Below, in pieces: positions 1 to 64,000 of a stretch of DNA of 64,000 bases. Under the pieces are notes generated by a model. That model made no database searches. It was not told the origin of the DNA and saw nothing but the letters and a program-made list of their open reading frames with translations. Source of the stretch: Myrmaecium sp. VS I D KN 1 (taxonomy: Eukaryota > Ascomycota > Dothideomycetes > Valsariales > Valsariaceae); assembly GCA_019775845.1 (NCBI GenBank), contig JADQAV010000010.1:592871-656870 (forward strand), read 5' to 3'. The position numbers were made by a program, and so were the translations under genes. The number at the start of each line of letters is the position of its first letter. Position 1 is the stretch's first letter.

Positions 1-323
1 AGGCGCCGCGGGAGGAGGTATTGTAGGCTGTGAAGGCATGGCAGGAGGCGGTTGTGGTGACGGAGCAGAAGCAACGACGTTTGGCTGATGCTATAAAGCG
101 GTGTCAGAATTGTAACCCCAGTGGCCCCTTCCGTAATACTTCTATGACTCGCCTCTGCTGCTGCTCCGCTTGGTTCCTCCTTCATTTCCACGTCCATTGA
201 GACACCGTTTGTGACAGGCTTTGGCGGGACTGCTACGGCGGGGACAGGGTTGCTCGGTCCGGACGGGTGCTCGGGCTGCTCGCCGACCAGCTGGACGGGT
301 GAAGCATCGTCGATATCCTCCAT
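1..323 (-). CDS. 5' end of an unidentified gene running off the left edge
   Basis: An ATG at 323-321 opens a reading frame that stays open to the window edge. The first part (MEDIDDASPVQLVGEQPEHP...) is acidic and proline-rich. Near position 90 the better-looking frame changes: the frame after a TTTATAG acceptor reads proline-rich (PQPPPAMPSQPTIPPPAAP), so a short intron between roughly 130 and 90 is likely, but no donor fits the phase cleanly. Nothing in it identifies a family; low-complexity N-termini like this are common in fungal chromatin and transcription proteins, which is only a guess. Partial: the rest lies outside the window. Confidence 0.4.
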   Translation of the reverse strand, partial: MEDIDDASPVQLVGEQPEHPSGPSNPVPAVAVPPKPVTNGVSMDVEMKEEPSGAAAEASHRSITEGATGVTILTPLYSISQTSLLLLRHHNRLLPCLHSLQYLLPRR

Positions 324-1670
324 GGTGTTTAGTGCTTCAAGTGCGGTTGGGTGCAGCTCTCTGCGCGTTTGGCTCCGCGTCCCGGCAGCAGGTCTGATCG
401 GCCAAAATGATTTACCGGCCCCACCCCCCCCCCTTTCCCAATGCCGTCACTTCAGCCTTGCGTGCGATCAACCCAGGTACGCTACCAATTACAGCTGTAC
501 TCCATGTCACTTGGTCGAACGCAGGAGTTTTGAATCACTACCTAGTTATGGCTCTGTACGACGCTCAGAAAGTCCTAATATGCGTTTACTAATGAAGCCT
601 TAACTTGAGTAAGCTTTGAACTTAAGCGGAACAACTCTTGTCGGTTCCTAGGTAGAGACTATGTGTTTACTATTTTTTATAAATGAAGGTAGTAGGCCAC
701 AATTCCACCGAAAGACCAATATATCACTATGCTAGCTCGTAGATGGCGGGCAACCATATTCCGTTACAGTTCAGGTTGCTGAGCCCTCGCCTTACTGGAG
801 TGTCGTTCGCTAACCAGGCTTATATGAATGGGTTACCTAACGGTACTGAGACTCATCAACCAGGCCATCCTAACAAGGGTAGGAACGCGGACACATGTCA
901 TGGATGTATTAGCGGTCGGGGAATGCTGCCACTAAGCATGTTCTTTCCTAGGTAGGTCCAGAAATCCTTCTGAAACAGTTCAATCAAGCTTCGTCCATCG
1001 CCATTGGCTTCCTGGTAAGGCGATAACGCGGATCTGCGTGTATATTATGTAGTTTCCCTCGTTCGGATACCGCACGAACCGCCGGAGCAGCTCCCGTTCT
1101 TTCAGAATGTTGGCTAGCTTTGCCTGGATCATTTTCTGAAGGGCACTATGACTCCACCTGAAGATGAAGAACATATTGTGAACGTTGAAGTAGGAATTGA
1201 TTGCGCTGGATATTGCAGGAGGTTCCGACTCAAGGCACTGTAACCTTAGACGGAGAAAAGCCACATCGTGTATCCGGAGCTCCTAAAGACCCGCTATGTT
1301 ATTTGTTGCAGCAGCCAGTGGCATCGATGAGACGATCGTCGTGGTAGTCCACTTCGTGGTTGAAAGGGGGCCTCAGCTTAGAAATCTGTTGACAGATTGC
1401 TGGTCAGACTCCCAAGTGAAAGGTCGGTTGATGCAGTCGCATAGCCACTCTATACCCGGAACCACAGATGAACTTTCACTACTTCGATCTTGACCTCAAT
1501 CATTACAAGCACTCTGACAGAAACCCGCCTCCCCTCAGGCATCAGGCAAGTGTATATGTATCCACGTAGTGACCCCTGCCGGATCGTGATTAGCGATGTG
1601 GCTCAAACGCAAGGAATGATTATCTTTGGTACAGGTGAATGTGTAAAAAAAACAAGGTATGTGTAAGAGG
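324..1670. other. Intergenic stretch, no confident gene
   Basis: No ORF here has convincing coding character. The best is a 94-codon minus-strand frame at 1264-980 (starts MAFLRLRLQC, ends QWRWTKLD) with a plausible amino-acid mix but no recognisable domain and no clear splice partners; it could be an exon remnant. The stretch would contain the promoter of the left-edge gene and the 3' flank of the LSD1-type gene. Confidence 0.4.
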
Positions 1671-4600
1671 CTAAGATACTGCCCGCCGCGGTCGTCCGCT
1701 GCCTTCGCCTATCATATAACCACCATAGAGGTCGGGTCGTCCGTCCGGGGGAGGGTTCTCCTTGATGAACTCTTGTCTGATTCTGGTGGCTTCCTTATCC
1801 CAGATGGCTACCTTCTCCTTGAACGCGGCTAGGCCAGCGGCAGTAGCATTTTTCGCATCCTGAGCAGCAACCAAATATGGCCGCTTTACTTCTTCACTAG
1901 CATTGCGCCACATAGCACCCAGTGCAGTTCGCACTTCTGTCCTGGATGCCTTTGCCTCTGGATTCCCGGTCGCTTTCCTTCGTGCATTGTCACATTCTGC
2001 TTTACAATGGTACCAGTGGTCATTGGTGTACAAAAGGAAGGGATTCACCCCTGCCTTCGATGGCTTTACAGGACGCTCGCCAAGCTCTTTAGAAATGGCA
2101 CCTATTATGGAAGCTTCGTAGTCTTCGTTTCGTGATTGCCTCGCATTTTTGGCCCCTGGGCCACCAGCACTGTCCTCCAGTTTGCGCTTGCCATTGAAGG
2201 CAGGTGAAACGACCGCCTCGGTCTTCAGCTTCCGGGGAATCAAAGGAGATGAAGGGATCGGAATCTCTCCTAGGAAAGTGTCTGCTATCTCTGCGGCGGC
2301 TCGAAGCCCAGAAATATAAGCACCGTGTACAGTAGCTGGATGTGTGCCGCAAGTGGCTTCTCCTGCAAAATGCAAAGGTCCGATTGGACGGGCCATTGTG
2401 TCGTATTCGCCTGCTCGGGTTTGTGCACCAACGTAAGAATAGCTGCCGCGTGCAAAGGGATCTCTTTTCCAACGTGTGACGATAGATTCCAGTGGTTGTG
2501 GAACCACTCGAGGCGCAAACATTTTAGAGAGTTTGTCAGTAACCTCCCAGACAAGGTCGTGATCGTCGCTCGTTTCGACGCTATGTGCAGCGTCTCCGGC
2601 CATGAGGGCCACAAGCATTGGCCGACCACTGGTCTTGATGCAATTCCAAAAGAGATAGAAGCGCCCACGACGAGACGTATAGTCACTCTGGTTTAAGCTA
2701 TCAGGAGGCTCGGCCTCATTGAGAAGTCCAAACATGTCACGGTGCTCCTCCCAGAAAGGCTTCTCATAAACAAGGACAACCTAGCAAAGTTAGTATTTCA
2801 TTCGCAGATCTGTCTGAGTGATCCTTACCTTGTTTAACAAGCCGAATCCTAGCTTATCAATAGCATCCTGTTTCCAGCGGGGAAGAGGGGGGTCAAATTG
2901 GATGGAACCCTCCTTCAAGACACCTAACGGAGCTGTAATCACAACTTTGTCTGCGTCAAAAGTCCGCCCTCCCCCACACTTTATCGTGACCGCTTGCTTT
3001 TCTGATATTCCTTTGGAATTGGTGTCGGCATTGTAACAGATACTTTCAACAGGAGTGCTGAAGCGTACGTCTAACTTCGTCGGGCATTGCCACAAGCCCC
3101 TTGGCACTTGCTGATATCCTCCTATTATCTCGGTATGTTCGCCTTCGAATTCATTGCCAATGTCCTGATCCCATCCGCTGAGACTCAGTTGATTGACATT
3201 AGCTGCATTTGCATATTCGAGATTGGCGTGATGCCAGTTAAGAAGACGAAGATCTTGCGCGTTAAGGTCAAGAATATTTTGATACTGTTTGATGGCATCG
3301 TCCATAGTCTCCCCAAGCGTTGGGTGATCTGATTTCTTAGCAACGGAATCAAGATTGAGAGTATGTTGATGCGGCACGCCAGGTTTCGGTTTCCAACCCA
3401 TCGATTCTACAGCCTCTGCAGCAGAAGCATTCGGGTTAAAGCCAGACGTTAACGTATAGGCGCGCCCAGCTAGTTTCTCGATGCCAGAAGTGGACTTCCC
3501 CGGTTTTAGGATGCTCGCTTTGGCTTCGTCTATGTTGACTCCCGAATCTTCGAGTTCCGCAATTGTCAAGCCATTATCGACGCCTGGCTCACGTCCAGCT
3601 GCTATCAATTTTCGAGCGCCCTCAATAGTCCGTATAGGTGGGGATCTATGACGATACACACTAGCTCGCTCGAGTATGTCATTGTAGAGCTTCTCGACTC
3701 TCATATCCTGCTCAAGCGGTACGATTTTCCCGTCGTGATCGTACAGTATGGTATTATCTCGCAGGCCGTGGTATCGGAGTGCCAACTGACCGCGGATGAG
3801 TACGTTAAGGGGGTTGCCGTGCTCGAACCCTGTGACAATTTGCGCTCCCATCTCGGCAGTATTTCGTAGATTTGATGGCAAGGAGCCAGGAACCTGTACC
3901 TGAGTCGGATGCGAATAGACGCGCCCGCCAACCCGAGCCCGCCCTTCCAGTATTACCACTTTCGGGGGGCTTTCACCTTGACTTGACCATCTATCCCCTA
4001 ACTGCGCAAAAATATTCTCAAGTTGCCTCGCGCACCCCAGACCTGACATTCCTGCACCAATCACAACAATCGTACGAGGGCGTTTGCGTGTCACGGTGCA
4101 TGATTCTGGAATTGCTGTGTTGGGCACCTCAACACAGCCGAAGTTGATATACCCATTCCTCAAAAGCCATTCATAGGACACCAGTGCAAGGTTAACAGAC
4201 CGGCTATCCCGCGCACAACCGGCAGCTTCTTCCCTGGTTACGCTGACTAGCGGGCTCCTTATCCACAACCGAAGGATGGCATTGCGAATGTTGAGATATG
4301 TTGTGACCTGAGACGGCGTAATATGGCGACGAAGAAGACGATATTCGCCCGGATGCAACACGTATGGATTCAATCTCGAGAAACAGGCAGCGAGTATGGA
4401 CTGGCGGGCGAATTCTGGCCAGGGAAGGTGACTAGGGATGGAGCTTTTTGGTTTATAACTCCGCTCCTTAACCACGTTTGACGATACTGACGATGATCGC
4501 CCAGTGTGAAACGGTGACCCTGCCAGCAGTGATTTGCCGTCTTCAAGTGGCTTCTCTGGTGGTTCAACTTGAAGCTTCTCTTGACCTGCGTCGGAAATAG

Positions 4601-5204
4601 CCATTGGATGCCTTTGTCCTTGGATTTGTGCAGCCTCCTTCCATGACAATGCTTGTGAGGCATATGTATGAGATGTCAACGTAGCGGATAGATCATCTGT
4701 AAAAGTCTATCAGCATGGATTGCATCTCAGTATCAACTTCTAAGGTACATTGTCGTCTAGTATAAAGAAGACAGACAACATATCTTTCTATGGCGCACCA
4801 TTAGAGGAAGGAGCATTTGCCGCTGACCAGGGACTCTCACGGTCATCCCTGGCACCAGTGTAGCTCCCGCCGGCCTCGGAAAGATCGTTTGATTCGCCAG
4901 CATTAACAGATGAAGGTCCTGAATCATTATATCGTTGGCATGCAAGTTGACTAAGGGTTGATAACTGGATAGTGCCACCGATATGCGCTTTATGGTCTAG
5001 TTCAGACTCATCGTGGATATCGGTCCGAGTGAGTGAAAGGATGCCGGGGGCATCTGTATATAGAAACGATGTCTCGTCCAGGTCAACGGAACCGCCATCG
5101 ACTGCGGCTCCATTCTTGATGCTGAGCATGAGGTTCTGAGATGAACATGAACTTGTGGCTTTGTGACGTCCGGGGTAATCTTCACATGGATCAATCCCGG
5201 TCAT
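1671..5204 (-). CDS. LSD1: LSD1-type histone lysine demethylase (SWIRM, amine oxidase, HMG box)
   Basis: Exons 5204-4799, 4696-2829 and 2780-1671 join to 1127 residues. An N-terminal low-complexity region is followed by a SWIRM domain (about 226-322), a dinucleotide-binding motif VVIGAGMSGLG near 348, a flavin amine oxidase domain to about 925, and an HMG box near 1000-1085. The C-terminal FAD motif GEATCGTHPATVHGAY is intact. Lys758, last codon of exon 2 in GLLNK|VVLVYE, matches human LSD1 Lys661. The family is FAD-dependent and removes methyl groups from histone H3 lysines in the nucleus; fungal members carry the HMG box instead of relying on CoREST for DNA contact. The region where human LSD1 has its tower shows only a loop-like insert. 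Intron 2 is canonical (GTAAGG...TAG, 48 nt); intron 1 uses a weaker GTGCGC donor, but the phase fits. A further upstream exon with an ATG at 5323 cannot be excluded. Confidence 0.9.
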
Positions 5205-6384
5205 ATACACCGTCGTTGTGTTTCAGGCAGGTCCCAGAAAACCGACGGCAGCATTGGTTCGCGTGATACATTGGAGTGGAAAGTGGATTGCGATGCATTG
5301 CTCGGGGTCCGTACGAAGGTCATGTTCCTTTCCTCCACTTTTTCGAAGCCTCGCTGACTAGGCCATCGGTGCCGTAACCTTACGCCAACGACCTCCCATC
5401 TCGCGTCTCCCAACTTCTCTCCGTGACATAGCCACAATTGCTACTCCGTATGGCCACGACCGATAGCTACAGATGCTTGACTGCATGCTGTGGATAGTTT
5501 GCTGCGCCTTTCAACCTCAACGTCCCATTTGAAACCGCCATCAAGACTTGCGCACTTGTTATGGTCGTGCGACAGATGTCACAAGAAGACATTGGGATAG
5601 ATCGTATACGTTGGGATTCAGGTCTAGGCATTCTCATCTGAGATCGCCCTACCCAATAGTCGTTTAGAATCTAGTGCAATTCACAATATTATGAATTGAC
5701 TGCACCTGACGCGTTGAACACTGGCATCGACAAAGGCGCCAGCCACGCAGCAAGTAGAGCAGTTCGTTTACTCCCAAGGAATGCTCTTTCACGGGCAAGC
5801 AGTACGATAGCAACAGTCCAGCCAGTGAGGCTAAGCTTTTTCGACATAGATAACAGTTGTCCTATGCAGTACACAAGTGTGCTCTCAAACCACATGTCGC
5901 CAAATCTCAGCTGTATGTGTGATCCACCTCGTCTTGATGTGCCCATGTCCACGCGCTCCTGGATTGCCCGCCAGAAAGCCGATATCACTCAGGCGCAGTA
6001 TGTTCATTTATTAAGCGGCGGTAGCACTCATAGATTGATAGGGCGACTAGGCTGGGAGAGAGCAAGGCGGTCAATGTCCAGACTCGTTAACATTGGCCTT
6101 CAACCAACGGACAGAACCTCAAAGCGAACAAAATCAACCTGGGACAGAATGATATCGTCGTAGACATGGCGAGTGTAGCGATATGCGGGTGTATGTGACA
6201 GGACATAAGGGAGGATGGCAACAGATCGGATCGCAACCTGAAATACTGTATTTACAGCTCGAATGGCCGGAAGTATCCGAAGAATACCCGGACCCTGAAG
6301 TTCCCAGGAGTAAGCACTGCTATCTACCAACCACTTGAGACATATTGAACAGAACTGAAAGCTCGCAAGGAGCGGTAAATTCTT
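5205..6384. other. Divergent intergenic region between LSD1 and dynamitin
   Basis: About 1.2 kb separates two divergently read genes. Overlapping open frames exist on both strands (for example 5696-6163 plus, 5988-5689 minus, 6450-6100 minus) but none has a recognisable domain, consistent splice sites or biased composition. I read it as promoter and 5' leader sequence. Confidence 0.5.
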
Positions 6385-7825
6385 ATGATGGCTCAGGCGC
6401 GAAAATATGCGGAGCTGCCAGACCTCGTAAGTCACCGCACATGCCCCCATATCCGTGCAATTGCCGCTCTGATTTCGCTAACATGCGTTAGGACTCCGCC
6501 CCAGAAGTATACCAGACTCCAGATTTAGCTGAGGACGTCTCTACATTGCCGGTACGTCGACATAATCTAAAGCTTCGAACCTCGTATGCTCAAAATTGTA
6601 GACTTCCACAGCTCGTTCCGTATCTTCGTACAGCGAAGACTCGGACGGCGCGAATGAAAGCATTGACCGACGCCATGTCATTGCTGATGAAGCGCGTTCA
6701 CACTTCTCTTCTTCCCGTAAAAATGCACGGAGTCATGATTTCCCGGACGGCTTCAACACACAACGTAAGATATACAAGAACTCGCGTCGGCGTCGTCGCG
6801 GGGGCGACGTGGACGATCCCGAGTTGACCGAAACGTCGGATGAAGAGGAGGAGACTCTTGATGGCAAGCTTGCAAGGCTCAGGCGGGAGATTGAGGAGGC
6901 AAGGTTGGACTTGGAGAAGAGAAAAGCAAGTCAGGATCAGGTAACTCCGAAACCGAACGCAGAAGGCTCGACGGATATAGAGAAGGGCGTGGAGAAACTC
7001 GGCGAAATGCTCGACGCTGTTTATACACAGCGTCAAGGGGGCTTGAAGGGTGCAGAGGCACAATTCACACGCAGTATTAGTCGGCCGCGTAAACTCGCCC
7101 TAGCTGGCCCATCGGAAGCTCAAGTAATCCCTTCCGAAAACATGACGCCGCCGCAACAGCTGCCGGAGCCTACCCAGTCCCTCGCGAAAGCCGCGGAGCT
7201 CGACGCGCGCCTCTCCGCTATCGAGAAAGCTCTCGGAATCAGCGGTGCAAACATGCCAGACATAGCCGACCAGCCACCTAAGCCCATACTGCAAACGCTG
7301 GAGAACCTTGATCGCCAGATATCGATATTGAACGCTGCGTCGACCTCATCTCTTGACGCAGCTACTCGCAGAGTCCGTCAGTTGACTCAAGAAGCCGAGC
7401 GAGCGCAAGAACTGCGCAGCGCTGCTCAGCAAGGAGAGAGGGAGACGTCCTCCAAAGACAGCTACGTCAGGCATGGCGGCGAGGACACTGCGGCGCTCGA
7501 GTATGACCCAAAAAAGATCACGAAAATCAATGCGCTCTACGGTGCCCTGCAGACCATTGATTCTCTAGCACCGTCGCTGCCGCTTGTGTTGGAGAGGCTG
7601 CGCACCCTCCGACTTATACACGCTAGTGCCGGGACTGCGAGCGCAACGTTAGATCAGGTAGAAAGGCAACAAGCTGAACAGGAAGCCGAGATCAAACGTT
7701 GGAAGGAGGCGCTCGAGAAAGCGGAGGCAAAGATGGCGGAGGGAGAAGAGGTCTTGAAAGGCAATGTCCAGACTGTCGGCGGCTGGGTGCGAGACTTGGA
7801 GGCGCGTGTCGAGAAGCTAACCTGA
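6385..7825 (+). CDS. JNM1: Dynamitin, dynactin subunit 2 (p50)
   Basis: Exons 6385-6426, 6492-6551 and 6602-7825 give 441 residues. Two ATGs in tandem (6385, 6388) precede AQARKYAELPDLDSAPEVYQTPDL, the conserved dynamitin N-terminus that contacts the Arp1 filament; this decides the start and both upstream introns (GTAAGT...GTTAG and GTACGT...TGTAG). A basic patch (NSRRRRRGGD) is followed by coiled-coil segments: EEETLDGKLARLRREIEEARL, then ILQTLENLDRQISILN, and a C-terminal heptad region ending in WVRDLEARVEKLT. Dynamitin holds the shoulder of dynactin to the Arp1 rod, so the product should act in dynein-driven transport of nuclei and endosomes in hyphae. It converges on the NDUFAF7 gene with about 235 bp between stop codons. 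Confidence 0.92.
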
Positions 7826-8061
7826 ATCCGTTTCGCGACATTTGCGAGCACATCCAAAGCCTCAACACTGCATATGAATCGGCTGAGGAGGAGCGGTATA
7901 CCCTATAGACATCTCAACAGCTGTTCAGAAGCATGTCTGTTTGATATTACAGTAAATCGAATTCGAGCGCTACAACCAGGCCCAACCCAGAGGGCAGCTG
8001 GTAGGTGGAGATCTTCAACCCCACGTGGGTATATACATGCGATTCGACTTCAATACCAGCT

Positions 8062-9681
8062 TTACAGGGTGACCATAACGGAAGCATTTTTGTACCAGCT
8101 CAGAAGCGGGTTCTCCCCACTCTGCGTCTGAGTATCTTCGACATAAGCCCAACTCCTCATGAAATCTTCGTGGGTCAAAACACGGGTGAGTTTTCCTGTG
8201 ATCGCGCGATACACGTCTTCCATTACTCCAAAATCGGTGGGAAACAAGATATCAAAGTAACCTTGTTCGACCTGCATCCGTGTGTGAGCGATCGTCATGC
8301 TTAGGACCCTCTAGGTGGCGCAACTTACCAACGGAGTCGAGACTGGAACTGTCCGTCGCTGATACCTTGTCTGGACAACAGGTGCATTGACGCCGCGCAC
8401 TGTGTCCGGAAGGCTATGAAAATCGCTTGTCAGAAGCTTATGTGCTGGGAAGTAATTATACAAAACGTCATAAAACTGCATCAGGCGAGTAGGTATGTAC
8501 TCCGGCTCCGTCAGGTTCGGCGAAAGGGGAAGCCGATACCGAAGATTCCGTACCCAGCGAGGCTCCCTCAAAGGATGATTATAAGGAAAATTACAAGCTG
8601 CATCCCGCACTCGTAAAAAGCGTGAAGCCACGGGGTCGATTCGCCTCGTATAGAATTCGTAAAACTCGCCATCCTCATCGATGAGAACGTTGGCTTGAAG
8701 AGGCTGTTCCGTGACAGGATCATAGCGCAGAGCATCATGCGCGAAATTATCGAAGACCTCGAGCGCCAGGAAGAAGCACGGCGAAGAAACGTACTGGTTC
8801 CAGTCAAATATTGATCGATTGATGATCTCAACCTTGTCTGCGTGGCCTCGCGACTCCGCGGTTCTTTCGATCCCTGCATTCTGCAAAGAAGCGAGATTGG
8901 ACGAGATCTCGATGATTCTGTATCTCGTCCGCTCGTAGACCTCTGGATGTACGTCCCGAATGTAATCTAGAACATTGAGCATCATGGTACCGTTTCCAGC
9001 ACCCATCTCATATATGAGGAGGTCATGGTAAGGGTACAACGAGAGCTTGTAGTTGGCAACAAGGTACCGCGCGATAGCCTCTCCATAGAAAGGCCGAAAG
9101 AGCTCTGTTGGGGTATGCCATAACTGGCGGGCTTCGTTGAATTCCTTCTCATCAAGCGCATCTTCAAAGGCCGTATAACGTTCGGCTAAGGTCTGGTGGA
9201 ACTCTCTCTCGTTCCGCATGTTGCGGAAGTCGAACGGCTCGCCCGGTGAGAAGATGACAACTTGTTTGGAGAAATAGCCATAATTCGGATTATACAAGCT
9301 GTCTAGAGAAAAGGCCAGTTAGCGCTCTGGAGGAGGATAGAATCCGAGTAACATTGCACCTTCTATGAAATCTCGGAGCAGCATCTTTACCCTCCTTGGT
9401 CGCTCTCTTCTGGTCCTCAGCATATCTGCTGTTACCATTGGATATTTTTTAAACTCCTCTGACCTATCATCCGGAAAGTCATCTTTCCTCGGATGCCAGG
9501 TATCAGTTGCAATTATAGTGGTGTCCTTCCGGGCGGATCGTGAGCTAACGGAGCGCTTCTGGAGCCGCGGGGAAGGTCCGCTTTGGCGGCATCTCCGTAT
9601 TTGCGAACGTGGGAGGATCTGGCAACATGGTCGATGCGAGAAGAGTTGGCGGAAGATACGGTTAAGCAACGGTGAATCCAT
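8062..9681 (-). CDS. NDUFAF7: Mitochondrial complex I assembly methyltransferase NDUFAF7 (MidA/DUF185 family)
   Basis: Exons 9681-9360, 9302-8329 and 8271-8062 encode 501 residues. The first 60 or so residues are rich in Arg and Ser with few acidic residues, as in a mitochondrial presequence. Joining exon 1 to exon 2 restores RDFIEDSLYNPNYGYFSKQ, a signature of the family; the SAM-binding glycine motif is IYEMGAGNGTM. The C-terminus (VEQGYFDILFPTDFGVMEDV...) continues the fold. Known family role: dimethylation of an arginine of the NDUFS2 subunit early in complex I assembly in the matrix. Its presence fits a fungus that has complex I, unlike budding yeast. Introns are 57 nt each; the first has a GTGCAA donor. 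The ATG chosen is the first in frame; the reading frame extends further upstream only through a non-ATG codon. Confidence 0.9.
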
Positions 9682-9904
9682 GGGCACGACGAGGCGTCTG
9701 GTTGACACCTTGTGCGAGCTCTCTCTAACCCGGCGGTTGACAGAGGGAGGTCAATTGGACCCCCGCCAAGCTTCCCCGGGAACGGGGAAAGGGACCTACG
9801 TAGAGCCCGAGCTTCGGCGCACCCGGACTGGCGTCACCGTGAATAGTTTAATTGATCTGGATGGACGGGCGAATGAGCGAAAGCGGGACGAATAATAACA
9901 GGCG
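9682..9904. promoter_or_regulatory. Shared divergent promoter, NDUFAF7 and cysteine-synthase-like gene
   Basis: Only 223 bp lie between the two start codons, which point away from each other, so both promoters must overlap here. Both products are predicted to be mitochondrial. No specific transcription-factor site stands out. Confidence 0.5.
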
Positions 9905-11529
9905 ATGGAAACTCGAACCAGGCTCTACATAGCCGGCGCGTTCGTTCTTGGCATTGTGTTGACATTAGGCTTCAAGGATGTCTATCCGGACCTCGAGCGA
10001 CGCTTCCGCCAGCGGCGGCGACGACGAAGCTCGAGCTTGGTCGACCCCAAGGCTGTGGCTCAGGCATCGCGGAGGGTGGCATTGAGGGATAATACCGATC
10101 GTGCGAGTACAGCGGAGCTCTCAGATTTGGAGATTCCCGAAGGGATCGAGTCTTGCATCGGCAACACACCGATGTTCAAGATCAAATCGCTGTCGGAAGC
10201 TACAGGATGCGAAATCCTCGCAAAGGCTGAGGCATGGCTCAATGGAGCAGACTGACAATTGGTCCTTCACTAACCTTGAATGGCAGTTTCTCAATGGTGC
10301 TGGCAACAGCCCTAAGGACCGCGTCGCTCTGAACATCATCCGAATGGTAAGGTTTCCTTGATGGCATACATGGTTTCGATGCTCATGTGTCTAGGCTGAA
10401 GAAGAGGGGTTGTTGACGCCGAACTCCGGAGACATGATTTACGAAGGCACAGTAGGCAGCACAGGTAAGGCTACAAATAGCGTTGCTCGGCATTGACCTC
10501 TTTTATCTGCTCACGCTCATTCTAGGGATTTCTCTGGCCGCTATATGCCGGGCCAGGGGTTACCTCGCTCATATGTTAGTATACCGATCGTTTTAGGATC
10601 ATCTCTTCTCCCTGCTGACGGCTCAAATAGATGTATGCCGGACGATCAAGCCAAAGAAAAATCTGATCTTCTACTCCGTCTGGGGGCCGTTGTGGAAAGA
10701 GTACGGCCAGCGCCCATTGTTGATCAGAATCAGTTCGTCAATAAGGCGCGCAGCAGAGCAGAAGAGCATACTAAAGATCCTAATCGCCCGGGACGAGGAA
10801 TCTTCGCTGACCAATTCGAAAACGATGCAAACTGGCAGGCCCATTTTGCTGGGACAGGCCCAGAAATCTACCACCAAACTGGCGGACGTCTCGATGCCTT
10901 CGTCACCGGCGCGGGCACTGGTGGTACGATCTCGGGCGTAGCTTTATTCCTTAAACCACGGCTGCCGGATCTCAAAGTTGTCCTTGCCGATCCTCAAGGG
11001 AGCGGGCTCTTCAACAGGGTGAAATACGGAGTCATGTTTGATCCTAAAGAGAAAGAGGGTACTCGTAGGAGAAGCCAAGTCGACACAATCGTTGAAGGCA
11101 TTGGCATCAACCGTGTAACAAATAACTTCGAAGCAGGGCGCGAGTTGGTCGATGACGCAGTGAGAGTGACGGATGAGCAAGCTATGGCCATGGCGAGATG
11201 GCTCGTGGAAAGGGATGGTATCTTTGTGGGTAGTAGCAGTGCAGTGAACTGTGAGTGTCCTCTTTGTATGTCCTACAATAGTTTCTAACCTCTTCTAGGT
11301 GTCGCAGCTACAAAGTTAGCCCTTCAGATGGGCCCTGGTCATCGTATTGTCACTTTGCTGTGTGATAGGTTCGTACACCTAGACCTGGTCAAAATTCTAC
11401 TGCATATACTGATCTCTTAACAGTGGCACAAGGCACTTGAGTAAGTTCTGGGCTAAAGCTGGAGCAGTAGGAGGCGAAGACGACATCAAGCTCGATGATG
11501 TCCTCTCAGCCGGGAGCGCAAGAATCTGA
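9905..11529 (+). CDS. MCY1: Membrane-anchored cysteine-synthase-like PLP enzyme (MCY1/YGR012W type)
   Basis: Seven exons (9905-10231, 10287-10346, 10395-10464, 10526-10574, 10631-11250, 11299-11368, 11424-11529) give 433 residues. A hydrophobic segment (LYIAGAFVLGIVLTLGF, residues 7-23) and an Arg-rich stretch precede a fold-type II PLP domain. Lys119 in NSPKDR should form the Schiff base; VGSTGISLA is the substrate loop, GAGTGGTISG the phosphate-binding loop and GSSSAVN carries the pyridine-nitrogen serine. The anchor matches yeast Mcy1, an outer mitochondrial membrane protein of unsettled activity, better than soluble O-acetylserine sulfhydrylases. Intron 1 is odd: the only donor that joins KAE to FLNGAG is GC (GAG|GCATGG), with a good CTAAC branch site and a CAG acceptor. 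The other five introns are GT-AG. Confidence 0.88.
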
Positions 11530-12502
11530 AACAACCCTTGCCATAACTCATGTGTTCGAGACATCGATCGGCGATCGACATGCTGGATGAACGTGTGCCA
11601 TCATAACAAGTAGATGTTGAGGTTAGCCGCTGTACCAGTCCGTTCCGGAAGTTGTCATGTAGCAAAGCTGACTGGAAAGCCCTTGTAGTCACATTGATGA
11701 GTAGGAACTAGGGCCGAACACTACCTCTCAAATGTAGAGTCTACTTCGAACACATCGACTCTGTTGCTCCTTGCGTGTACTTATATGTCTGGAATTGTGT
11801 AAAATCAGTATTTCTCTTACAGCAACCTGGGGCTTTTCTGGGTCTGTCCTGCTCAGTATATCACTTGAGCAAGACAGAACTTGCTGCCGAAGGAGCTTCC
11901 GCATGTCTTGGACTTGTTGGACCGTAAGGGTGGCCCGAGGTAATTCGCGCGTACATATATTTCACGATCCCGAATCGTCGCCATGTAACGTGCTGCAGCA
12001 ACATAGGAAAAGAGGGTAAAGTACATCTCAGGCTTTCATAGAAGCAGTTTGTGACCGCAAGTTTTAGATCTGAACCACGGTCGACTGGCTAATGCTACCT
12101 AGGAACGTCCGAAGCCTTGCTGATTTGTGGCCTAACATGGCGAGCAAGGCTGTGCATATCCCGCCATGGATAGTGACGAAGTCAACCACTATCTACGCAA
12201 AGCCTCGTTGCCTCCGCATTCCTTCAAAATCCCTTGCATTTGGCCCTGGAATGAGGTCGACAAGATGCTGTTATAGGGGAAGTCTCACATGGCCATCGGC
12301 CAGGACCCCGATGTACTGATGAATCCAAGACAGTTGGAATTGACGACGAGCCTGAGTTGTCCAAGATCGAAGTTATCTCCCTTTTGCCTCCTTCCGCTAC
12401 AGATGTATATATAAGCATGGCGAAACGATCGTACCAGCATCCATATCAAGAGACATCCACTCGATTCCACTCGACGTTGCGATATTCACCATAAATCTAC
12501 CC
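11530..12502. other. Intergenic, no gene seen
   Basis: About 970 bp between two plus-strand genes. Short frames on both strands lack coding character. The last 100 bp hold the promoter of the secreted protein gene, including a TATATATAAGC stretch near 12406-12416, about 90 bp before the ATG, which could serve as a TATA element. Confidence 0.5.
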
Positions 12503-13829
12503 ATGAAGAGATTCGCTCGACTTCTCGTTGCGTTTGCTCTGGTCGAGGCGATCTTGACCAGTGCCGCCTGTTCGACACCTCTCGCGACTCGAGATGCCGG
12601 GGCGTGCTTGACGCCTTCGAGTCCTATCAATGCCGATTCAAACTACGATTGGGAGAAAGACGTCTCCATAGGAACCTCGAACCTACGTGACAAGGCAACC
12701 CTCGAGCGCTTCTATGCGAGCCGCTATAAAGCAGTCATGGTAAATGACAGTCCGATCCTTCGTCTCACGACACCGGAGGGAAGGAAAGCGCCGCCGTCAA
12801 GACTCGGTACGAGGGACGACAGCTCTAGCCTCTACGCAGCTATACTGAAGAAATTCAGCGACGTGCGTATACAGGCCCGCATTGGAGCATCGCAGGCGAA
12901 TTTGACTCACATGTAACCTAGGCCAAAATCACGATTGCCGCGGCGGCGAATCAGGCATATGTTGACAAAGTCGATAACCTACGCCGTAAGACCATTCCTA
13001 GGCATGCACCTGTACGTTGCTAACACCCTGAAAGTGGGCTACAAGAGCCTTGGTCCCGACCCGCCAGCGAACTCCGGCCTCTGCTGGTGTTCCCAACCCA
13101 TCGATACGTACGCGTGGTGCAATTGCACCACAGGTCAAATGGTCCAGGACGATATCTCCCACCAAGACAACTCCTCCATCGCAGTTCCCGCGTCTGAATC
13201 CGGCGTCGTCTGTCTGACCAGTGCCAGCGGCCCCTGCCCCAACGTCACATTCTCATCCATCACCTCACACGGGGGCAGCTCGACGCTTCACCACGCACCG
13301 AATGGTAACATTTACAGCTTCGATGACTCGCGGTGCGCCACGGACAACCTCACCGCGATCGCCGTGTGCCACATGTTCGCCGGCACACCGCCGTTCATCC
13401 TGGGTGACGCTCAAGGCAGGATTCTGCATGGATACAACGACACGATGGTCCGCTGGAACGTGAGCAGGCTGAGAGTCTCGTCCGCTGAAGCGATGCCCAA
13501 CACGGCCTTGCCAGTGTGAGTGCACCCTACCTAGATAATCTGCGATCGGTACGGCAAAGTGCTGACCGGCTGGACACAGTGCCCTAGTTTCTGCCATGAA
13601 CCCTTCGAGCAGCACCTCGATCATGACAGCGGTAGACACGTCGAGCAATACCTACGTCCTTATCACCTGCGAGACGGATGTCACTTATCCGAAGGTCTTC
13701 CTCGCCACTGACTATGAACAAGGCATCGCGATGCTCATGGACCCAGATTTGGGTGAGGAGGTAACCGGGGGCTGCACTCCTAAGCAGTGCTATGCCGTGC
13801 CTTACACAAACGGCAGAGGCCCGCTCTAG
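12503..13829 (+). CDS. Secreted protein of unknown function
   Basis: Exons 12503-12862, 12922-12985, 13035-13515 and 13580-13829 sum to 384 residues. The start MKRFARLLVAFALVEAILT is a typical signal peptide, ending near ACSTPLA. The mature part has a helical first half (AKITIAAAANQAYVDKVDNLR spans exon 2) and a second half with clustered cysteines (GLCWCSQPIDTYAWCNCTTG) and several N-glycosylation sequons (NCT, NVT, NLT, NDT, NVS). It has no transmembrane segment or GPI signal at the C-terminus (ends NGRGPL). I do not recognise a family. Each intron has a standard donor (GTGCGT, GTAAGA, GTGAGT) and the phases agree, so the gene is probably expressed. It could be an effector-like or cell-surface protein; that is inference only. 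Confidence 0.75.
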
Positions 13830-14196
13830 GTGGCGTTGTGGGTTAAAAACCTCGTATTGCTGATGTTACGGAAGCTGATTTCGGGCTTTGGTGAAATTTA
13901 TGGATTCTTTCAGGGATTCGGTTTATCATCGCTTCTATGTCATGCTCCTCTTCCAAAGCCTTATGTACTCGAGCGTTGATACCGGTGGTCATTCTTTCTA
14001 CTTAACACTGAGAACGATTTTATGACAATATGAACATCTTTAAGTATTCTTTATTAGAAGAACCAAGAACAACGCCTTTGTGAAGCGAGAATGTGCCCCA
14101 TCAGTTTGGATCGAGAAGGTGATTGTAGCCATGAGAAAATAATACAGAATGAACCAAAACGCTTGCAGAAAAATGAAACGCCGCGATCTGCCCAGC
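13830..14196. other. 3' intergenic stretch
   Basis: AT-richer 367 bp between two converging genes, with no ORF of note. It would hold both polyadenylation regions. Confidence 0.5.
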
Positions 14197-15277
14197 TCAA
14201 GACGCCTCGGAGCGCTCACGCTGGATTATGTTATCTTGGGTGATGGGTTGGTCGCCCTCATGCAGGACCATAGCCTCACGGTGGCGCCGACGTCGGGTCT
14301 CTTGGCTATCCATGCGGTGCCGTGGAGGGGGGAATGTTGATTGCGAAAAGAGATCTCCTCGTGTAAAAGTGATTGAATCCAGTTGATCCAAGCTGATGAT
14401 ACCACAATGTTCGCTGAGCAGCTTAAGCACTTGAGCGGCCCGATGTTGACGGTTCGGGTCATTCGATCTGTAATCTGCCATCACTGCAGCACAAGCGGAT
14501 TCGCTCGCGATGAATTGAGAACAAATGATGGCAATGGCGCTGCTACGGTGTTAGGAAACGAAGAGTCAGATAACCTTCATAGATCATACTTACGCAGCGC
14601 GGATTTCGTAGTTGGTGGAGTGGCACAAGGCATCCAGCGTCGACAATTTAATCGCTGAGTGTGAAGTTAACCAACTGGATATATGTGCTGCCTACATACA
14701 CAGTTCAAAGAGGAGTAAAGGCAATCAACGGCCGCGCATCCATCGATGAAGAAACCGAGAGGAGATACGATATGTCTTGAGGCACGGCTGCTTAGGCGGA
14801 TTGATTGCTGATGCAGGTCGGATAAAGAAGAAAGACGTGACTTACTACCGTCATCATCGGAGGGATTTGGTCCGTTATTATCCCAGCTTTCGGCTTCATC
14901 ATCTGGGATGACGGTCAAGTCGATCAAGTACTGCAGCCTTTCCCTCAAGCCAAGGAAGGCTAGTGTAGTGAACAAGCCTGGAAGAGAGGGGAGGGGAAGC
15001 AAGTCAGCGAAGACGTGGAATCCGTGGCAGGGCGAGACTCACCAGCTCCAAGCAGCATCCAGTGGTCGGGCAGCCTTGAGAGGCGCATGAGGCTATTCAT
15101 CACGTTCCAAGGCATCTCGATCACATATCGATCCGGAGTTGAGAGGCTGTTGGTCGCGGGTGCCGTTGCAGCTTTGGGTAAGGCTTGACATGTTCGGAGA
15201 TCGACGCCTAGCTTAAGCGAAGCCCTGGGGTTGTTCGGCAGGGATTTCCCCGAACCCTGGAAATCTTGGCGCTCCAT
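14197..15277 (-). CDS. Conserved fungal membrane protein with a helical (ARM-like) domain
   Basis: Exons 15277-15043, 14977-14846, 14654-14594 and 14539-14197 give 256 residues (one more if the acceptor three bases upstream is used). A polar N-terminus is followed by a membrane segment around HWMLLGAGLFTTLAFLGL, created by joining exons 1 and 2, then an acidic linker (PDDEAESWDNNGPNPSDDD). The helical stretch STLDALCHSTNYEIRAAAIAI and VLKLLSEHCGI resembles one or two armadillo-type repeats, and the tail is basic with an RRRRHRE run. Donors are GTGAGT, GTAAGT and GTAAGT. I know of no assigned function. It is divergent from NOP14 with only 76 bp between start codons. The internal Met at the start of MPWNVMNSLMRL is an alternative start. 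Confidence 0.65.
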
Positions 15278-15353
15278 CCAAATTTTTGGCTCCTCGGGGA
15301 ACTCGCCGCAACTCCAAGCTTCGCCGCATCATCCTGGGACTTCACCGTGCAAG
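15278..15353. promoter_or_regulatory. Very short bidirectional promoter of NOP14, with an RRPE-like box
   Basis: The 76 bp between divergent ATGs include AAATTTTTGG at 15280-15289. This resembles the RRPE element (AAAATTTTT) known from yeast ribosome-biogenesis promoters, which would suit NOP14. The match is short and may be chance. Confidence 0.35.
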
Positions 15354-17963
15354 ATGCCGCCATCCCAGCTCAAGCGGCTCAAGGCCTCTCTCCGGGAGAA
15401 GGGGATCACCGGCCCTCCGCCCTCCAAGAAGGACCAAAAGAAGAATCGGAATGGCGCCAGCCAAGACCAAAGAGCGAAGCGCGCCGCTGCCCTCGAAAGT
15501 ATTCGCGAGGCCTTCAATCCGTTCGAAGTGAAGACTTTGGCAAGGCCTAAGAAGTTCGAAGTTACCAGCAACCGCCCGGATGACCCGAAGAAATCAGGCT
15601 TAGTTGGCAGGCCTGGTGTCACTAAGAGCTTGGGTGAAGAGACGGTATGGCGCCCCGTCTATGTGCCAATAACCATCGACCTTTTGCTAATGCAATGATA
15701 GAGACGCAAAACATTACTGCCTGAATTGCACAAGCGTAATAAAGTTGGCGGGATTGTCGACAGACGTTTCGGCGAGAATGACCCCACAATGGCCCCGGAA
15801 GATAAGCTGTTGGAACGATTCACCCGAGAAAACTTGAAGAAGCGCAAGGGTGCCTCGCTGTTCGACCTCGAAGACGAGGAAGAGGAGGAGCTCACTCATA
15901 TGGGTCGTTCGCTGGACTTTGGCACGGCTGCGCAACTGGACGACTTTGAGGACGAGGATATTTCTGGGTCTAGTGAGGATGAAACTGGAAAGAAGAAGCC
16001 GCGAAAGCGCAGGCGCGATCCACATGAAGATGGCGATGAGGAGCCCGTGGAGGGGGATCAGCAGCCCGAACGCAAGAAGTCGAAGGCTGAGGTAATGAAG
16101 GAGGTCATTGCAAAGTCTAAAATGCACAAGTACGAGCGACAACAGGCAAAAGAGGAGGATATGGAGTTGCGAGAGGACTTGGACAAAGAGCTGCCGGATA
16201 TTTTGTCTGCTCTCAGAGGACGGCCGGTCCCTCCGCAGCCACCTGTAACATCTGCAGCCCCCAACGATTTCTCCATGAACCCTGACCGAGCTGCTCTGCT
16301 GAACGGTAACGAGAAGGACAAAGAGTACGACACTCAGCTTCGACAGTTGGCTCTGGACAAACGGGCGGCCCCGACTGAGCGCACAAAGACTGAAGAAGAA
16401 AAGGCCGAAGAGGAGGCAAAACGGCTCAAGGAGCTAGAAGAGAAGCGCCTCCGCCGTATGAGGGGTGAGGAAGAATCGGAGTCCGAGGAGGAAGACACGA
16501 AGCAAGAGGCTTCAGGGTTGGAAGAAGAAGAAGACGAGGAAGAGATCCCTGATGATGCCGCAGAATTCGGTTTCAAGCTCAACGCATTGCCCAAGGGAGA
16601 TTCCAAGACCAAGACTATGCGACCTGCTGGGGTGGAGGACGAGGATGACTTTTTGATCGACGATGACTTGGTCGCGAGCGGTTCAGATGTCGATGAACTA
16701 GAATTCTCCGAGGAGGGCTCCGAGAATGAATCGGAAGAGGAGCAAGCCGTTGACGACGACGACGAGTTTGTAGCAGACCTCCTCACCAAGGACGAGAAGA
16801 CCACGGGCGTCTTCACCCTTCCGGCCACTGATAAGGATGAAACAAAGCTGGCCTTTACTTATCCGTGCCCAAGGTCTCACGGCGAACTTCTGGACGTCTT
16901 GAAGGACGTTGCTCCAACGGATATACCTACCGTCGTGCAGAGGATACGAGCACTGTACCATCCGCAGCTCCATGCGGACAACAAGGCCAAGCTGTCCGAT
17001 TTTGCAGTGTCCCTTGTGGACCATGTGGCTTACATTGCCACTCAGAAGCCATCACCGCCGCTCTCCGTTGTCGAGACCTTGATTCGTCATATCCACTCTC
17101 TGTCACGAACCTTCCCTGACGCCATATCAGAATCGTTTCGCGAGCATCTAAGGAAACTCTACCAGGGAGAAAGGCCATCTCCAGGCGACCTTGCAATCCT
17201 TACGGCCATCGGTACGATTTTCCCCACGTCAGACCACTTCCATCAAGTCGTGACCCCGGCCATCACCCTCATCGCCCGCTGGCTCGGGTTGAATAACCCG
17301 CAGTCCGTTTCCGACATCGCCACCGGTGCCTACCTGTGCGCCCTCGCCATCAAGTACCAGTCCTTCTCCCGCCGCTACATTCCCGAACTCGTCCGCTTCA
17401 CCCTCCTCGCCCTCAAACATCCCTCGATCACACCGGCCCTTCTCTCCGCCCACCTCACCAACCTCACCGCGATGGCCGACCTCTGGCACGAGAAATCCGC
17501 CTTTGTGGAGATCTTCTCCCCCGCCGCGCTCACCAACCTTACGTCCCTCCGCCCCGGCACGCCCGCGTCCAAGGCCGCGCTGCAGCGGCTGCAGATCCTG
17601 CTCGCGCAGGCCCGCCTCCGCCGGCGGCCGCTGGAGCTGCACCACCACCGGCCGCTGCCGATCAAGACGGCGGTGCCCAAGTTCGAGGAGACCTTCAACC
17701 CGGACAAGCACTACGACCCGGACCGGGAGCGGGCCGAGGCGGCCAAGCTGCGGGCCGAGTACAAGAAGGAGCGCAAGGGCGCCCTGCGCGAGCTCCGCAA
17801 GGACGCCAACTTCATCGCCCGCCAGCAGCTCAAGGAGAAGCGCGAGCGCGACGCCGCCTACGAGGCCAAGTACAAGCGCCTCGTCGCCGAGATCCAGGGC
17901 GAGGAGGGCCGCGAGGCCAACGCGTACGAGCGCGAGAAGCGCGCCCGGAAGGGCCGGAAGTAG
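15354..17963 (+). CDS. NOP14: Nop14, nucleolar protein of the small-subunit processome
   Basis: Exons 15354-15644 and 15702-17963 encode 850 residues, the usual fungal length. The start MPPSQLKRLKASLREKGITG and the segment IREAFNPFEVKTLARPKKFE are typical of Nop14. Exon 2 restores LLPELHKRNKVGGIVDRRFGE. A long charged middle (about 140-360) is packed with Glu/Asp and Lys, then a helical domain (about 380-720) and a basic C-terminus FEETFNPDKHYDPDRERAE ending in RARKGRK. Nop14 joins Emg1 and Noc4 in the 90S pre-ribosome and is needed for 18S rRNA maturation in the nucleolus. The last 700 bp are very GC-rich at third positions, which opens long spurious frames in the other five phases. The single intron is GTATGG...ATAG, 57 nt. 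Confidence 0.95.
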
Positions 17964-18725
17964 TCGTCGATCGCCGCGTCTCGACGGCACGCGTGGGGTT
18001 GTTTTGGGATGCGCTCTTTTTTTCTTTCGATTTGCCGCGGGCGTTGCCGTGTGGGCGGGGAAAATGTGGCTTGGTCATGTTCATATCAGCCCGTTGTCGT
18101 CGTGGTGACGGACCTGTTCATTATTTGTGGAGATACCTTGCCTGTCTGTTTCACTGGGAGTTGGAGAATGAAAAGAATATGTCAAGGACTTGCTATGCTC
18201 CTATTATCATTTTGGTCTGTCCACTTTTCGCTGTCCACAATCGTGATATCTCATGCTCCGCCGCTATCTTCCTCGCCCTCCTTCGATCTGGCCTGACCAT
18301 CGCATCGTTGACGCAACCACTGCTCTCGTCCTGTAGCATGCGTAGAAGGACATGATCTCCTTCATTCAACTCCATCGCCCGAACCTGAGTGAAGGCTGTC
18401 AGATTGCTCGCACTGTCCGTCACCAAGGCGAGGACGGATTGAGCATCGCCATCCCACCGTGACCGAGTACCTCCGAGCCACAGGGTCAATTGGGAGCTGA
18501 TAGCGCGTGTACACCGGCAATCGGAGCTCCTGCGCTACAAGCCGTGCGGACATATCGTACTCTGGTCGTTCTGGATGGCGTTGCGCGACTCTCGGTGGCT
18601 GCGCGCCGCAGGAGCCTGCGGTGGCATTTCCTCCCCGTTTCGTATAACGGGGAGCGTACCCGCGGCACCCATAGAATTACTCTCCAAGTCCAAAGATAGA
18701 TTTTCTCTCAAAGTCGAAGTTTGAC
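17964..18725. other. 3' intergenic region, possible unresolved minus-strand exon
   Basis: About 760 bp between the converging NOP14 and PTC7 genes. From 18190 to 18680 all minus-strand frames are open for stretches because the DNA is GC-rich; one reads LALVTDSASNLTAFTQVRAM. I could not join these into a protein with consistent splice sites, so I do not call a gene. Confidence 0.4.
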
Positions 18726-20103
18726 TCAAGGCACCTTCCGCCGTTTGCACTGTGCAGCAACCACGCTGATATCATCCATTTTGCCTGCTTCACGTCAGTA
18801 CAAATGACAGCACACACAATGCCAGGGCATACTCACCTCCCTCAATAGAAAGTCCTTCCTCGACCGCCTTCTCCATGTACGGGCTCTCCGCGAACGGATC
18901 ACGGGCGATATCCCTGGCAGCCTTGACGAGCTCTTGCGCCACGTACCGCATCCCAGCGGCGTAGCTCTGCTGGTCCGGGTCTTCGCCGCGGCGGATCGTC
19001 TCCTTGGCCGCCTCGCCGTTCTGCCATCGGTCCATGCTGTCCAGGACGTTCTCGAGAATCTCGTGCTCCCACAGGTTGTCCACGACGCCATCCGACATGG
19101 CCAGCACCACGTCGTCTGCTTCGATGATGACCCGGTCCATCACCGCGTTTTGTCGTGGCGTGTCCGGGCTGTTGGTCCCCAGCTGCCGGGGACAATCGAA
19201 CCAGTGCCACTGCTCTTGGGTTTTGTAGATGACCCGCTTATCCTTCGGCCGCAGGACCAGGACCTGCGAGTCTCCCAGTTGCGTCACGTACAGCACGGGT
19301 CGGGGAGGGTGGTGATCTTTATCCACCCCCAGCAAGGCCGAGCAGGCTGTGGTTGTGCCGTACCACTCATTGGGCTTCGAGGTGGCCTCCTTGGTCTGCT
19401 CAAAAGCACGCTCGAGGTACCCGACAGGATCGGGCTCGGAATCGTCACCGTAGTGATCTTTCTCGGCCTCCAGGGCCCAGAAGTGAAGGACGAGGCGGGA
19501 CCAGAGGCTGTGAGACCGGATGCGGGACACGATTAGTATACGCTCCTCGTTCTCTAGGTGCTCTCGACGTGCGGTGCGGTCCGTGAGGAATTGAACAGAT
19601 GCAGTTGCTTACGCGGCATGGCCCCTCTCCCTCGTCGCCCAGGCGCCCACGCCGTCGTTCGCCCCGATGAAGTTCTCGCTGACTAGGACCGCGTCGTCGC
19701 CGTTCGTGATGCCGCGGATCATCTCCCCGTTCACCGTCTGCCGCCGGTCCCGGCTCATGTGGTGGGTGCTCAGCGGGTCGGAGAAGGAACCCGAGGGGTA
19801 CGAGAGGAAGGGTGGGGGGAACGGGCGAGACGGGCGCTTCGCGAACAGCGCGTATCCGGCTTCGAAGTAGAACGGCGAGGCCGAGCGCACCTGGTGCTCT
19901 TCATCGGGCACGGGCGTGGTGGTCCCGACCTTGGGTTCGCGGTCTCTCTGGCCGGTCGTGGGTAGACATCGTCGTCCTGTGGTGGTGAAGCAGCGCGCGA
20001 CTGGGGGCAGCGGGCGAGCTCGGAGGAGTAGGCGCCGGGAACATCGATGGCTAGCGGAGAGGATGGAGGGTAGCGCAGTCGGTGGCAGACGCAATGTCGG
20101 CAT
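18726..20103 (-). CDS. PTC7: Mitochondrial PP2C-type protein phosphatase (Ptc7/azr1 type)
   Basis: Exons 20103-19613, 19507-18837 and 18784-18726 give 406 residues. The first 45 residues are Arg/Ser/Leu-rich without acids, a mitochondrial presequence; the frame continues upstream but without another ATG. PP2C motifs are present: GANDGVGAWATRERG (metal-binding Asp), GTTTACSALL, LGDSQVLVLR, VVLAMSDGVVDNLWEHEI and, after the last splice, GGKMDDISVVAAQC with the final metal aspartate. Yeast Ptc7 dephosphorylates Coq7 and so promotes ubiquinone synthesis; a similar matrix role is likely here. The first intron (105 nt, GTAAGC...ACAG) joins GHAA to LWSRLVLHFWALE. The 59-nt last exon encodes the last 20 residues. 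Confidence 0.9.
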
Positions 20104-20707
20104 GCCAGCAGAGGCAGAGTGCCACGAGGAGGAGAGGAGAGGAGCTCGAACCAGAATGTTGGGCCTCCGACCGTTACAGTAGTTTTGTGTAAGGGAAGAA
20201 GGAGAGGAAGTGTTGGGGGTCGGCAGGAAGTGCAAGGATACGGATAAGCCTCCGCTCAAGCCATCGCATCATCCGCTAGCGTTGCAGGGACCATGATGCA
20301 CACCAGCGCCGCACTCAGGCATGTCAGGGTCGCAGATAATACTCGCATACGATCTGTACTTTTATATACTGTATGTACCGATGACCAGAACCTGAAGATG
20401 GCAGCACCATTCTACTGAGTCGATCCTTTATTTGTTTCTATGTGAAACACAATGCTTGAAGCCGATACAGACCAAACACCGCCATCAATCTAAGAGAGCA
20501 GCTTCGATGTTGAATCAGGAGAGGGAAAAGTTAGAAAAAAAAAGAAAATTAGAAGAACCTCCAGCACAGCAACCTCCAAGGTATAGAGAGAGGGAGATTG
20601 CCCGCTGCGCCAAAAACACCCGTATGCCAACCTGGAACAGCGCCGTGCCATATATGACAACACATCCTCCATCCATCTTGCATGCCCTGATCACCACTCC
20701 CCTTCCC
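20104..20707. other. Intergenic, upstream of PTC7
   Basis: About 600 bp between two minus-strand genes. It should contain the PTC7 promoter and the 3' end of the CBS-domain gene. The plus-strand frame at 20432-21151 is an antisense shadow. Confidence 0.5.
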
Positions 20708-21294
20708 TCAAGGCCTCCTCTTCACAAACTCCTCCAAATCCTGCTTCGTCGCGACCCCCAGAACAAACCGGCGACTCCCATCCGTCACAACCGCAAAGCT
20801 CTGCGGCTCCGCCCCATCCGCGCCGCCGGTGAAAAACTCCTCCAGCTCCTCAAGCGGGGTGTCCATGGTGATGACCTTGTAGACCTTGCCCTTGCGCCGG
20901 AAGCGAGTCATCGCCGCCGCCACCGCGTCCGTCTCCGTCACCTTGCCCTCCGCCAGCAGCTCCTTCAGCCGCGGGATGCTCAGGTAGCCCAGCAGCGCCC
21001 GGTTCGTCGGCGACACCACCGTCAGGTGCGTGTAGTCCCGCTCGAAGGCGCTCAGCAGCGCGTACGAGATCGAGTCGGTCGGGTGCACCGAGAGCGCCGG
21101 CGGCGGGTCGAGGTCCTCCACGGTGGCCTGCGGGATCATCCGTTGTGTTAGGACTTGCGTTGGGAAGGACATGCGTGAATGGAAGGGAGAGAAACCATGC
21201 CACTTACCCCGCGATACTTGTTGGACCAAGGGGATGGCGCCGGTGCAGTGGCTGCACCGTTGGAAGAAGGCGCAGGTTGAGCGACACTGGCCAT
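20708..21294 (-). CDS. Small protein with paired CBS domains
   Basis: Exons 21294-21208 and 21127-20708 give 168 residues. Exon 1 (MASVAQPAPSSNGAATAPAP...) is low complexity; splicing at GTAAGT...CGCAG joins NKYRG to ATVEDLDPPPALSVHPTDSI. Two CBS motifs follow: the first about 40-105 (SYALLSAFERDYTHLTVVS, GYLSIPRLKELL), the second about 110-165 (MDTPLEELEEFF, SFAVVTDGSRRFVLGVATKQDLEEFV). Stand-alone CBS pairs bind adenine nucleotides or SAM and act as sensors; the ligand here cannot be told from sequence. It is probably a cytosolic regulatory protein conserved in filamentous fungi. Confidence 0.85.
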
Positions 21295-22012
21295 GATGCG
21301 ACGTTTTCAGAAAGTGATATGCTTGCGGGCGGTGATTTGGTGTGGCTGCGTGGGCACCTGCCGAAAGATGTGTCCCTCGATGAGCTCAGGCTACCTATGA
21401 TGAGGCTGATGATGCCGGGTGGGTCGATCGCTCTTGGACTTTTGCGGCCCGAATCGGCTTTAGCAAGGGCATCCCGGAGCTAACGTTCTCAACGCTCTGC
21501 AGCTCTGCAACTCTCTCCAACACTACTCCTACTACCTCGTAACAACACCTTGCGAGGACGCCGTGAAGATAGATCTGGTATTTTGGAGAATTGAAGAATT
21601 GGAGGATCAGATAGCCCCTGTGTAAAACTTCAAATACCATGTCATAAAGACTCGTTCTCTAGACGTACGAAGTACTTATTGATCGCCCTCCGGCCCGCGT
21701 ACGGTATGGACCACCAGAGTTCCCCTATCGTAGCACATGACCACGTGTAGCGTAGAAACGTATGGTACAGCGTGAAAGGAAAAAAGAGAAATGGTAACAA
21801 ATTGAGCCGTGAAACGCCTGCCACACCTCATGATGGCGGACAGAAGAGTGTAGAAAAGGTTACAGAGCCGCATGAAGGAAAATGGGGAATCCCTCTGTCC
21901 TCTGCCATGATCCAAGAGAAAGCGGAGCGGTGTGAACAATACCGAGTGCAATCATACAGCCGCCTCTACCAGCACCCCTAGCATAAAACCAGAAACATTT
22001 TTAAACATAATC
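21295..22012. other. Intergenic between CBS gene and DNM1
   Basis: About 720 bp holding the promoter of the CBS gene and the 3' flank of DNM1. No gene or structured element is visible. Confidence 0.5.
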
Positions 22013-24623
22013 CTACAAAACCTCTCCGATAATCTTCGCCGCCTCCTTGTACGTTGCGAGCAGCTTCTCGCATTTCTCCCGCTCGGTCTTGATGGTGTCG
22101 TCTTCGTACAGAAGCTCCTGGAAGAGCTCTTCCTTGTAGAGCGAGCTGACCAATCGGTTCTGCACCACATCTTTGGAGTGGTTGACCAGAAGGTGCATGA
22201 CTGCCTTGGGAACCTGGTCCGCAATCGTCTCGCGAACGATGTTGAAGTAGGATGAGATGAGGCGGCGGATGAGCTCCGTCTCTAGAGCCTCGCGCTCGGT
22301 CAGTGCAGGGGCATCGTCGGCAGGCTATATCACGTCAGCAACGTCCATCATGATTTCAGATGTCTGCACTTACAGTTGTCCCGTCGTATTCGCGGACTGA
22401 GCTCTCCGTCTCAGCGTCATCCTGGTATTCAGGAACAATTCGTTCCGGAACCCTGGTGTCACCTCGCCTGATGCTGTTTGCGATGCTGGGCTCGGCGTGC
22501 TGGCTAACGTGGCGGCTACCGGGGCGATTTTCATGACCCGGAGCAGGTGATTGGCTTATCGGGCTGTTGCCCTTCTCACCGAAGAAGTAGTTGAGGAAGC
22601 TGTCTCTGGAGTTGCCGGGGGCGCCTGCACCGGCACCGAACCGCGGTGGTGAGCCAGCTCTTGCGGTTATTGTGTCTGCGATTCTGTGAGTCCCATTGGC
22701 CATGGCACGACCCTTGGCCGGGGACATACTCCTGCTGGCCTTGCTCGCATGTCCTCTGATGGGAAGCTGCCCGGCCTGTTGCCCTGGTGCGTCCAACTCT
22801 CCCTCTTCTGGAGTCTCGGTGCCGTTCAGACCATTGAGTTCCTTAAGCCGTCTCCTTTCGCGCCGCTTGCGCTCCTCTGCCGCTGCGATCTGCCTCTCCC
22901 GCTCTTGCTTATCGTTTATCACTGATGACATAGCGGCAGCAGCACCGAGGAAGTTCGGATGATTTGTGTTGATATAAGCCCTCTGTATCGAGATAAGGCT
23001 CTCCACATATGAAGAACAGGGGCCCAGTCTCTCGCGAAGAAGATCTGAGACCACCTCAATAAGCTTCGCTTGCAAGCGTGGGTATCTGCTAAGCTCTGTA
23101 GATCCGCAAGTGTGGCAGATCTTGATCATCTCCTCATACACAAGCTCAACGCAACGCTGACTAGGCACTTCAAGCAGTTTGATCTGAGGCTTCACGAGGA
23201 GATCGAAAGCAAGTTCTGGCACGAACAAACTTGGCCGAGGACCTGTAGAATTCCGGATGGCCGTTCTAATGTCTTGAACCGAAAGGTTCGTCGTAGGGTC
23301 AATCGTTTCCAGGGAATTGCCGAAGACGGAGTTGAAGATGTAGTAGATACGTGCACCACCGCAAAGTTCTTTTGTCGAGATCTCGGATGAGGTACCGTCG
23401 ATCGATGCGATGAAAGAAGAGGCAAAGCGGGTCATAAGCTGCAGAATAAGCGAACCCCTGTGCTCCTTGCCTGTGAAAGCCACGTCTCCGTAGCTTGCCA
23501 GTTCTTGCTGAGTTTGACCCATCAAAGTGTTCAGACGAGCCTTGATATCCGGCAGACGCTCCCGGATGTGCGCCATCAAAGTGGTGTTGAGAGTCTTTGC
23601 CAAATATTGCGTTCCGCACCGATGTGCCATGTTCCGGTATGCAGGGTGGTGGCGGAAGAAGTCTCTCTCTGCTTGCAGCGCCTCGGCCAACGACTTGTTT
23701 CCTTGGATGTCCTGTTGTGACCGGTTGATGACACCAATGAAACCGAGTTTGAGAGGATACACCCGTCCGGAGAGGATATCCATCGCATTGGTACCATGGT
23801 CCATGAGGTCAATTTTTGTCAAAACACCAATTGTCCGCTTTCCCATGGGGTCTACATGGCGCGCAAGCTTTAGCGCCTCGGAGTTTACAAGGTCAACGTT
23901 AGCCGGAGAAACGGCCAGGATGATACTGTTCGGCTTTGCGATATACTCGGTGATCAGGGTGCGAGTTTGTTTCTCGATATCAGTCGGCTGGTCTCCGATA
24001 GGGACCTACGTTACACAGACTGTCAGTATACCATAAATTCAGAGCATGGAGTTTGCGCACCTTTGTCAACCCTGGCAGATCCACCAAAGTCAAACTCAGA
24101 ACATGGGGAGAGTAGATCTTGAGGTTGATGGGCTGGCGGTTGATGCCCTTGTTATTCCCTGCTATCCGTGCGGTTTCCGCCTCGATTTCCCGCTTGACCT
24201 CTTGAAAGTCGTAAAACCTGCGTCCAAGCATGTGATGGAACTCGGCCCATTCCTGCTGGCCAGCAACGCTGGCGGGAGTGTGCGGCACGTGGACCTCATT
24301 GTCTCCCGGCTGGTCATCGCGCTCACTCGGGACGTTGATCAGCTGGAGGATGAGCGGGCGGCGGGTAACGATTCCGCTTCCTCGGGGCAAGAAATCACGG
24401 CCAACGATGTTTTCTAGCACGGAGGACTTTCCGGACGATTGAGAGCCTACGACCACCTACATAAACCTTCTGTTAGAACTCATGTGTAACGCGAAGGGGA
24501 GACGGCCAGCTGGCGGGGCTATACAATCTGCGGAAGATCCAACGAATCATTCCCGATGGTATTGAAGACCAAGTCCTGAAGCTTGTTGACGGTTCCTAGC
24601 AAGTCCTCCCCCAAAGAAGCCAT
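22013..24623 (-). CDS. DNM1: Dynamin-related GTPase Dnm1 (mitochondrial and peroxisomal fission)
   Basis: Exons 24623-24525, 24456-24061, 24005-22374 and 22324-22013 give 812 residues. The start [20 protein letters not shown] is typical. G-domain motifs: GSQSSGKSS (P-loop, about 37-45), TRRP, DLPG, TKID and VINRS. The middle/stalk domain follows, then an insert B of about 130 residues with FLNYFFG, and a C-terminal GTPase effector domain ([20 protein letters not shown]... KIIGEVL). The insert with NYFFG and the tail separate Dnm1 from the vacuolar dynamin Vps1. The known role is assembly into rings at the mitochondrial outer membrane through Fis1 and adaptors. Introns are GTATAG...GTAG, GTGCGC...GTAG and GTAAGT...ATAG. 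Confidence 0.95.
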
Positions 24624-25613
24624 TTCGATTGCGGTCAAGGGCTGGTGTCCGTTACTTCTGTCGCGGAAGGGGAGAGGATCTCAACGGGGGGTAAACAATG
24701 CGATGCGGGTATGTCCAGAGAGCTAGGTACGGAGGACGCTGGATGGGCGAGGAACGGCGAAGCAACAGGACGGAGAGGTGGTCGTAGAGGCCTCTCAAAG
24801 ACAGGTATGCCCGGCGAGGGTTGGGGGCGTGGAGGAGTGTGCGAAAACCCGGGGCTTGTGACGCTCTTTTCCAGAAGCCCCGATTCAAGTTTGAGAGAGA
24901 ACGAGGTTTGGGGAAGTCATGTCACGTGATTAAACCTCGGCAGGCCCGTTTGCCCCCCAAACCCCCGAGGACAGGCGGACGGCTAGCCGCGACCTTATCC
25001 CACCCCCCTCCCATCCGCCGGGTCTGTTAATCCCTTCGATCTGGCTGGCTGAGCATACACATGGCTTGTTTACCACCCTTGGTTTCGTGGGCACCATTGA
25101 GAAAAACATAAAAAAAATCGCGTTCGATCTTGGGGAAGCACCTCATCGATGATGAAGCCACCCAACCTAGCCAACACTTGAGAGCGGGGCTGGAAAGATG
25201 CGTTGGCGTTCGTAGCCTTTCCCGATGAAGTTTTCATCTGGTTCACCGCAATTCCGGTACAGCAGTACAGCACAGAGACAATCCATGACTTCCCACCCGC
25301 ACTCCGAAGTACCCTTGCGGCACGAGCGTGTCAAGCTGTCGGGATGCCAATCCTTGCTGGTTCAAGTGCGAGTCTGCCCTGACCGTTTGCGCGAGTATGA
25401 CGACAGTCCCCTGCTCCGGAGAACCTCCAGGTCTCATAGAAGTAAACCGTGGCCCAACACAAAGTCCAATTGTAAAAGGCATCTGCGCCGTAGGGTACAT
25501 TGTCTGAGTAGTTACTCTCCCAGCGTTGATTTATACAGCATCTTGGGCAGAAGACGTTCGGCGAACCTCTCAGCCCAGCACCACCCCACTCGGAAACACG
25601 TCGTCGACTCCGC
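24624..25613. other. Divergent intergenic region, DNM1 and PEBP
   Basis: About 990 bp with no convincing ORF. It includes a C/G-rich stretch (24940-25020) and an A-run near 25110-25117. Serves as promoter region for both neighbours. Confidence 0.5.
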
Positions 25614-26558
25614 ATGATGTTGCTCCCCTCTTTTTCCCCCTATATCATCCCTCTGGTCCTGGCTCAGTGTGGGCAACTGGCCAACGCATACGCCGTGCAC
25701 GCGGGACAGCAAAACATCCTGGGTGGAGTCGCCACGGAAAGCATTCTGAGAGTCCGAGCAGAGTACGTGCCGCTGTTTCAGGAAAAGTCAGTGCGCAAGA
25801 AGATTGACTCAGGTCGAACGATGGCAGGTTGAAGAAGGCTGAAATCATTCCGACGGGTACAGTAGACCATGTTTAGACGGGGATCCTCCATAACCATTCG
25901 TAGCTGACTTGGTCTGTAGTGATTGATGACTTCCTCCCCACTTTCTTTCTGAATGTATCCTGGCCCTCGGACGCGGTTGCTCAGCTCGGAAACACCATCA
26001 AACCCAAGCATCTCCAAGATGAACCCACCGTGGAACTGCTGGACAAGCCAACCGCTGCAGGTCTCCGCCCAAGTAGGTCCAATATGACTTACACCGTGAT
26101 CCTCACGGACCCGGATGCCCCCGCACGCGACACCCCGGAATGGTCGGAAATCTGCCACTGGATCGTGACCGGAGTGCCCATCTCCGGGGAAAGCCCTGTC
26201 GCCAGCAATGAAGAGCGCACCGAGGCTGTCTCTGCCAGTTTGCGGGAGGTTGTTGAGTACAAGCCGCCAGGGCCTCCGCCGAAGACCGGGAAGCATCGCT
26301 ACGTTTTCCTGGCCTTTGCGCCTGCGAACGGCACAAGCATTCCGCTGGACCTGAGTAAGCCGAAGGACAGGAAGCACTGGGGTTATGACGGTGAGAGACA
26401 GGGCGTGAGGCAGTGGGCGGAGGAGAACCAGTTGGTGCCTGTTGGTAAGGCTTAGGTTTCCCCTCATCCGTCATCCGCCGGAAGCAGGTTGGTAGAGCTC
26501 TCAGCTGACATATGACCAAGGGGCCAACTTCATCTACGCCCAGAACAAGAAGCAGTGA
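25614..26558 (+). CDS. Secreted phosphatidylethanolamine-binding protein (PEBP/TFS1 family)
   Basis: Exons 25614-25786, 25828-25856, 25920-26444 and 26521-26558 give 254 residues. The N-terminus MMLLPSFSPYIIPLVLAQCG is a probable signal peptide, ending near LANA. A 29-nt exon joins in phase to give LKKAEIIPTVIDDFLPTFFL. PEBP motifs are DPDAPARDTPEWSEICHWI (ligand pocket) and GKHRYVFLAFAP; the last exon supplies VGANFIYAQNKKQ. Yeast Tfs1 inhibits carboxypeptidase Y and binds lipids, but it is cytosolic; a signal peptide would place this one in the secretory pathway or vacuole. Intron 1 is very short (41 nt) and the last acceptor is AAG rather than CAG/TAG. Two ATGs stand in tandem at the start. 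Confidence 0.85.
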
Positions 26559-27760
26559 GACGCTGCGAGACAACTCTCTGCGTGATTGAGGGTGTAGTGT
26601 ATGTAAAGTACTGTGCTATACTAACAGGTATCATCACGGGGTCCAACTTGCGCGCATGCCCTGGAGAGCGGCCCGCAGCGGCAATACTATCAGGCAGATA
26701 GCCATGCCTTCATATATCGACCAAAAGCAGTACCTCACAATGAAGCAATCCATAAGACCTATATTCCCATGCTCGTAAGAGAGGTGATTGGCGTAGTGGT
26801 TCGTGATTGAGACTACCAATCTCATTGCACGAGCAACATACCACTGCAAGGCCGGGCGGGTGCGATTTCACACTGAGAGCTCCTGCGTTCGATTCTCGCT
26901 CAAGCGACAGTCTTTCCGCAGAAGCTCTTGGGAGGAGACGTAGGTCCATAAACTGGGCCGAACTCCTTTTTTGCTTTTCCTTCTATCATCGATTTCATTC
27001 CTTTTTTTTGCCTTCTTCCACTTCTTGCCTTCTCGCTTCCGAGAGAGCCGTTGAAACTCAGTCATTCTTGGTCTTTTTTTATGGTATATGTCAAGGCGCT
27101 TTCTTTACTTCATGGATTTGGCGAATTTCGTGGGTGTAGCACCGTCCAGGGAACATCGCGAGCCGCTGAATGATACCTTCGCTGGGGAGACCGATTCGGA
27201 CGCCCGGATTTGAGGATATGAGCCATTTCCTCTTCCTTCTTTTGATGCTATCCATCTACTACGACTGTAGGTAATTGGTGTCACTTAAACATAAAAGATT
27301 ATCTATCCTCTGAAGCTCTTGTCATAACGACCCAACAGCGCACTAAGGTCCCTACGTCACGGATGACAGCAACTAATCAGCTCAGCTTATGATGCACTCA
27401 ATAGAGTGCAAAACCCTTTCAGCACACAATCGGATCGTTCAAGCCCACCTTTCGTATATCTCAAACAAAGGGAGGTTGGCTTGCTAGCTGATAGGTTCCA
27501 CGAGCAGACAACGGGAGACAACCACCCTTTGTTCCCTGGCCTTTCAGCTGATGCGCCGTCAGAGGCCTTTGTTACCCAGCTCGACTACTCAAAAGCCGCT
27601 GTGGAAGTCCACGGTGAGGTCAACTTTAAACATATCCCGCTCACATACACCAGGGATCGAGAAACAGCCCTACCAACGTCCCAAATCTGTCAGTCACTCA
27701 CATAAAAGCTTCACCGCAAACAACCGCAGACGCACGCCTAAAAAAGAAGACCTTTCCAGG
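26559..27760. other. Intergenic, no gene seen
   Basis: About 1.2 kb between two plus-strand genes. A stretch at about 26785-26905 has tRNA-like A and B box sequences but does not fold as a cloverleaf. A T-rich tract lies at 26965-27085. Frames ending at 27705 are probably leader sequence of the next gene. Confidence 0.5.
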
Positions 27761-28501
27761 ATGTCCTCGCCCTTCACGCACAAGCCTCCTCCAACGCCGT
27801 CGACCCCCAACGCTCCTCCACACACACCCGTCAACAGGCCTCCCCCAACCACTCCCATCACCATCACAATCACAACGACACCCACCACCTCCGCCACCCT
27901 CCTCCCCCCACCACCACCACACACCCCCCTCCACCGCCGACGCCTCCAGCGCCCCCGCCCCAACCCCACCGCCCACCTCCTCCACACCAAGCTCGCCCAC
28001 CTCCGCACCCCGCTCGCGCCCATCCGCCGCGTCACCCCGCGCGGCGAGACCGACCCGCCCCACCCGGCCTACCCGCCCACCCTGCTCGCCTACTGGCTCC
28101 TCACCGAGCCCCAGCTCGACGCCATGGCCGCCTACTACCACCAGGCCGGCCCGGACCGCCGCTTCGGTCACGCCTACCCGGCCGCCATGCGCTGGGACGA
28201 GCGGTTTCTGGGCGCGCCGGACCGGGCGCCTCCGCCGCTGCCGCCGTCGACAAAGCGAGGACGTGCGGAGGGCGTCGATTGCGATGGACACGAGGTGGAG
28301 GATGAAGATGGGGACGATGCCGGACTGACGGTCGAGGAGCGCGTTCGGATCAAGCGGAGGAAATTTGGCGCCTTCATCGGCTTGCGGGGTTGCGACACCC
28401 CGCTGTGGGAGGTCGAGAGGGAGTTGCGCTTCCTGAGGGGTCGGGCGAGGAGGGAGGCGCGGTTGGAGCGGGAAGCGGAAGAGGCGAGGAAGTGGGTGTG
28501 A
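27761..28501 (+). CDS. Filamentous-fungal orphan, charged nuclear-type protein
   Basis: Single exon, 246 residues from ATG 27761; the same frame opens upstream at 27551 by a non-ATG-supported path, but MSSPFTHKPPPTPSTPNAPP is the natural start because what precedes it is leader-like. The first 90 residues are Pro/Thr-rich and very C-rich in DNA. The ordered part has PTLLAYWLLTEPQLDAMAAY, then an acidic patch (EVEDEDGDD), then ERVRIKRRKFGAFIGLRGCD and a C-terminal Arg/Glu helix. The block with KRRKFG..IGLRGC and the LLAYWLLTE block recur in poorly described proteins of Pezizomycotina as far as I recall; no function is known to me. Confidence 0.65.
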   Translation: MSSPFTHKPPPTPSTPNAPPHTPVNRPPPTTPITITITTTPTTSATLLPPPPPHTPLHRRRLQRPRPNPTAHLLHTKLAHLRTPLAPIRRVTPRGETDPPHPAYPPTLLAYWLLTEPQLDAMAAYYHQAGPDRRFGHAYPAAMRWDERFLGAPDRAPPPLPPSTKRGRAEGVDCDGHEVEDEDGDDAGLTVEERVRIKRRKFGAFIGLRGCDTPLWEVERELRFLRGRARREARLEREAEEARKWV

Positions 28502-28696
28502 GAACAAAGCCGTGTCTCGTCCGTGTTCGGCCGGTCTGGACGGGGGCAGAGAGGAAGAATGGACAAGATATAGCAACTCCAATATTGAATGGGAAGAAGA
28601 GGATTGATATCAAGTTGAAAATACTCATGATTCGCATATGCTATTGAAATACTACGCTAGATATATGGAATAGATGCATTAGACCCGTACATCCAC

Positions 28697-31167
28697 TCAG
28701 ACCTTCAACTTCTCAAAATGATCCTGCAGCCCCTCATCCTGAATGCGCTTGGCAAACTTGCTGCTCTCCGAATACTTCGGCAGGCCCACGTGCTCGTTGA
28801 TCCAGTCGAGCACCGTCACGTGCCATAGCAACGAGTTCTCCGGCTTCAGCACCCAGTGGTTCTCGTCCGGAAAGACGAGGAACTGGCTCTCTACGCCTCT
28901 CGCCTGGAGCGTGTGGAACGCCGCCAGCCCTTCGCTGATGGTCAAGCGGTAATCGAGCTCCGAGTGGATGACGAGCTGCGGCGTGGACCAATTGGCGGTG
29001 AAGCGCGAGGGGTCCCACTTCTCCCATGCTTCTCGGCGTTCCCAGTACGACCCGTTGAACTCGTGGAAGGGGAAGTACAGCTCCTCACTGGCCATCTGGC
29101 CCGGCATGCTGAACACGCCGTCGTGACAGACGAGAGCTTTGAATTTGCGGCCAAGATCGTGCCCTTGGATCCAGTTGATCATGTAGCCTGCAGTATATTA
29201 GCGTCTGGTGTTCGAATATAAGCACAGCAGACCTACCTCCATATGAAGCGCCCAAAGCAACTGCACGCTGCGTGTCCACCCAGCTAAGGTTGTGCTCGAT
29301 ATAGTCGAACCCGTTCACCAGATCCTGGTATGGCAGTCCACCCCACTCATTCTGGATGGCGTCCGTGAGTTCCTGCCCATACCCTGTACTTCCCGTGGGA
29401 TTTGGGCACACGACCACGTAGCCCTGTTCAGCGAAGACCGCCGGATTCCAGCGCGTGCTCCAGCTGTCACCCCAAGCACCCTGGGGACCGCCGTGGATGA
29501 GGTACGCCAACGGATACTTCTTGTTGTAGTCGAAGTCTGATGGCTTGACGACTATGGCATGCACGCGGGTGCCAGCCTTAGCCCCGTCCCACCAGATATC
29601 GTCGACCTGTCGTCGGGAGAGACCAAAACTTTTACCGTAGTGCGATGCGGACGAGATAATATCCCATCCATGGGATCCACCACCATTCAGGAGGTAATAG
29701 GTGCTGTTGTCGATGAGGGAGCTGCCAGAGGCAAACACCTTGCCAATCTCCCTAAGCGGGCGGATTTCACTAACTGTTCCGGTGCCGAAGATGCGCAGTG
29801 GTGAAGCTAGGGATGGATCATAGTAAAAGACAGCCCCTACACCTTCTTGCTCCGCGGTAAAGTATAATGTCACATCACTACCCCACGCGACTGCTGATGG
29901 GCTGACGTCCAGGCCGAGGGAGATATGCTTTGCCCCATCAGGATTACTGATGTCCGGGAGCACGAAGATGTGGTTCCTGTCAGCCTCATACTTGTTCTCT
30001 TTCATAGCCAAGAACGCAGCTTGCGTGCCGCTCGGAGAGAACACCGGAGAGGTGGTGGCGCCTTCATATTCTCCTAGGTTGACTTTGACAGGGGATGATA
30101 CGGAGTCGCGGCTGAAATCGGATATTTTGACAATGTAAATATTGCACTTCGTGTTCAAAGCCGGATTCAACTCAGGATCCTTGGCCGCGAACACGATACC
30201 CTTCGGGCCCAAGTCATAGTGGTCTCCGCCCCCAAAAGGAGGAATGGGTGATTCCAGTTTAGTGCCCTTGAGGGCATTGGTGAGAACAGACAAACCATAG
30301 CGGCCCTCTTCACCACCGTAGGCCTTGAATTTGGTGAGCTGCCCGTACCAGATGGCGTTTCGGTTCTTCGTCACGTATGTATCCCAATGGCGTACATACA
30401 TAGACTTGTACACCCGCCCACTTGTCTTAGGTTTGACTTCAGTCTCCGGGTTATATAATGTGCCTTCAGGGGTGGCTTGTGCAGTCACGGTGATAGCGAA
30501 CTTGTTCTCGTCAAGCTGCTTCACCTTGACATTGCTAGCAGGACCATCAATCTCGCCAACAGCATAGTGACTATGTAGAAATTAGCATATCGTATAACAG
30601 GCCTTTTGTGTCTTTAGCCGCTCATGATGACACAAGCAATTTCCGAAACTCCCCAGAGCACTGCTGAAGTGTTCAAAAGCCGTGTGGGAAAGCTGCAAAC
30701 AGGGCTACCCTGCAATTACATAGTCCCGAAGCGCAGCAAAGCAACATCCGTGTGTCCGAAGCCCTAAGCAAAATAGCATCACTCACCTCTCCTCAAAATC
30801 ATCCACCTTCCCCACAAGCACCTTCGTCTTCCCCTTCTCACCGGGCGCCAAGATCAGGACGTCATCGTCTAGCAGCCAGTTGGGCTCGCTGGCGCCCTCG
30901 AGCGTCGTCACGACCGTGGACTCCTGGTTTGCAGCGGCCAGGACGCGGATCTCTGAGCTCTTTGAGTGCGATTCGAAGGAGTACGTCGACACGGAGTAGA
31001 GGATGCGGGAGCCATCCCAGTTGGGCACGCCGGCAGAGCTGGAAGGAGTAGAGTCAGCCTGCGGTCGAGACACCTCGTCTTGGATGCGTAGGGAGCACGC
31101 ATGCAACTCACCGCCGCGGCGCGCTCAGCAGGACTTCCGGCGTGAACTTGGTGGCTCGGACAGTCAT
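28697..31167 (-). CDS. Dipeptidyl-peptidase 5-type serine peptidase (S9C family), non-secreted
   Basis: Exons 31167-31112, 31038-30787, 30570-29237 and 29187-28697 give 710 residues. A beta-propeller domain (about 20-430) precedes an alpha/beta-hydrolase domain with YLIHGGPQGAWGDSWSTRWN, nucleophile Ser545 in GASYGGYM (completed by the last splice), Asp626 in HSELDYR and His658 in DENHW. These match Aspergillus DppV, which removes N-terminal dipeptides. Unlike that secreted enzyme, the N-terminus here (MTVRATKFTPEVLLSAPRRS) has no signal peptide, so it should be cytosolic. Introns are 73, 216 and 49 nt; all donors are GTGAGT or GTAGGT. It is convergent with the orphan gene, about 195 bp apart. 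Confidence 0.92.
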
Positions 31168-31933
31168 GGCGACGAGGGCGAGGAGATAATCCAAAGCTGA
31201 TCCGGGTCAGTTGGGAGGGCACAGTAAGATCCGATCGGCAAGCGGTACTGCGAGCTGTAGGCTCGGGCACAAAAGCTACTGGACGGTACCTGCGTCGGTT
31301 GGCGGCATGCACGGGATGACGCCAACGATGTCCCCCGCCCGCGGAGTTCAGCTGGAAACGTACCGGATGATTTTGCGATGCAGGAACGTCGATGGGGAGA
31401 TGCTAAAGCGCAAGAGAACCAAGAAAGGAGGATGTAAACTGTCTCTTAACGAAGACAGTATCCAAGAGGCAGTGTGAGTGATAAGGGACAACTGCGGGGA
31501 GGACGAGACGGTGTTGGCGGTCGTGCTGGCCTGGCTGGCGTGCTCTGGGGGAGCTACGGCTGCATCGCGCCCAATGCTCCCACGCCGTTTCGAGGGTCCA
31601 CGATTGTCCTGACTCCGCAGGGCTGAACGGGCGGCATTTGGCCTTGCTGGCGGATTCCGCCGTGAATTCCGCTCTATGGAACTCCGCTACTCCGCCGCAC
31701 GCTGACCGGCTGGAGATTACCACTTAAAGATATACAATATAGGACATAGCATAACCAGATACTCGCCTTGGCAGCGCCGTGAACCTGCTCACAGCAGGCT
31801 ACAAACAGAAGATGAGAAAAAAAAGGGCCCTGTGAACACAGTTGACCATGGTGAAATGAAACATCGACCAACCCATCCATCCTATCAACACAGGCCCCAG
31901 CAATTCCACCGCCGCCTAATTCTCGACGGGCTA
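31168..31933. other. Intergenic, upstream of the peptidase gene
   Basis: About 770 bp between two minus-strand genes. It should contain the peptidase promoter and the 3' flank of the kinase gene. Nothing else seen. Confidence 0.5.
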
Positions 31934-33317
31934 TTAGGCCGCATCATCCTCCGGAAGCGCTGCAATAACCTCCTCCACGAGCTTCATCAGCTCATCCACA
32001 TCCGGTCGTTCGCTCGGCTCCACCTTCAGACACTGCCTGACAACCTCCTTAACCTCATCGCTGATGGTCTCTTCTGTCGGGGCCTTCTGCTTCCCTCGCT
32101 GGGGAGCTTCATCTGGAAACCGCCAGTCGCCGCCGAGCACACACAGACTGAGGCTACCACCGGTCTCCTCGGACCGCGCTTCGAACGGCGACTTGCCGAC
32201 CAGACAAGCGTACAGCGTGCACCCGAGTGACCAGATGTCCACCTTGGTATCGATGACGCTGCCAGTCTTGACGTCGAACAGCTCCGGAGCGCGGTATGGC
32301 ATCGTGCTGTGCTCCGCTGCCTGATCTTGCACCTGCAGGGCGAGTGATCTCGAGGTAATGGGTGTCGGCGAGGGTACTAATGAACCGAGGTCCATGAGGA
32401 TTGGTGTCTTACCGTCATCTGCGATCATGATGTTTCCTGGAGGCGGTTATCAGCAATGATTCAGCGTCACATATGCAGTGCAGCTCACCAGGCTTGATAT
32501 CCCTGTGCGCATACGCCCTGATCCCTCCCGCCTCGATACCCTCCTGGCTCATCGTGACTTCGCCCTCCATCAACGGCTCCGCCTCCACCTCCTCGTCGTC
32601 ATCATCTCCCTCCGCCCCCCGCCTCCCCTTGCCCTTCACCTCGTGATTCGCCTCCGCATCCGCAATTGCCGCCTGCCTCCTCACGTCCTGCGCCTTCTTC
32701 ACGCTCAACTCTCCACCTGGACCCCCCTTGACGCGATACTGATGCATCGCCTTCAGCGCCTTGCACACCCCCAGAAACAGCTCCATCAGCCGCTTCTCCG
32801 GAAAGCGCGTGTGGTTGACCAGGTTCGCATTGATCAGGTCCTGCAGGTTGCCCCGGCGGTAGTAGGGCAGGAGGATGTACACCGTCTTGGCGCCGGGATC
32901 CGACCGGTCGGCGACGACGGTGTGGTCGATGCTGTGGATGATGTTCGGGTGCGGCGCGAAGAGCGAGTAGGCCTCAACCTCCTTCAGCGCCTGCGAGACG
33001 CTCTCCTGACCGAACGGACATCGGATCTTCTTCAGCGCGTACAGCTGCGACGACGTGTCTTGGACGAGGTAGACGTATGAGAAACCGCCCTAGAATACCT
33101 CCATGTAAGCGTTGGTGCTGCAGGGTGACGCAGCGCCGCTGCTGTGCCGGGCCTTCCAGAAGCGTGAGGGATAGGGGAGCCGACGTACCTCTCCGAGCAG
33201 GCGCAATATCTTGAAGCTCCGATTGTTGATCTTAAGCTGCGGCGACCCGGGAAAGCACACCAGGCAATTGGACAAGGAGTACACCAGGTCCAGGAAGTAT
33301 GAAGCTGTGGCAGACAT
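31934..33317 (-). CDS. ENV7: Ser/Thr kinase of the NAK family (ENV7/STK16 type)
   Basis: Exons 33317-33189, 33089-32489 and 32436-31934 give 410 residues. The N-terminus has cysteines in SNCLVCFPG, as in palmitoylated Env7 and STK16. Splicing restores the glycine loop GEGGFSYVYLV; YALKKIR has the ATP lysine, AHRDIKPGNIMI the catalytic loop and MDLGS replaces DFG, as in this family. YRAPELFDV and DIWSLGCTLYACLVGKSPFE complete the C-lobe. An insert of about 60 residues (charged, GDDDDEEVEAE) interrupts the domain before the catalytic loop. Yeast Env7 sits on the vacuole membrane and restrains vacuole fusion; mammalian STK16 is at the Golgi. A similar endomembrane role is likely. Confidence 0.9.
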
Positions 33318-34066
33318 CTTGTCGGTCCAGGAGCATGGCCCGCCCGACGCCTTTATCGAATGATCGTCTCGTGTAGCGACTAGATGGTCGTTGGTCTCTC
33401 TGCGACCACTTGTGCGGGAATAAATGCGGGAGACTGCTGCTGCTGGGAGACGAAGGAGGACGGCGCGCGGATCGGATCTCGTTGATAATGAGCGACAAGG
33501 GGATCAACTGCTGCTAAGGGGGATCACCGTCTGACAAAAACGTTAAGGCCCTTTCGTTAGTTGTACGGCTTAGGTACGGAGGAGACATCCTGGCATGCCC
33601 TGAGTGACAGGTCGGCGAGTTTCAGCCACATGCACAGCCACAGCACATACCCGTACTGGTAATGTGGACTTTGGGTGTACCCAGGAAGTATGGGTCTCCT
33701 TTGAGCCGTCGCAGTATAAGCAGATAAAGGGCCATATTATTGAAAAGATGAGGTTAATATACAAGGCCTGAATTAAGTTGTTGGCACCGAGGTCCCTGAA
33801 GAAGGCGGTACCCATAGTGACCTCTAATGACCAACCCTTCGCCCCCAAGGTAATATCTACAGAGGACAGGAGGATACAAGATATGTAGCCCTTCACAGGA
33901 CAAAAGCATTACACACAAGAAATTCTGATGCAGGACGCGAATGTCAAACAAGCGCCGCGACTCCTTCTCGGTCAGCTTTCCGCAAAGCCTCCAAGGTATC
34001 CGTATGAACTCCAGGAAAAAAGCCTCGTAAGGGCATAACATGCATGAATCTCCTGAGATCCTCAGC
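33318..34066. other. Intergenic, upstream of ENV7
   Basis: About 750 bp between two minus-strand genes; promoter of the kinase and 3' flank of the DUF726 gene. No ORF with coding character. Confidence 0.5.
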
Positions 34067-37000
34067 TCACTCGAACGTCATTGTCAACTCTTTCTCTTGT
34101 CCGAACTCTTCGTCGTACTCATCGGCCCATGCGTTGAACTCGGGAGCAGAAGCCGTTGCCGTTGCAGCGGCCGCAACGGGCATGGTAGCCACTGAGCGCA
34201 ACGGGGGTCTTTCCGGCGTCTGTTCCCACGGCGAATGGAGGGGATCTGGCGCGTGGATAGGAGATAGACCGGGAGATGTTGCATTGAACTTTGTTGACTG
34301 CTCTCTGTATGGCTCTTCGAATGTCATGGTAATGTTCTCTTCCCCATGATGCATATCCTCATACTCGTTGTAATCAAACGGATTGGCACCTCTGCTACTT
34401 CCCGGTATCGAGTTGGAGCTTCGCTGTGTGTTAGTCGAGTCTATACTGTCATTGAAACTCCTTGTTTCACGTAGCTTGGCACGAGGGTCCTTTGAGCTGT
34501 CCGACTTGACAGGAGGAAGGGTGGAATCCGGCTGCTTGGCTTCGGCACCCTGGGCCGCCAGCTCTGCGGCTTCCTTTCGTATGGCGTCGATATCGAACAG
34601 TACACCATTAGCCTGCGACTCCAAATCTTTCCCATCCATGGGGTCCTGCCTTGATCTGTCATCGTATGTCTCCCACTCTTTCTTCTGCCCTTTCTTCTTG
34701 CCGAACCACGTGAAACGTTTCTTTTCCGGCTTCTGTTGAAGGTTCTTCCTGGCTTCCTCAATCTCGTTGATGAGCTCTCTTTGACGTTGCTCGTGGTTAT
34801 CCGGATCGGGGTCCTCAATTTCCGTGAACTCATCGCTCTCCACTTCCCACCCAACCTCTCTCAGCAGCCTCGGCATTGCAGCACGATACGCCATGTGACC
34901 CTTCACCAACGATGTCACGTCGATGTTCTCGACGCCAGCTACCTGTACTTCGGCTAGCCCGGCAACGCGCATGATGCCGCCGCTCGTCGCTCTGAACAGG
35001 TAGCCGAGAATCCAGTCGTTGGTTGCGTACCCATTAACGAACCGGCCAGGCACGACTGAGCGGGCCTTGAGGTATTCGTCCTTTTTCGCAACGATGGGAG
35101 ACCCGAACATGTATACATTTTGCACCAGCCCGTAAGCGCCCTTCCTGGCGAGCTCTTTCAGGCAGGAGAAGATCACACGGGCTCCCAGGGAAAAACCAAC
35201 AAGAGTGATCGGCCGCACACCAAGATTTCGATCGATAATCGAATCGGCAAGGATCAAGCCGGCAAGTTCAGCACGTGCGAGGGAAACCGTCCACGGATTG
35301 TCGATGAGATAGGAAAGCTTCGAGAGCGCCAGGGGAAGCTGCAGTGCGCCCATCAGAGCGATCAAAACCGTACTACCAAGGACTTGCTGGAGACCTTGCG
35401 TAAGAGCTTCAGTGGCGAGAATGTTGATAGTCTGTCCCATACTCTGAAGCATCTCCGGTTCCCAGAAGACGGAGTAGATATCACCCATGATGGGATCAAC
35501 CGTACTGTATGGCAAGCGAACATCATCGATCTTGCCGTTCATCCACCCGGCAACGGTGACGATGAGGTTGACACGCTTGTTGTTGTGCAGCGGCCTGTAC
35601 TCGAAGGTCTTGACCGCTCCTGTACGCCTATTGGAGGCTCTGACACCAATGGTGCTGCCCGTGACAACTCCGGTCGTTGTAATGATTGCGGCACCTCCCG
35701 CTCCGGCAAGGAAACTACTCGTACCGGCGACACCGATTGTAGTGAAGCCAGCAGCAAGACCGGCCCCGATTACAGGAGCTAGTAGTCCGGCGGACAGACC
35801 TATGACCAGCCCACCTCCAACTGTAGCAAGACCCATCAATGCAAGCCGCTTGTTGCGCGCCATCTTCTTACGGTTCTTCATATGCTCCTCCTCGTTCCAG
35901 TTCTCTTTATTGGCCGCTTCCTGCATCTCGAGCGCATCTGTAACCCTCTTCTCGAAACGGCAGATTTCGAGCCAAGGAACATTCAGGTAGCCACCAACTC
36001 TTTCGAGAAGCTGCCTTGATCTGGCGTCATAAACAGAGTCGGCTATGAGAACTAAGAAAAGATCACAGAGCACCGTCCAGCGGAGATCGATGTCGAGGTT
36101 CTTCGTGGTAGGCAGTTGCGAGGGAGTCTTCACCGCTGGGAAGTCGTCTCCTTCATGGTCTCTATAAGGTGGTGGGGAGGAGAGGTCTTCGCTCTCTGAG
36201 TTGATGGTGGACAAAGGCCGTGATCTCATTGAACTCGGACGAGGAGAGGAGAGAGATTCGTTGCGAAACGAGGAGACCGATCCGGGGCGAGGGGAGGAAA
36301 TGGAGGCAGACCCAGAAGACGGTTCTTCCGCGGCAGGGTTTTTCACACGTGCGTTCTGCATCAAAGCAGGAGTCATGTCGCTAGGAACGACACCATGCTC
36401 GGCGAGCTGCTCAATCATGATTTGTTCTGCACGGGGTTAGAGCTGGAACATCGGCAAAGACCTCATGGAAATCCTACCTGCAGCACTGATGTCCATATGG
36501 CCATATAGTCTGATCATCATCTTCTGACTCCACATCTTCATAGCTTCCGTAGCAGTATCCAACGCCTTCTTTGCACCCCTAGTTCTCTCCAACTTTTGGA
36601 GTTCTTCCGTCATCTCAACCATAGCAAGCCTCACCAGTCCAACATAGGCGACTCTTTGGCCCTCTGTCAAGAGCCCCTTAGTGGTCTGCATTTGCGACAG
36701 CGGGTCTCGCGCTTCATCGTCCTCATCCTGCAGATTTGTGCCCCTCTCTGGGAAGAGGTAGGCGGTGTTCTCATCCATGCTGGTTGCCGATTCCGCATCA
36801 TCATCCACTTGGACACGAGTATAACCCTTCCCGGCACCACCTAGAGCGGCATACTGCATAACTTCCTCCTCCGAATCGTCCGCCTCCCGAGCGATCAATT
36901 TGCCATCGTCGTCGTATATGTCATACGGAGCGTAAGCAGGCATCTCTTGCCATTCGCCATCGTCCTCCTTCTCATTCTTCTCCTCCACGTTAGGGGTCTG

Positions 37001-37483
37001 AGTGACCAGCTGCTGGTGCGACCATTCAGATGCGACTTGAGCGGGTTGCGCTTGGCCGGTCCCCATAATGAGGCTGTTGCGGTTTGTGGTATGCGCATTC
37101 TCCTCACTCACGTTCCGACTTCCTGGTTGTGATCTGATATCCTGTTGTGCTTCCTGCGCCGCATCAGATGGAACCAGTCCCTCTGGTTTCTCGGATCCGA
37201 CATTCCCTTGCTCACTGTGTCTTTCCGTGACACGATCTTTGACGATCTCCAGCTCTGGCTCCTTGATTCTATTACCCTCCTCCAATGTCGTACGTTCAAC
37301 CTGATTGGTCACTTCGGTGACCTCATGATCTCCCTCCCCATCCTCGTCCACCACTACCGGCCGCCGCGGTTTCTTGATCGGTAGACCGAACTCGTCATAC
37401 TGCTGGGCCTCTCCCTCCCCACCCGTCTTGGATCGCTCCGAAGGTCCTCCAGAAGTCGTTACAGCATCTTCACTACCAGGCAT
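34067..37483 (-). CDS. DUF726 / TMCO4-type membrane alpha/beta-hydrolase (yeast Mil1 relative)
   Basis: Exons 37483-36478 and 36426-34067 give 1121 residues. The first 300 residues are acidic and disordered, except QYDEFGLPIKKPRR. From about 280 the conserved region runs LTEGQRVAYVGLVRLAMVEM. A long glycine-rich hydrophobic segment (LMGLATVGGGLVIGLSAGLL and on, about 570-650) should span the membrane as a hairpin. The hydrolase core has LIVTVAGWMNG and the nucleophile motif GFSLGARV. The tail after about 900 is polar and disordered. Yeast Mil1 (YFL034W) is a lipase-like protein that binds the AP-1 adaptor; activity is unproven. The intron is GTAGGA...GCAG, 51 nt. Confidence 0.85.
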
Positions 37484-38075
37484 ATTTCAAGGTGAAGGTT
37501 GCCCACCAGCCTAGCATGTGGGCGGTAAACGCACGGGGTGAATCGCGGCGTGGAAGCGGGATTACGGAGGAGAGCGAAGGAGTGAGCGAGCGAGCGAGCG
37601 ACAGGGCCGAAACAGCAGGATTAAAGGTATTTACAGCGCATTAGAGGTGAGGTGGAATGCAGGATAATGTACATCCAAGCGCCGAGGGTCATGCGACTAG
37701 TGGATCATGTAGGTTCGCGAGAGGAGCGGACTTGGTTGATCTTTCTTAAAACAAAGGGCGAGTTGGGCCTTAGGTAGGTTTAGTTAGCGGGAGGGGAGTC
37801 GAAGCACTTCCGAACGGCATGGCGCGGCTTGCGGGCGGTGCCTGCAGGGACCACCCCCAAGTCTGTGGCTTGCCTTGGGTTTCGCCGAGAGATGACTAAG
37901 CTCGCGGACGGACTGAGGTCACTCTTTGTGCCTTTGCTTTCTCCCCTCAACCCCATCGCCGCCGTACAGTCCACCCGCCCGAATTCGCGGCCGATCACGC
38001 TGCTCCTGCGATCCACTGCTCCCGGTACCTTGAGCGATTCACGTTACGAGGCGGCGCTAGGCCACAGTCCCCAGC
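37484..38075. other. Divergent intergenic region, DUF726 gene and TFIIF-beta
   Basis: About 590 bp between divergent start codons. A short GAGC/GAGCGAGCGAGC run near 37583-37600 is the only simple repeat. No ORF. Confidence 0.5.
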
Positions 38076-39377
38076 ATGGCTATGAACGGGGTGAAGATGG
38101 AGGACGACGTGCACATCAAGCCGGACCCAGAGACCTCGCCGCAGGGCGGATTTGCCGACGACGACGATTACGAGGACACGGGGGAGCTCTCTATACCCGC
38201 GCACAATCCGCCTTTCTGGCTAGGGCGCACTCCGAAATGGCTTTGGGAAGTCCTCGCGAATGCGCCGGAGGACGAAGAGATTGAGATCGGAGAGATCCTG
38301 GTTTACGACAATCCGCGAAACCCCTCCGAGCAATCTGTAGGTCCTCGGCGAGGTGTGAAGCTCTCCGGGAAGCAAGGTCTCACTAACGGTGTGACTTGCG
38401 CAGATTAAGATGAGGCTCTACGAGGACAAGCTCCAGAACAAATCGTTTCCGACGGACTACGAGGTCATAATGACAAAGAAAGAATCCACGAACACCTACG
38501 TTTTCTCCGAAAAGGACCTTCCGGGTTACAAGCCAGGTGCCTACCATCGCTCGAGACCGATACAGACCGGTTCCGATCCAAAAGGCGGTTCATACCGGGT
38601 GCACAAACAGGGAAGAAGGGGACGGAAGGCTATTCCGAGTACGTGATCGCATCGCCCCAGTGATATGCTCGCAAGATCTGACAAGGGGGTGACTAGAACA
38701 CACCGCTCTCCTTGGAGCGCCGAACCACGAGGTGACAATCGTGGCCGAGGAGAACGACAAGTACCGGTCATTCATGGAAGAGCGGGCTCGCGAGGCGATG
38801 GAGAACGTGCACAGGCAGACGCTCATGACCGACCAAGTCCACGCCAACACGTCGAACCTCGACGCATTCGGCAAAGCATTCATCGTAAGTACTCTCTTCC
38901 CCCTTCCTCCGGACGGAGCCGCAACTGACTCCCACCTTTCCCCCCACGCAGACCGACCGGATCACGAAGCCGCGGACGCAGGAGAACAAGGCGCAGCGGA
39001 TCCCGGAGAACGAGCTGCTGGACATGCTGTACCGCCTGTTCGAGCGGCACAAGTACTGGCGGATGAACTCGCTCCGGCAGGAGACGAACCAGCCCGAGTC
39101 CTACCTGCGCGAGGTCCTCAACAAGATCGCCTTCATGCCCAAGAGCGGCGTCTTCAACGGCACCTGGACGCTCAAGTCCAACATCGCCAACGACCTCCCG
39201 CCCGAGGGCATGAACATGGAGGAGTACGCCAGTGCGAACATCGCCCCGGAAGCGCCCGGAGGAGCAGGAGGAGGCGGAGCAGGCGGCGGCGGTGGTGGGG
39301 GCTCTGGCGCCGGTGCCGAAGACTACCCCATGCACGACGACGATGATGACGAGCCGGAGATGGAGGACGTGATCTAA
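38076..39377 (+). CDS. TFG2: TFIIF beta subunit (Tfg2/RAP30)
   Basis: Exons 38076-38336, 38404-38638, 38697-38884 and 38952-39377 give 369 residues. After an acidic N-terminus, WLGRTPKWLWEVLANAP and IGEILVYDN start the dimerisation domain that pairs with Tfg1. The linker carries YRVHKQGRRGRKAIPK, completed by splicing. The C-terminal winged helix (about 250-310) reads RIPENELLDMLYRLFERHKY and RQETNQPESYLREVLNKIA. A Gly-rich run and an acidic tail (HDDDDDDEPEMEDVI) close the protein. TFIIF binds RNA polymerase II and helps deliver it to the promoter. All donors and acceptors are standard (GTAGGT, GTACGT, GTAAGT). Confidence 0.95.
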
Positions 39378-40164
39378 GGAGGGGTTTGCCGTGGCAGCAA
39401 ATGCTGGCTTGACTTAGCTTGGCTTGACCCAGCGGCGGGGTGTTTTCTTTTCATGCATCAGGGCCGGCGTTCAGGGGGGTGGGGGGTGGTGATTTCCAAT
39501 CCTCAGCGTAGAAGGATTCTTGTTTTTTTCTTTTCTTTCTGTGTTTCACCGGCGTGCGTCCTGGCGTTTGCTTTTCCTCCTTCCTTTTCTTGATCGTTTG
39601 CCGTCGGTGCATGGGGATGGCTATGATATGCTCGCGCAGTCGAATTTATGGGTGGGTGAGGGGCTCAGAGGGGTGGGAGACGGTGGATAATCGGCGTGGT
39701 GGTGTTGGCGGTAATGATGAAGGTGAGGGTGAAGGTAAGGGTGGCATTTATGGAACTCGGATGAACGAGGGGATCCGCTTCGGATGGGAGGTTCGCGTGA
39801 GCCGTTCTGCTTCTTTTTCTTTTGCTCATCATGCGACGACCTGTTTCGACGCTTAGATCAATTGGATAAACGAGATGTACTGCTCTGATGAAAAAGAAGG
39901 GCCGAAACCTTTTCCATTTTCAGCAGCTACTGCATCTTATATTACACAGCAGCAGTGAAAAAATGGACAGGACATGCCAAGCGTATGATCGCGTCTTTTT
40001 CGATAAGCAGGACAAATCTTTGATACATATCGTAATCTTACAGCCGGCGTGCCAAAGGAATGATGAGGTAAAGGTAGACGATAAAGAAATGAAAAGCTCA
40101 ATCCTCCCAGGTTAACATCCCGTCGATCATCCGCAGTCAGCGTCCCCGAAGTGCCACATCCACT
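39378..40164. other. 3' intergenic region
   Basis: About 790 bp between converging genes, with G-rich (39470-39490) and T-rich (39520-39540) tracts and no supported gene. Confidence 0.5.
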
Positions 40165-42286
40165 CTACCCAGCCATCGTTTTCTCGTTCATATGGGCAGG
40201 CGCCGTCTCCTGGTACTGCACGCTGGCCTTCCTCTGGTGCGCCTCCTCCTCGAGCTGCGCCAGGCTCATCCGACGCGCGTCCGCATGGGTGTCCTGCACC
40301 TCCTGGAACGACACGGTCGGCACGAAGCCTTCGGACTTCCAGGCCCGGTTGATCTTGAAGTAGAGCTCGTCGACCTGCTCGAGCGAAAGGCCCTTGGTCT
40401 CGTAGATCATGGTGTAGACGAAGAAGACGGCGAGAAGGCAGAAGCCGCCCCAGATGAAGAACACCTTGGATCCCAGGTTGGCATCGCCGGGGTCGTTGTT
40501 GACCAAGTAAGGGGTAGAGCTGTTGCAGAAGTTAGAATTCAGCCTGTAAATGGCAGATGCCGTGCGGGCCACCTACTAAGCAATAGCCCAGTTGAACAGC
40601 CAGTTAGACGCAGTGGTGATGGAGAGCGACTTGGCTCGGACCTTCAGAGGGAATATCTCGCCCGTCACGACTAACGAGTGCGTTAGTTCCTGATATGAGA
40701 GGACGAAGAGCATAGGACCACTGAAATCTTACCCCAGGCGCAAGGACCCCAGGACGATGCAAAAAAGAAGATATAGATGCAGACAAAAGCGATCAAAGCC
40801 CTCTGAGAAGGCAAGTCGTTGATGCTCGCGGCTGTGCCGGTGATGGCGACGATGAACTGCGACACCGTCATGCCGATGGCGCCGTACAAGAGGAGTCTGC
40901 GGCGGCCCAGCTTTTCGACCAAGTAGAGACCTGGGAGAGTGGAGCCCACATTGACGCAAGAGGTGATCAGGCTGATCGTGAAAGGATTGCGTATGCCGCT
41001 ATTTTGGAAGAACGATGTGCCGTCTTGTTGCAAGTTAGCCTACGATCGTAGTGCGTGGCTGGCCTTGCTAGACAAGGCCCATGAATGAAGACGGGGAAGA
41101 GGAAAAGAACTTACAGTAGAAGATGAAGTTGACACCCGAGAGCTGTTGCAAAGCTTGTAAAAGACACCCAGTTGCAAGTCGTTTACCCAGATTGCCCTTC
41201 ACGCAGTCTCGATAACTTGCTTTGCCTAACGACATCTCATACTCATGGTTGGCTTGGATTTCTGCGAGCTCTTCGATTACTGCGGGATGATCTACCGGTA
41301 GTCTTCTCAATCTGGACAAAGATTTCGCAGCCTTGTCGAATTTGTTCCTCCTGACAAGATACCTAGGAGTCTCTGGCAGGAAGATGAGCCCGGATATCAG
41401 GATGATTGCCCAGGCAAACTGCACGGCGACGGGTATCCTATAACTTCCGCTATCATTGCGGTTCTTTGTCGAGTTGTTGACAATAGATGCTAGCAAGAGA
41501 CCTATGGTAATCGCCAGTTGATAAGCACCTACAATCGTGCCACGGATCCATTTCGGTGACGTTTCGGATTGGTAAAGAGGGACTTAGACGTATGGTTAGC
41601 GAACCGAGCGGACAGCAAAGGTTAGGAAGACTTACTCAAAGCCGAGATCATTCCAACTCCGTACCCAGCGAAGAACCTTCCGGCAACAAACATAGGTATG
41701 GCAGTTGAAGCTGTCTGGAGAATGACACCAAAGGTAAATACGAGTGTGGAAACAATCAGGCCCAGCCGACGGCCTATCAAGTCTCCGGTCGGGGCAGCAG
41801 TCAGCGCGCCGAAGAATGTGCCAGCAGAAAGGATGGAAACTATCTCCGAAGATTGCCCAGACGTGACGTCCGGCTGGTTGTCCTTAGGATTGATATATCC
41901 AGTTGAGAAATGGCTAATAGATAATCAGTTTCCGCGGTCGAAGCAATTCATAGTTTCACTTACTCTCTCCAGTACCTCATACCCAGGATACCGTTGATGG
42001 TTCCTGTGTCGTAACTATGCCTCCAGTGAGCTCAAGAGATAACCCTGACATTCATTCCAAACTGACCCAAACAAAACACCACCTTGAGAGCCGTCAGCAT
42101 GAACATAGCATTACCACGGGCCCAGAAGATGAGACATACCAAAAGCTACCTAAAGTTGATTTAGTGGTCTAATCTTGCGGTCAAGCTGTTTATCGTTGCC
42201 AATTGAAGACTTACAAACATGCCAATCAGAATGGCAGGCAGGGCTGAACCCGCTGTGCCCGGAGGCTTCTTCAGCATGAAACCCAT
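40165..42286 (-). CDS. MFS monosaccharide transporter with two microexons
   Basis: Nine exons (42286-42215, 42150-42141, 42082-42067, 42014-41964, 41913-41636, 41582-41115, 41023-40733, 40670-40577, 40519-40165) give 544 residues. Joined, the N-terminus reads ILIGMFVAFGGVLFGYDTGT, the sugar-porter TM1 signature. Other family motifs: GDLIGRRLGL, PETPRYLVRR, QALQQLSGVNFIFYYGT, EKLGRRRLLL and YETKGLSLEQVDEL; twelve membrane spans are expected at the plasma membrane. Exon 2 is 10 nt and exon 3 is 16 nt; skipping either would break the frame and TM1. The family resembles glucose transporters and sensors of the Hgt1/RCO-3/MstA kind more than quinate or maltose carriers, but substrate cannot be told from sequence. 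Two acceptors are AAG. The nearly 2-kb upstream gap suggests a regulated promoter. Confidence 0.9.
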
Positions 42287-44162
42287 AGTGAAAGGTTAAA
42301 TCCGATAACTGCGACGTCCCTGGCGGTTTTTTGACTGGATCTCAGGTTGAGACCGGCGATGAAGATACTATGAAAGGGCCATCGAAGCCTTTATATAGCC
42401 GGCAGCACCACGCTTCACAGGTTTTTGGTGAGCCGCTAGTCAGGTAATAGGATGGCCAGAGTGTTGAGGTTTTCCGACTGGCGCCCTCAGCCTCCAACAC
42501 TTCCATGGCTAAACTGAAGCCAATGGACGGTGGCGCCATTGGTGGCGGTTATACAAAGGTCATGATGCTCGCTGGAGGCGCCATGACATCCGTGGAAGGC
42601 AGCTGATGTTGATGAGCCAGAGGCGGCCAAGATGTTTAGACGGGGACATCAGGCTGTGGGGTGGAGATCCGCAGCCACAAATCCGAGGAGGCTCGCCGCC
42701 CCACACTGTGAGTGGTGAATGGACTACCCCGCGTTTGGCCACCCGGCCTTAGGCGAGGCTGTTAGTCCAAGATTTCTCCGGATCTGCAACATCGGCTCGT
42801 GGGGGATGGTGTTGAAAACGTCTTCGTCTGCTGCTTCTGGCTACATCGATAGGTGCTGTCATGCTGCTGTGCTGCAATTGAGTCAGCCTGCATTTTTTTT
42901 TCTTTGATTGGTGTCGACAACCCGTCCACCCATTCGTAGGATTGGTGTTGACATGGTCATGTTTCACTCTGATCATTCTAGAGTTGGGGACTGCGTCCCC
43001 ATGACGGCCAGTACGGCAAGGTATTTCGTACCTGATATCTCAGGAGCATAACGTCTGTGTCATGCAAGGGCTAGATCGCCAGCGAAGGAAATCTTTCGAA
43101 CGGCAGTGCCGCATACGTCAGGTGCTGGTAATACTTGCGAGGGAAGATGGTACAGTCTCGGAGTATTTTTGAGGCCCTGCATGGCTAGGTCTGGGGGACG
43201 CGGTGGACATGGCATCTAGCCGCGGCTTCGGTTAGGATGTCCACTAGTGACTCGGACAGTGCAAAGCCGGCTCATCGAACCGAGACATGGAACCTTTCAA
43301 CCCCTTGGGCATTGGTAAGTATGTGCGGATGCACCAGGGATGGTGATGATAGGGAATATATCATCGGAGACATGTTCACACGGCATGCTCATCTCAAGCC
43401 TGAGATAAATTTGAAGAAGATGGTCGATTGACCGTCTTCCGCTTCTGGAGCGTTGTGTGACCGGTTTCTCTCCGGACTAACGAGCTGATATTCTGGTACA
43501 GGTACAGGGACGTGACCCACGGCATCTCGATCCTCAGTGAGAAGGGGTCTCTCCCAACCTCGCAGCGCGGCGCGTGACGGCGCCGTGTCGTCATGCGGAA
43601 CCGTTTCATCATGCTGCAGTAAACGTGTGTAGGTCTGTGTACAGTGAGAAGACGGGAGGCAAGTGAAAGCGAGCATTGAATGGGGTCATAACTCCAGGAT
43701 GAAGTGAACATTTGTAGAGGACAGTCGGTTAGTGAGGAGTAAGCGATGAGACGAAAAACAAACAAGTTGAACAGTGGCCATATGAACTTGGAATTAGCTG
43801 TGCCTACGGACGGTTGGAGAGCGATTTGGTCTAGTTTCGCAGGCTTGTTAGGTATGTACTGTATACAGGTAGCTGCTCTAGGCTCTCAGGGCCACCTGCA
43901 ATTCAAGACCGACGTTTCATAAGCCTTCAGATAAGTCTGATAGCAGCAAGGAATGGACGAAGAAGAAGAGCTGAAAAAAAGCTGCACGGAATGAGTCCGT
44001 GTGTTCCTCCTATATGACAAACGGGGGTGCAGAGAGAGATATCGATGAAATGTGAAGAGGATGTAGCAGGGTGAGGAGCGAAGGAGGGGGGAGTAGCCCG
44101 ATAATCAGGCATCGAGACAGCCAGGTAGCCAGGCAACAAGACGCGGTCCCGCCAGCCCATTT
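42287..44162. other. Long divergent intergenic region, no gene seen
   Basis: Nearly 1.9 kb between the transporter and dUTPase start regions. Short frames (for example 43765-43394 minus, 43237-43431 plus) lack domains and splice support. It is the longest gene-free gap outside the AT-rich block and probably contains a large regulated promoter for the transporter. Confidence 0.5.
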
Positions 44163-44186
44163 ACGCGTCTCTGCGCGCTAACGCGT
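44163..44186. promoter_or_regulatory. Two MCB boxes upstream of dUTPase
   Basis: ACGCGT occurs at 44163-44168 and again at 44181-44186, 18 bp apart and about 85-108 bp before the dUTPase ATG. ACGCGT is the core bound by the MBF (Mbp1/Swi6) factor at G1/S genes in yeasts, where the dUTPase gene is a target. Confidence 0.6.
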
Positions 44187-44270
44187 CCCAAGCTCTCCCT
44201 CTCGTTCTCTCCCAAGCCACCCCAGCAACGAACACTGACCACCACCGTCGCCGGAAAACCGCCTGCAAAA

Positions 44271-45276
44271 ATGGAGACGCCCGCTGTCGACCACGATCCT
44301 CCTTCACTACCCGCTTCTCCCGTCCCCAAACGCACCAAAGTCATCGACGACGCTTTCCCCACTGCCAGCTCCGCTTCATCTGGTACGTTGTCAACGTCCC
44401 CCTCCTGACGCCAATTGCACACCTGTGAACCCGAGCCAGCTTCTTCCCGGCATCAATTGGAGATTGGGTGGGTGATCTTACTCGCGGTAACCTCTACGCT
44501 GCTGTTCACTTCGTCAATAGGTCCAGGAACCTCGAGAGAATGGAATGCTAACATCACTCCCTCAGCAGCACTTCAAACAGCCACCGGCACCGACTCCGGC
44601 CTCGCGACCCCAACGCCCTCACACCCTCACACCCACCACGACCACTCCACCACGATGTCCACCGCCGAGACCGCCCCCTCCGCCGCGCTCGACGCCGTTG
44701 CCGCTCCTCCCGCCCTCGAGGTCCAATTCCTCTCCGAGCACGCGCAAGCCCCGACCAGGGGCTCCCCCTACGCCGCCGGTCACGACCTGTACAGCGCCTA
44801 CGACGCCGTCATCCCCGCCCGCGGGCGTGCCCTCGTCAAGACCGACATCGCCATCAGCGTGCCGGCAGGAACTTGTACGGATACACCTCCTCCCCCTCCC
44901 CTTTTCCCTATTCCCCACGCCCGCTCCACCTCCGGAGCAATGGATACAGCAACCACATGAAACCCGCGATTGAAGCTGACATATCCCCCTCCCCCCAGAC
45001 GGCCGCGTCGCGCCCCGGTCCGGGCTGGCGTACAAGCACGGCATCGACACCCTCGCCGGCGTCATCGACGCCGACTACCGCGGCAACGTCGGCGTCATCC
45101 TCGCCAACCTCTCCGACGTCGACTTCCCCGTCAAGAAGGGCGACCGCATCGCCCAGCTCATCGTCGAGCGCATCGTCATGCCCGAGGTGAAGGTCGTGGA
45201 GAAGCTCGAGGAGAGCGTGCGGGGCGCCGGCGGCTTTGGCAGCACCGGCGGCTTCGGCGCCGACGGGAAGGCGTGA
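44271..45276 (+). CDS. DUT1: dUTP pyrophosphatase (trimeric dUTPase)
   Basis: Exons 44271-44382, 44566-44874 and 44999-45276 give 232 residues. A 70-residue extension, [20 protein letters not shown] onwards, has a basic KRTK that may serve nuclear import; it precedes the core [20 protein letters not shown]. Motif I is [10 protein letters not shown], motif [23 protein letters not shown] with DADYRGN, motif [14 protein letters not shown], and motif V is the Gly-rich tail [13 protein letters not shown]. The enzyme hydrolyses dUTP to dUMP and keeps uracil out of DNA. A second in-frame Met at [10 protein letters not shown] could give a shorter form; yeasts and animals make nuclear and mitochondrial forms by different starts, but that is only a possibility here. 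Very GC-rich coding sequence. Confidence 0.95.
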
Positions 45277-45704
45277 GGCCCTCTTCGATTTTTTTATCTC
45301 TTCTTTGGCCGCTCAGCCGGCCTGGCGTAACTGATGTCGGCGGGGTGCATCTGGGGACCCGGTGGGATGGAAGTGAAGATCATGTAAAGGCGACAGGATT
45401 ACGGAACGGAAAACTTTGCCCCGGTACAGGTCAGGTCAAAGGCAAGGCAAGGAAAGGCAAGGGTACCGGGAATGGGAAGAAGACACGGCGTCTTTTTGGC
45501 GAACAAATAGATCTTTTCCGGATTCAAACGCGGCATCTGATGGAGCGGTCCATCGCTTCGTGATCAAACAAACCAACAGGCAAAACAAAACAAAATAAGC
45601 ATCATCATACGCTCCTTATATATCTTCTCCTTCTGGTCTAAATCTGCTTCTCCCCACACGGAATAAAAAGGACAGCCCCGACACCATTCGCGGAAAACCG
45701 AACG
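45277..45704. other. 3' intergenic region
   Basis: About 430 bp between converging dUTPase and pyridoxal kinase genes. A short purine-rich GGCAAGGCAAGGAAAGGCAA run at 45438-45457 is seen; no gene. Confidence 0.5.
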
Positions 45705-47234
45705 CTAAGCGGAGTGGGGATAATGCACCGCACCCTGCCCACCCGCACCCAAATGCACCACGCCCAAGCCGTCAGCCGTCGGCTCACCCGCGCCCGCGCT
45801 CGGCGGCCGGCTCAGCTCAACCGTCGTGGCCCGGAAGCGCTCCAGATCAGGCGGGTGGATGAGATCAGCCACGTTGCGGACGACCATGACCTCGCTCGCC
45901 TTGGTGCGCTTGAGATGGCGGCGAAGCGCGCGTTCGCGGTCGCCCTCCTCACCCGACGTGCGACCCGCCCGGGCCTCCTCGGCGTCGATCGCCTGGAACG
46001 CGGCCAGGGCGCGCTCGGCCGTCTTGTGCAGGACGGCCTGCATGCTCGCGAGGACCTTCTCGACCGCCTTGGCGAGCGGCAGGTCCGCCGGTGCCACCGC
46101 GTCCGGGCTCACCCAGGCGTTGACGTGGAGGGTGCCGGCGGCGGCGGCGGCCTCGCGCAGGCGCGCCACGATGAGCGCGGCGAACATGTCGCCCGTGCCG
46201 GAGAAGAAGATGGGGAGGGCGGGCACGTCGATGCGGAACAGGCGCGGTTCGTGGTTCCACGTCGCCGTCGAGCCGATAATCGTGAGCTTTTCCGGCTCAT
46301 GCTCCGGGTTGTTGAACGTGGACGGGCTGGGCGGGCGGGAGGGGAGGGTGTGGTTGTCTGCGGACAGACGGAGTGAGGTGATGATGATGTGCGGGATCTG
46401 ATAGCTGCGGTGGAGGGTTTTGACGGCGGATGCCAGGGTGTGCAGGTCGGTTATCTTCGAGTCGGCGAGCAGTCTGTAGCGTCCCGATGTCAGCCAGATC
46501 TCGAAGATTGTAGACGACGAGTGATCGAAAGATCGGTTTACTCTGCTTCAGTCTGATTCGGCAGGATCAAGTGAGCCTCCTTCAGGAGGTTCTTGTACTG
46601 CGGCACCTCGTCCTCGGGGATGTACAGCTTTCCGTTGTCTCCCATGACCGGGTCAAGCACTGCGCCCTGATTCAGCTTCTGACCTGCCAATTGCCCATTG
46701 AGTCCAGCTACGCACCCCAGAAGAACGACCCAGGTCTTGTGGACGCGTTGAACTTCAGGTCCCTTCCAATCTTGCCCACTGCCTCGACACCGGCAGCACT
46801 GGGAATGTATCCGGAGAGCAAGACATCGAAGTCGTTCAACTCGGACTGTCGCAGTCCTTCGTAAAGGTCGAGGATCTGTTCCGCGGACGTCTTCGTGCCT
46901 TTGACCTGCTTATATGCTGTGTGATTGCCTGCGCGTATATGTCAGCGGTACTCCGGGGGCTCGGCGGTCTCGTCAGCACCCACTGTAGTTGACCGTGTTG
47001 ATGGCGGAGACTTCGCAGCCCAGCGCCTGCATGACGAACACCGCCATGGTGTTTCCGACATAGCTGCTTCGATATCAGCGACGTCGCTGAGCCTGCAGAA
47101 CTACCGTGACTGACTCACCCATGCGTCACCTTCCAAGGTCAGTGCAGGTCCGGCGCATTGGGGGAATGACTCTTACTGACATGGCTTGCGATAGCCAGCA
47201 CGCGGGTTTCAGGGACAGGAGGTTCGGTGGACAT
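45705..47234 (-). CDS. BUD16: Pyridoxal kinase (Bud16/PdxK type) with an 11-nt exon
   Basis: Exons 47234-47181, 47129-47119, 47063-46984, 46928-46716, 46659-46542 and 46473-45705 give 414 residues. Joined, the N-terminus reads VLAIASHVTHGYVGNTMAVF, the family's substrate site, where VTHG comes from an 11-nt exon. Further motifs are VNYSNHTAYKQ, WVLDPVMGDNGKLYIPED, LILPNQTEAELL and the ATP/catalytic GTGDMFAAL with Asp254. The enzyme phosphorylates pyridoxal, pyridoxine and pyridoxamine in the cytosol to supply PLP. It is longer than human PdxK (312) through loops after about 195 and the C-terminal 150 residues. Donors include GTCAGT and GTGGGT; all phases agree. The 3' half is very GC-rich. 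Confidence 0.9.
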
Positions 47235-47655
47235 AGCGACGGTGGATACAGATGGAAGCAATGAACGTGGCGATAAGAACACTGAATGTTATTGCATAGC
47301 GAGGCTGAGAAAGTGATGATCAGGTGTATGCAGCACCGTCAGCGAGCACAGTCCATCATGGAAGCACAGCATCCATCATGCGTGGGCTATTTTCTTGCGA
47401 TAAGATTCCCGGCGTGACGTTAGTGGGGCATGGAACGGCCCACCCCGCGCTGGAGATAAAGCCCGTGCCCTCCGCGCCGGAAGATACAAAAGCCACATAG
47501 TACATAGAAACAGTGTGTATGCACACCGATTTTCCTCTAATCGCGCATAGAAGTGTTGATAACTCGTAGCATAGTACATTTTATGCCGCCCTTAGCTCGA
47601 TGTATTAATTCGTAATCCAAACGCTTAAACACCCACATGAACGCCTGATATGCCC
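47235..47655. other. Intergenic between PCNA and pyridoxal kinase
   Basis: About 420 bp with the promoter of the kinase gene and the 3' flank of PCNA. No ORF with coding character. Confidence 0.5.
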
Positions 47656-48648
47656 TTACTCCTCGTCGCCGATCTGCCCACGGCGTTAGCATGCACCGAT
47701 AAAGAGAAGAGGGTACCATTTCACTTACCTTAGGAGCGAGGTAGAACCTCAGATAACTGTTGCTGGCCAGGCTGTACTCGACCAGCAGGGGCACCTCGTT
47801 GGAAAGGCAGATCTTGACCTGGTCGGACAGACCGCTGGCCTTGCAGAAGTTCACCAGGTACTTCAGGGAGAAAGTGAGAGCGACCGGTTCCGTCAGATCA
47901 ATGTCCACGTTCAGCGCGGGTTTATCGACGTTGGTGTGGCTCCGCAGCGTAACCGACCCAGAACCAATATCACCTTGGCACGCGAACTTCACGCCCTCCT
48001 TTGTGCACTCGATAGACACTGCGATGGAGTCAGCAAGCGTGAGGCCATCGCACCACTTCAATCACGTACCGGACTCCGAAAGCGCCATCAGATCCCTGCA
48101 GATGCGCGCGAATTCCGCAGAAGGCATGGAGATTGTGGCAGCATATTCGGTTTCCGGGATGCCCAGGTGCTCCTGGTCGATGTCCATGAGCTTGATATCA
48201 TACTCGCTCAGCCTGTCGCTGTCGTTGCTCTCGAAGACCAGGTTGACGACGTCCGGCGCGTCCTCCGCCTTCAGGGTCAGGATGTCCTCGTTTTGCGCGC
48301 AGCGGAGGACCTTGGTCAACGAGGTCAGGTTGATACCGAGCGCGATGTTACGGTCGCACCGGAAGGGGTTGAAGCTTTCCGACTTGAGCATCATGGAGAC
48401 AAGGGCGACATGGGAGTTGTCCATGGCCTGCAGGGCGATCCCGGAGTCATTGCAGTCGAAGTTGCAGTCCTGAACCAAGTCCTTGATAGCATCGACGACC
48501 TGAGGTATGTTAGACTGCGCTCCAATGGCTCGATTGTCATGTCAGGGATGACTGACCTTCTTCAGAAGGCTTGCCTGTTCTAAGCGGGCCTCAAGCACTG
48601 CTGCCTGTTAGAGAGGTTGCAAAGCAGCATGAAGCGGAAGTACTCACT
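47656..48648 (-). CDS. POL30: PCNA, DNA sliding clamp, with a split start codon
   Basis: Coding exons are 48648 (one base), 48597-48557, 48499-48070, 48018-47729 and 47673-47656, giving 259 residues, the normal length. The protein starts [14 protein letters not shown] and ends APKIGDEE. The loop [19 protein letters not shown] and interdomain region [19 protein letters not shown] are conserved. PCNA forms a homotrimer around DNA and tethers polymerases delta and epsilon, FEN1 and ligase. No ATG precedes LEARLEQ in the genomic frame; splicing GCA|GTGAGT to GCAG|TGCTTGAG creates it, A from the leader exon and TG from the next. An in-frame TAA lies upstream in the leader exon and no other ATG intervenes. 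The last exon encodes only IGDEE. Confidence 0.95.
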
Positions 48649-48818
48649 GCTTGCGACGGTATGATTAGGGTATTAGAAAACGGTGAAGAAAGACAACGGG
48701 TGTTATGAGGGCGTGGTGGGCAGAATGTAGACTTGACTGGAGAGCGTGGGTGGTGGTGATGGAAGAAGCAACAAATAAGCCCCGGCCACCGTTGTTAAAG
48801 TGCTTTTTCCACTAACGG

Positions 48819-48838
48819 ACGCGTTACGCGGTACGCGC
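48819..48838. promoter_or_regulatory. MCB box cluster upstream of PCNA
   Basis: ACGCGT at 48819-48824 is followed by ACGCGG (48826) and ACGCGC (48833), about 170-190 bp upstream of the first coding base. MCB boxes of this kind drive POL30 at G1/S in budding yeast; the same factor is likely here. Confidence 0.6.
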
Positions 48839-48933
48839 TCGCGCAGGGGCCATTAACGAGGCGTGCGAGGCCGAGGCCGCGATTGTACGCCTGAATTCCG
48901 AGGCATGCGGATCGGCACGTTTTGCGGCACTAC

Positions 48934-48942
48934 CCTTCGGTT
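48934..48942. repeat. Left copy of putative target-site duplication
   Basis: CCTTCGGTT, identical to 61807-61815 at the other end of the AT-rich block. Depending on where the element starts (TTATCT or TATCT), the duplication is 8 or 9 bp. Confidence 0.55.
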
Positions 48943-49130
48943 TATCTCATAAATCAGACGCTCGGCACGGAGAGTTAGGGAGTATAGTACTATACTCTAA
49001 ATAGACCTAGTAACTTCTAATAACTCTTAAGAACTCTTTAGCTAATAATAAACTACGCTATTTAATATATAGACTATATTACTAACTTCTCTAGCGAAGT
49101 ATTTAAAAGTAAATAATTATAATTTTACCT
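48943..49130 (+). repeat. Left terminal inverted repeat (degenerate)
   Basis: The first 18 or so bases share TTATCT and TAAATCAGAC with the inverted right end. Further in, collinear blocks match the reverse complement of the right end: CCTAGTAACT.CTAATAAC, AGCTAAT.ATA and AAGTATTTAA.AGTAAATA. The inner blocks are AT-rich and related motifs recur inside the block, so the outer 20 bp are the stronger evidence. Confidence 0.5.
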
Positions 49131-49840
49131 ATATTTAAGTATTTTTATTTTTATTATTTATACTCCTATATATCGTATACCGTATATAATACTCCTCTTA
49201 TTATAATTATAGATATAATTAAATATATAGATTTTAGCCTATTATTCTATCTTATTTTTATACTTATATTAATAGTATCTAGATATAATATATAACTTTA
49301 TATCTCCTAATACGTTTTCCGTACTCTTATAAATTCGCCTTTTTTAAATATCTTCTAATTATTTCCATTACCGCGTAATTTATAAACCCTCTTAAATTCT
49401 TCTAAGTTTATAAAAACCCCTAATAAACTACTATTAATATATATAGATTTCTATCGTTTAGAAGGATTAAGTATAGTTTATAAATAGTAGTAGCTAGTAG
49501 ACGGTAGATAATAAAGAGTTAACTATATATAATAGATAGTATAAAATACTAGGAAACTTATAAATTAATTTATATTACTAGTACTATTAGTAAAACTTCT
49601 ATTATCTACTTAGTTATAGGTTATTATCCTAGCTAGTAAACTCCTTTAAACTCCTATATATAATTAAAAGGCCTAATAATAGTAAGTAGCTATCTATACT
49701 TAGTTAGCTATTATTATAACTATTATTATAGTTAATAAAGTCCTATAGACCCCTATAAACTCCTAGACTAATTAATAATATAATCTTAGTATTATTTAAT
49801 TATCTTTAAGCCGCTATTAGTCTAGTAGTTAGCAGCTCCT

Positions 49841-49970
49841 ATAAACTTCTATAGACTCTTATAAACTTCTATAAACTCTTATAAACTTCTATAGACTCTT
49901 ATAAACTTCTATAAACTCTTATAAACTTCTATAGACTCTTATAAACTTCTATAAACTCTTATAAACTTCT
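49841..49970. repeat. 20-bp tandem repeat in a 40-bp alternating order
   Basis: The unit ATAAACTTCTATARACTCTT is repeated six and a half times without indels. G and A alternate strictly at one position, making three copies of a 40-bp higher-order unit. Confidence 0.9.
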
Positions 49971-52900
49971 AAGCTAATATAATCTTAGTATTATTAATTT
50001 ATCTCTAAGTAACTATTAATCCGGTAGTTAATAACTCTTATAAACCTTAAGCGGCTATTAATCTAGTAGTTAATAATTTTTATAAACTTTTATAAACTCC
50101 TAAAGACTCTTATAAACTCCTAAATTAACTAAATAGCTAGATTATTATCTAATAAGCGAATTAAGTAGTATTATAGCTGATAAAAGACGGCTTTTAAGTT
50201 ATCTATATAGTTCTCTACTTAGCCTCTATAGAAGTTACTATAAAGGCTACTATAGAGGCTTTAGAATATATATAACTATATAGCTAGTATCTCTTCTATA
50301 TTACTAGTAGATCTCCCTACTATTATTAATAAGGTTTAGAAAAAGAAGTATATTAATTTATAAGTACTAGTCCTTACTACTTATTTCTAATATATTTAAT
50401 ATAAAGGGGGTTATCTATTAGCTCGTCCCCGTAAGGAATAAGTCTATATATTATAATAGTTAATCTTTTATTACGAGGATACTCTACTTATTACTTATAC
50501 TAGCTTTAGAAAGACCCTTATCTTCTATACCTATATTATTCTTATAAAGCGAATTACTATCTAAATTATCCTACTTATAAAGCTAGGAGAGAAATAATTT
50601 ACTAATATTAAGAAACTTAATAGCACCTGTCTATATCTTATAATAGCTACTACTAAAGTAAAGGAAAAGAGTATATTTATAAAGATAGAGAATAGAGTAT
50701 ATACTTATATACTCCTCTTACTATAATAAGTATTATCTAAGGAGTTTCGTAATATTCTTAGGAAACTAAAGTTCTAAGTAAAGATTAGCTTAGTTATAAT
50801 TAACGAATACTACCTAATCTTATAATAAAGGGATTTTAGGACGAAGTTTACTATATTAAGCGAGTTATAACTTATCCTCTATTAGGATATTATATAGTTT
50901 AGGTATTTTATAATACTTAGTAAAGAAGTAGAAAAGCTTATACTTATTAATAGCGGCTTTTAACTAAATAATACTTAGATATACTAAGTAAAAGTAATTT
51001 ATACCTTTATTAATTAGCCCGATATCTCCGTCTATATATAACTACTCCTACGGAAGAAACTAAAGTCTTTTAAACTATTACTATTTATATTAAAGGAGGC
51101 CTTTAACGGCTTATTATATATAGTAATACCTAGTAATATACTATATATTATTATCTTTATAGATAGTACTAGTAAAGTTAAAGAAATTATATAATTCCTC
51201 TAGGATATATTTATATCTATTATAAGGGAGTGCGAGACTAGCCTTAGATATAACTTAAGTATAACTTAGATATAACTTAGATATAATAAGGAAGCTTAAC
51301 GTCTATATTATAGTTAGTACTTTTACTTTATATATTTCTTAGTATAACTATATATAGTATAATAATAAGTTCTAAAAAAGAGACTTTACTATCCGGATTA
51401 TAATAGTAACTATAACCCTTAGTATAGAGATTAATATAATATAGGTAGGATATATTATTATCTATTAACTTCTAGTAATAAGTAATCTAGGCGATACCTA
51501 GTAATAACTTAGTTAGGGGGAGTAGCTTAAAAATACTTCTAGTAAGAGCTATATCCTCCTACTATATTATATATTTAACTTAAAAGATATCGAAAGATTA
51601 AATAGTTAACTATTACTTTTACTACTATAACGGATAACTATATAAAGGAGCTATTATAAGCTATTAGTTAATTATACTTAATATAGCTAGCTATAAAATA
51701 TAATAATCCTAGAGGACTTTAGCGACTATAGTAGTAATAGTAACTACTCTTTTATATTAGTATTAAGTAATATACTATAGAGATATATTATAAGAAGTAG
51801 TATAAAGAAGCTAAGGTACTAGACTAAGTAAGAAAATATTATATATAGTAATATACTTAGTGTATAGAAAGATATTATTAATAGCCTCTATTATTATAAG
51901 GCCTTCCTCCCTTATTTAAAAGAGGATAAGCTACTTACCAATACTAAAGTTACTTAGGTATTACCTAAGTAGTATTATAGTTATTATAACTCCTTCCTTC
52001 TTACTATATTTATCTAGCCTCTACTTATATAAAAGCCTACTTAGGTACTAAGAAGTAAGAGTTAAGTAAATATAACTCTTTATTTATTAGATAAGTAAGT
52101 AACTAACTAGGCTAAAGTAGTCTATTATAAAGTTAATTATTACTTTCCTATACCGGCTAGTACTTATATAAGTATATATTATTACTAGTAATTATCTATA
52201 TTATTTATTACTATAAGTAATAGTATTAAGTAGAGGTCTATAGCTTTAATAATAGATTCTATCTATAAAAAAGTATTATTACTTTAAGATTAAATAGGAT
52301 TAGCGCAGGATAGTAGTATTCTATTTATATAATTATAATTTATAGTAGTATAAGTAGATACTTAATTTAAGGATACTAAGAGAAGGGTAGTAGAATAGAA
52401 GTATCTAGTAATAATTACTTAGGATCTAGAAATATAAGATTAACTTATACTATTTAATAACTTAGCTAAGAGATATCTTATAGAAATATAATAGAGAGAT
52501 AATATACTTACTATTTAGGTTATAAGAAAGGAAGCTCTAAAGTACTATACTAAAATATAGCTACTATTAGTAATACTAAGTAAGTATATTATATAGCTAT
52601 TATTTATAATACTAGGTAAGCCCGTTCTACTTACCTAAATACCCTATATAATTTAGAAGAACCCTTATATTAGAGAAGATATACTTTATTCTTTACCCCG
52701 GCTAAGCTACTTCCCTATCTTAGTAGTAGTTCTAAACTTATAGGCTATCCCTAATATATAGTAGGATATAGTTATTAATATATAAGTATCGCCGGATTTA
52801 TAGTAGGATATTATCGCTAATATATAGATATATAAGGAGCGTTTAGAAATTAGGGATAGTAATATAAAAGCTGTAATAAAAGTAATTACTAAATAAATAC

Positions 52901-53522
52901 TTAATTAGAGGATAAAGTATTTATATACTACTTTAAGAAATTAAGTATATAGTTAGTAAGATAATTAAATACTTATTTAATAACTAGTAGTAGAGAAGAA
53001 TAGTAATATAAAGAAATTAATATTCTTACTAGTTATAAAAAGTAGTTAAATATATATACTAATAGTAAAGGGAAGAGAGAACTTTAACTATATATAAGTT
53101 AGTCTATATATATAAAATATACCTTAACTCCTAGGAACTCCTATAAACTCCTATATATATTATAATATTATACTCTTCAGCTACCGTAATATTCGGGTAT
53201 AGTATATATAGGTAGCGGAAACTTATATAAATACTTAATAACTTATATATTAATTAGGGCGTAGCTTAAGGTAGGAATTTATAATATTATCTAAGATTCT
53301 ATACTATTACTTAAAAACTCTTATTATTACCTAAGAACTCCTATACTAATTATATCGCGAGGATTTATCCTATTATATTTTATATATTAGTTAGTATATA
53401 TTAATATAAACGTTCTTAACCGCGACTAACTAATCTTTCTTATAATATACTTTCTTTATCTTCTTCTTTTTTATTATCTTCTCCTTCCTACCCTCCCTAC
53501 TCTAACTAATAGTAATAATAGC

Positions 53523-53610
<88 letters not shown>
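53523..53610. repeat. (AGT)n microsatellite, about 29 units
   Basis: An uninterrupted AGT/ACT trinucleotide run of about 88 bp inside the AT-rich block. Neither strand contains CpA, so it is immune to RIP, and its purity suggests it is younger than the surrounding mutations or still slipping. Confidence 0.95.
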
Positions 53611-55249
53611 AGGCTCTTAGTACCTTCTCCCTAATAATAATAACGATAATAATAATATTCCGTAAGTAAATACTTAAAATTAAAAAAAAATAAAACTATA
53701 ATTTATTAACCTATATAACTAGCTTCGCGTTAACTCCTCCTTCTTATTTCTAGCCCCTCTCTCCTTCTATATTACTACTACTATTATTACTACTATTCTC
53801 CTTACTATCGCCCCCTAGGTACTAGTCCCGGCTCTTATAGCTACTTCTTTAACTTTAGTAGCTACTAACCTTACTATCGCTATTATAATATAGTAGCTTA
53901 CTATATTTAATATAATAAATTAATTATATTACTTTTAGATAGATTTTTTATCTAAAGCTATAGAGCTCTATCTCCCCTAAGTAACTAGGAAGTAATAAAG
54001 CCTTAATAATAAGTTCCTAGTAGAGTAGAAGGCTTTTAGGATATAGGATTAGTTCTATATAAAAAGAATTATAAAGACCTTTCTAAGAGAGAAGCTACTT
54101 AGTAATATAATATATTTAAAGTATTAGTCTAATAAGTTCGAGTATTAAACCTATTTAAAATTAGGTATATTATTAATTTTAAAAGCTAAGTTAGTATATA
54201 CTTAGTACCGGGCCCGTATAAAAGCCTACTTAATATTTATTTATAAATAATAAGTTTAGAAGTTAGATTACTCCCCGCTTCTATATCTTCTCCTCTTAAA
54301 AGAGGGAGGAGGTCCTCCGGGACCTAGTACTCCCGGTATTACTATTTAATATAAAATATATTATAGGCTATATATTATAGTTATTATATTATAGTCGGAT
54401 CTTTAGTAGTATTATTCTTTTAATATAGTATTATCTATTTAGCCCGGTCTACTCGGACTCCGGCGGGGTAGTATAATTTCTATACTCTAAATTATTTTTA
54501 TAGTTTTAATAATATAGTCTATATAAGTTAGGATAAATAAAAGTAACATATAACCGGGATAAGATAATAGTATATTTACTCTATAGTTATTATTATAGTA
54601 GTATAAGGATAGTTAAGAGGAGAGGTTACTTAAATAATATATAAATAAAATAATCTAAGGGACTAAGTAGGTCCCTACTACGTTATAAGTATACTAGTAA
54701 TATATAATAGATATATTATTAGCCTAGGAATTTACGGGAGATATAGATATTATTAGTTAATATATAGTTTAGGAGTTTACTAGAGTTCCTAGGTTTATTA
54801 AAGTTTAGTTATAATTAGTCTAGGAGTTTACTAAAGTTTAATTATAGTCTTTTATCTCTCTTACCCTCCTCCCTCTTCTTTATCCCCGAGGGGCGGTATT
54901 ATTTATATAAATAAATATATCTTAAAGAAAGGACTTAGAATTAGTAGTATATTTATTAAAAAGTATTCGGTAATAATTATTAGTAAATAGGATTATTAGT
55001 TAATTTTTCTATCTTTAAGAGCTTATTTAAAGTATTTATTAGTAGCTTAGTAGATAACCTACTCTAGAATCCTATATATAAATAGCGATTTCTTAATATC
55101 TTAAATACGTAGGCTTATATTAATTAAGTAGCGTGGCGCTTTAATAGCTCTAAATTCTTTACTATATATTATATTAATAGAGGTAGATAGAGCGACGCTT
55201 TTATTTATTCTATAAATTAATCTACTTAGAATTATAGTTATAAGTAAGA

Positions 55250-55430
55250 CGATAGTCCCCTTAAGGGGAAGACTAAGATAATAGTTCTCTTAAGAAGAAG
55301 AGTAAAATAATAGTCTCCTTAAGGGGAAGAGTAAGATAATAGTTCCTTTAAGAGGAAGAGTAAGATAATAATCCCCTTAAGGGGAAGAGTAAGATAATAG
55401 TTCCTTTAAAAAGAGGAGTAAGATAATAAA
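55250..55430. repeat. 29-bp tandem repeat with a palindromic core
   Basis: GATAATAG recurs at 55277, 55306, 55335, 55364, 55393 and 55422, an exact 29-bp period over about six units. Each unit holds a variant of the palindrome CCCCTTAAGGGG followed by AAGAGTAA. Single diverged copies of the same core appear near 55450, 55690, 55720 and 58290. Confidence 0.9.
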
Positions 55431-57582
55431 TAATAGCTATTCTCTTAAAAGAAGGACGATAATTATACTTAGGAGTTAGCTAGAGTTATATAGTTTATAT
55501 ATAGATAGTATTTAATTAGATTAGGAGTTTATAAGAGTTAGATAGAATAAGAAGGTAGATAATAGTCGTCTTTTTAATAACTTTTAGGTTAGCCGGAGTT
55601 AAATAGTTTATATATAGATAGTATCTTATTAGTTTAAGAGGATATAAGAGTTAAATAGAGGGTCTTCTAAGGGGATAGAAACGACGGTCCTCTTAAGCGG
55701 AAGAGTAGAATAACGGCCCTCTTTAGGGGATAAGGATATTAGTTCCCTTATAGTAATAAGTAAAATAGTTTTAATTAGTTTAGGAATTTACCGATATTAA
55801 ATATCTTATTATAGCTTATATAGGTAGCTTCTAGTTAATCTAAGAGATTTTAAGAATTAGGTAGATAAGAGAGCTAGTAGGATAATTATCTTCTTAAAGA
55901 AATAAGTAAGGTAATTTTAATTAGGTTAGGAATTCGCCGGTATTAAATAGTCTACTTATTATATAGACTGTTAGTCCTATATAACTATATCTAATTAGTT
56001 TAGGAGTTTATAAGAGTTTAATACTTTAACTATAATCTTTATAGCTAGTATCTAATTAGCTAGGAAGTTACTAGGAGCTTACTTTAACTTTAATAATCTA
56101 AACTCTAGCCCCTTACCTAAGAGAGGATACTAACTTAAATAATAATAGCTTCTAACTTAACCTAATTAATAATAGCTGGATTAATAATAGCTTACAACTT
56201 AACTTAATTAATAATAGCTTATAACTTAATAATAAATATCTAAAGGTATACTTACTTACAGAGTAAACCTACAGACTTATATTATTAAGTTATTAGCTAT
56301 TATTAGTCGGCTAAACTTAATTAATAATAGCTTATAACCTAATAATAAGGGTTAATATTTCTATATTAGCTTTTTAGAAATCTACTTCTATCTAGCTACT
56401 CCTAAGACCTCCTATATATTCCTTTTATCTTATTTACTCCTTAAGGTAGGTAGACCCTCTAGGCTCCTATCTAGTATTAAGGTTACTAACTAGTTTATAG
56501 CTACTATAAATAGTAGCTACTATAAATACTAATAAGCTAAGTAATAGTAACTTATTAAGGAAGCCTTAGTCTAACCGGGATAAGGTATATAATCCTCTAT
56601 TAATAATTCTTTATTAAGATATATTAAGCTAATAGTCGACTAACTTCTAACTAACTTATTTATCTTATTCTACTTATAAAACGTAGTAGCCTCTTAATTA
56701 ACTAGAGGACTACTCTTATACTTACTAGCAGATAGTTTAGAAACTACTTATATCCCCGGGGAGGTATTAATATATATAATTATAGCTTGAAGGATATATA
56801 TCTTATATTATAAAAAGGATTTAAGACTCGAAGCCTAGGAGTTAATATAATAAAGGCGATATTATCTAGAAAAAAAATATAACTTTATAAAAGTATATCT
56901 TATCTTAAGGAAATAACTATAAATATATATATATAAGGATTAGATATTAGTAGTTATAATAATACCCCCTTCTTCTACTTATTCTTTTTAGTCTATTAGA
57001 TATACTTCTTAGTATCTTTATAATTATATCTCTATTAGTAGTTTTATAGTTAGTATACTTCTCCGCCTCTCTAGAAGGCTCCTTTATTAGTAACTTTATA
57101 GTTAGTATACTTATCCGCCTCTCTAGAAAACCCCTCTACTAAACTAAGAAGGCCTTATACTACTCTAAACTAAGGGCGCGGAGTACGGTTAAGTTAAAAG
57201 TAGTAGTCTACTAGTTATAAAAAACTTTAATAAAACGGGTATTAATCTTAGCTTTTAAATAGAATCTAAGTAATCTAAAGAAGTTATAAAGCGGGTTATC
57301 CTACGTATTAAGCGAAATAAAAATTAGATACTATAGCGCCTTTAAGTTATATTCCCCCGGAATATCTAAATTAGATATATTATTTAAATTTTCTTATATT
57401 TTAGTTAATCTAAACGACGCTGCTAAAAACGTAATAGGTTAAGAATTACTATATTACTACTTTAGTAGTAGTATTTAGTTTATAATAGACCCGGCCTTCT
57501 GCTTTTTTAATATAGTAAAAGGTATCTTCTTAAATACTAAGGTAGGTTATAATATAGGGCTCTTATTATTAAAGTTAATAAT

Positions 57583-57784
57583 AACTACTATATCTAAGCT
57601 ATCTTATTTATACTAAGAAGTATAATCTCTATAGATCTCTTTATTACTAGATATAGTCTTTATTATTACTAAGTATAGTTAATAAAGACTGTATTTAGTA
57701 ATAAAGAAAACTATACCTAGCGATAAAGAGATTTATAGAGATTATACTCCTTAATATAAATAAGATAATTTAGATATAGTAGTT
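57583..57784. repeat. About 200-bp near-perfect palindrome
   Basis: The sequence from AACTACTATATCTAAG reads back on the opposite strand from 57784. Over the outer 74 bp the arms differ at about eight positions, all transitions as RIP would leave. The loop is about 20 bp near 57683. It could be a small inverted-repeat (MITE-like) insertion. Confidence 0.85.
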
Positions 57785-60700
57785 AAACTACCGCTGTATT
57801 AGGCTAGCTTATATTCTAATAAAGCGGCGTATTTAGGTTAAGATTAATAGTAACTATTCTTTACTAATAGCTCTTATTAGTATCTACTTTTTTATAGTAT
57901 AATATATACGTAATTCCGCGTAACGACTATCTTTAGCTAAAGATTTAATATATATATATTTTAGCGTAATTACTATCTTTATTATTAGCTTAATATATAT
58001 ATTATATACGTCGGGCTATTTCAGCCCGAGATAACGCTTTAGCTTATAAGTAATATCTACTCGAAGTACTTTTATAGCCCGCCCTATATATTATAGTTTA
58101 ATAAAGCTAATAATAATATAGTATAGACTTCTTTTTAGGCTTTCCTCCGCCCCCTAAGTATTAGGTAGATATAAAGAAAGAGAGGAGGAGGAAGAGATTA
58201 TATCTAAATATAAAGGGTCCTTAGTATAATTACTAAGTATAACTCTAAATATCTAAAGATATAAGGGTAAGAAAAGGACGATAGTCCTCTTAAAGGAGGA
58301 ACTAAAGTTAATATAAGTATATTTAATTAGTCTAGGAGTTTACTAGAGTTAACTAGAGTTAAATAATTTATTTATAGTCTATATATATAACTTCTAGTTA
58401 GTTTATAAGCTAAGGTAGTCTAATAGATAATAGTCCTCCTTATAGGAAGAATAGCGACGGTCCCTTAGAGAGGGGGGATATAATTACTTCTAATTAATTT
58501 AGGAGTTTATTAGAGTTAAATAGTCTACCTATAATCTAGCTAGAGAGCTTCTAACTAGTCTAAAAGTTTAAAGTTAGAGGGGGGGGCTATAATCCGTACA
58601 GCTATATTTAATTAGTTTAGGAGTTTATATAAGTTTAATTATTTACCTATAATCTATATATATAGTATTTAATTAGCTTAGGAGTTACTAGGCGTTTATT
58701 CTAACTATAAATACTAACTCTTCGCTTATTTATAAGTAACTATTACCCCTCTATCCTTATAGAGTATATCTTATAATAAATAAACTTAGAGTCTTATTTA
58801 AAGCAGGCCTTTAAACTAGTAATATAACTAATAATAGCTTATACTTAAAGATAATTAAGCGGACGTTTATATATTTAGCTATTAAGTACTCTGTACTAAT
58901 ATTATTTTTAATAGCTCCTAGTTTTATAAGAAGATAAATACTTATCTAGTTAGTTTAGTAGACTTAATTAATAATAACTTATACCTTTAAGTACTTTATA
59001 CTAATACTATTTTCTATAGCTCCCGGTCTTATAAGAAGATTAATACTTACTTAGATAGTTTCTTCTAATAAATTAATTACCTCTCTACTAGGGTTTAAGC
59101 TAGAAGTAATTACCGAGGAGTTTATAAGAGTTAAAAGGAGTTAAGTATTATAGATAATAGTACCGTTCTCTTAAACTAAGGTAGAAACAGAGGGAGATAA
59201 TCCTAAGTAAGGCTAATCTTCTAATTTTAGAAATTAAAGGTAAGAGGGAAAAGAAATAAGTAATAAGAAGTTAATCTAAGGAAGGTCTAAGGATATAAGG
59301 GTAAGAATAAAGCCGAGCGAATCCTTAAGAAGAACTTAAGGAGGAAGAACTAGAATTATTTAAACTAGAAATCTAAACTTATAAAAGTAAAGAAGTTTAT
59401 ATATACTTAAAAAGAGAGTAGTATAGAGTAAGGCCTTATTAAAGTACTACTTAATTTTACGAGTCTTAAAGTAGGGTTTTTAATAAAGTATTAAATAAGT
59501 ACGGGTTTAAGGTAACGCAGCAGCGATATATTCTAATAAAGGCGGGTTTATTAAGTAAAATATTAAGCGATAGTAAGGTAGTAGTAATATAGTAAGGAGT
59601 TTAAGTAAAGAGTATAGAGTAATAATAGGTCCTGCGGGACTATTTTACAGTAGTAGTAATATTTAGAAATACTATAAAGTAAGGTAGTAGTATTAATAGT
59701 AGTATTAGCGAGATTATAAATATACTGCGTAGTAGTAATATTACTAAACAGCGGTAATATTACTAAGTAGTAGTAAGAGTTAGATAGTAGGCTTATATAT
59801 TAAGTAAGAGCTAAGATATATACTAAGTAAGTATAAGAGATATATACTAAGTAAGAGCCCGTATACTAAGTAAGTACTTAGATTATTCTTTTAGTAATAG
59901 TATAAGCGTTAGGGTCGGCGAAGGTAGCTTAGAAAGCGGAGTAGAAATTAATCTAGATTTTAAAATAAATAGAACTGTTTTCCGCAGAAATATAAAGTTA
60001 AAACTAAGTATAAGCGGAATCTTAGAGGTATAAGCTAGAGTAGTAAATTTTAGCTTAATTAAAGGAGAAAGTAGGGTCGGAGGTAAACTTTAACTAAAGC
60101 TACGTAATAAAGTTCTAGAATTATACCCTATTACTTTTAAAGAGCTGAGGATCGGTAATTTTTTAAAATATAAGAGTAGGAAGCGGTTTCTAACGGGAGC
60201 GGAACGGAAATAGAAGTTAAAGTAATTTAAGAAAAGAGTACTAAGAACTAGGAATTATAAGTAAGAGTTTTAATTATACTATAAATACCTAGCTTATAGT
60301 AAGATTAGTTACTAAATATTAGGTTTAAAAGAATTACGGTACAGCTAAACTAATTACTTAAATATAGTAAGAAGACTAAATATATCTAAAAAGATAATAA
60401 GTAATTACAGATCTAAATTACCTCTAAGATAGGAAGTATATAATTTACTATATACTTCCTTTATAAGTGTAAAAGAGTAATAAGTAGACGGTTCTTTTAT
60501 ATATACTTTAGTATTATAAGGTATACTCTAGTCGCCGGGAAATCTAGTTATTAGAAGAAAATAACTAATTAATTATTTAATATAATAAATATATATATAT
60601 TACTAAAAATTTAATTCTTATCTTTCTAACTAGCTTAGTTACAGACTAGTAGTAATAATATCTCTTAAGGTAATTAGTATAATATTAAGATAGTAGGGTT

Positions 60701-61629
60701 CGAGATTTAGGTATAGATACCGGGTTAATACCCTACTAATATATACCTCTATTAAAGTTATATTAATTAAACTAAGGGATTAAGTCTTTAAAAGGATTTT
60801 ATAAAGTAAATATAAATAAGAGAATTATATAAGATAATTTAACTTCTTTCTTATATAAGAGAAGTATAGTATAAAGATAATTATATATAGCCGTTTCTCT
60901 AATATAGTTAAAGATAAGCCTTAGTATATAGCTTAGTATACCTACTAGTTCCTAAAGAAGCTTATTAAGATCTTATAAAGTATAGGTATAATACTTCTTA
61001 TTATCTTAAAAATAGCTATAAAGTTTATTCTTTTTATATTAATATAATAGTTAAACTTATTAAAAAAGAGCTATTAGATTAGATTATTAAGCTCGTCTAT
61101 AAGAACCTTAATAAAGGTTAGAGTATTAACTTAAAGATAATAAAGATAGTAATTACTACTTAGAATTATCTCTAGAATATATTACCGCTATATAAGTATA
61201 TAGTATAAATAATACTAAATTATAATATCTTATTATTATATAATAGCGCGCGCGCTAACTCCTACCTAAGCCTTTATAAACTATTTAAATAACTACTAAA
61301 CTTATTATATTATATTAATAATTATTTAGAGCTTCTTAGCGGTTATAAAGTATCTACTCTAAATATTTTATATATATTCTAATCGGGTATATTAGGTATT
61401 AGGGTATTAGTAAATAGTAATAAATAATTAAATAATAGAGATAAGAATCTAGGCGATAGAATAAATAACGCAGATACTATAATAAGCTTTATATTTAATA
61501 GATTATATAAAGCGAAAGAAGCGCTTTTAAATAAGCTTAATTTAAAGTAGATAAATAATAAGAATAAGAGAAAAGTATAGCGTTAAATAACGTAGTAGTA
61601 AATTATATAAAGACGATATTAAAATAGTA

Positions 61630-61806
61630 TATAAATTATTACTATTTACTCTTAAATACTTTATTAAGAATTAGTTTATAGTTACTATAATTAGCTTAGA
61701 AGTTTATAGAGGTTATTAGGAGTTACTAGGAGTTTAAGATAGTCCTAATTAGGTATAGCTCGAGTAGCGCTGATTCCCGCTGGAGAGTCTGATTTACCTA
61801 AGATAA
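61630..61806 (-). repeat. Right terminal inverted repeat (degenerate)
   Basis: Reverse complement begins TTATCTTAGGTAAATCAGAC and matches the left end as described there. The outer 60 bp are not RIP-mutated, as on the left. Confidence 0.5.
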
Positions 61807-61815
61807 CCTTCGGTT
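61807..61815. repeat. Right copy of putative target-site duplication
   Basis: CCTTCGGTT, identical to 48934-48942. Confidence 0.55.
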
Positions 61816-62253
61816 CGCATTTAATAAATGAGCAATGATACATGTGATTTACTATAAGCGATATTAATCGTGGCGACGTGCCACTTCCGCTGGCCGGTGG
61901 CCAACAACTCGAATGTCCGCGACTGTCGCCCTTGTCCCTCTTTCTAGCAGGTGAGCGATGGACTCGGTCCCTGAACCATAGCCATAGAAATACCCTCCTT
62001 CTCCAGATGCCATATCAGCATTCGGGGGCACAGAGAAACGTTGAGCGCAATCCTCTTCTCGCCAAAGGCACTATCTACCTCTGAAAGTTCCTACTGTCCA
62101 TCGAAAAGGCTCTACCATCCGCTTGTCCTTGTCCTAAAGTCTTCAACGCCATGCCCAATATGCAACTATACAACATGAAAAACCGCTCAATCCTTTCTGT
62201 AAACTATCCCGCCATGAGTTGGGTGTGCATACGTAATCCTCCGCGGGATCCAT
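61816..62253. other. 3' flank of FUN30
   Basis: About 440 bp of normal-composition DNA between the AT-rich block and the remodeller stop codon. A 68-codon plus frame (61878-62084) has no recognisable feature. Confidence 0.5.
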
Positions 62254-64000
62254 TCACTCCACGAGCTCTACGCCGGCGGCAGTCAGCCCGTCCTTAAACT
62301 GATCCTTCAAGTCTTCCTGAGCCTTTCCACCCGTACCTGCTCCCTTGATCTGCTCGTACAGCATGCGCTCCACCGCCTGGATACCGGCCGTTTCAGTCTT
62401 GTCTCCAGGCTGGGCCGCTTCGCCAGCGACACGCTCATCCAGCGCAAGCTTGGAATTTCCAAGGGCGTGAATCTGCTCCTCGATGGTGCCGCGAGTGACC
62501 AAGCGGATCACCTCAACCTCTCTGACCTGCCCAACGCGGTGCGCCCGATTCTCCGCCTGGACGTCATCCTGCGGATTGAAGCTGGAGTCGAAAATGATGA
62601 CCTTGTTTGCACAAGCCAGATTGATACCGGCGCCGCCAGACTTCGTCGACAGCATGAAGACGGGGATGTTGGGATCGTTGTAAAACTCGTCCAGCATGTC
62701 TTGACGTTCCGGAATCGGTGTGGAACCGTCCATACGGAAGAACTGCATGTTGAGCGTCTCCATCACAGCTTCAAGGATATCCATCACCGTGGTGAACTGG
62801 GAAAATATGAGCGTGCGGTCGCCGTTCTCCTTGAAGCGCAGGAGCAATTCTACGAGCTTTTGCACTTTTCCGCTATCCATCCATTCGTCATGCTGCAGCG
62901 CAAACTTGTTCAATGCTGGGTACTTGAGGGAAAGCTGATGTGCCTGGTAGTCACTGTGAAACGAAATATCTTCGTACACATATTCTTCGTTGTCTCCCGG
63001 AATCTCTGGATCCCTCACGGCAATCTTTGACATCTTGCGAATCATCTTGTCGTCATAGATCCTTCGGAATAGGAGGTGATGAATGGCTGACTGCCGTAGT
63101 CTCATCAGCACGTTCGCACTGTCCTTGGTACTGCGACCTGCCGCTCGGTCTTCCATGACTTTGCGTTGTTGAGCCAATAGCTCGTCGTAAATAGCCTTCT
63201 GAGGCGGAGAAAGCTCGCAATACTCGACCCGGCTATGTTTCGCGGGCAGATGTCGAAGAACTTGATGCTTCTTGCGTCGCAGAATGAACGGAGTCATCAT
63301 CGTCCTAGCCCGTTGAATTCGTTGAGCGGATAGCAAAGCAGCATGGTCCGCGTCGGTAGTTTTCGCCTTGTGCTTGAACACGAATCCCAAATGCTCTGAA
63401 TGCTCCGCAAACATGCTCGGCATGAGGAAAGCTAACAGGGACACCAGTTCTTGAAGGTTGTTCTGAAGAGGCGTGCCTGAGAGCAGGAGACGGAAATCCG
63501 CAGGGATCTTCATCAGCTCTTGATAACGCTTCGTCGAGCTGTTCCTCAGATAGTGCCCTTCATCGTAAACGCAAACCACAGGCTTCACCACCTTGCGGAG
63601 AAACTTGTTATCCTCGGCCTTGGTAGCATTGTCATAGGTGGTGATGATAACATTGATGGACGTCAGGTTTTCTTCGATGGTTATACGCTGCTCATAGCGC
63701 TCCTTCTGCGCACCGTAATACGGTTCGACAGTTAAGTTAGGGGAGAAACGCTGGAATTCACGGAGCCAGTTCTCCAACGTAGACCCCGGAACAACGATCA
63801 AGTGTGGTCCCGACACACCTGTCTCGTAAAGGTGAGAGAGGAAAGTGATGACCTGGCAAGTCTTGCCAAGTCCCATATCATCAGCCAGGATACAACTCAG
63901 TCGTTTTGACCAGAGCAGATTCATCCAGTTTAGGCCAACCAACTGATAGTCCTTCAGTACCAGGTCCTCCGCCATTATTCTAGGCTTCCCTAGGAATCCT
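62254..64000 (-). CDS. FUN30: Fun30/SMARCAD1-type SNF2 chromatin remodeller (5' part outside window)
   Basis: The frame runs from the stop at 62254 to the window edge without interruption; MAEDLVLKDYQLVGLNWM (from 63975) is preceded in frame by GFLGKPRI, so this Met is internal. The ATPase motor is nearly complete: DDMGLGKTCQ (motif I), VIITTYDNA (Ia), DEGH (II, the DEGH form seen in Fun30), LLLSGTPLQNN (III), LIFSQFTTVMDIL (IV), STKSGGAGINLACA (V) and AENRAHRVGQ (VI). A long insertion separates the two RecA lobes, as in this family. Fun30 slides and edits nucleosomes, supports heterochromatin silencing and long-range DNA end resection. The N-terminal CUE-containing half would lie beyond 64000. 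Confidence 0.93.
   Translation of the reverse strand, partial: GFLGKPRIMAEDLVLKDYQLVGLNWMNLLWSKRLSCILADDMGLGKTCQVITFLSHLYETGVSGPHLIVVPGSTLENWLREFQRFSPNLTVEPYYGAQKERYEQRITIEENLTSINVIITTYDNATKAEDNKFLRKVVKPVVCVYDEGHYLRNSSTKRYQELMKIPADFRLLLSGTPLQNNLQELVSLLAFLMPSMFAEHSEHLGFVFKHKAKTTDADHAALLSAQRIQRARTMMTPFILRRKKHQVLRHLPAKHSRVEYCELSPPQKAIYDELLAQQRKVMEDRAAGRSTKDSANVLMRLRQSAIHHLLFRRIYDDKMIRKMSKIAVRDPEIPGDNEEYVYEDISFHSDYQAHQLSLKYPALNKFALQHDEWMDSGKVQKLVELLLRFKENGDRTLIFSQFTTVMDILEAVMETLNMQFFRMDGSTPIPERQDMLDEFYNDPNIPVFMLSTKSGGAGINLACANKVIIFDSSFNPQDDVQAENRAHRVGQVREVEVIRLVTRGTIEEQIHALGNSKLALDERVAGEAAQPGDKTETAGIQAVERMLYEQIKGAGTGGKAQEDLKDQFKDGLTAAGVELVE

Follow-up and report, generated by a model that had tools for sequence, protein, structure and literature searches.

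A large RIP-mutated insertion in Myrmaecium sp. is probably a non-autonomous Mutator-type transposon with a putative RecQ-like helicase relic

The window, i.e. the whole stretch of 64,000 nucleotides analysed here, contains an AT-rich block with a GC content of 22–29% per kb, against 49–65% outside it. A sequence-only reading had seen in it a single, RIP-degraded DNA transposon of unusual size, perhaps Mutator-like, which raises the question of what this element is, how it moved and what it carried. We consider it probable that the block is a large non-autonomous Mutator-type (MULE) transposon, moved in trans, with a putative RecQ-family helicase gene inside. Its outer features are these:

48934..48941, left target-site duplication CCTTCGGT, 8 bp
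48942..61806, plus strand, the element, 12,865 bp, RIP-mutated, with TTATCT...AGATAA ends
48942..49138, plus strand, left imperfect terminal inverted repeat (TIR), its outer 18 bp (TTATCTCATAAATCAGAC) common to a family of short elements
61619..61806, minus strand, right imperfect TIR, its outer end, inverted, being TTATCTTAGGTAAATCAGAC
61807..61814, right target-site duplication CCTTCGGT, 8 bp

The length of 12,865 bp bears out the large size claimed at first. The target duplication had been given as 8–9 bp, CCTTCGGTT, and this repeat does flank both ends (48934–48942 and 61807–61815); placed against the ends of relatives, however, its ninth base is part of the left element end, and the exact duplication in the window copy is the 8-bp CCTTCGGT. 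A 9-bp direct repeat counts for little by itself, as 0.54 occurrences of CCTTCGGTT are expected by chance in the whole window. A third copy lies at 4267–4275 on the minus strand. The inverted ends are another matter. The first 200 bp aligned with the inverted last 200 bp at a local score of 83, where 500 dinucleotide shuffles reached at most 39 and 480 internal pairs from the same element at most 53, and the comparison of the first 300 bp with the reverse complement of the last 300 bp, which had been proposed as a check, scored 96 against 47 (shuffles) and 54 (473 internal pairs). The alignment covers 197 and 188 bp, close to the roughly 180 bp of inverted blocks first noticed, so that the terminal ~190 bp are inverted above all controls and form the long, if imperfect, TIR by which MULEs are recognised.

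Do these ends recur elsewhere? The terminal pattern has nine exact matches in the genome, and a reversed control pattern none. All ten insertions examined have a duplication directly at their ends, 8 bp long in six and 9 bp in four, exact in eight cases and with one mismatch in the other two, which agrees with the proposal of a single large DNA-transposon insertion. That chance matches in AT-rich DNA account for both the repeat at the flanks and the inverted ends is a reading to which we give practically no credence, given the TIR scores and the same ends with their own duplications at other loci; the ten insertions in effect refute it. The element's own family comprises three loci (on contigs C2, C11 and C13:377k), with a 9-bp duplication at two of the three, one of them mismatched. 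The outer 18 bp also terminate the family of short elements, and at C13:55325 and on C57 the left 18 bp are identical to those of the window element.

The window copy corresponds to C2:641812 onwards, and a second RIPped copy of 8.4 kb was found at C11:441329-449760 (a contig of 813,486 bp). The two long copies have ~7.3 kb in common, and the inner parts of the window copy are arranged as follows:

49159..50121, plus strand, subterminal motif array on the left, TAAACTCCT-like, with 18 motifs within the first 1.2 kb and 0 in the opposite orientation
55295..59145, plus strand, stretch missing from the C11 copy, single-copy except for a 416-bp match of 69% on C57
59146..60307, plus strand, nested LTR-retrotransposon relic (LTR 59146-59881 and internal-region piece 59871-60307)
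60305..60825, plus strand, piece 86% like C3:6420-6941, missing from the C11 copy
60830..61806, plus strand, right end common to the C11 copy (87%)

Nested insertions had been suspected, and the LTR-retrotransposon relic is one; together with the piece also present on C3 it makes up ~1.7 kb of foreign sequence, leaving about 11.2 kb for the window copy proper. The retrotransposon is there as a fragment, and its arrival would postdate that of the element. The 3.85 kb found only in the window copy possibly belong to the element, because they carry AGGAGTTTA-like motifs in the orientation of the right arm, with a strand bias of 12 to 1. This bias is only moderate evidence that the stretch is native, since among the five MULE relics used as controls two are biased to a comparable degree (7 to 1 and 5 to 1), with the motifs less densely spaced.

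RIP damage could be read directly against an unmutated copy of 275 bp elsewhere, which displays the pre-RIP ends. Compared with it, 21 of 22 substitutions at the left end of the window copy and 13 of 15 at the right end are C>T or G>A, as are 22 of 23 (left) and 14 of 17 (right) in the C11 copy; CpA/TpG sites of the window copy are converted at 11 of 15 positions on the left and 9 of 11 on the right. Both long copies have been mutated by RIP beyond coding and the 275-bp derivative has not, and this comparison, with the GC content of the block, confirms the RIP-degraded nature ascribed to it.

The superfamily was approached through the termini. An element of 3,032 bp at C10:2611288-2614319, with ends TTATCTCATGATGATCAGAC...GAGATAA and the duplication GCTTGGGT, contains a relic of a Mutator transposase (PF10551 match, E 3.9e-9). 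The outer 18 bp of the window element resemble its ends, a connection that runs through the short family, and the 8 bp duplicated in the window copy fall within the 8–11 bp described for MULE target sites (PMC6446971). On the strength of these similar ends and of the 8- and 9-bp duplications, we assign the termini of the window element to Mutator, and the initial Mutator-like guess has gained from the close similarity to the 3.03-kb element. Between the C10 element and the large ones only the ends are in common, and at the DNA level the five MULE relics of this genome gave only short matches to the large elements; since no MULE transposase could be detected in either large copy, the assignment rests on common termini.

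The transposase was searched for with PF10551 and by tblastn with the five MULE relics (best E 0.002), and was detected in neither large copy, although these five relics, located elsewhere in the genome and equally RIPped, are recovered by PF10551 and by each other in all-against-all tblastn. For this reason both large copies probably moved in trans, like non-autonomous MULEs, which by definition lack the DDE transposase of autonomous ones. A six-frame Pfam scan with stops read as Q/W, which covered the C11 copy and, of the window copy, positions 55295-59145, gave only three below-cut-off matches to unrelated families (best E 0.023), and the same treatment recovered the MULE of the C10 element. 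It is unlikely, in our judgement, that the element is autonomous and that RIP hides a strongly diverged MULE transposase of its own: five relics with equal RIP are found by PF10551 and linked by tblastn, and the C10 MULE is found by the six-frame scan, yet none of these searches goes beyond the values above in the element. Such a gene would have room in the ~7.3 kb common to the long copies, most of which has no assigned content, and one relic (L062) has a weak minus-strand tblastn match at the homologous place in both (E 0.002 in the window copy, 0.044 in C11), which may be a transposase remnant.

Cargo had been suggested for an element of this size, and a putative RecQ-like helicase relic was found inside it:

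50733..50867, plus strand, RecQ-family helicase motif II region (DEAH...DFRP), RIP-damaged, found with a RIP-aware RecQ profile
51400..51474, plus strand, approximate place of helicase motifs V–VI, window score 37.1, permuted maximum 42.4

For motif II the RIP-aware profile scored 69.7 in the window copy (permuted maximum 39.0) and 61.5 in the C11 copy (43.9), at the same position and on the plus strand in both, while motifs V–VI are significant only in the C11 copy (57.2, permuted maximum 39.7). Permuted maxima are the largest of 12 column-permuted profile scores per test, and 24 profile scans of other loci reached at most 38.1 and 37.6. Motif III matches beat the permutations only at positions that break the motif order or on the minus strand. 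Because Pfam by itself does not recognise a helicase in the element, the call rests on custom RIP-aware scoring; when read-through frames were compared with Pfam and PDB, all matches were below cut-off and to unrelated families, and stop-codon density by frame indicated no clear reading frames. A first version of the scoring, which was not local, failed to discriminate, and two of four tests with a single RecQ reference did not exceed the shuffled maximum. When both copies were scored jointly, either RecQ reference yielded 43.1, only just above shuffled maxima of 39.9 and 40.7, a weaker result than that of the window copy alone. As far as the relics go, this putative helicase gene was aboard when the element moved, because motif II has the same place in two copies that sit at different sites and are each flanked by a duplication of their own. 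Its likeliest role would be that of an accessory to transposition or to subsequent repair.

Alternatively, the helicase may be a passenger with no part in transposition, a RecQ-type gene of host or subtelomeric origin that a non-autonomous MULE picked up in the style of Pack-MULEs, and we regard this as a serious possibility even if the odds seem to us somewhat against it. Gene capture is well known for MULEs (PMC6431247), and Walker A (motif I) is not recognisable in either copy, the best plus-strand scores of 32.9 and 32.7 being at the level of permuted profiles. Telomere-linked RecQ genes, moreover, are described as repeated in ascomycetes and open to RIP (PMC3017866, PMC4522978); these are likewise repeated low-GC RecQ-type sequences, for which one of the two reports describes RIP, but they are subtelomeric, whereas the relic here is enclosed in an element that has TIRs and target duplications, and both copies bearing it are, as far as known, internal at the contig positions given above. 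Own-genome searches found no match of the element to either host RecQ locus, so no recent capture is seen, and the constant position of motif II also speaks against a passenger. Plant Pack-MULEs are similarly non-autonomous MULEs with a non-transposase gene, moved in trans, but the element differs from them in having no host source gene found, and at 8.4 and 12.9 kb its copies exceed the 7-kb limit of one survey (PMC6431247).

A helicase could also point to other superfamilies. AcademH elements have one and make 9- or 10-bp duplications (PMC10045372), and KolobokH, described as known only from fungi, encodes a RecQ helicase (PMC9587614). The AcademH reading drew on the helicase and on 9-bp duplications, seen in the first two relatives and at two of the three own-family loci (one mismatched), and was dropped in view of further insertions with 8 bp and of the MULE-transposase relic on C10. 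That the element belongs to either group strikes us as quite improbable. The helicase (motif II in both copies, V–VI in one) is shared with these DNA transposons, but the duplications are 8 bp in six of ten insertions, the window copy included, and not the TTAA of Kolobok, and ends of the same kind delimit the C10 element with its relic of a MULE transposase; for AcademH the comparison is with its description. PF20231 (DUF6589), a guessed model for the Academ transposase, had no match in this genome, nor in control genomes, so that its silence here carries no information.

Returning to a Mutator-type element moved in trans, we infer that a transposase of the C10 type moved the large elements. 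Their anatomy suggests that such an enzyme, supplied from elsewhere, would bind the TTATCTCA...TCAGAC ends, excise the element and join it to a staggered break, giving the 8- or 9-bp duplications; the element would travel with its helicase gene inside, and RIP would then strike both long copies while the 275-bp derivative escapes. The fungal MuDR-like Fanzor1 elements ROr-4, PBl-3 and MCi-4 (PMC3627910) are described in similar terms, with an accessory gene, no MuDR transposase, 9-bp duplications and ends that resemble those of MuDR elements with a transposase. They differ in carrying Fanzor1 instead of a RecQ-like helicase and in their hosts (Rhizopus, Phycomyces and Mucor); the present insertions have duplications of 8 or 9 bp, and RIP has destroyed the long copies.

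What is new is the association of a MULE with a helicase: among the literature matches listed, none describes a RecQ helicase in a MULE. Helicases of RecQ type have turned up repeatedly in DNA transposons that are not related to one another (Academ and Kolobok), where a role in transposition is suspected (PMC10045372, PMC9587614, PMC3627910). We suggest, tentatively and with more doubt than conviction, that a RecQ-like helicase was taken up by a fungal Mutator lineage as an accessory to transposition, which would add Mutator to Academ and Kolobok as the third DDE superfamily to have done so, and that the helicase helped MULEs of 8–12 kb to move in trans. For RIP-destroyed fungal elements in general, short unmutated derivatives and common termini can allow superfamily calls where protein searches fail. 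If confirmed in unmutated relatives, a Mutator element with a RecQ-type helicase would mean repeated recruitment of such helicases, and their role would become testable in a superfamily whose transposition is well studied.

The window spans C2:592871-656870 of the host genome (25.66 Mb in 66 contigs, here C2, C3 and so on). GC content per kb is 22–29% inside the AT-rich block versus 49–65% outside, and CCTTCGGTT is found at both block borders and once more in the window, at 4267 on the minus strand. Alignment of the ends with those of relatives placed the element precisely, with exact 8-bp duplications CCTTCGGT on both sides. An inverted alignment of its first and last 200 bp scored 83, against maxima of 39 in 500 dinucleotide shuffles and 53 among 480 internal pairs. 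The sequence-only reading had described a large insertion with inverted ends flanked by a short direct repeat, and these data confirm it. The ends of the two other copies scored 67 (C11 copy; shuffles maximum 40, 475 internal pairs maximum 66) and 34 (275-bp copy; shuffles maximum 27).

The element, its inserted pieces and its relatives (window positions unless a contig is named)
48942-61806, element, 12,865 bp, ends TTATCTCA...TAAGATAA
59146-60307, truncated LTR-retrotransposon relic, LTR matching at least 17 places outside the window
60305-60825, piece matching contig C3
C11:441329-449760, C11 copy, 8,432 bp, RIPped, five blocks collinear with the window copy at 82–87%
C13:377163-377437, 275-bp copy, both ends present, most of the interior missing, escaped RIP
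C10:2611288-2614319, C10 element, 3,032 bp, ends TTATCTCATGATGATCAGAC...GAGATAA, duplication GCTTGGGT
C13:55325, C57:16628, C26:46717, C16:31232, C18:16596, C8:512858, short non-autonomous MULE (Mutator-like element) family, 8- or 9-bp duplications
C13:519352, C23:42689, C34:216988, C10:2612416, C66:526721, MULE transposase relics L060-L064, all RIPped

Searched against the genome, the element's left 109 bp gave matches at three places; its right 167 bp gave four, of which the fourth falls in a subterminal part of the C11 copy's left end. Less mutated copies sharing the ends had been proposed as a target, and the 275-bp copy proved to be unmutated. Against it the suspected RIP degradation is evident: the window ends carry 22 and 15 substitutions, 21 and 13 of them C>T or G>A, and the C11 ends 23 and 17 (22 and 14). 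With the same reference, 11/15 and 9/11 CpA/TpG sites were converted in the window ends, and (CpA+TpG)/(ApC+GpT) is 0.04 in the element versus 1.2 in its flanks.

A terminal pattern search of the genome returned nine exact matches (reversed control pattern, none), three of which were new left ends (C13:55325, C18:16596, C57:16628) belonging to another family, whose members are short (253–500 bp in the five copies measured). The left 18 bp of the C13:55325 and C57 elements are identical to those of the window element. The C18 copy appears RIPped despite being shorter than 500 bp. Querying with one short element gave 12 matches at seven elements, including the C10 element, where PF10551 identifies the relic of a MULE transposase (E 3.9e-9). 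At the ten insertions examined, duplications lie directly at the ends (8 bp in six, 9 bp in four), exact in eight and with one mismatch in two; at C8 the altered left end was positioned by the duplication itself. MULE duplications are described as 8–11 bp (PMC6446971). From these duplications, and the ends in common with the PF10551-bearing C10 element, we infer that the element's termini are Mutator termini, which supports the earlier interpretation of the block, including its Mutator-like guess.

PF10551 matched five RIPped places in the host genome (L060-L064) and neither the window copy nor the C11 copy in this genome-wide profile search. The five relics are RIPped to the same degree as the element (GC 0.22–0.28; CpA+TpG 0.000–0.004), and each was recovered in tblastn with two or more other relics as queries. 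Several share just 25–45% likeness, within one small genome. Their best tblastn match to the large elements (L062, E 0.002, minus strand) falls at a homologous place in both copies and is too weak for a claim. Scanned with Pfam in six frames, with stops as residues, the C11 copy and window 55295-59145 gave no transposase and a few sub-cut-off matches to unrelated families only; scanning of the window copy's shared blocks covered three segments. Because no transposase was found though equally RIPped relics are detected, the most plausible reading is a non-autonomous element moved in trans. Fungal MuDR-type elements in which Fanzor1 is present and transposase absent, with 9-bp duplications, are described (PMC3627910) and provide a direct precedent for this architecture. 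Arthropod MULEs are reported at up to 10.0 kb (PMC13359780).

The LTR relic bears out the suggestion of nested insertions. Its family includes three LTR pairs about 5.8 kb apart (C8:1291023-1297416, C64:425031-431530, C13:537972-544180). The window-only stretch 55295-59145 is single-copy except for a 69% match on C57, and represents either native sequence that C11 has lost or additional cargo. It holds an inverted repeat at 57582-57785 (98-nt arms, 87% complementary, 8-nt spacing), and a search with its surroundings found no other copy in the genome. The left 1.2 kb of the element has 18 TAAACTCCT-like motifs and none in the opposite orientation, and AGGAGTTTA-like motifs are more frequent in the right arm. 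An (AGT)n microsatellite lies at 53520-53610, and such repeats also form a run in the C11 copy. The element sits 294 bp (48648-48942) upstream of the PCNA start codon, placed via an inferred splice site; PCNA, an essential gene, is on the minus strand (PF00705, E 5e-50). GC in 48001-49000, mostly flank, is still 0.55. An SNF2-family ORF ends about 0.44 kb from the right duplication.

Pfam and PDB searches found no helicase in the element, and a RIP-aware comparison was therefore written, scoring each observed codon over the codons possible before CpA/TpG>TpA changes. When two host RecQ proteins each served as sole reference, shuffled maxima were exceeded once in two tests of the window copy (55.8 vs 39.1) and once in two of the C11 copy (46.0 vs 42.8); joint scoring of both copies gave 43.1 vs 39.9 and 40.7. 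A DEAD-box control scored likewise had no test above shuffled maxima, and an earlier non-local version did not discriminate. A RecQ profile of 82 sequences (80 bacterial loci and the two host genes) had its best plus-strand match at the same homologous place in both copies, the DEAH...DFRP region (window 50733-50867, 65.7, with 15 permutations reaching no more than 51.8; C11, 57.5 vs 47.5). By segment (12 permutations each), motif II stood out in the window (69.7; permuted maximum 39.0) and C11 (61.5; 43.9), and motifs V-VI in C11 (57.2 vs 39.7) but not significantly in the window (37.1 vs 42.4). Motif IV reached 37.1 vs 36.2 in the window and was not significant in C11. Two motif III matches were discounted, one in C11 (42.9 vs 39.8) lying about 3.7 kb downstream, out of order, and one in the window (39.7 vs 35.2) on the minus strand. 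The profile found no Walker A in either copy. In 24 control scans (the five MULE relics, six LTR loci with flanks and window 55295-60829, both strands) motif II peaked at 38.1 and V-VI at 37.6; intact host RecQs, themselves profile members, score 225–390. With motif II in both copies and V-VI in C11 scoring above controls, the gene inside the element most likely belongs to the RecQ helicase family, its ATP-binding motif being unrecognisable.

RecQ-type helicases are described in Academ and Kolobok transposons. The word "helicase" is absent from the main text of the MULE survey PMC6446971, and none of the matches listed in literature searches reported a RecQ helicase in a MULE. What the sequence comparisons most likely add to the first reading is a RecQ-like helicase relic within a Mutator-type element.
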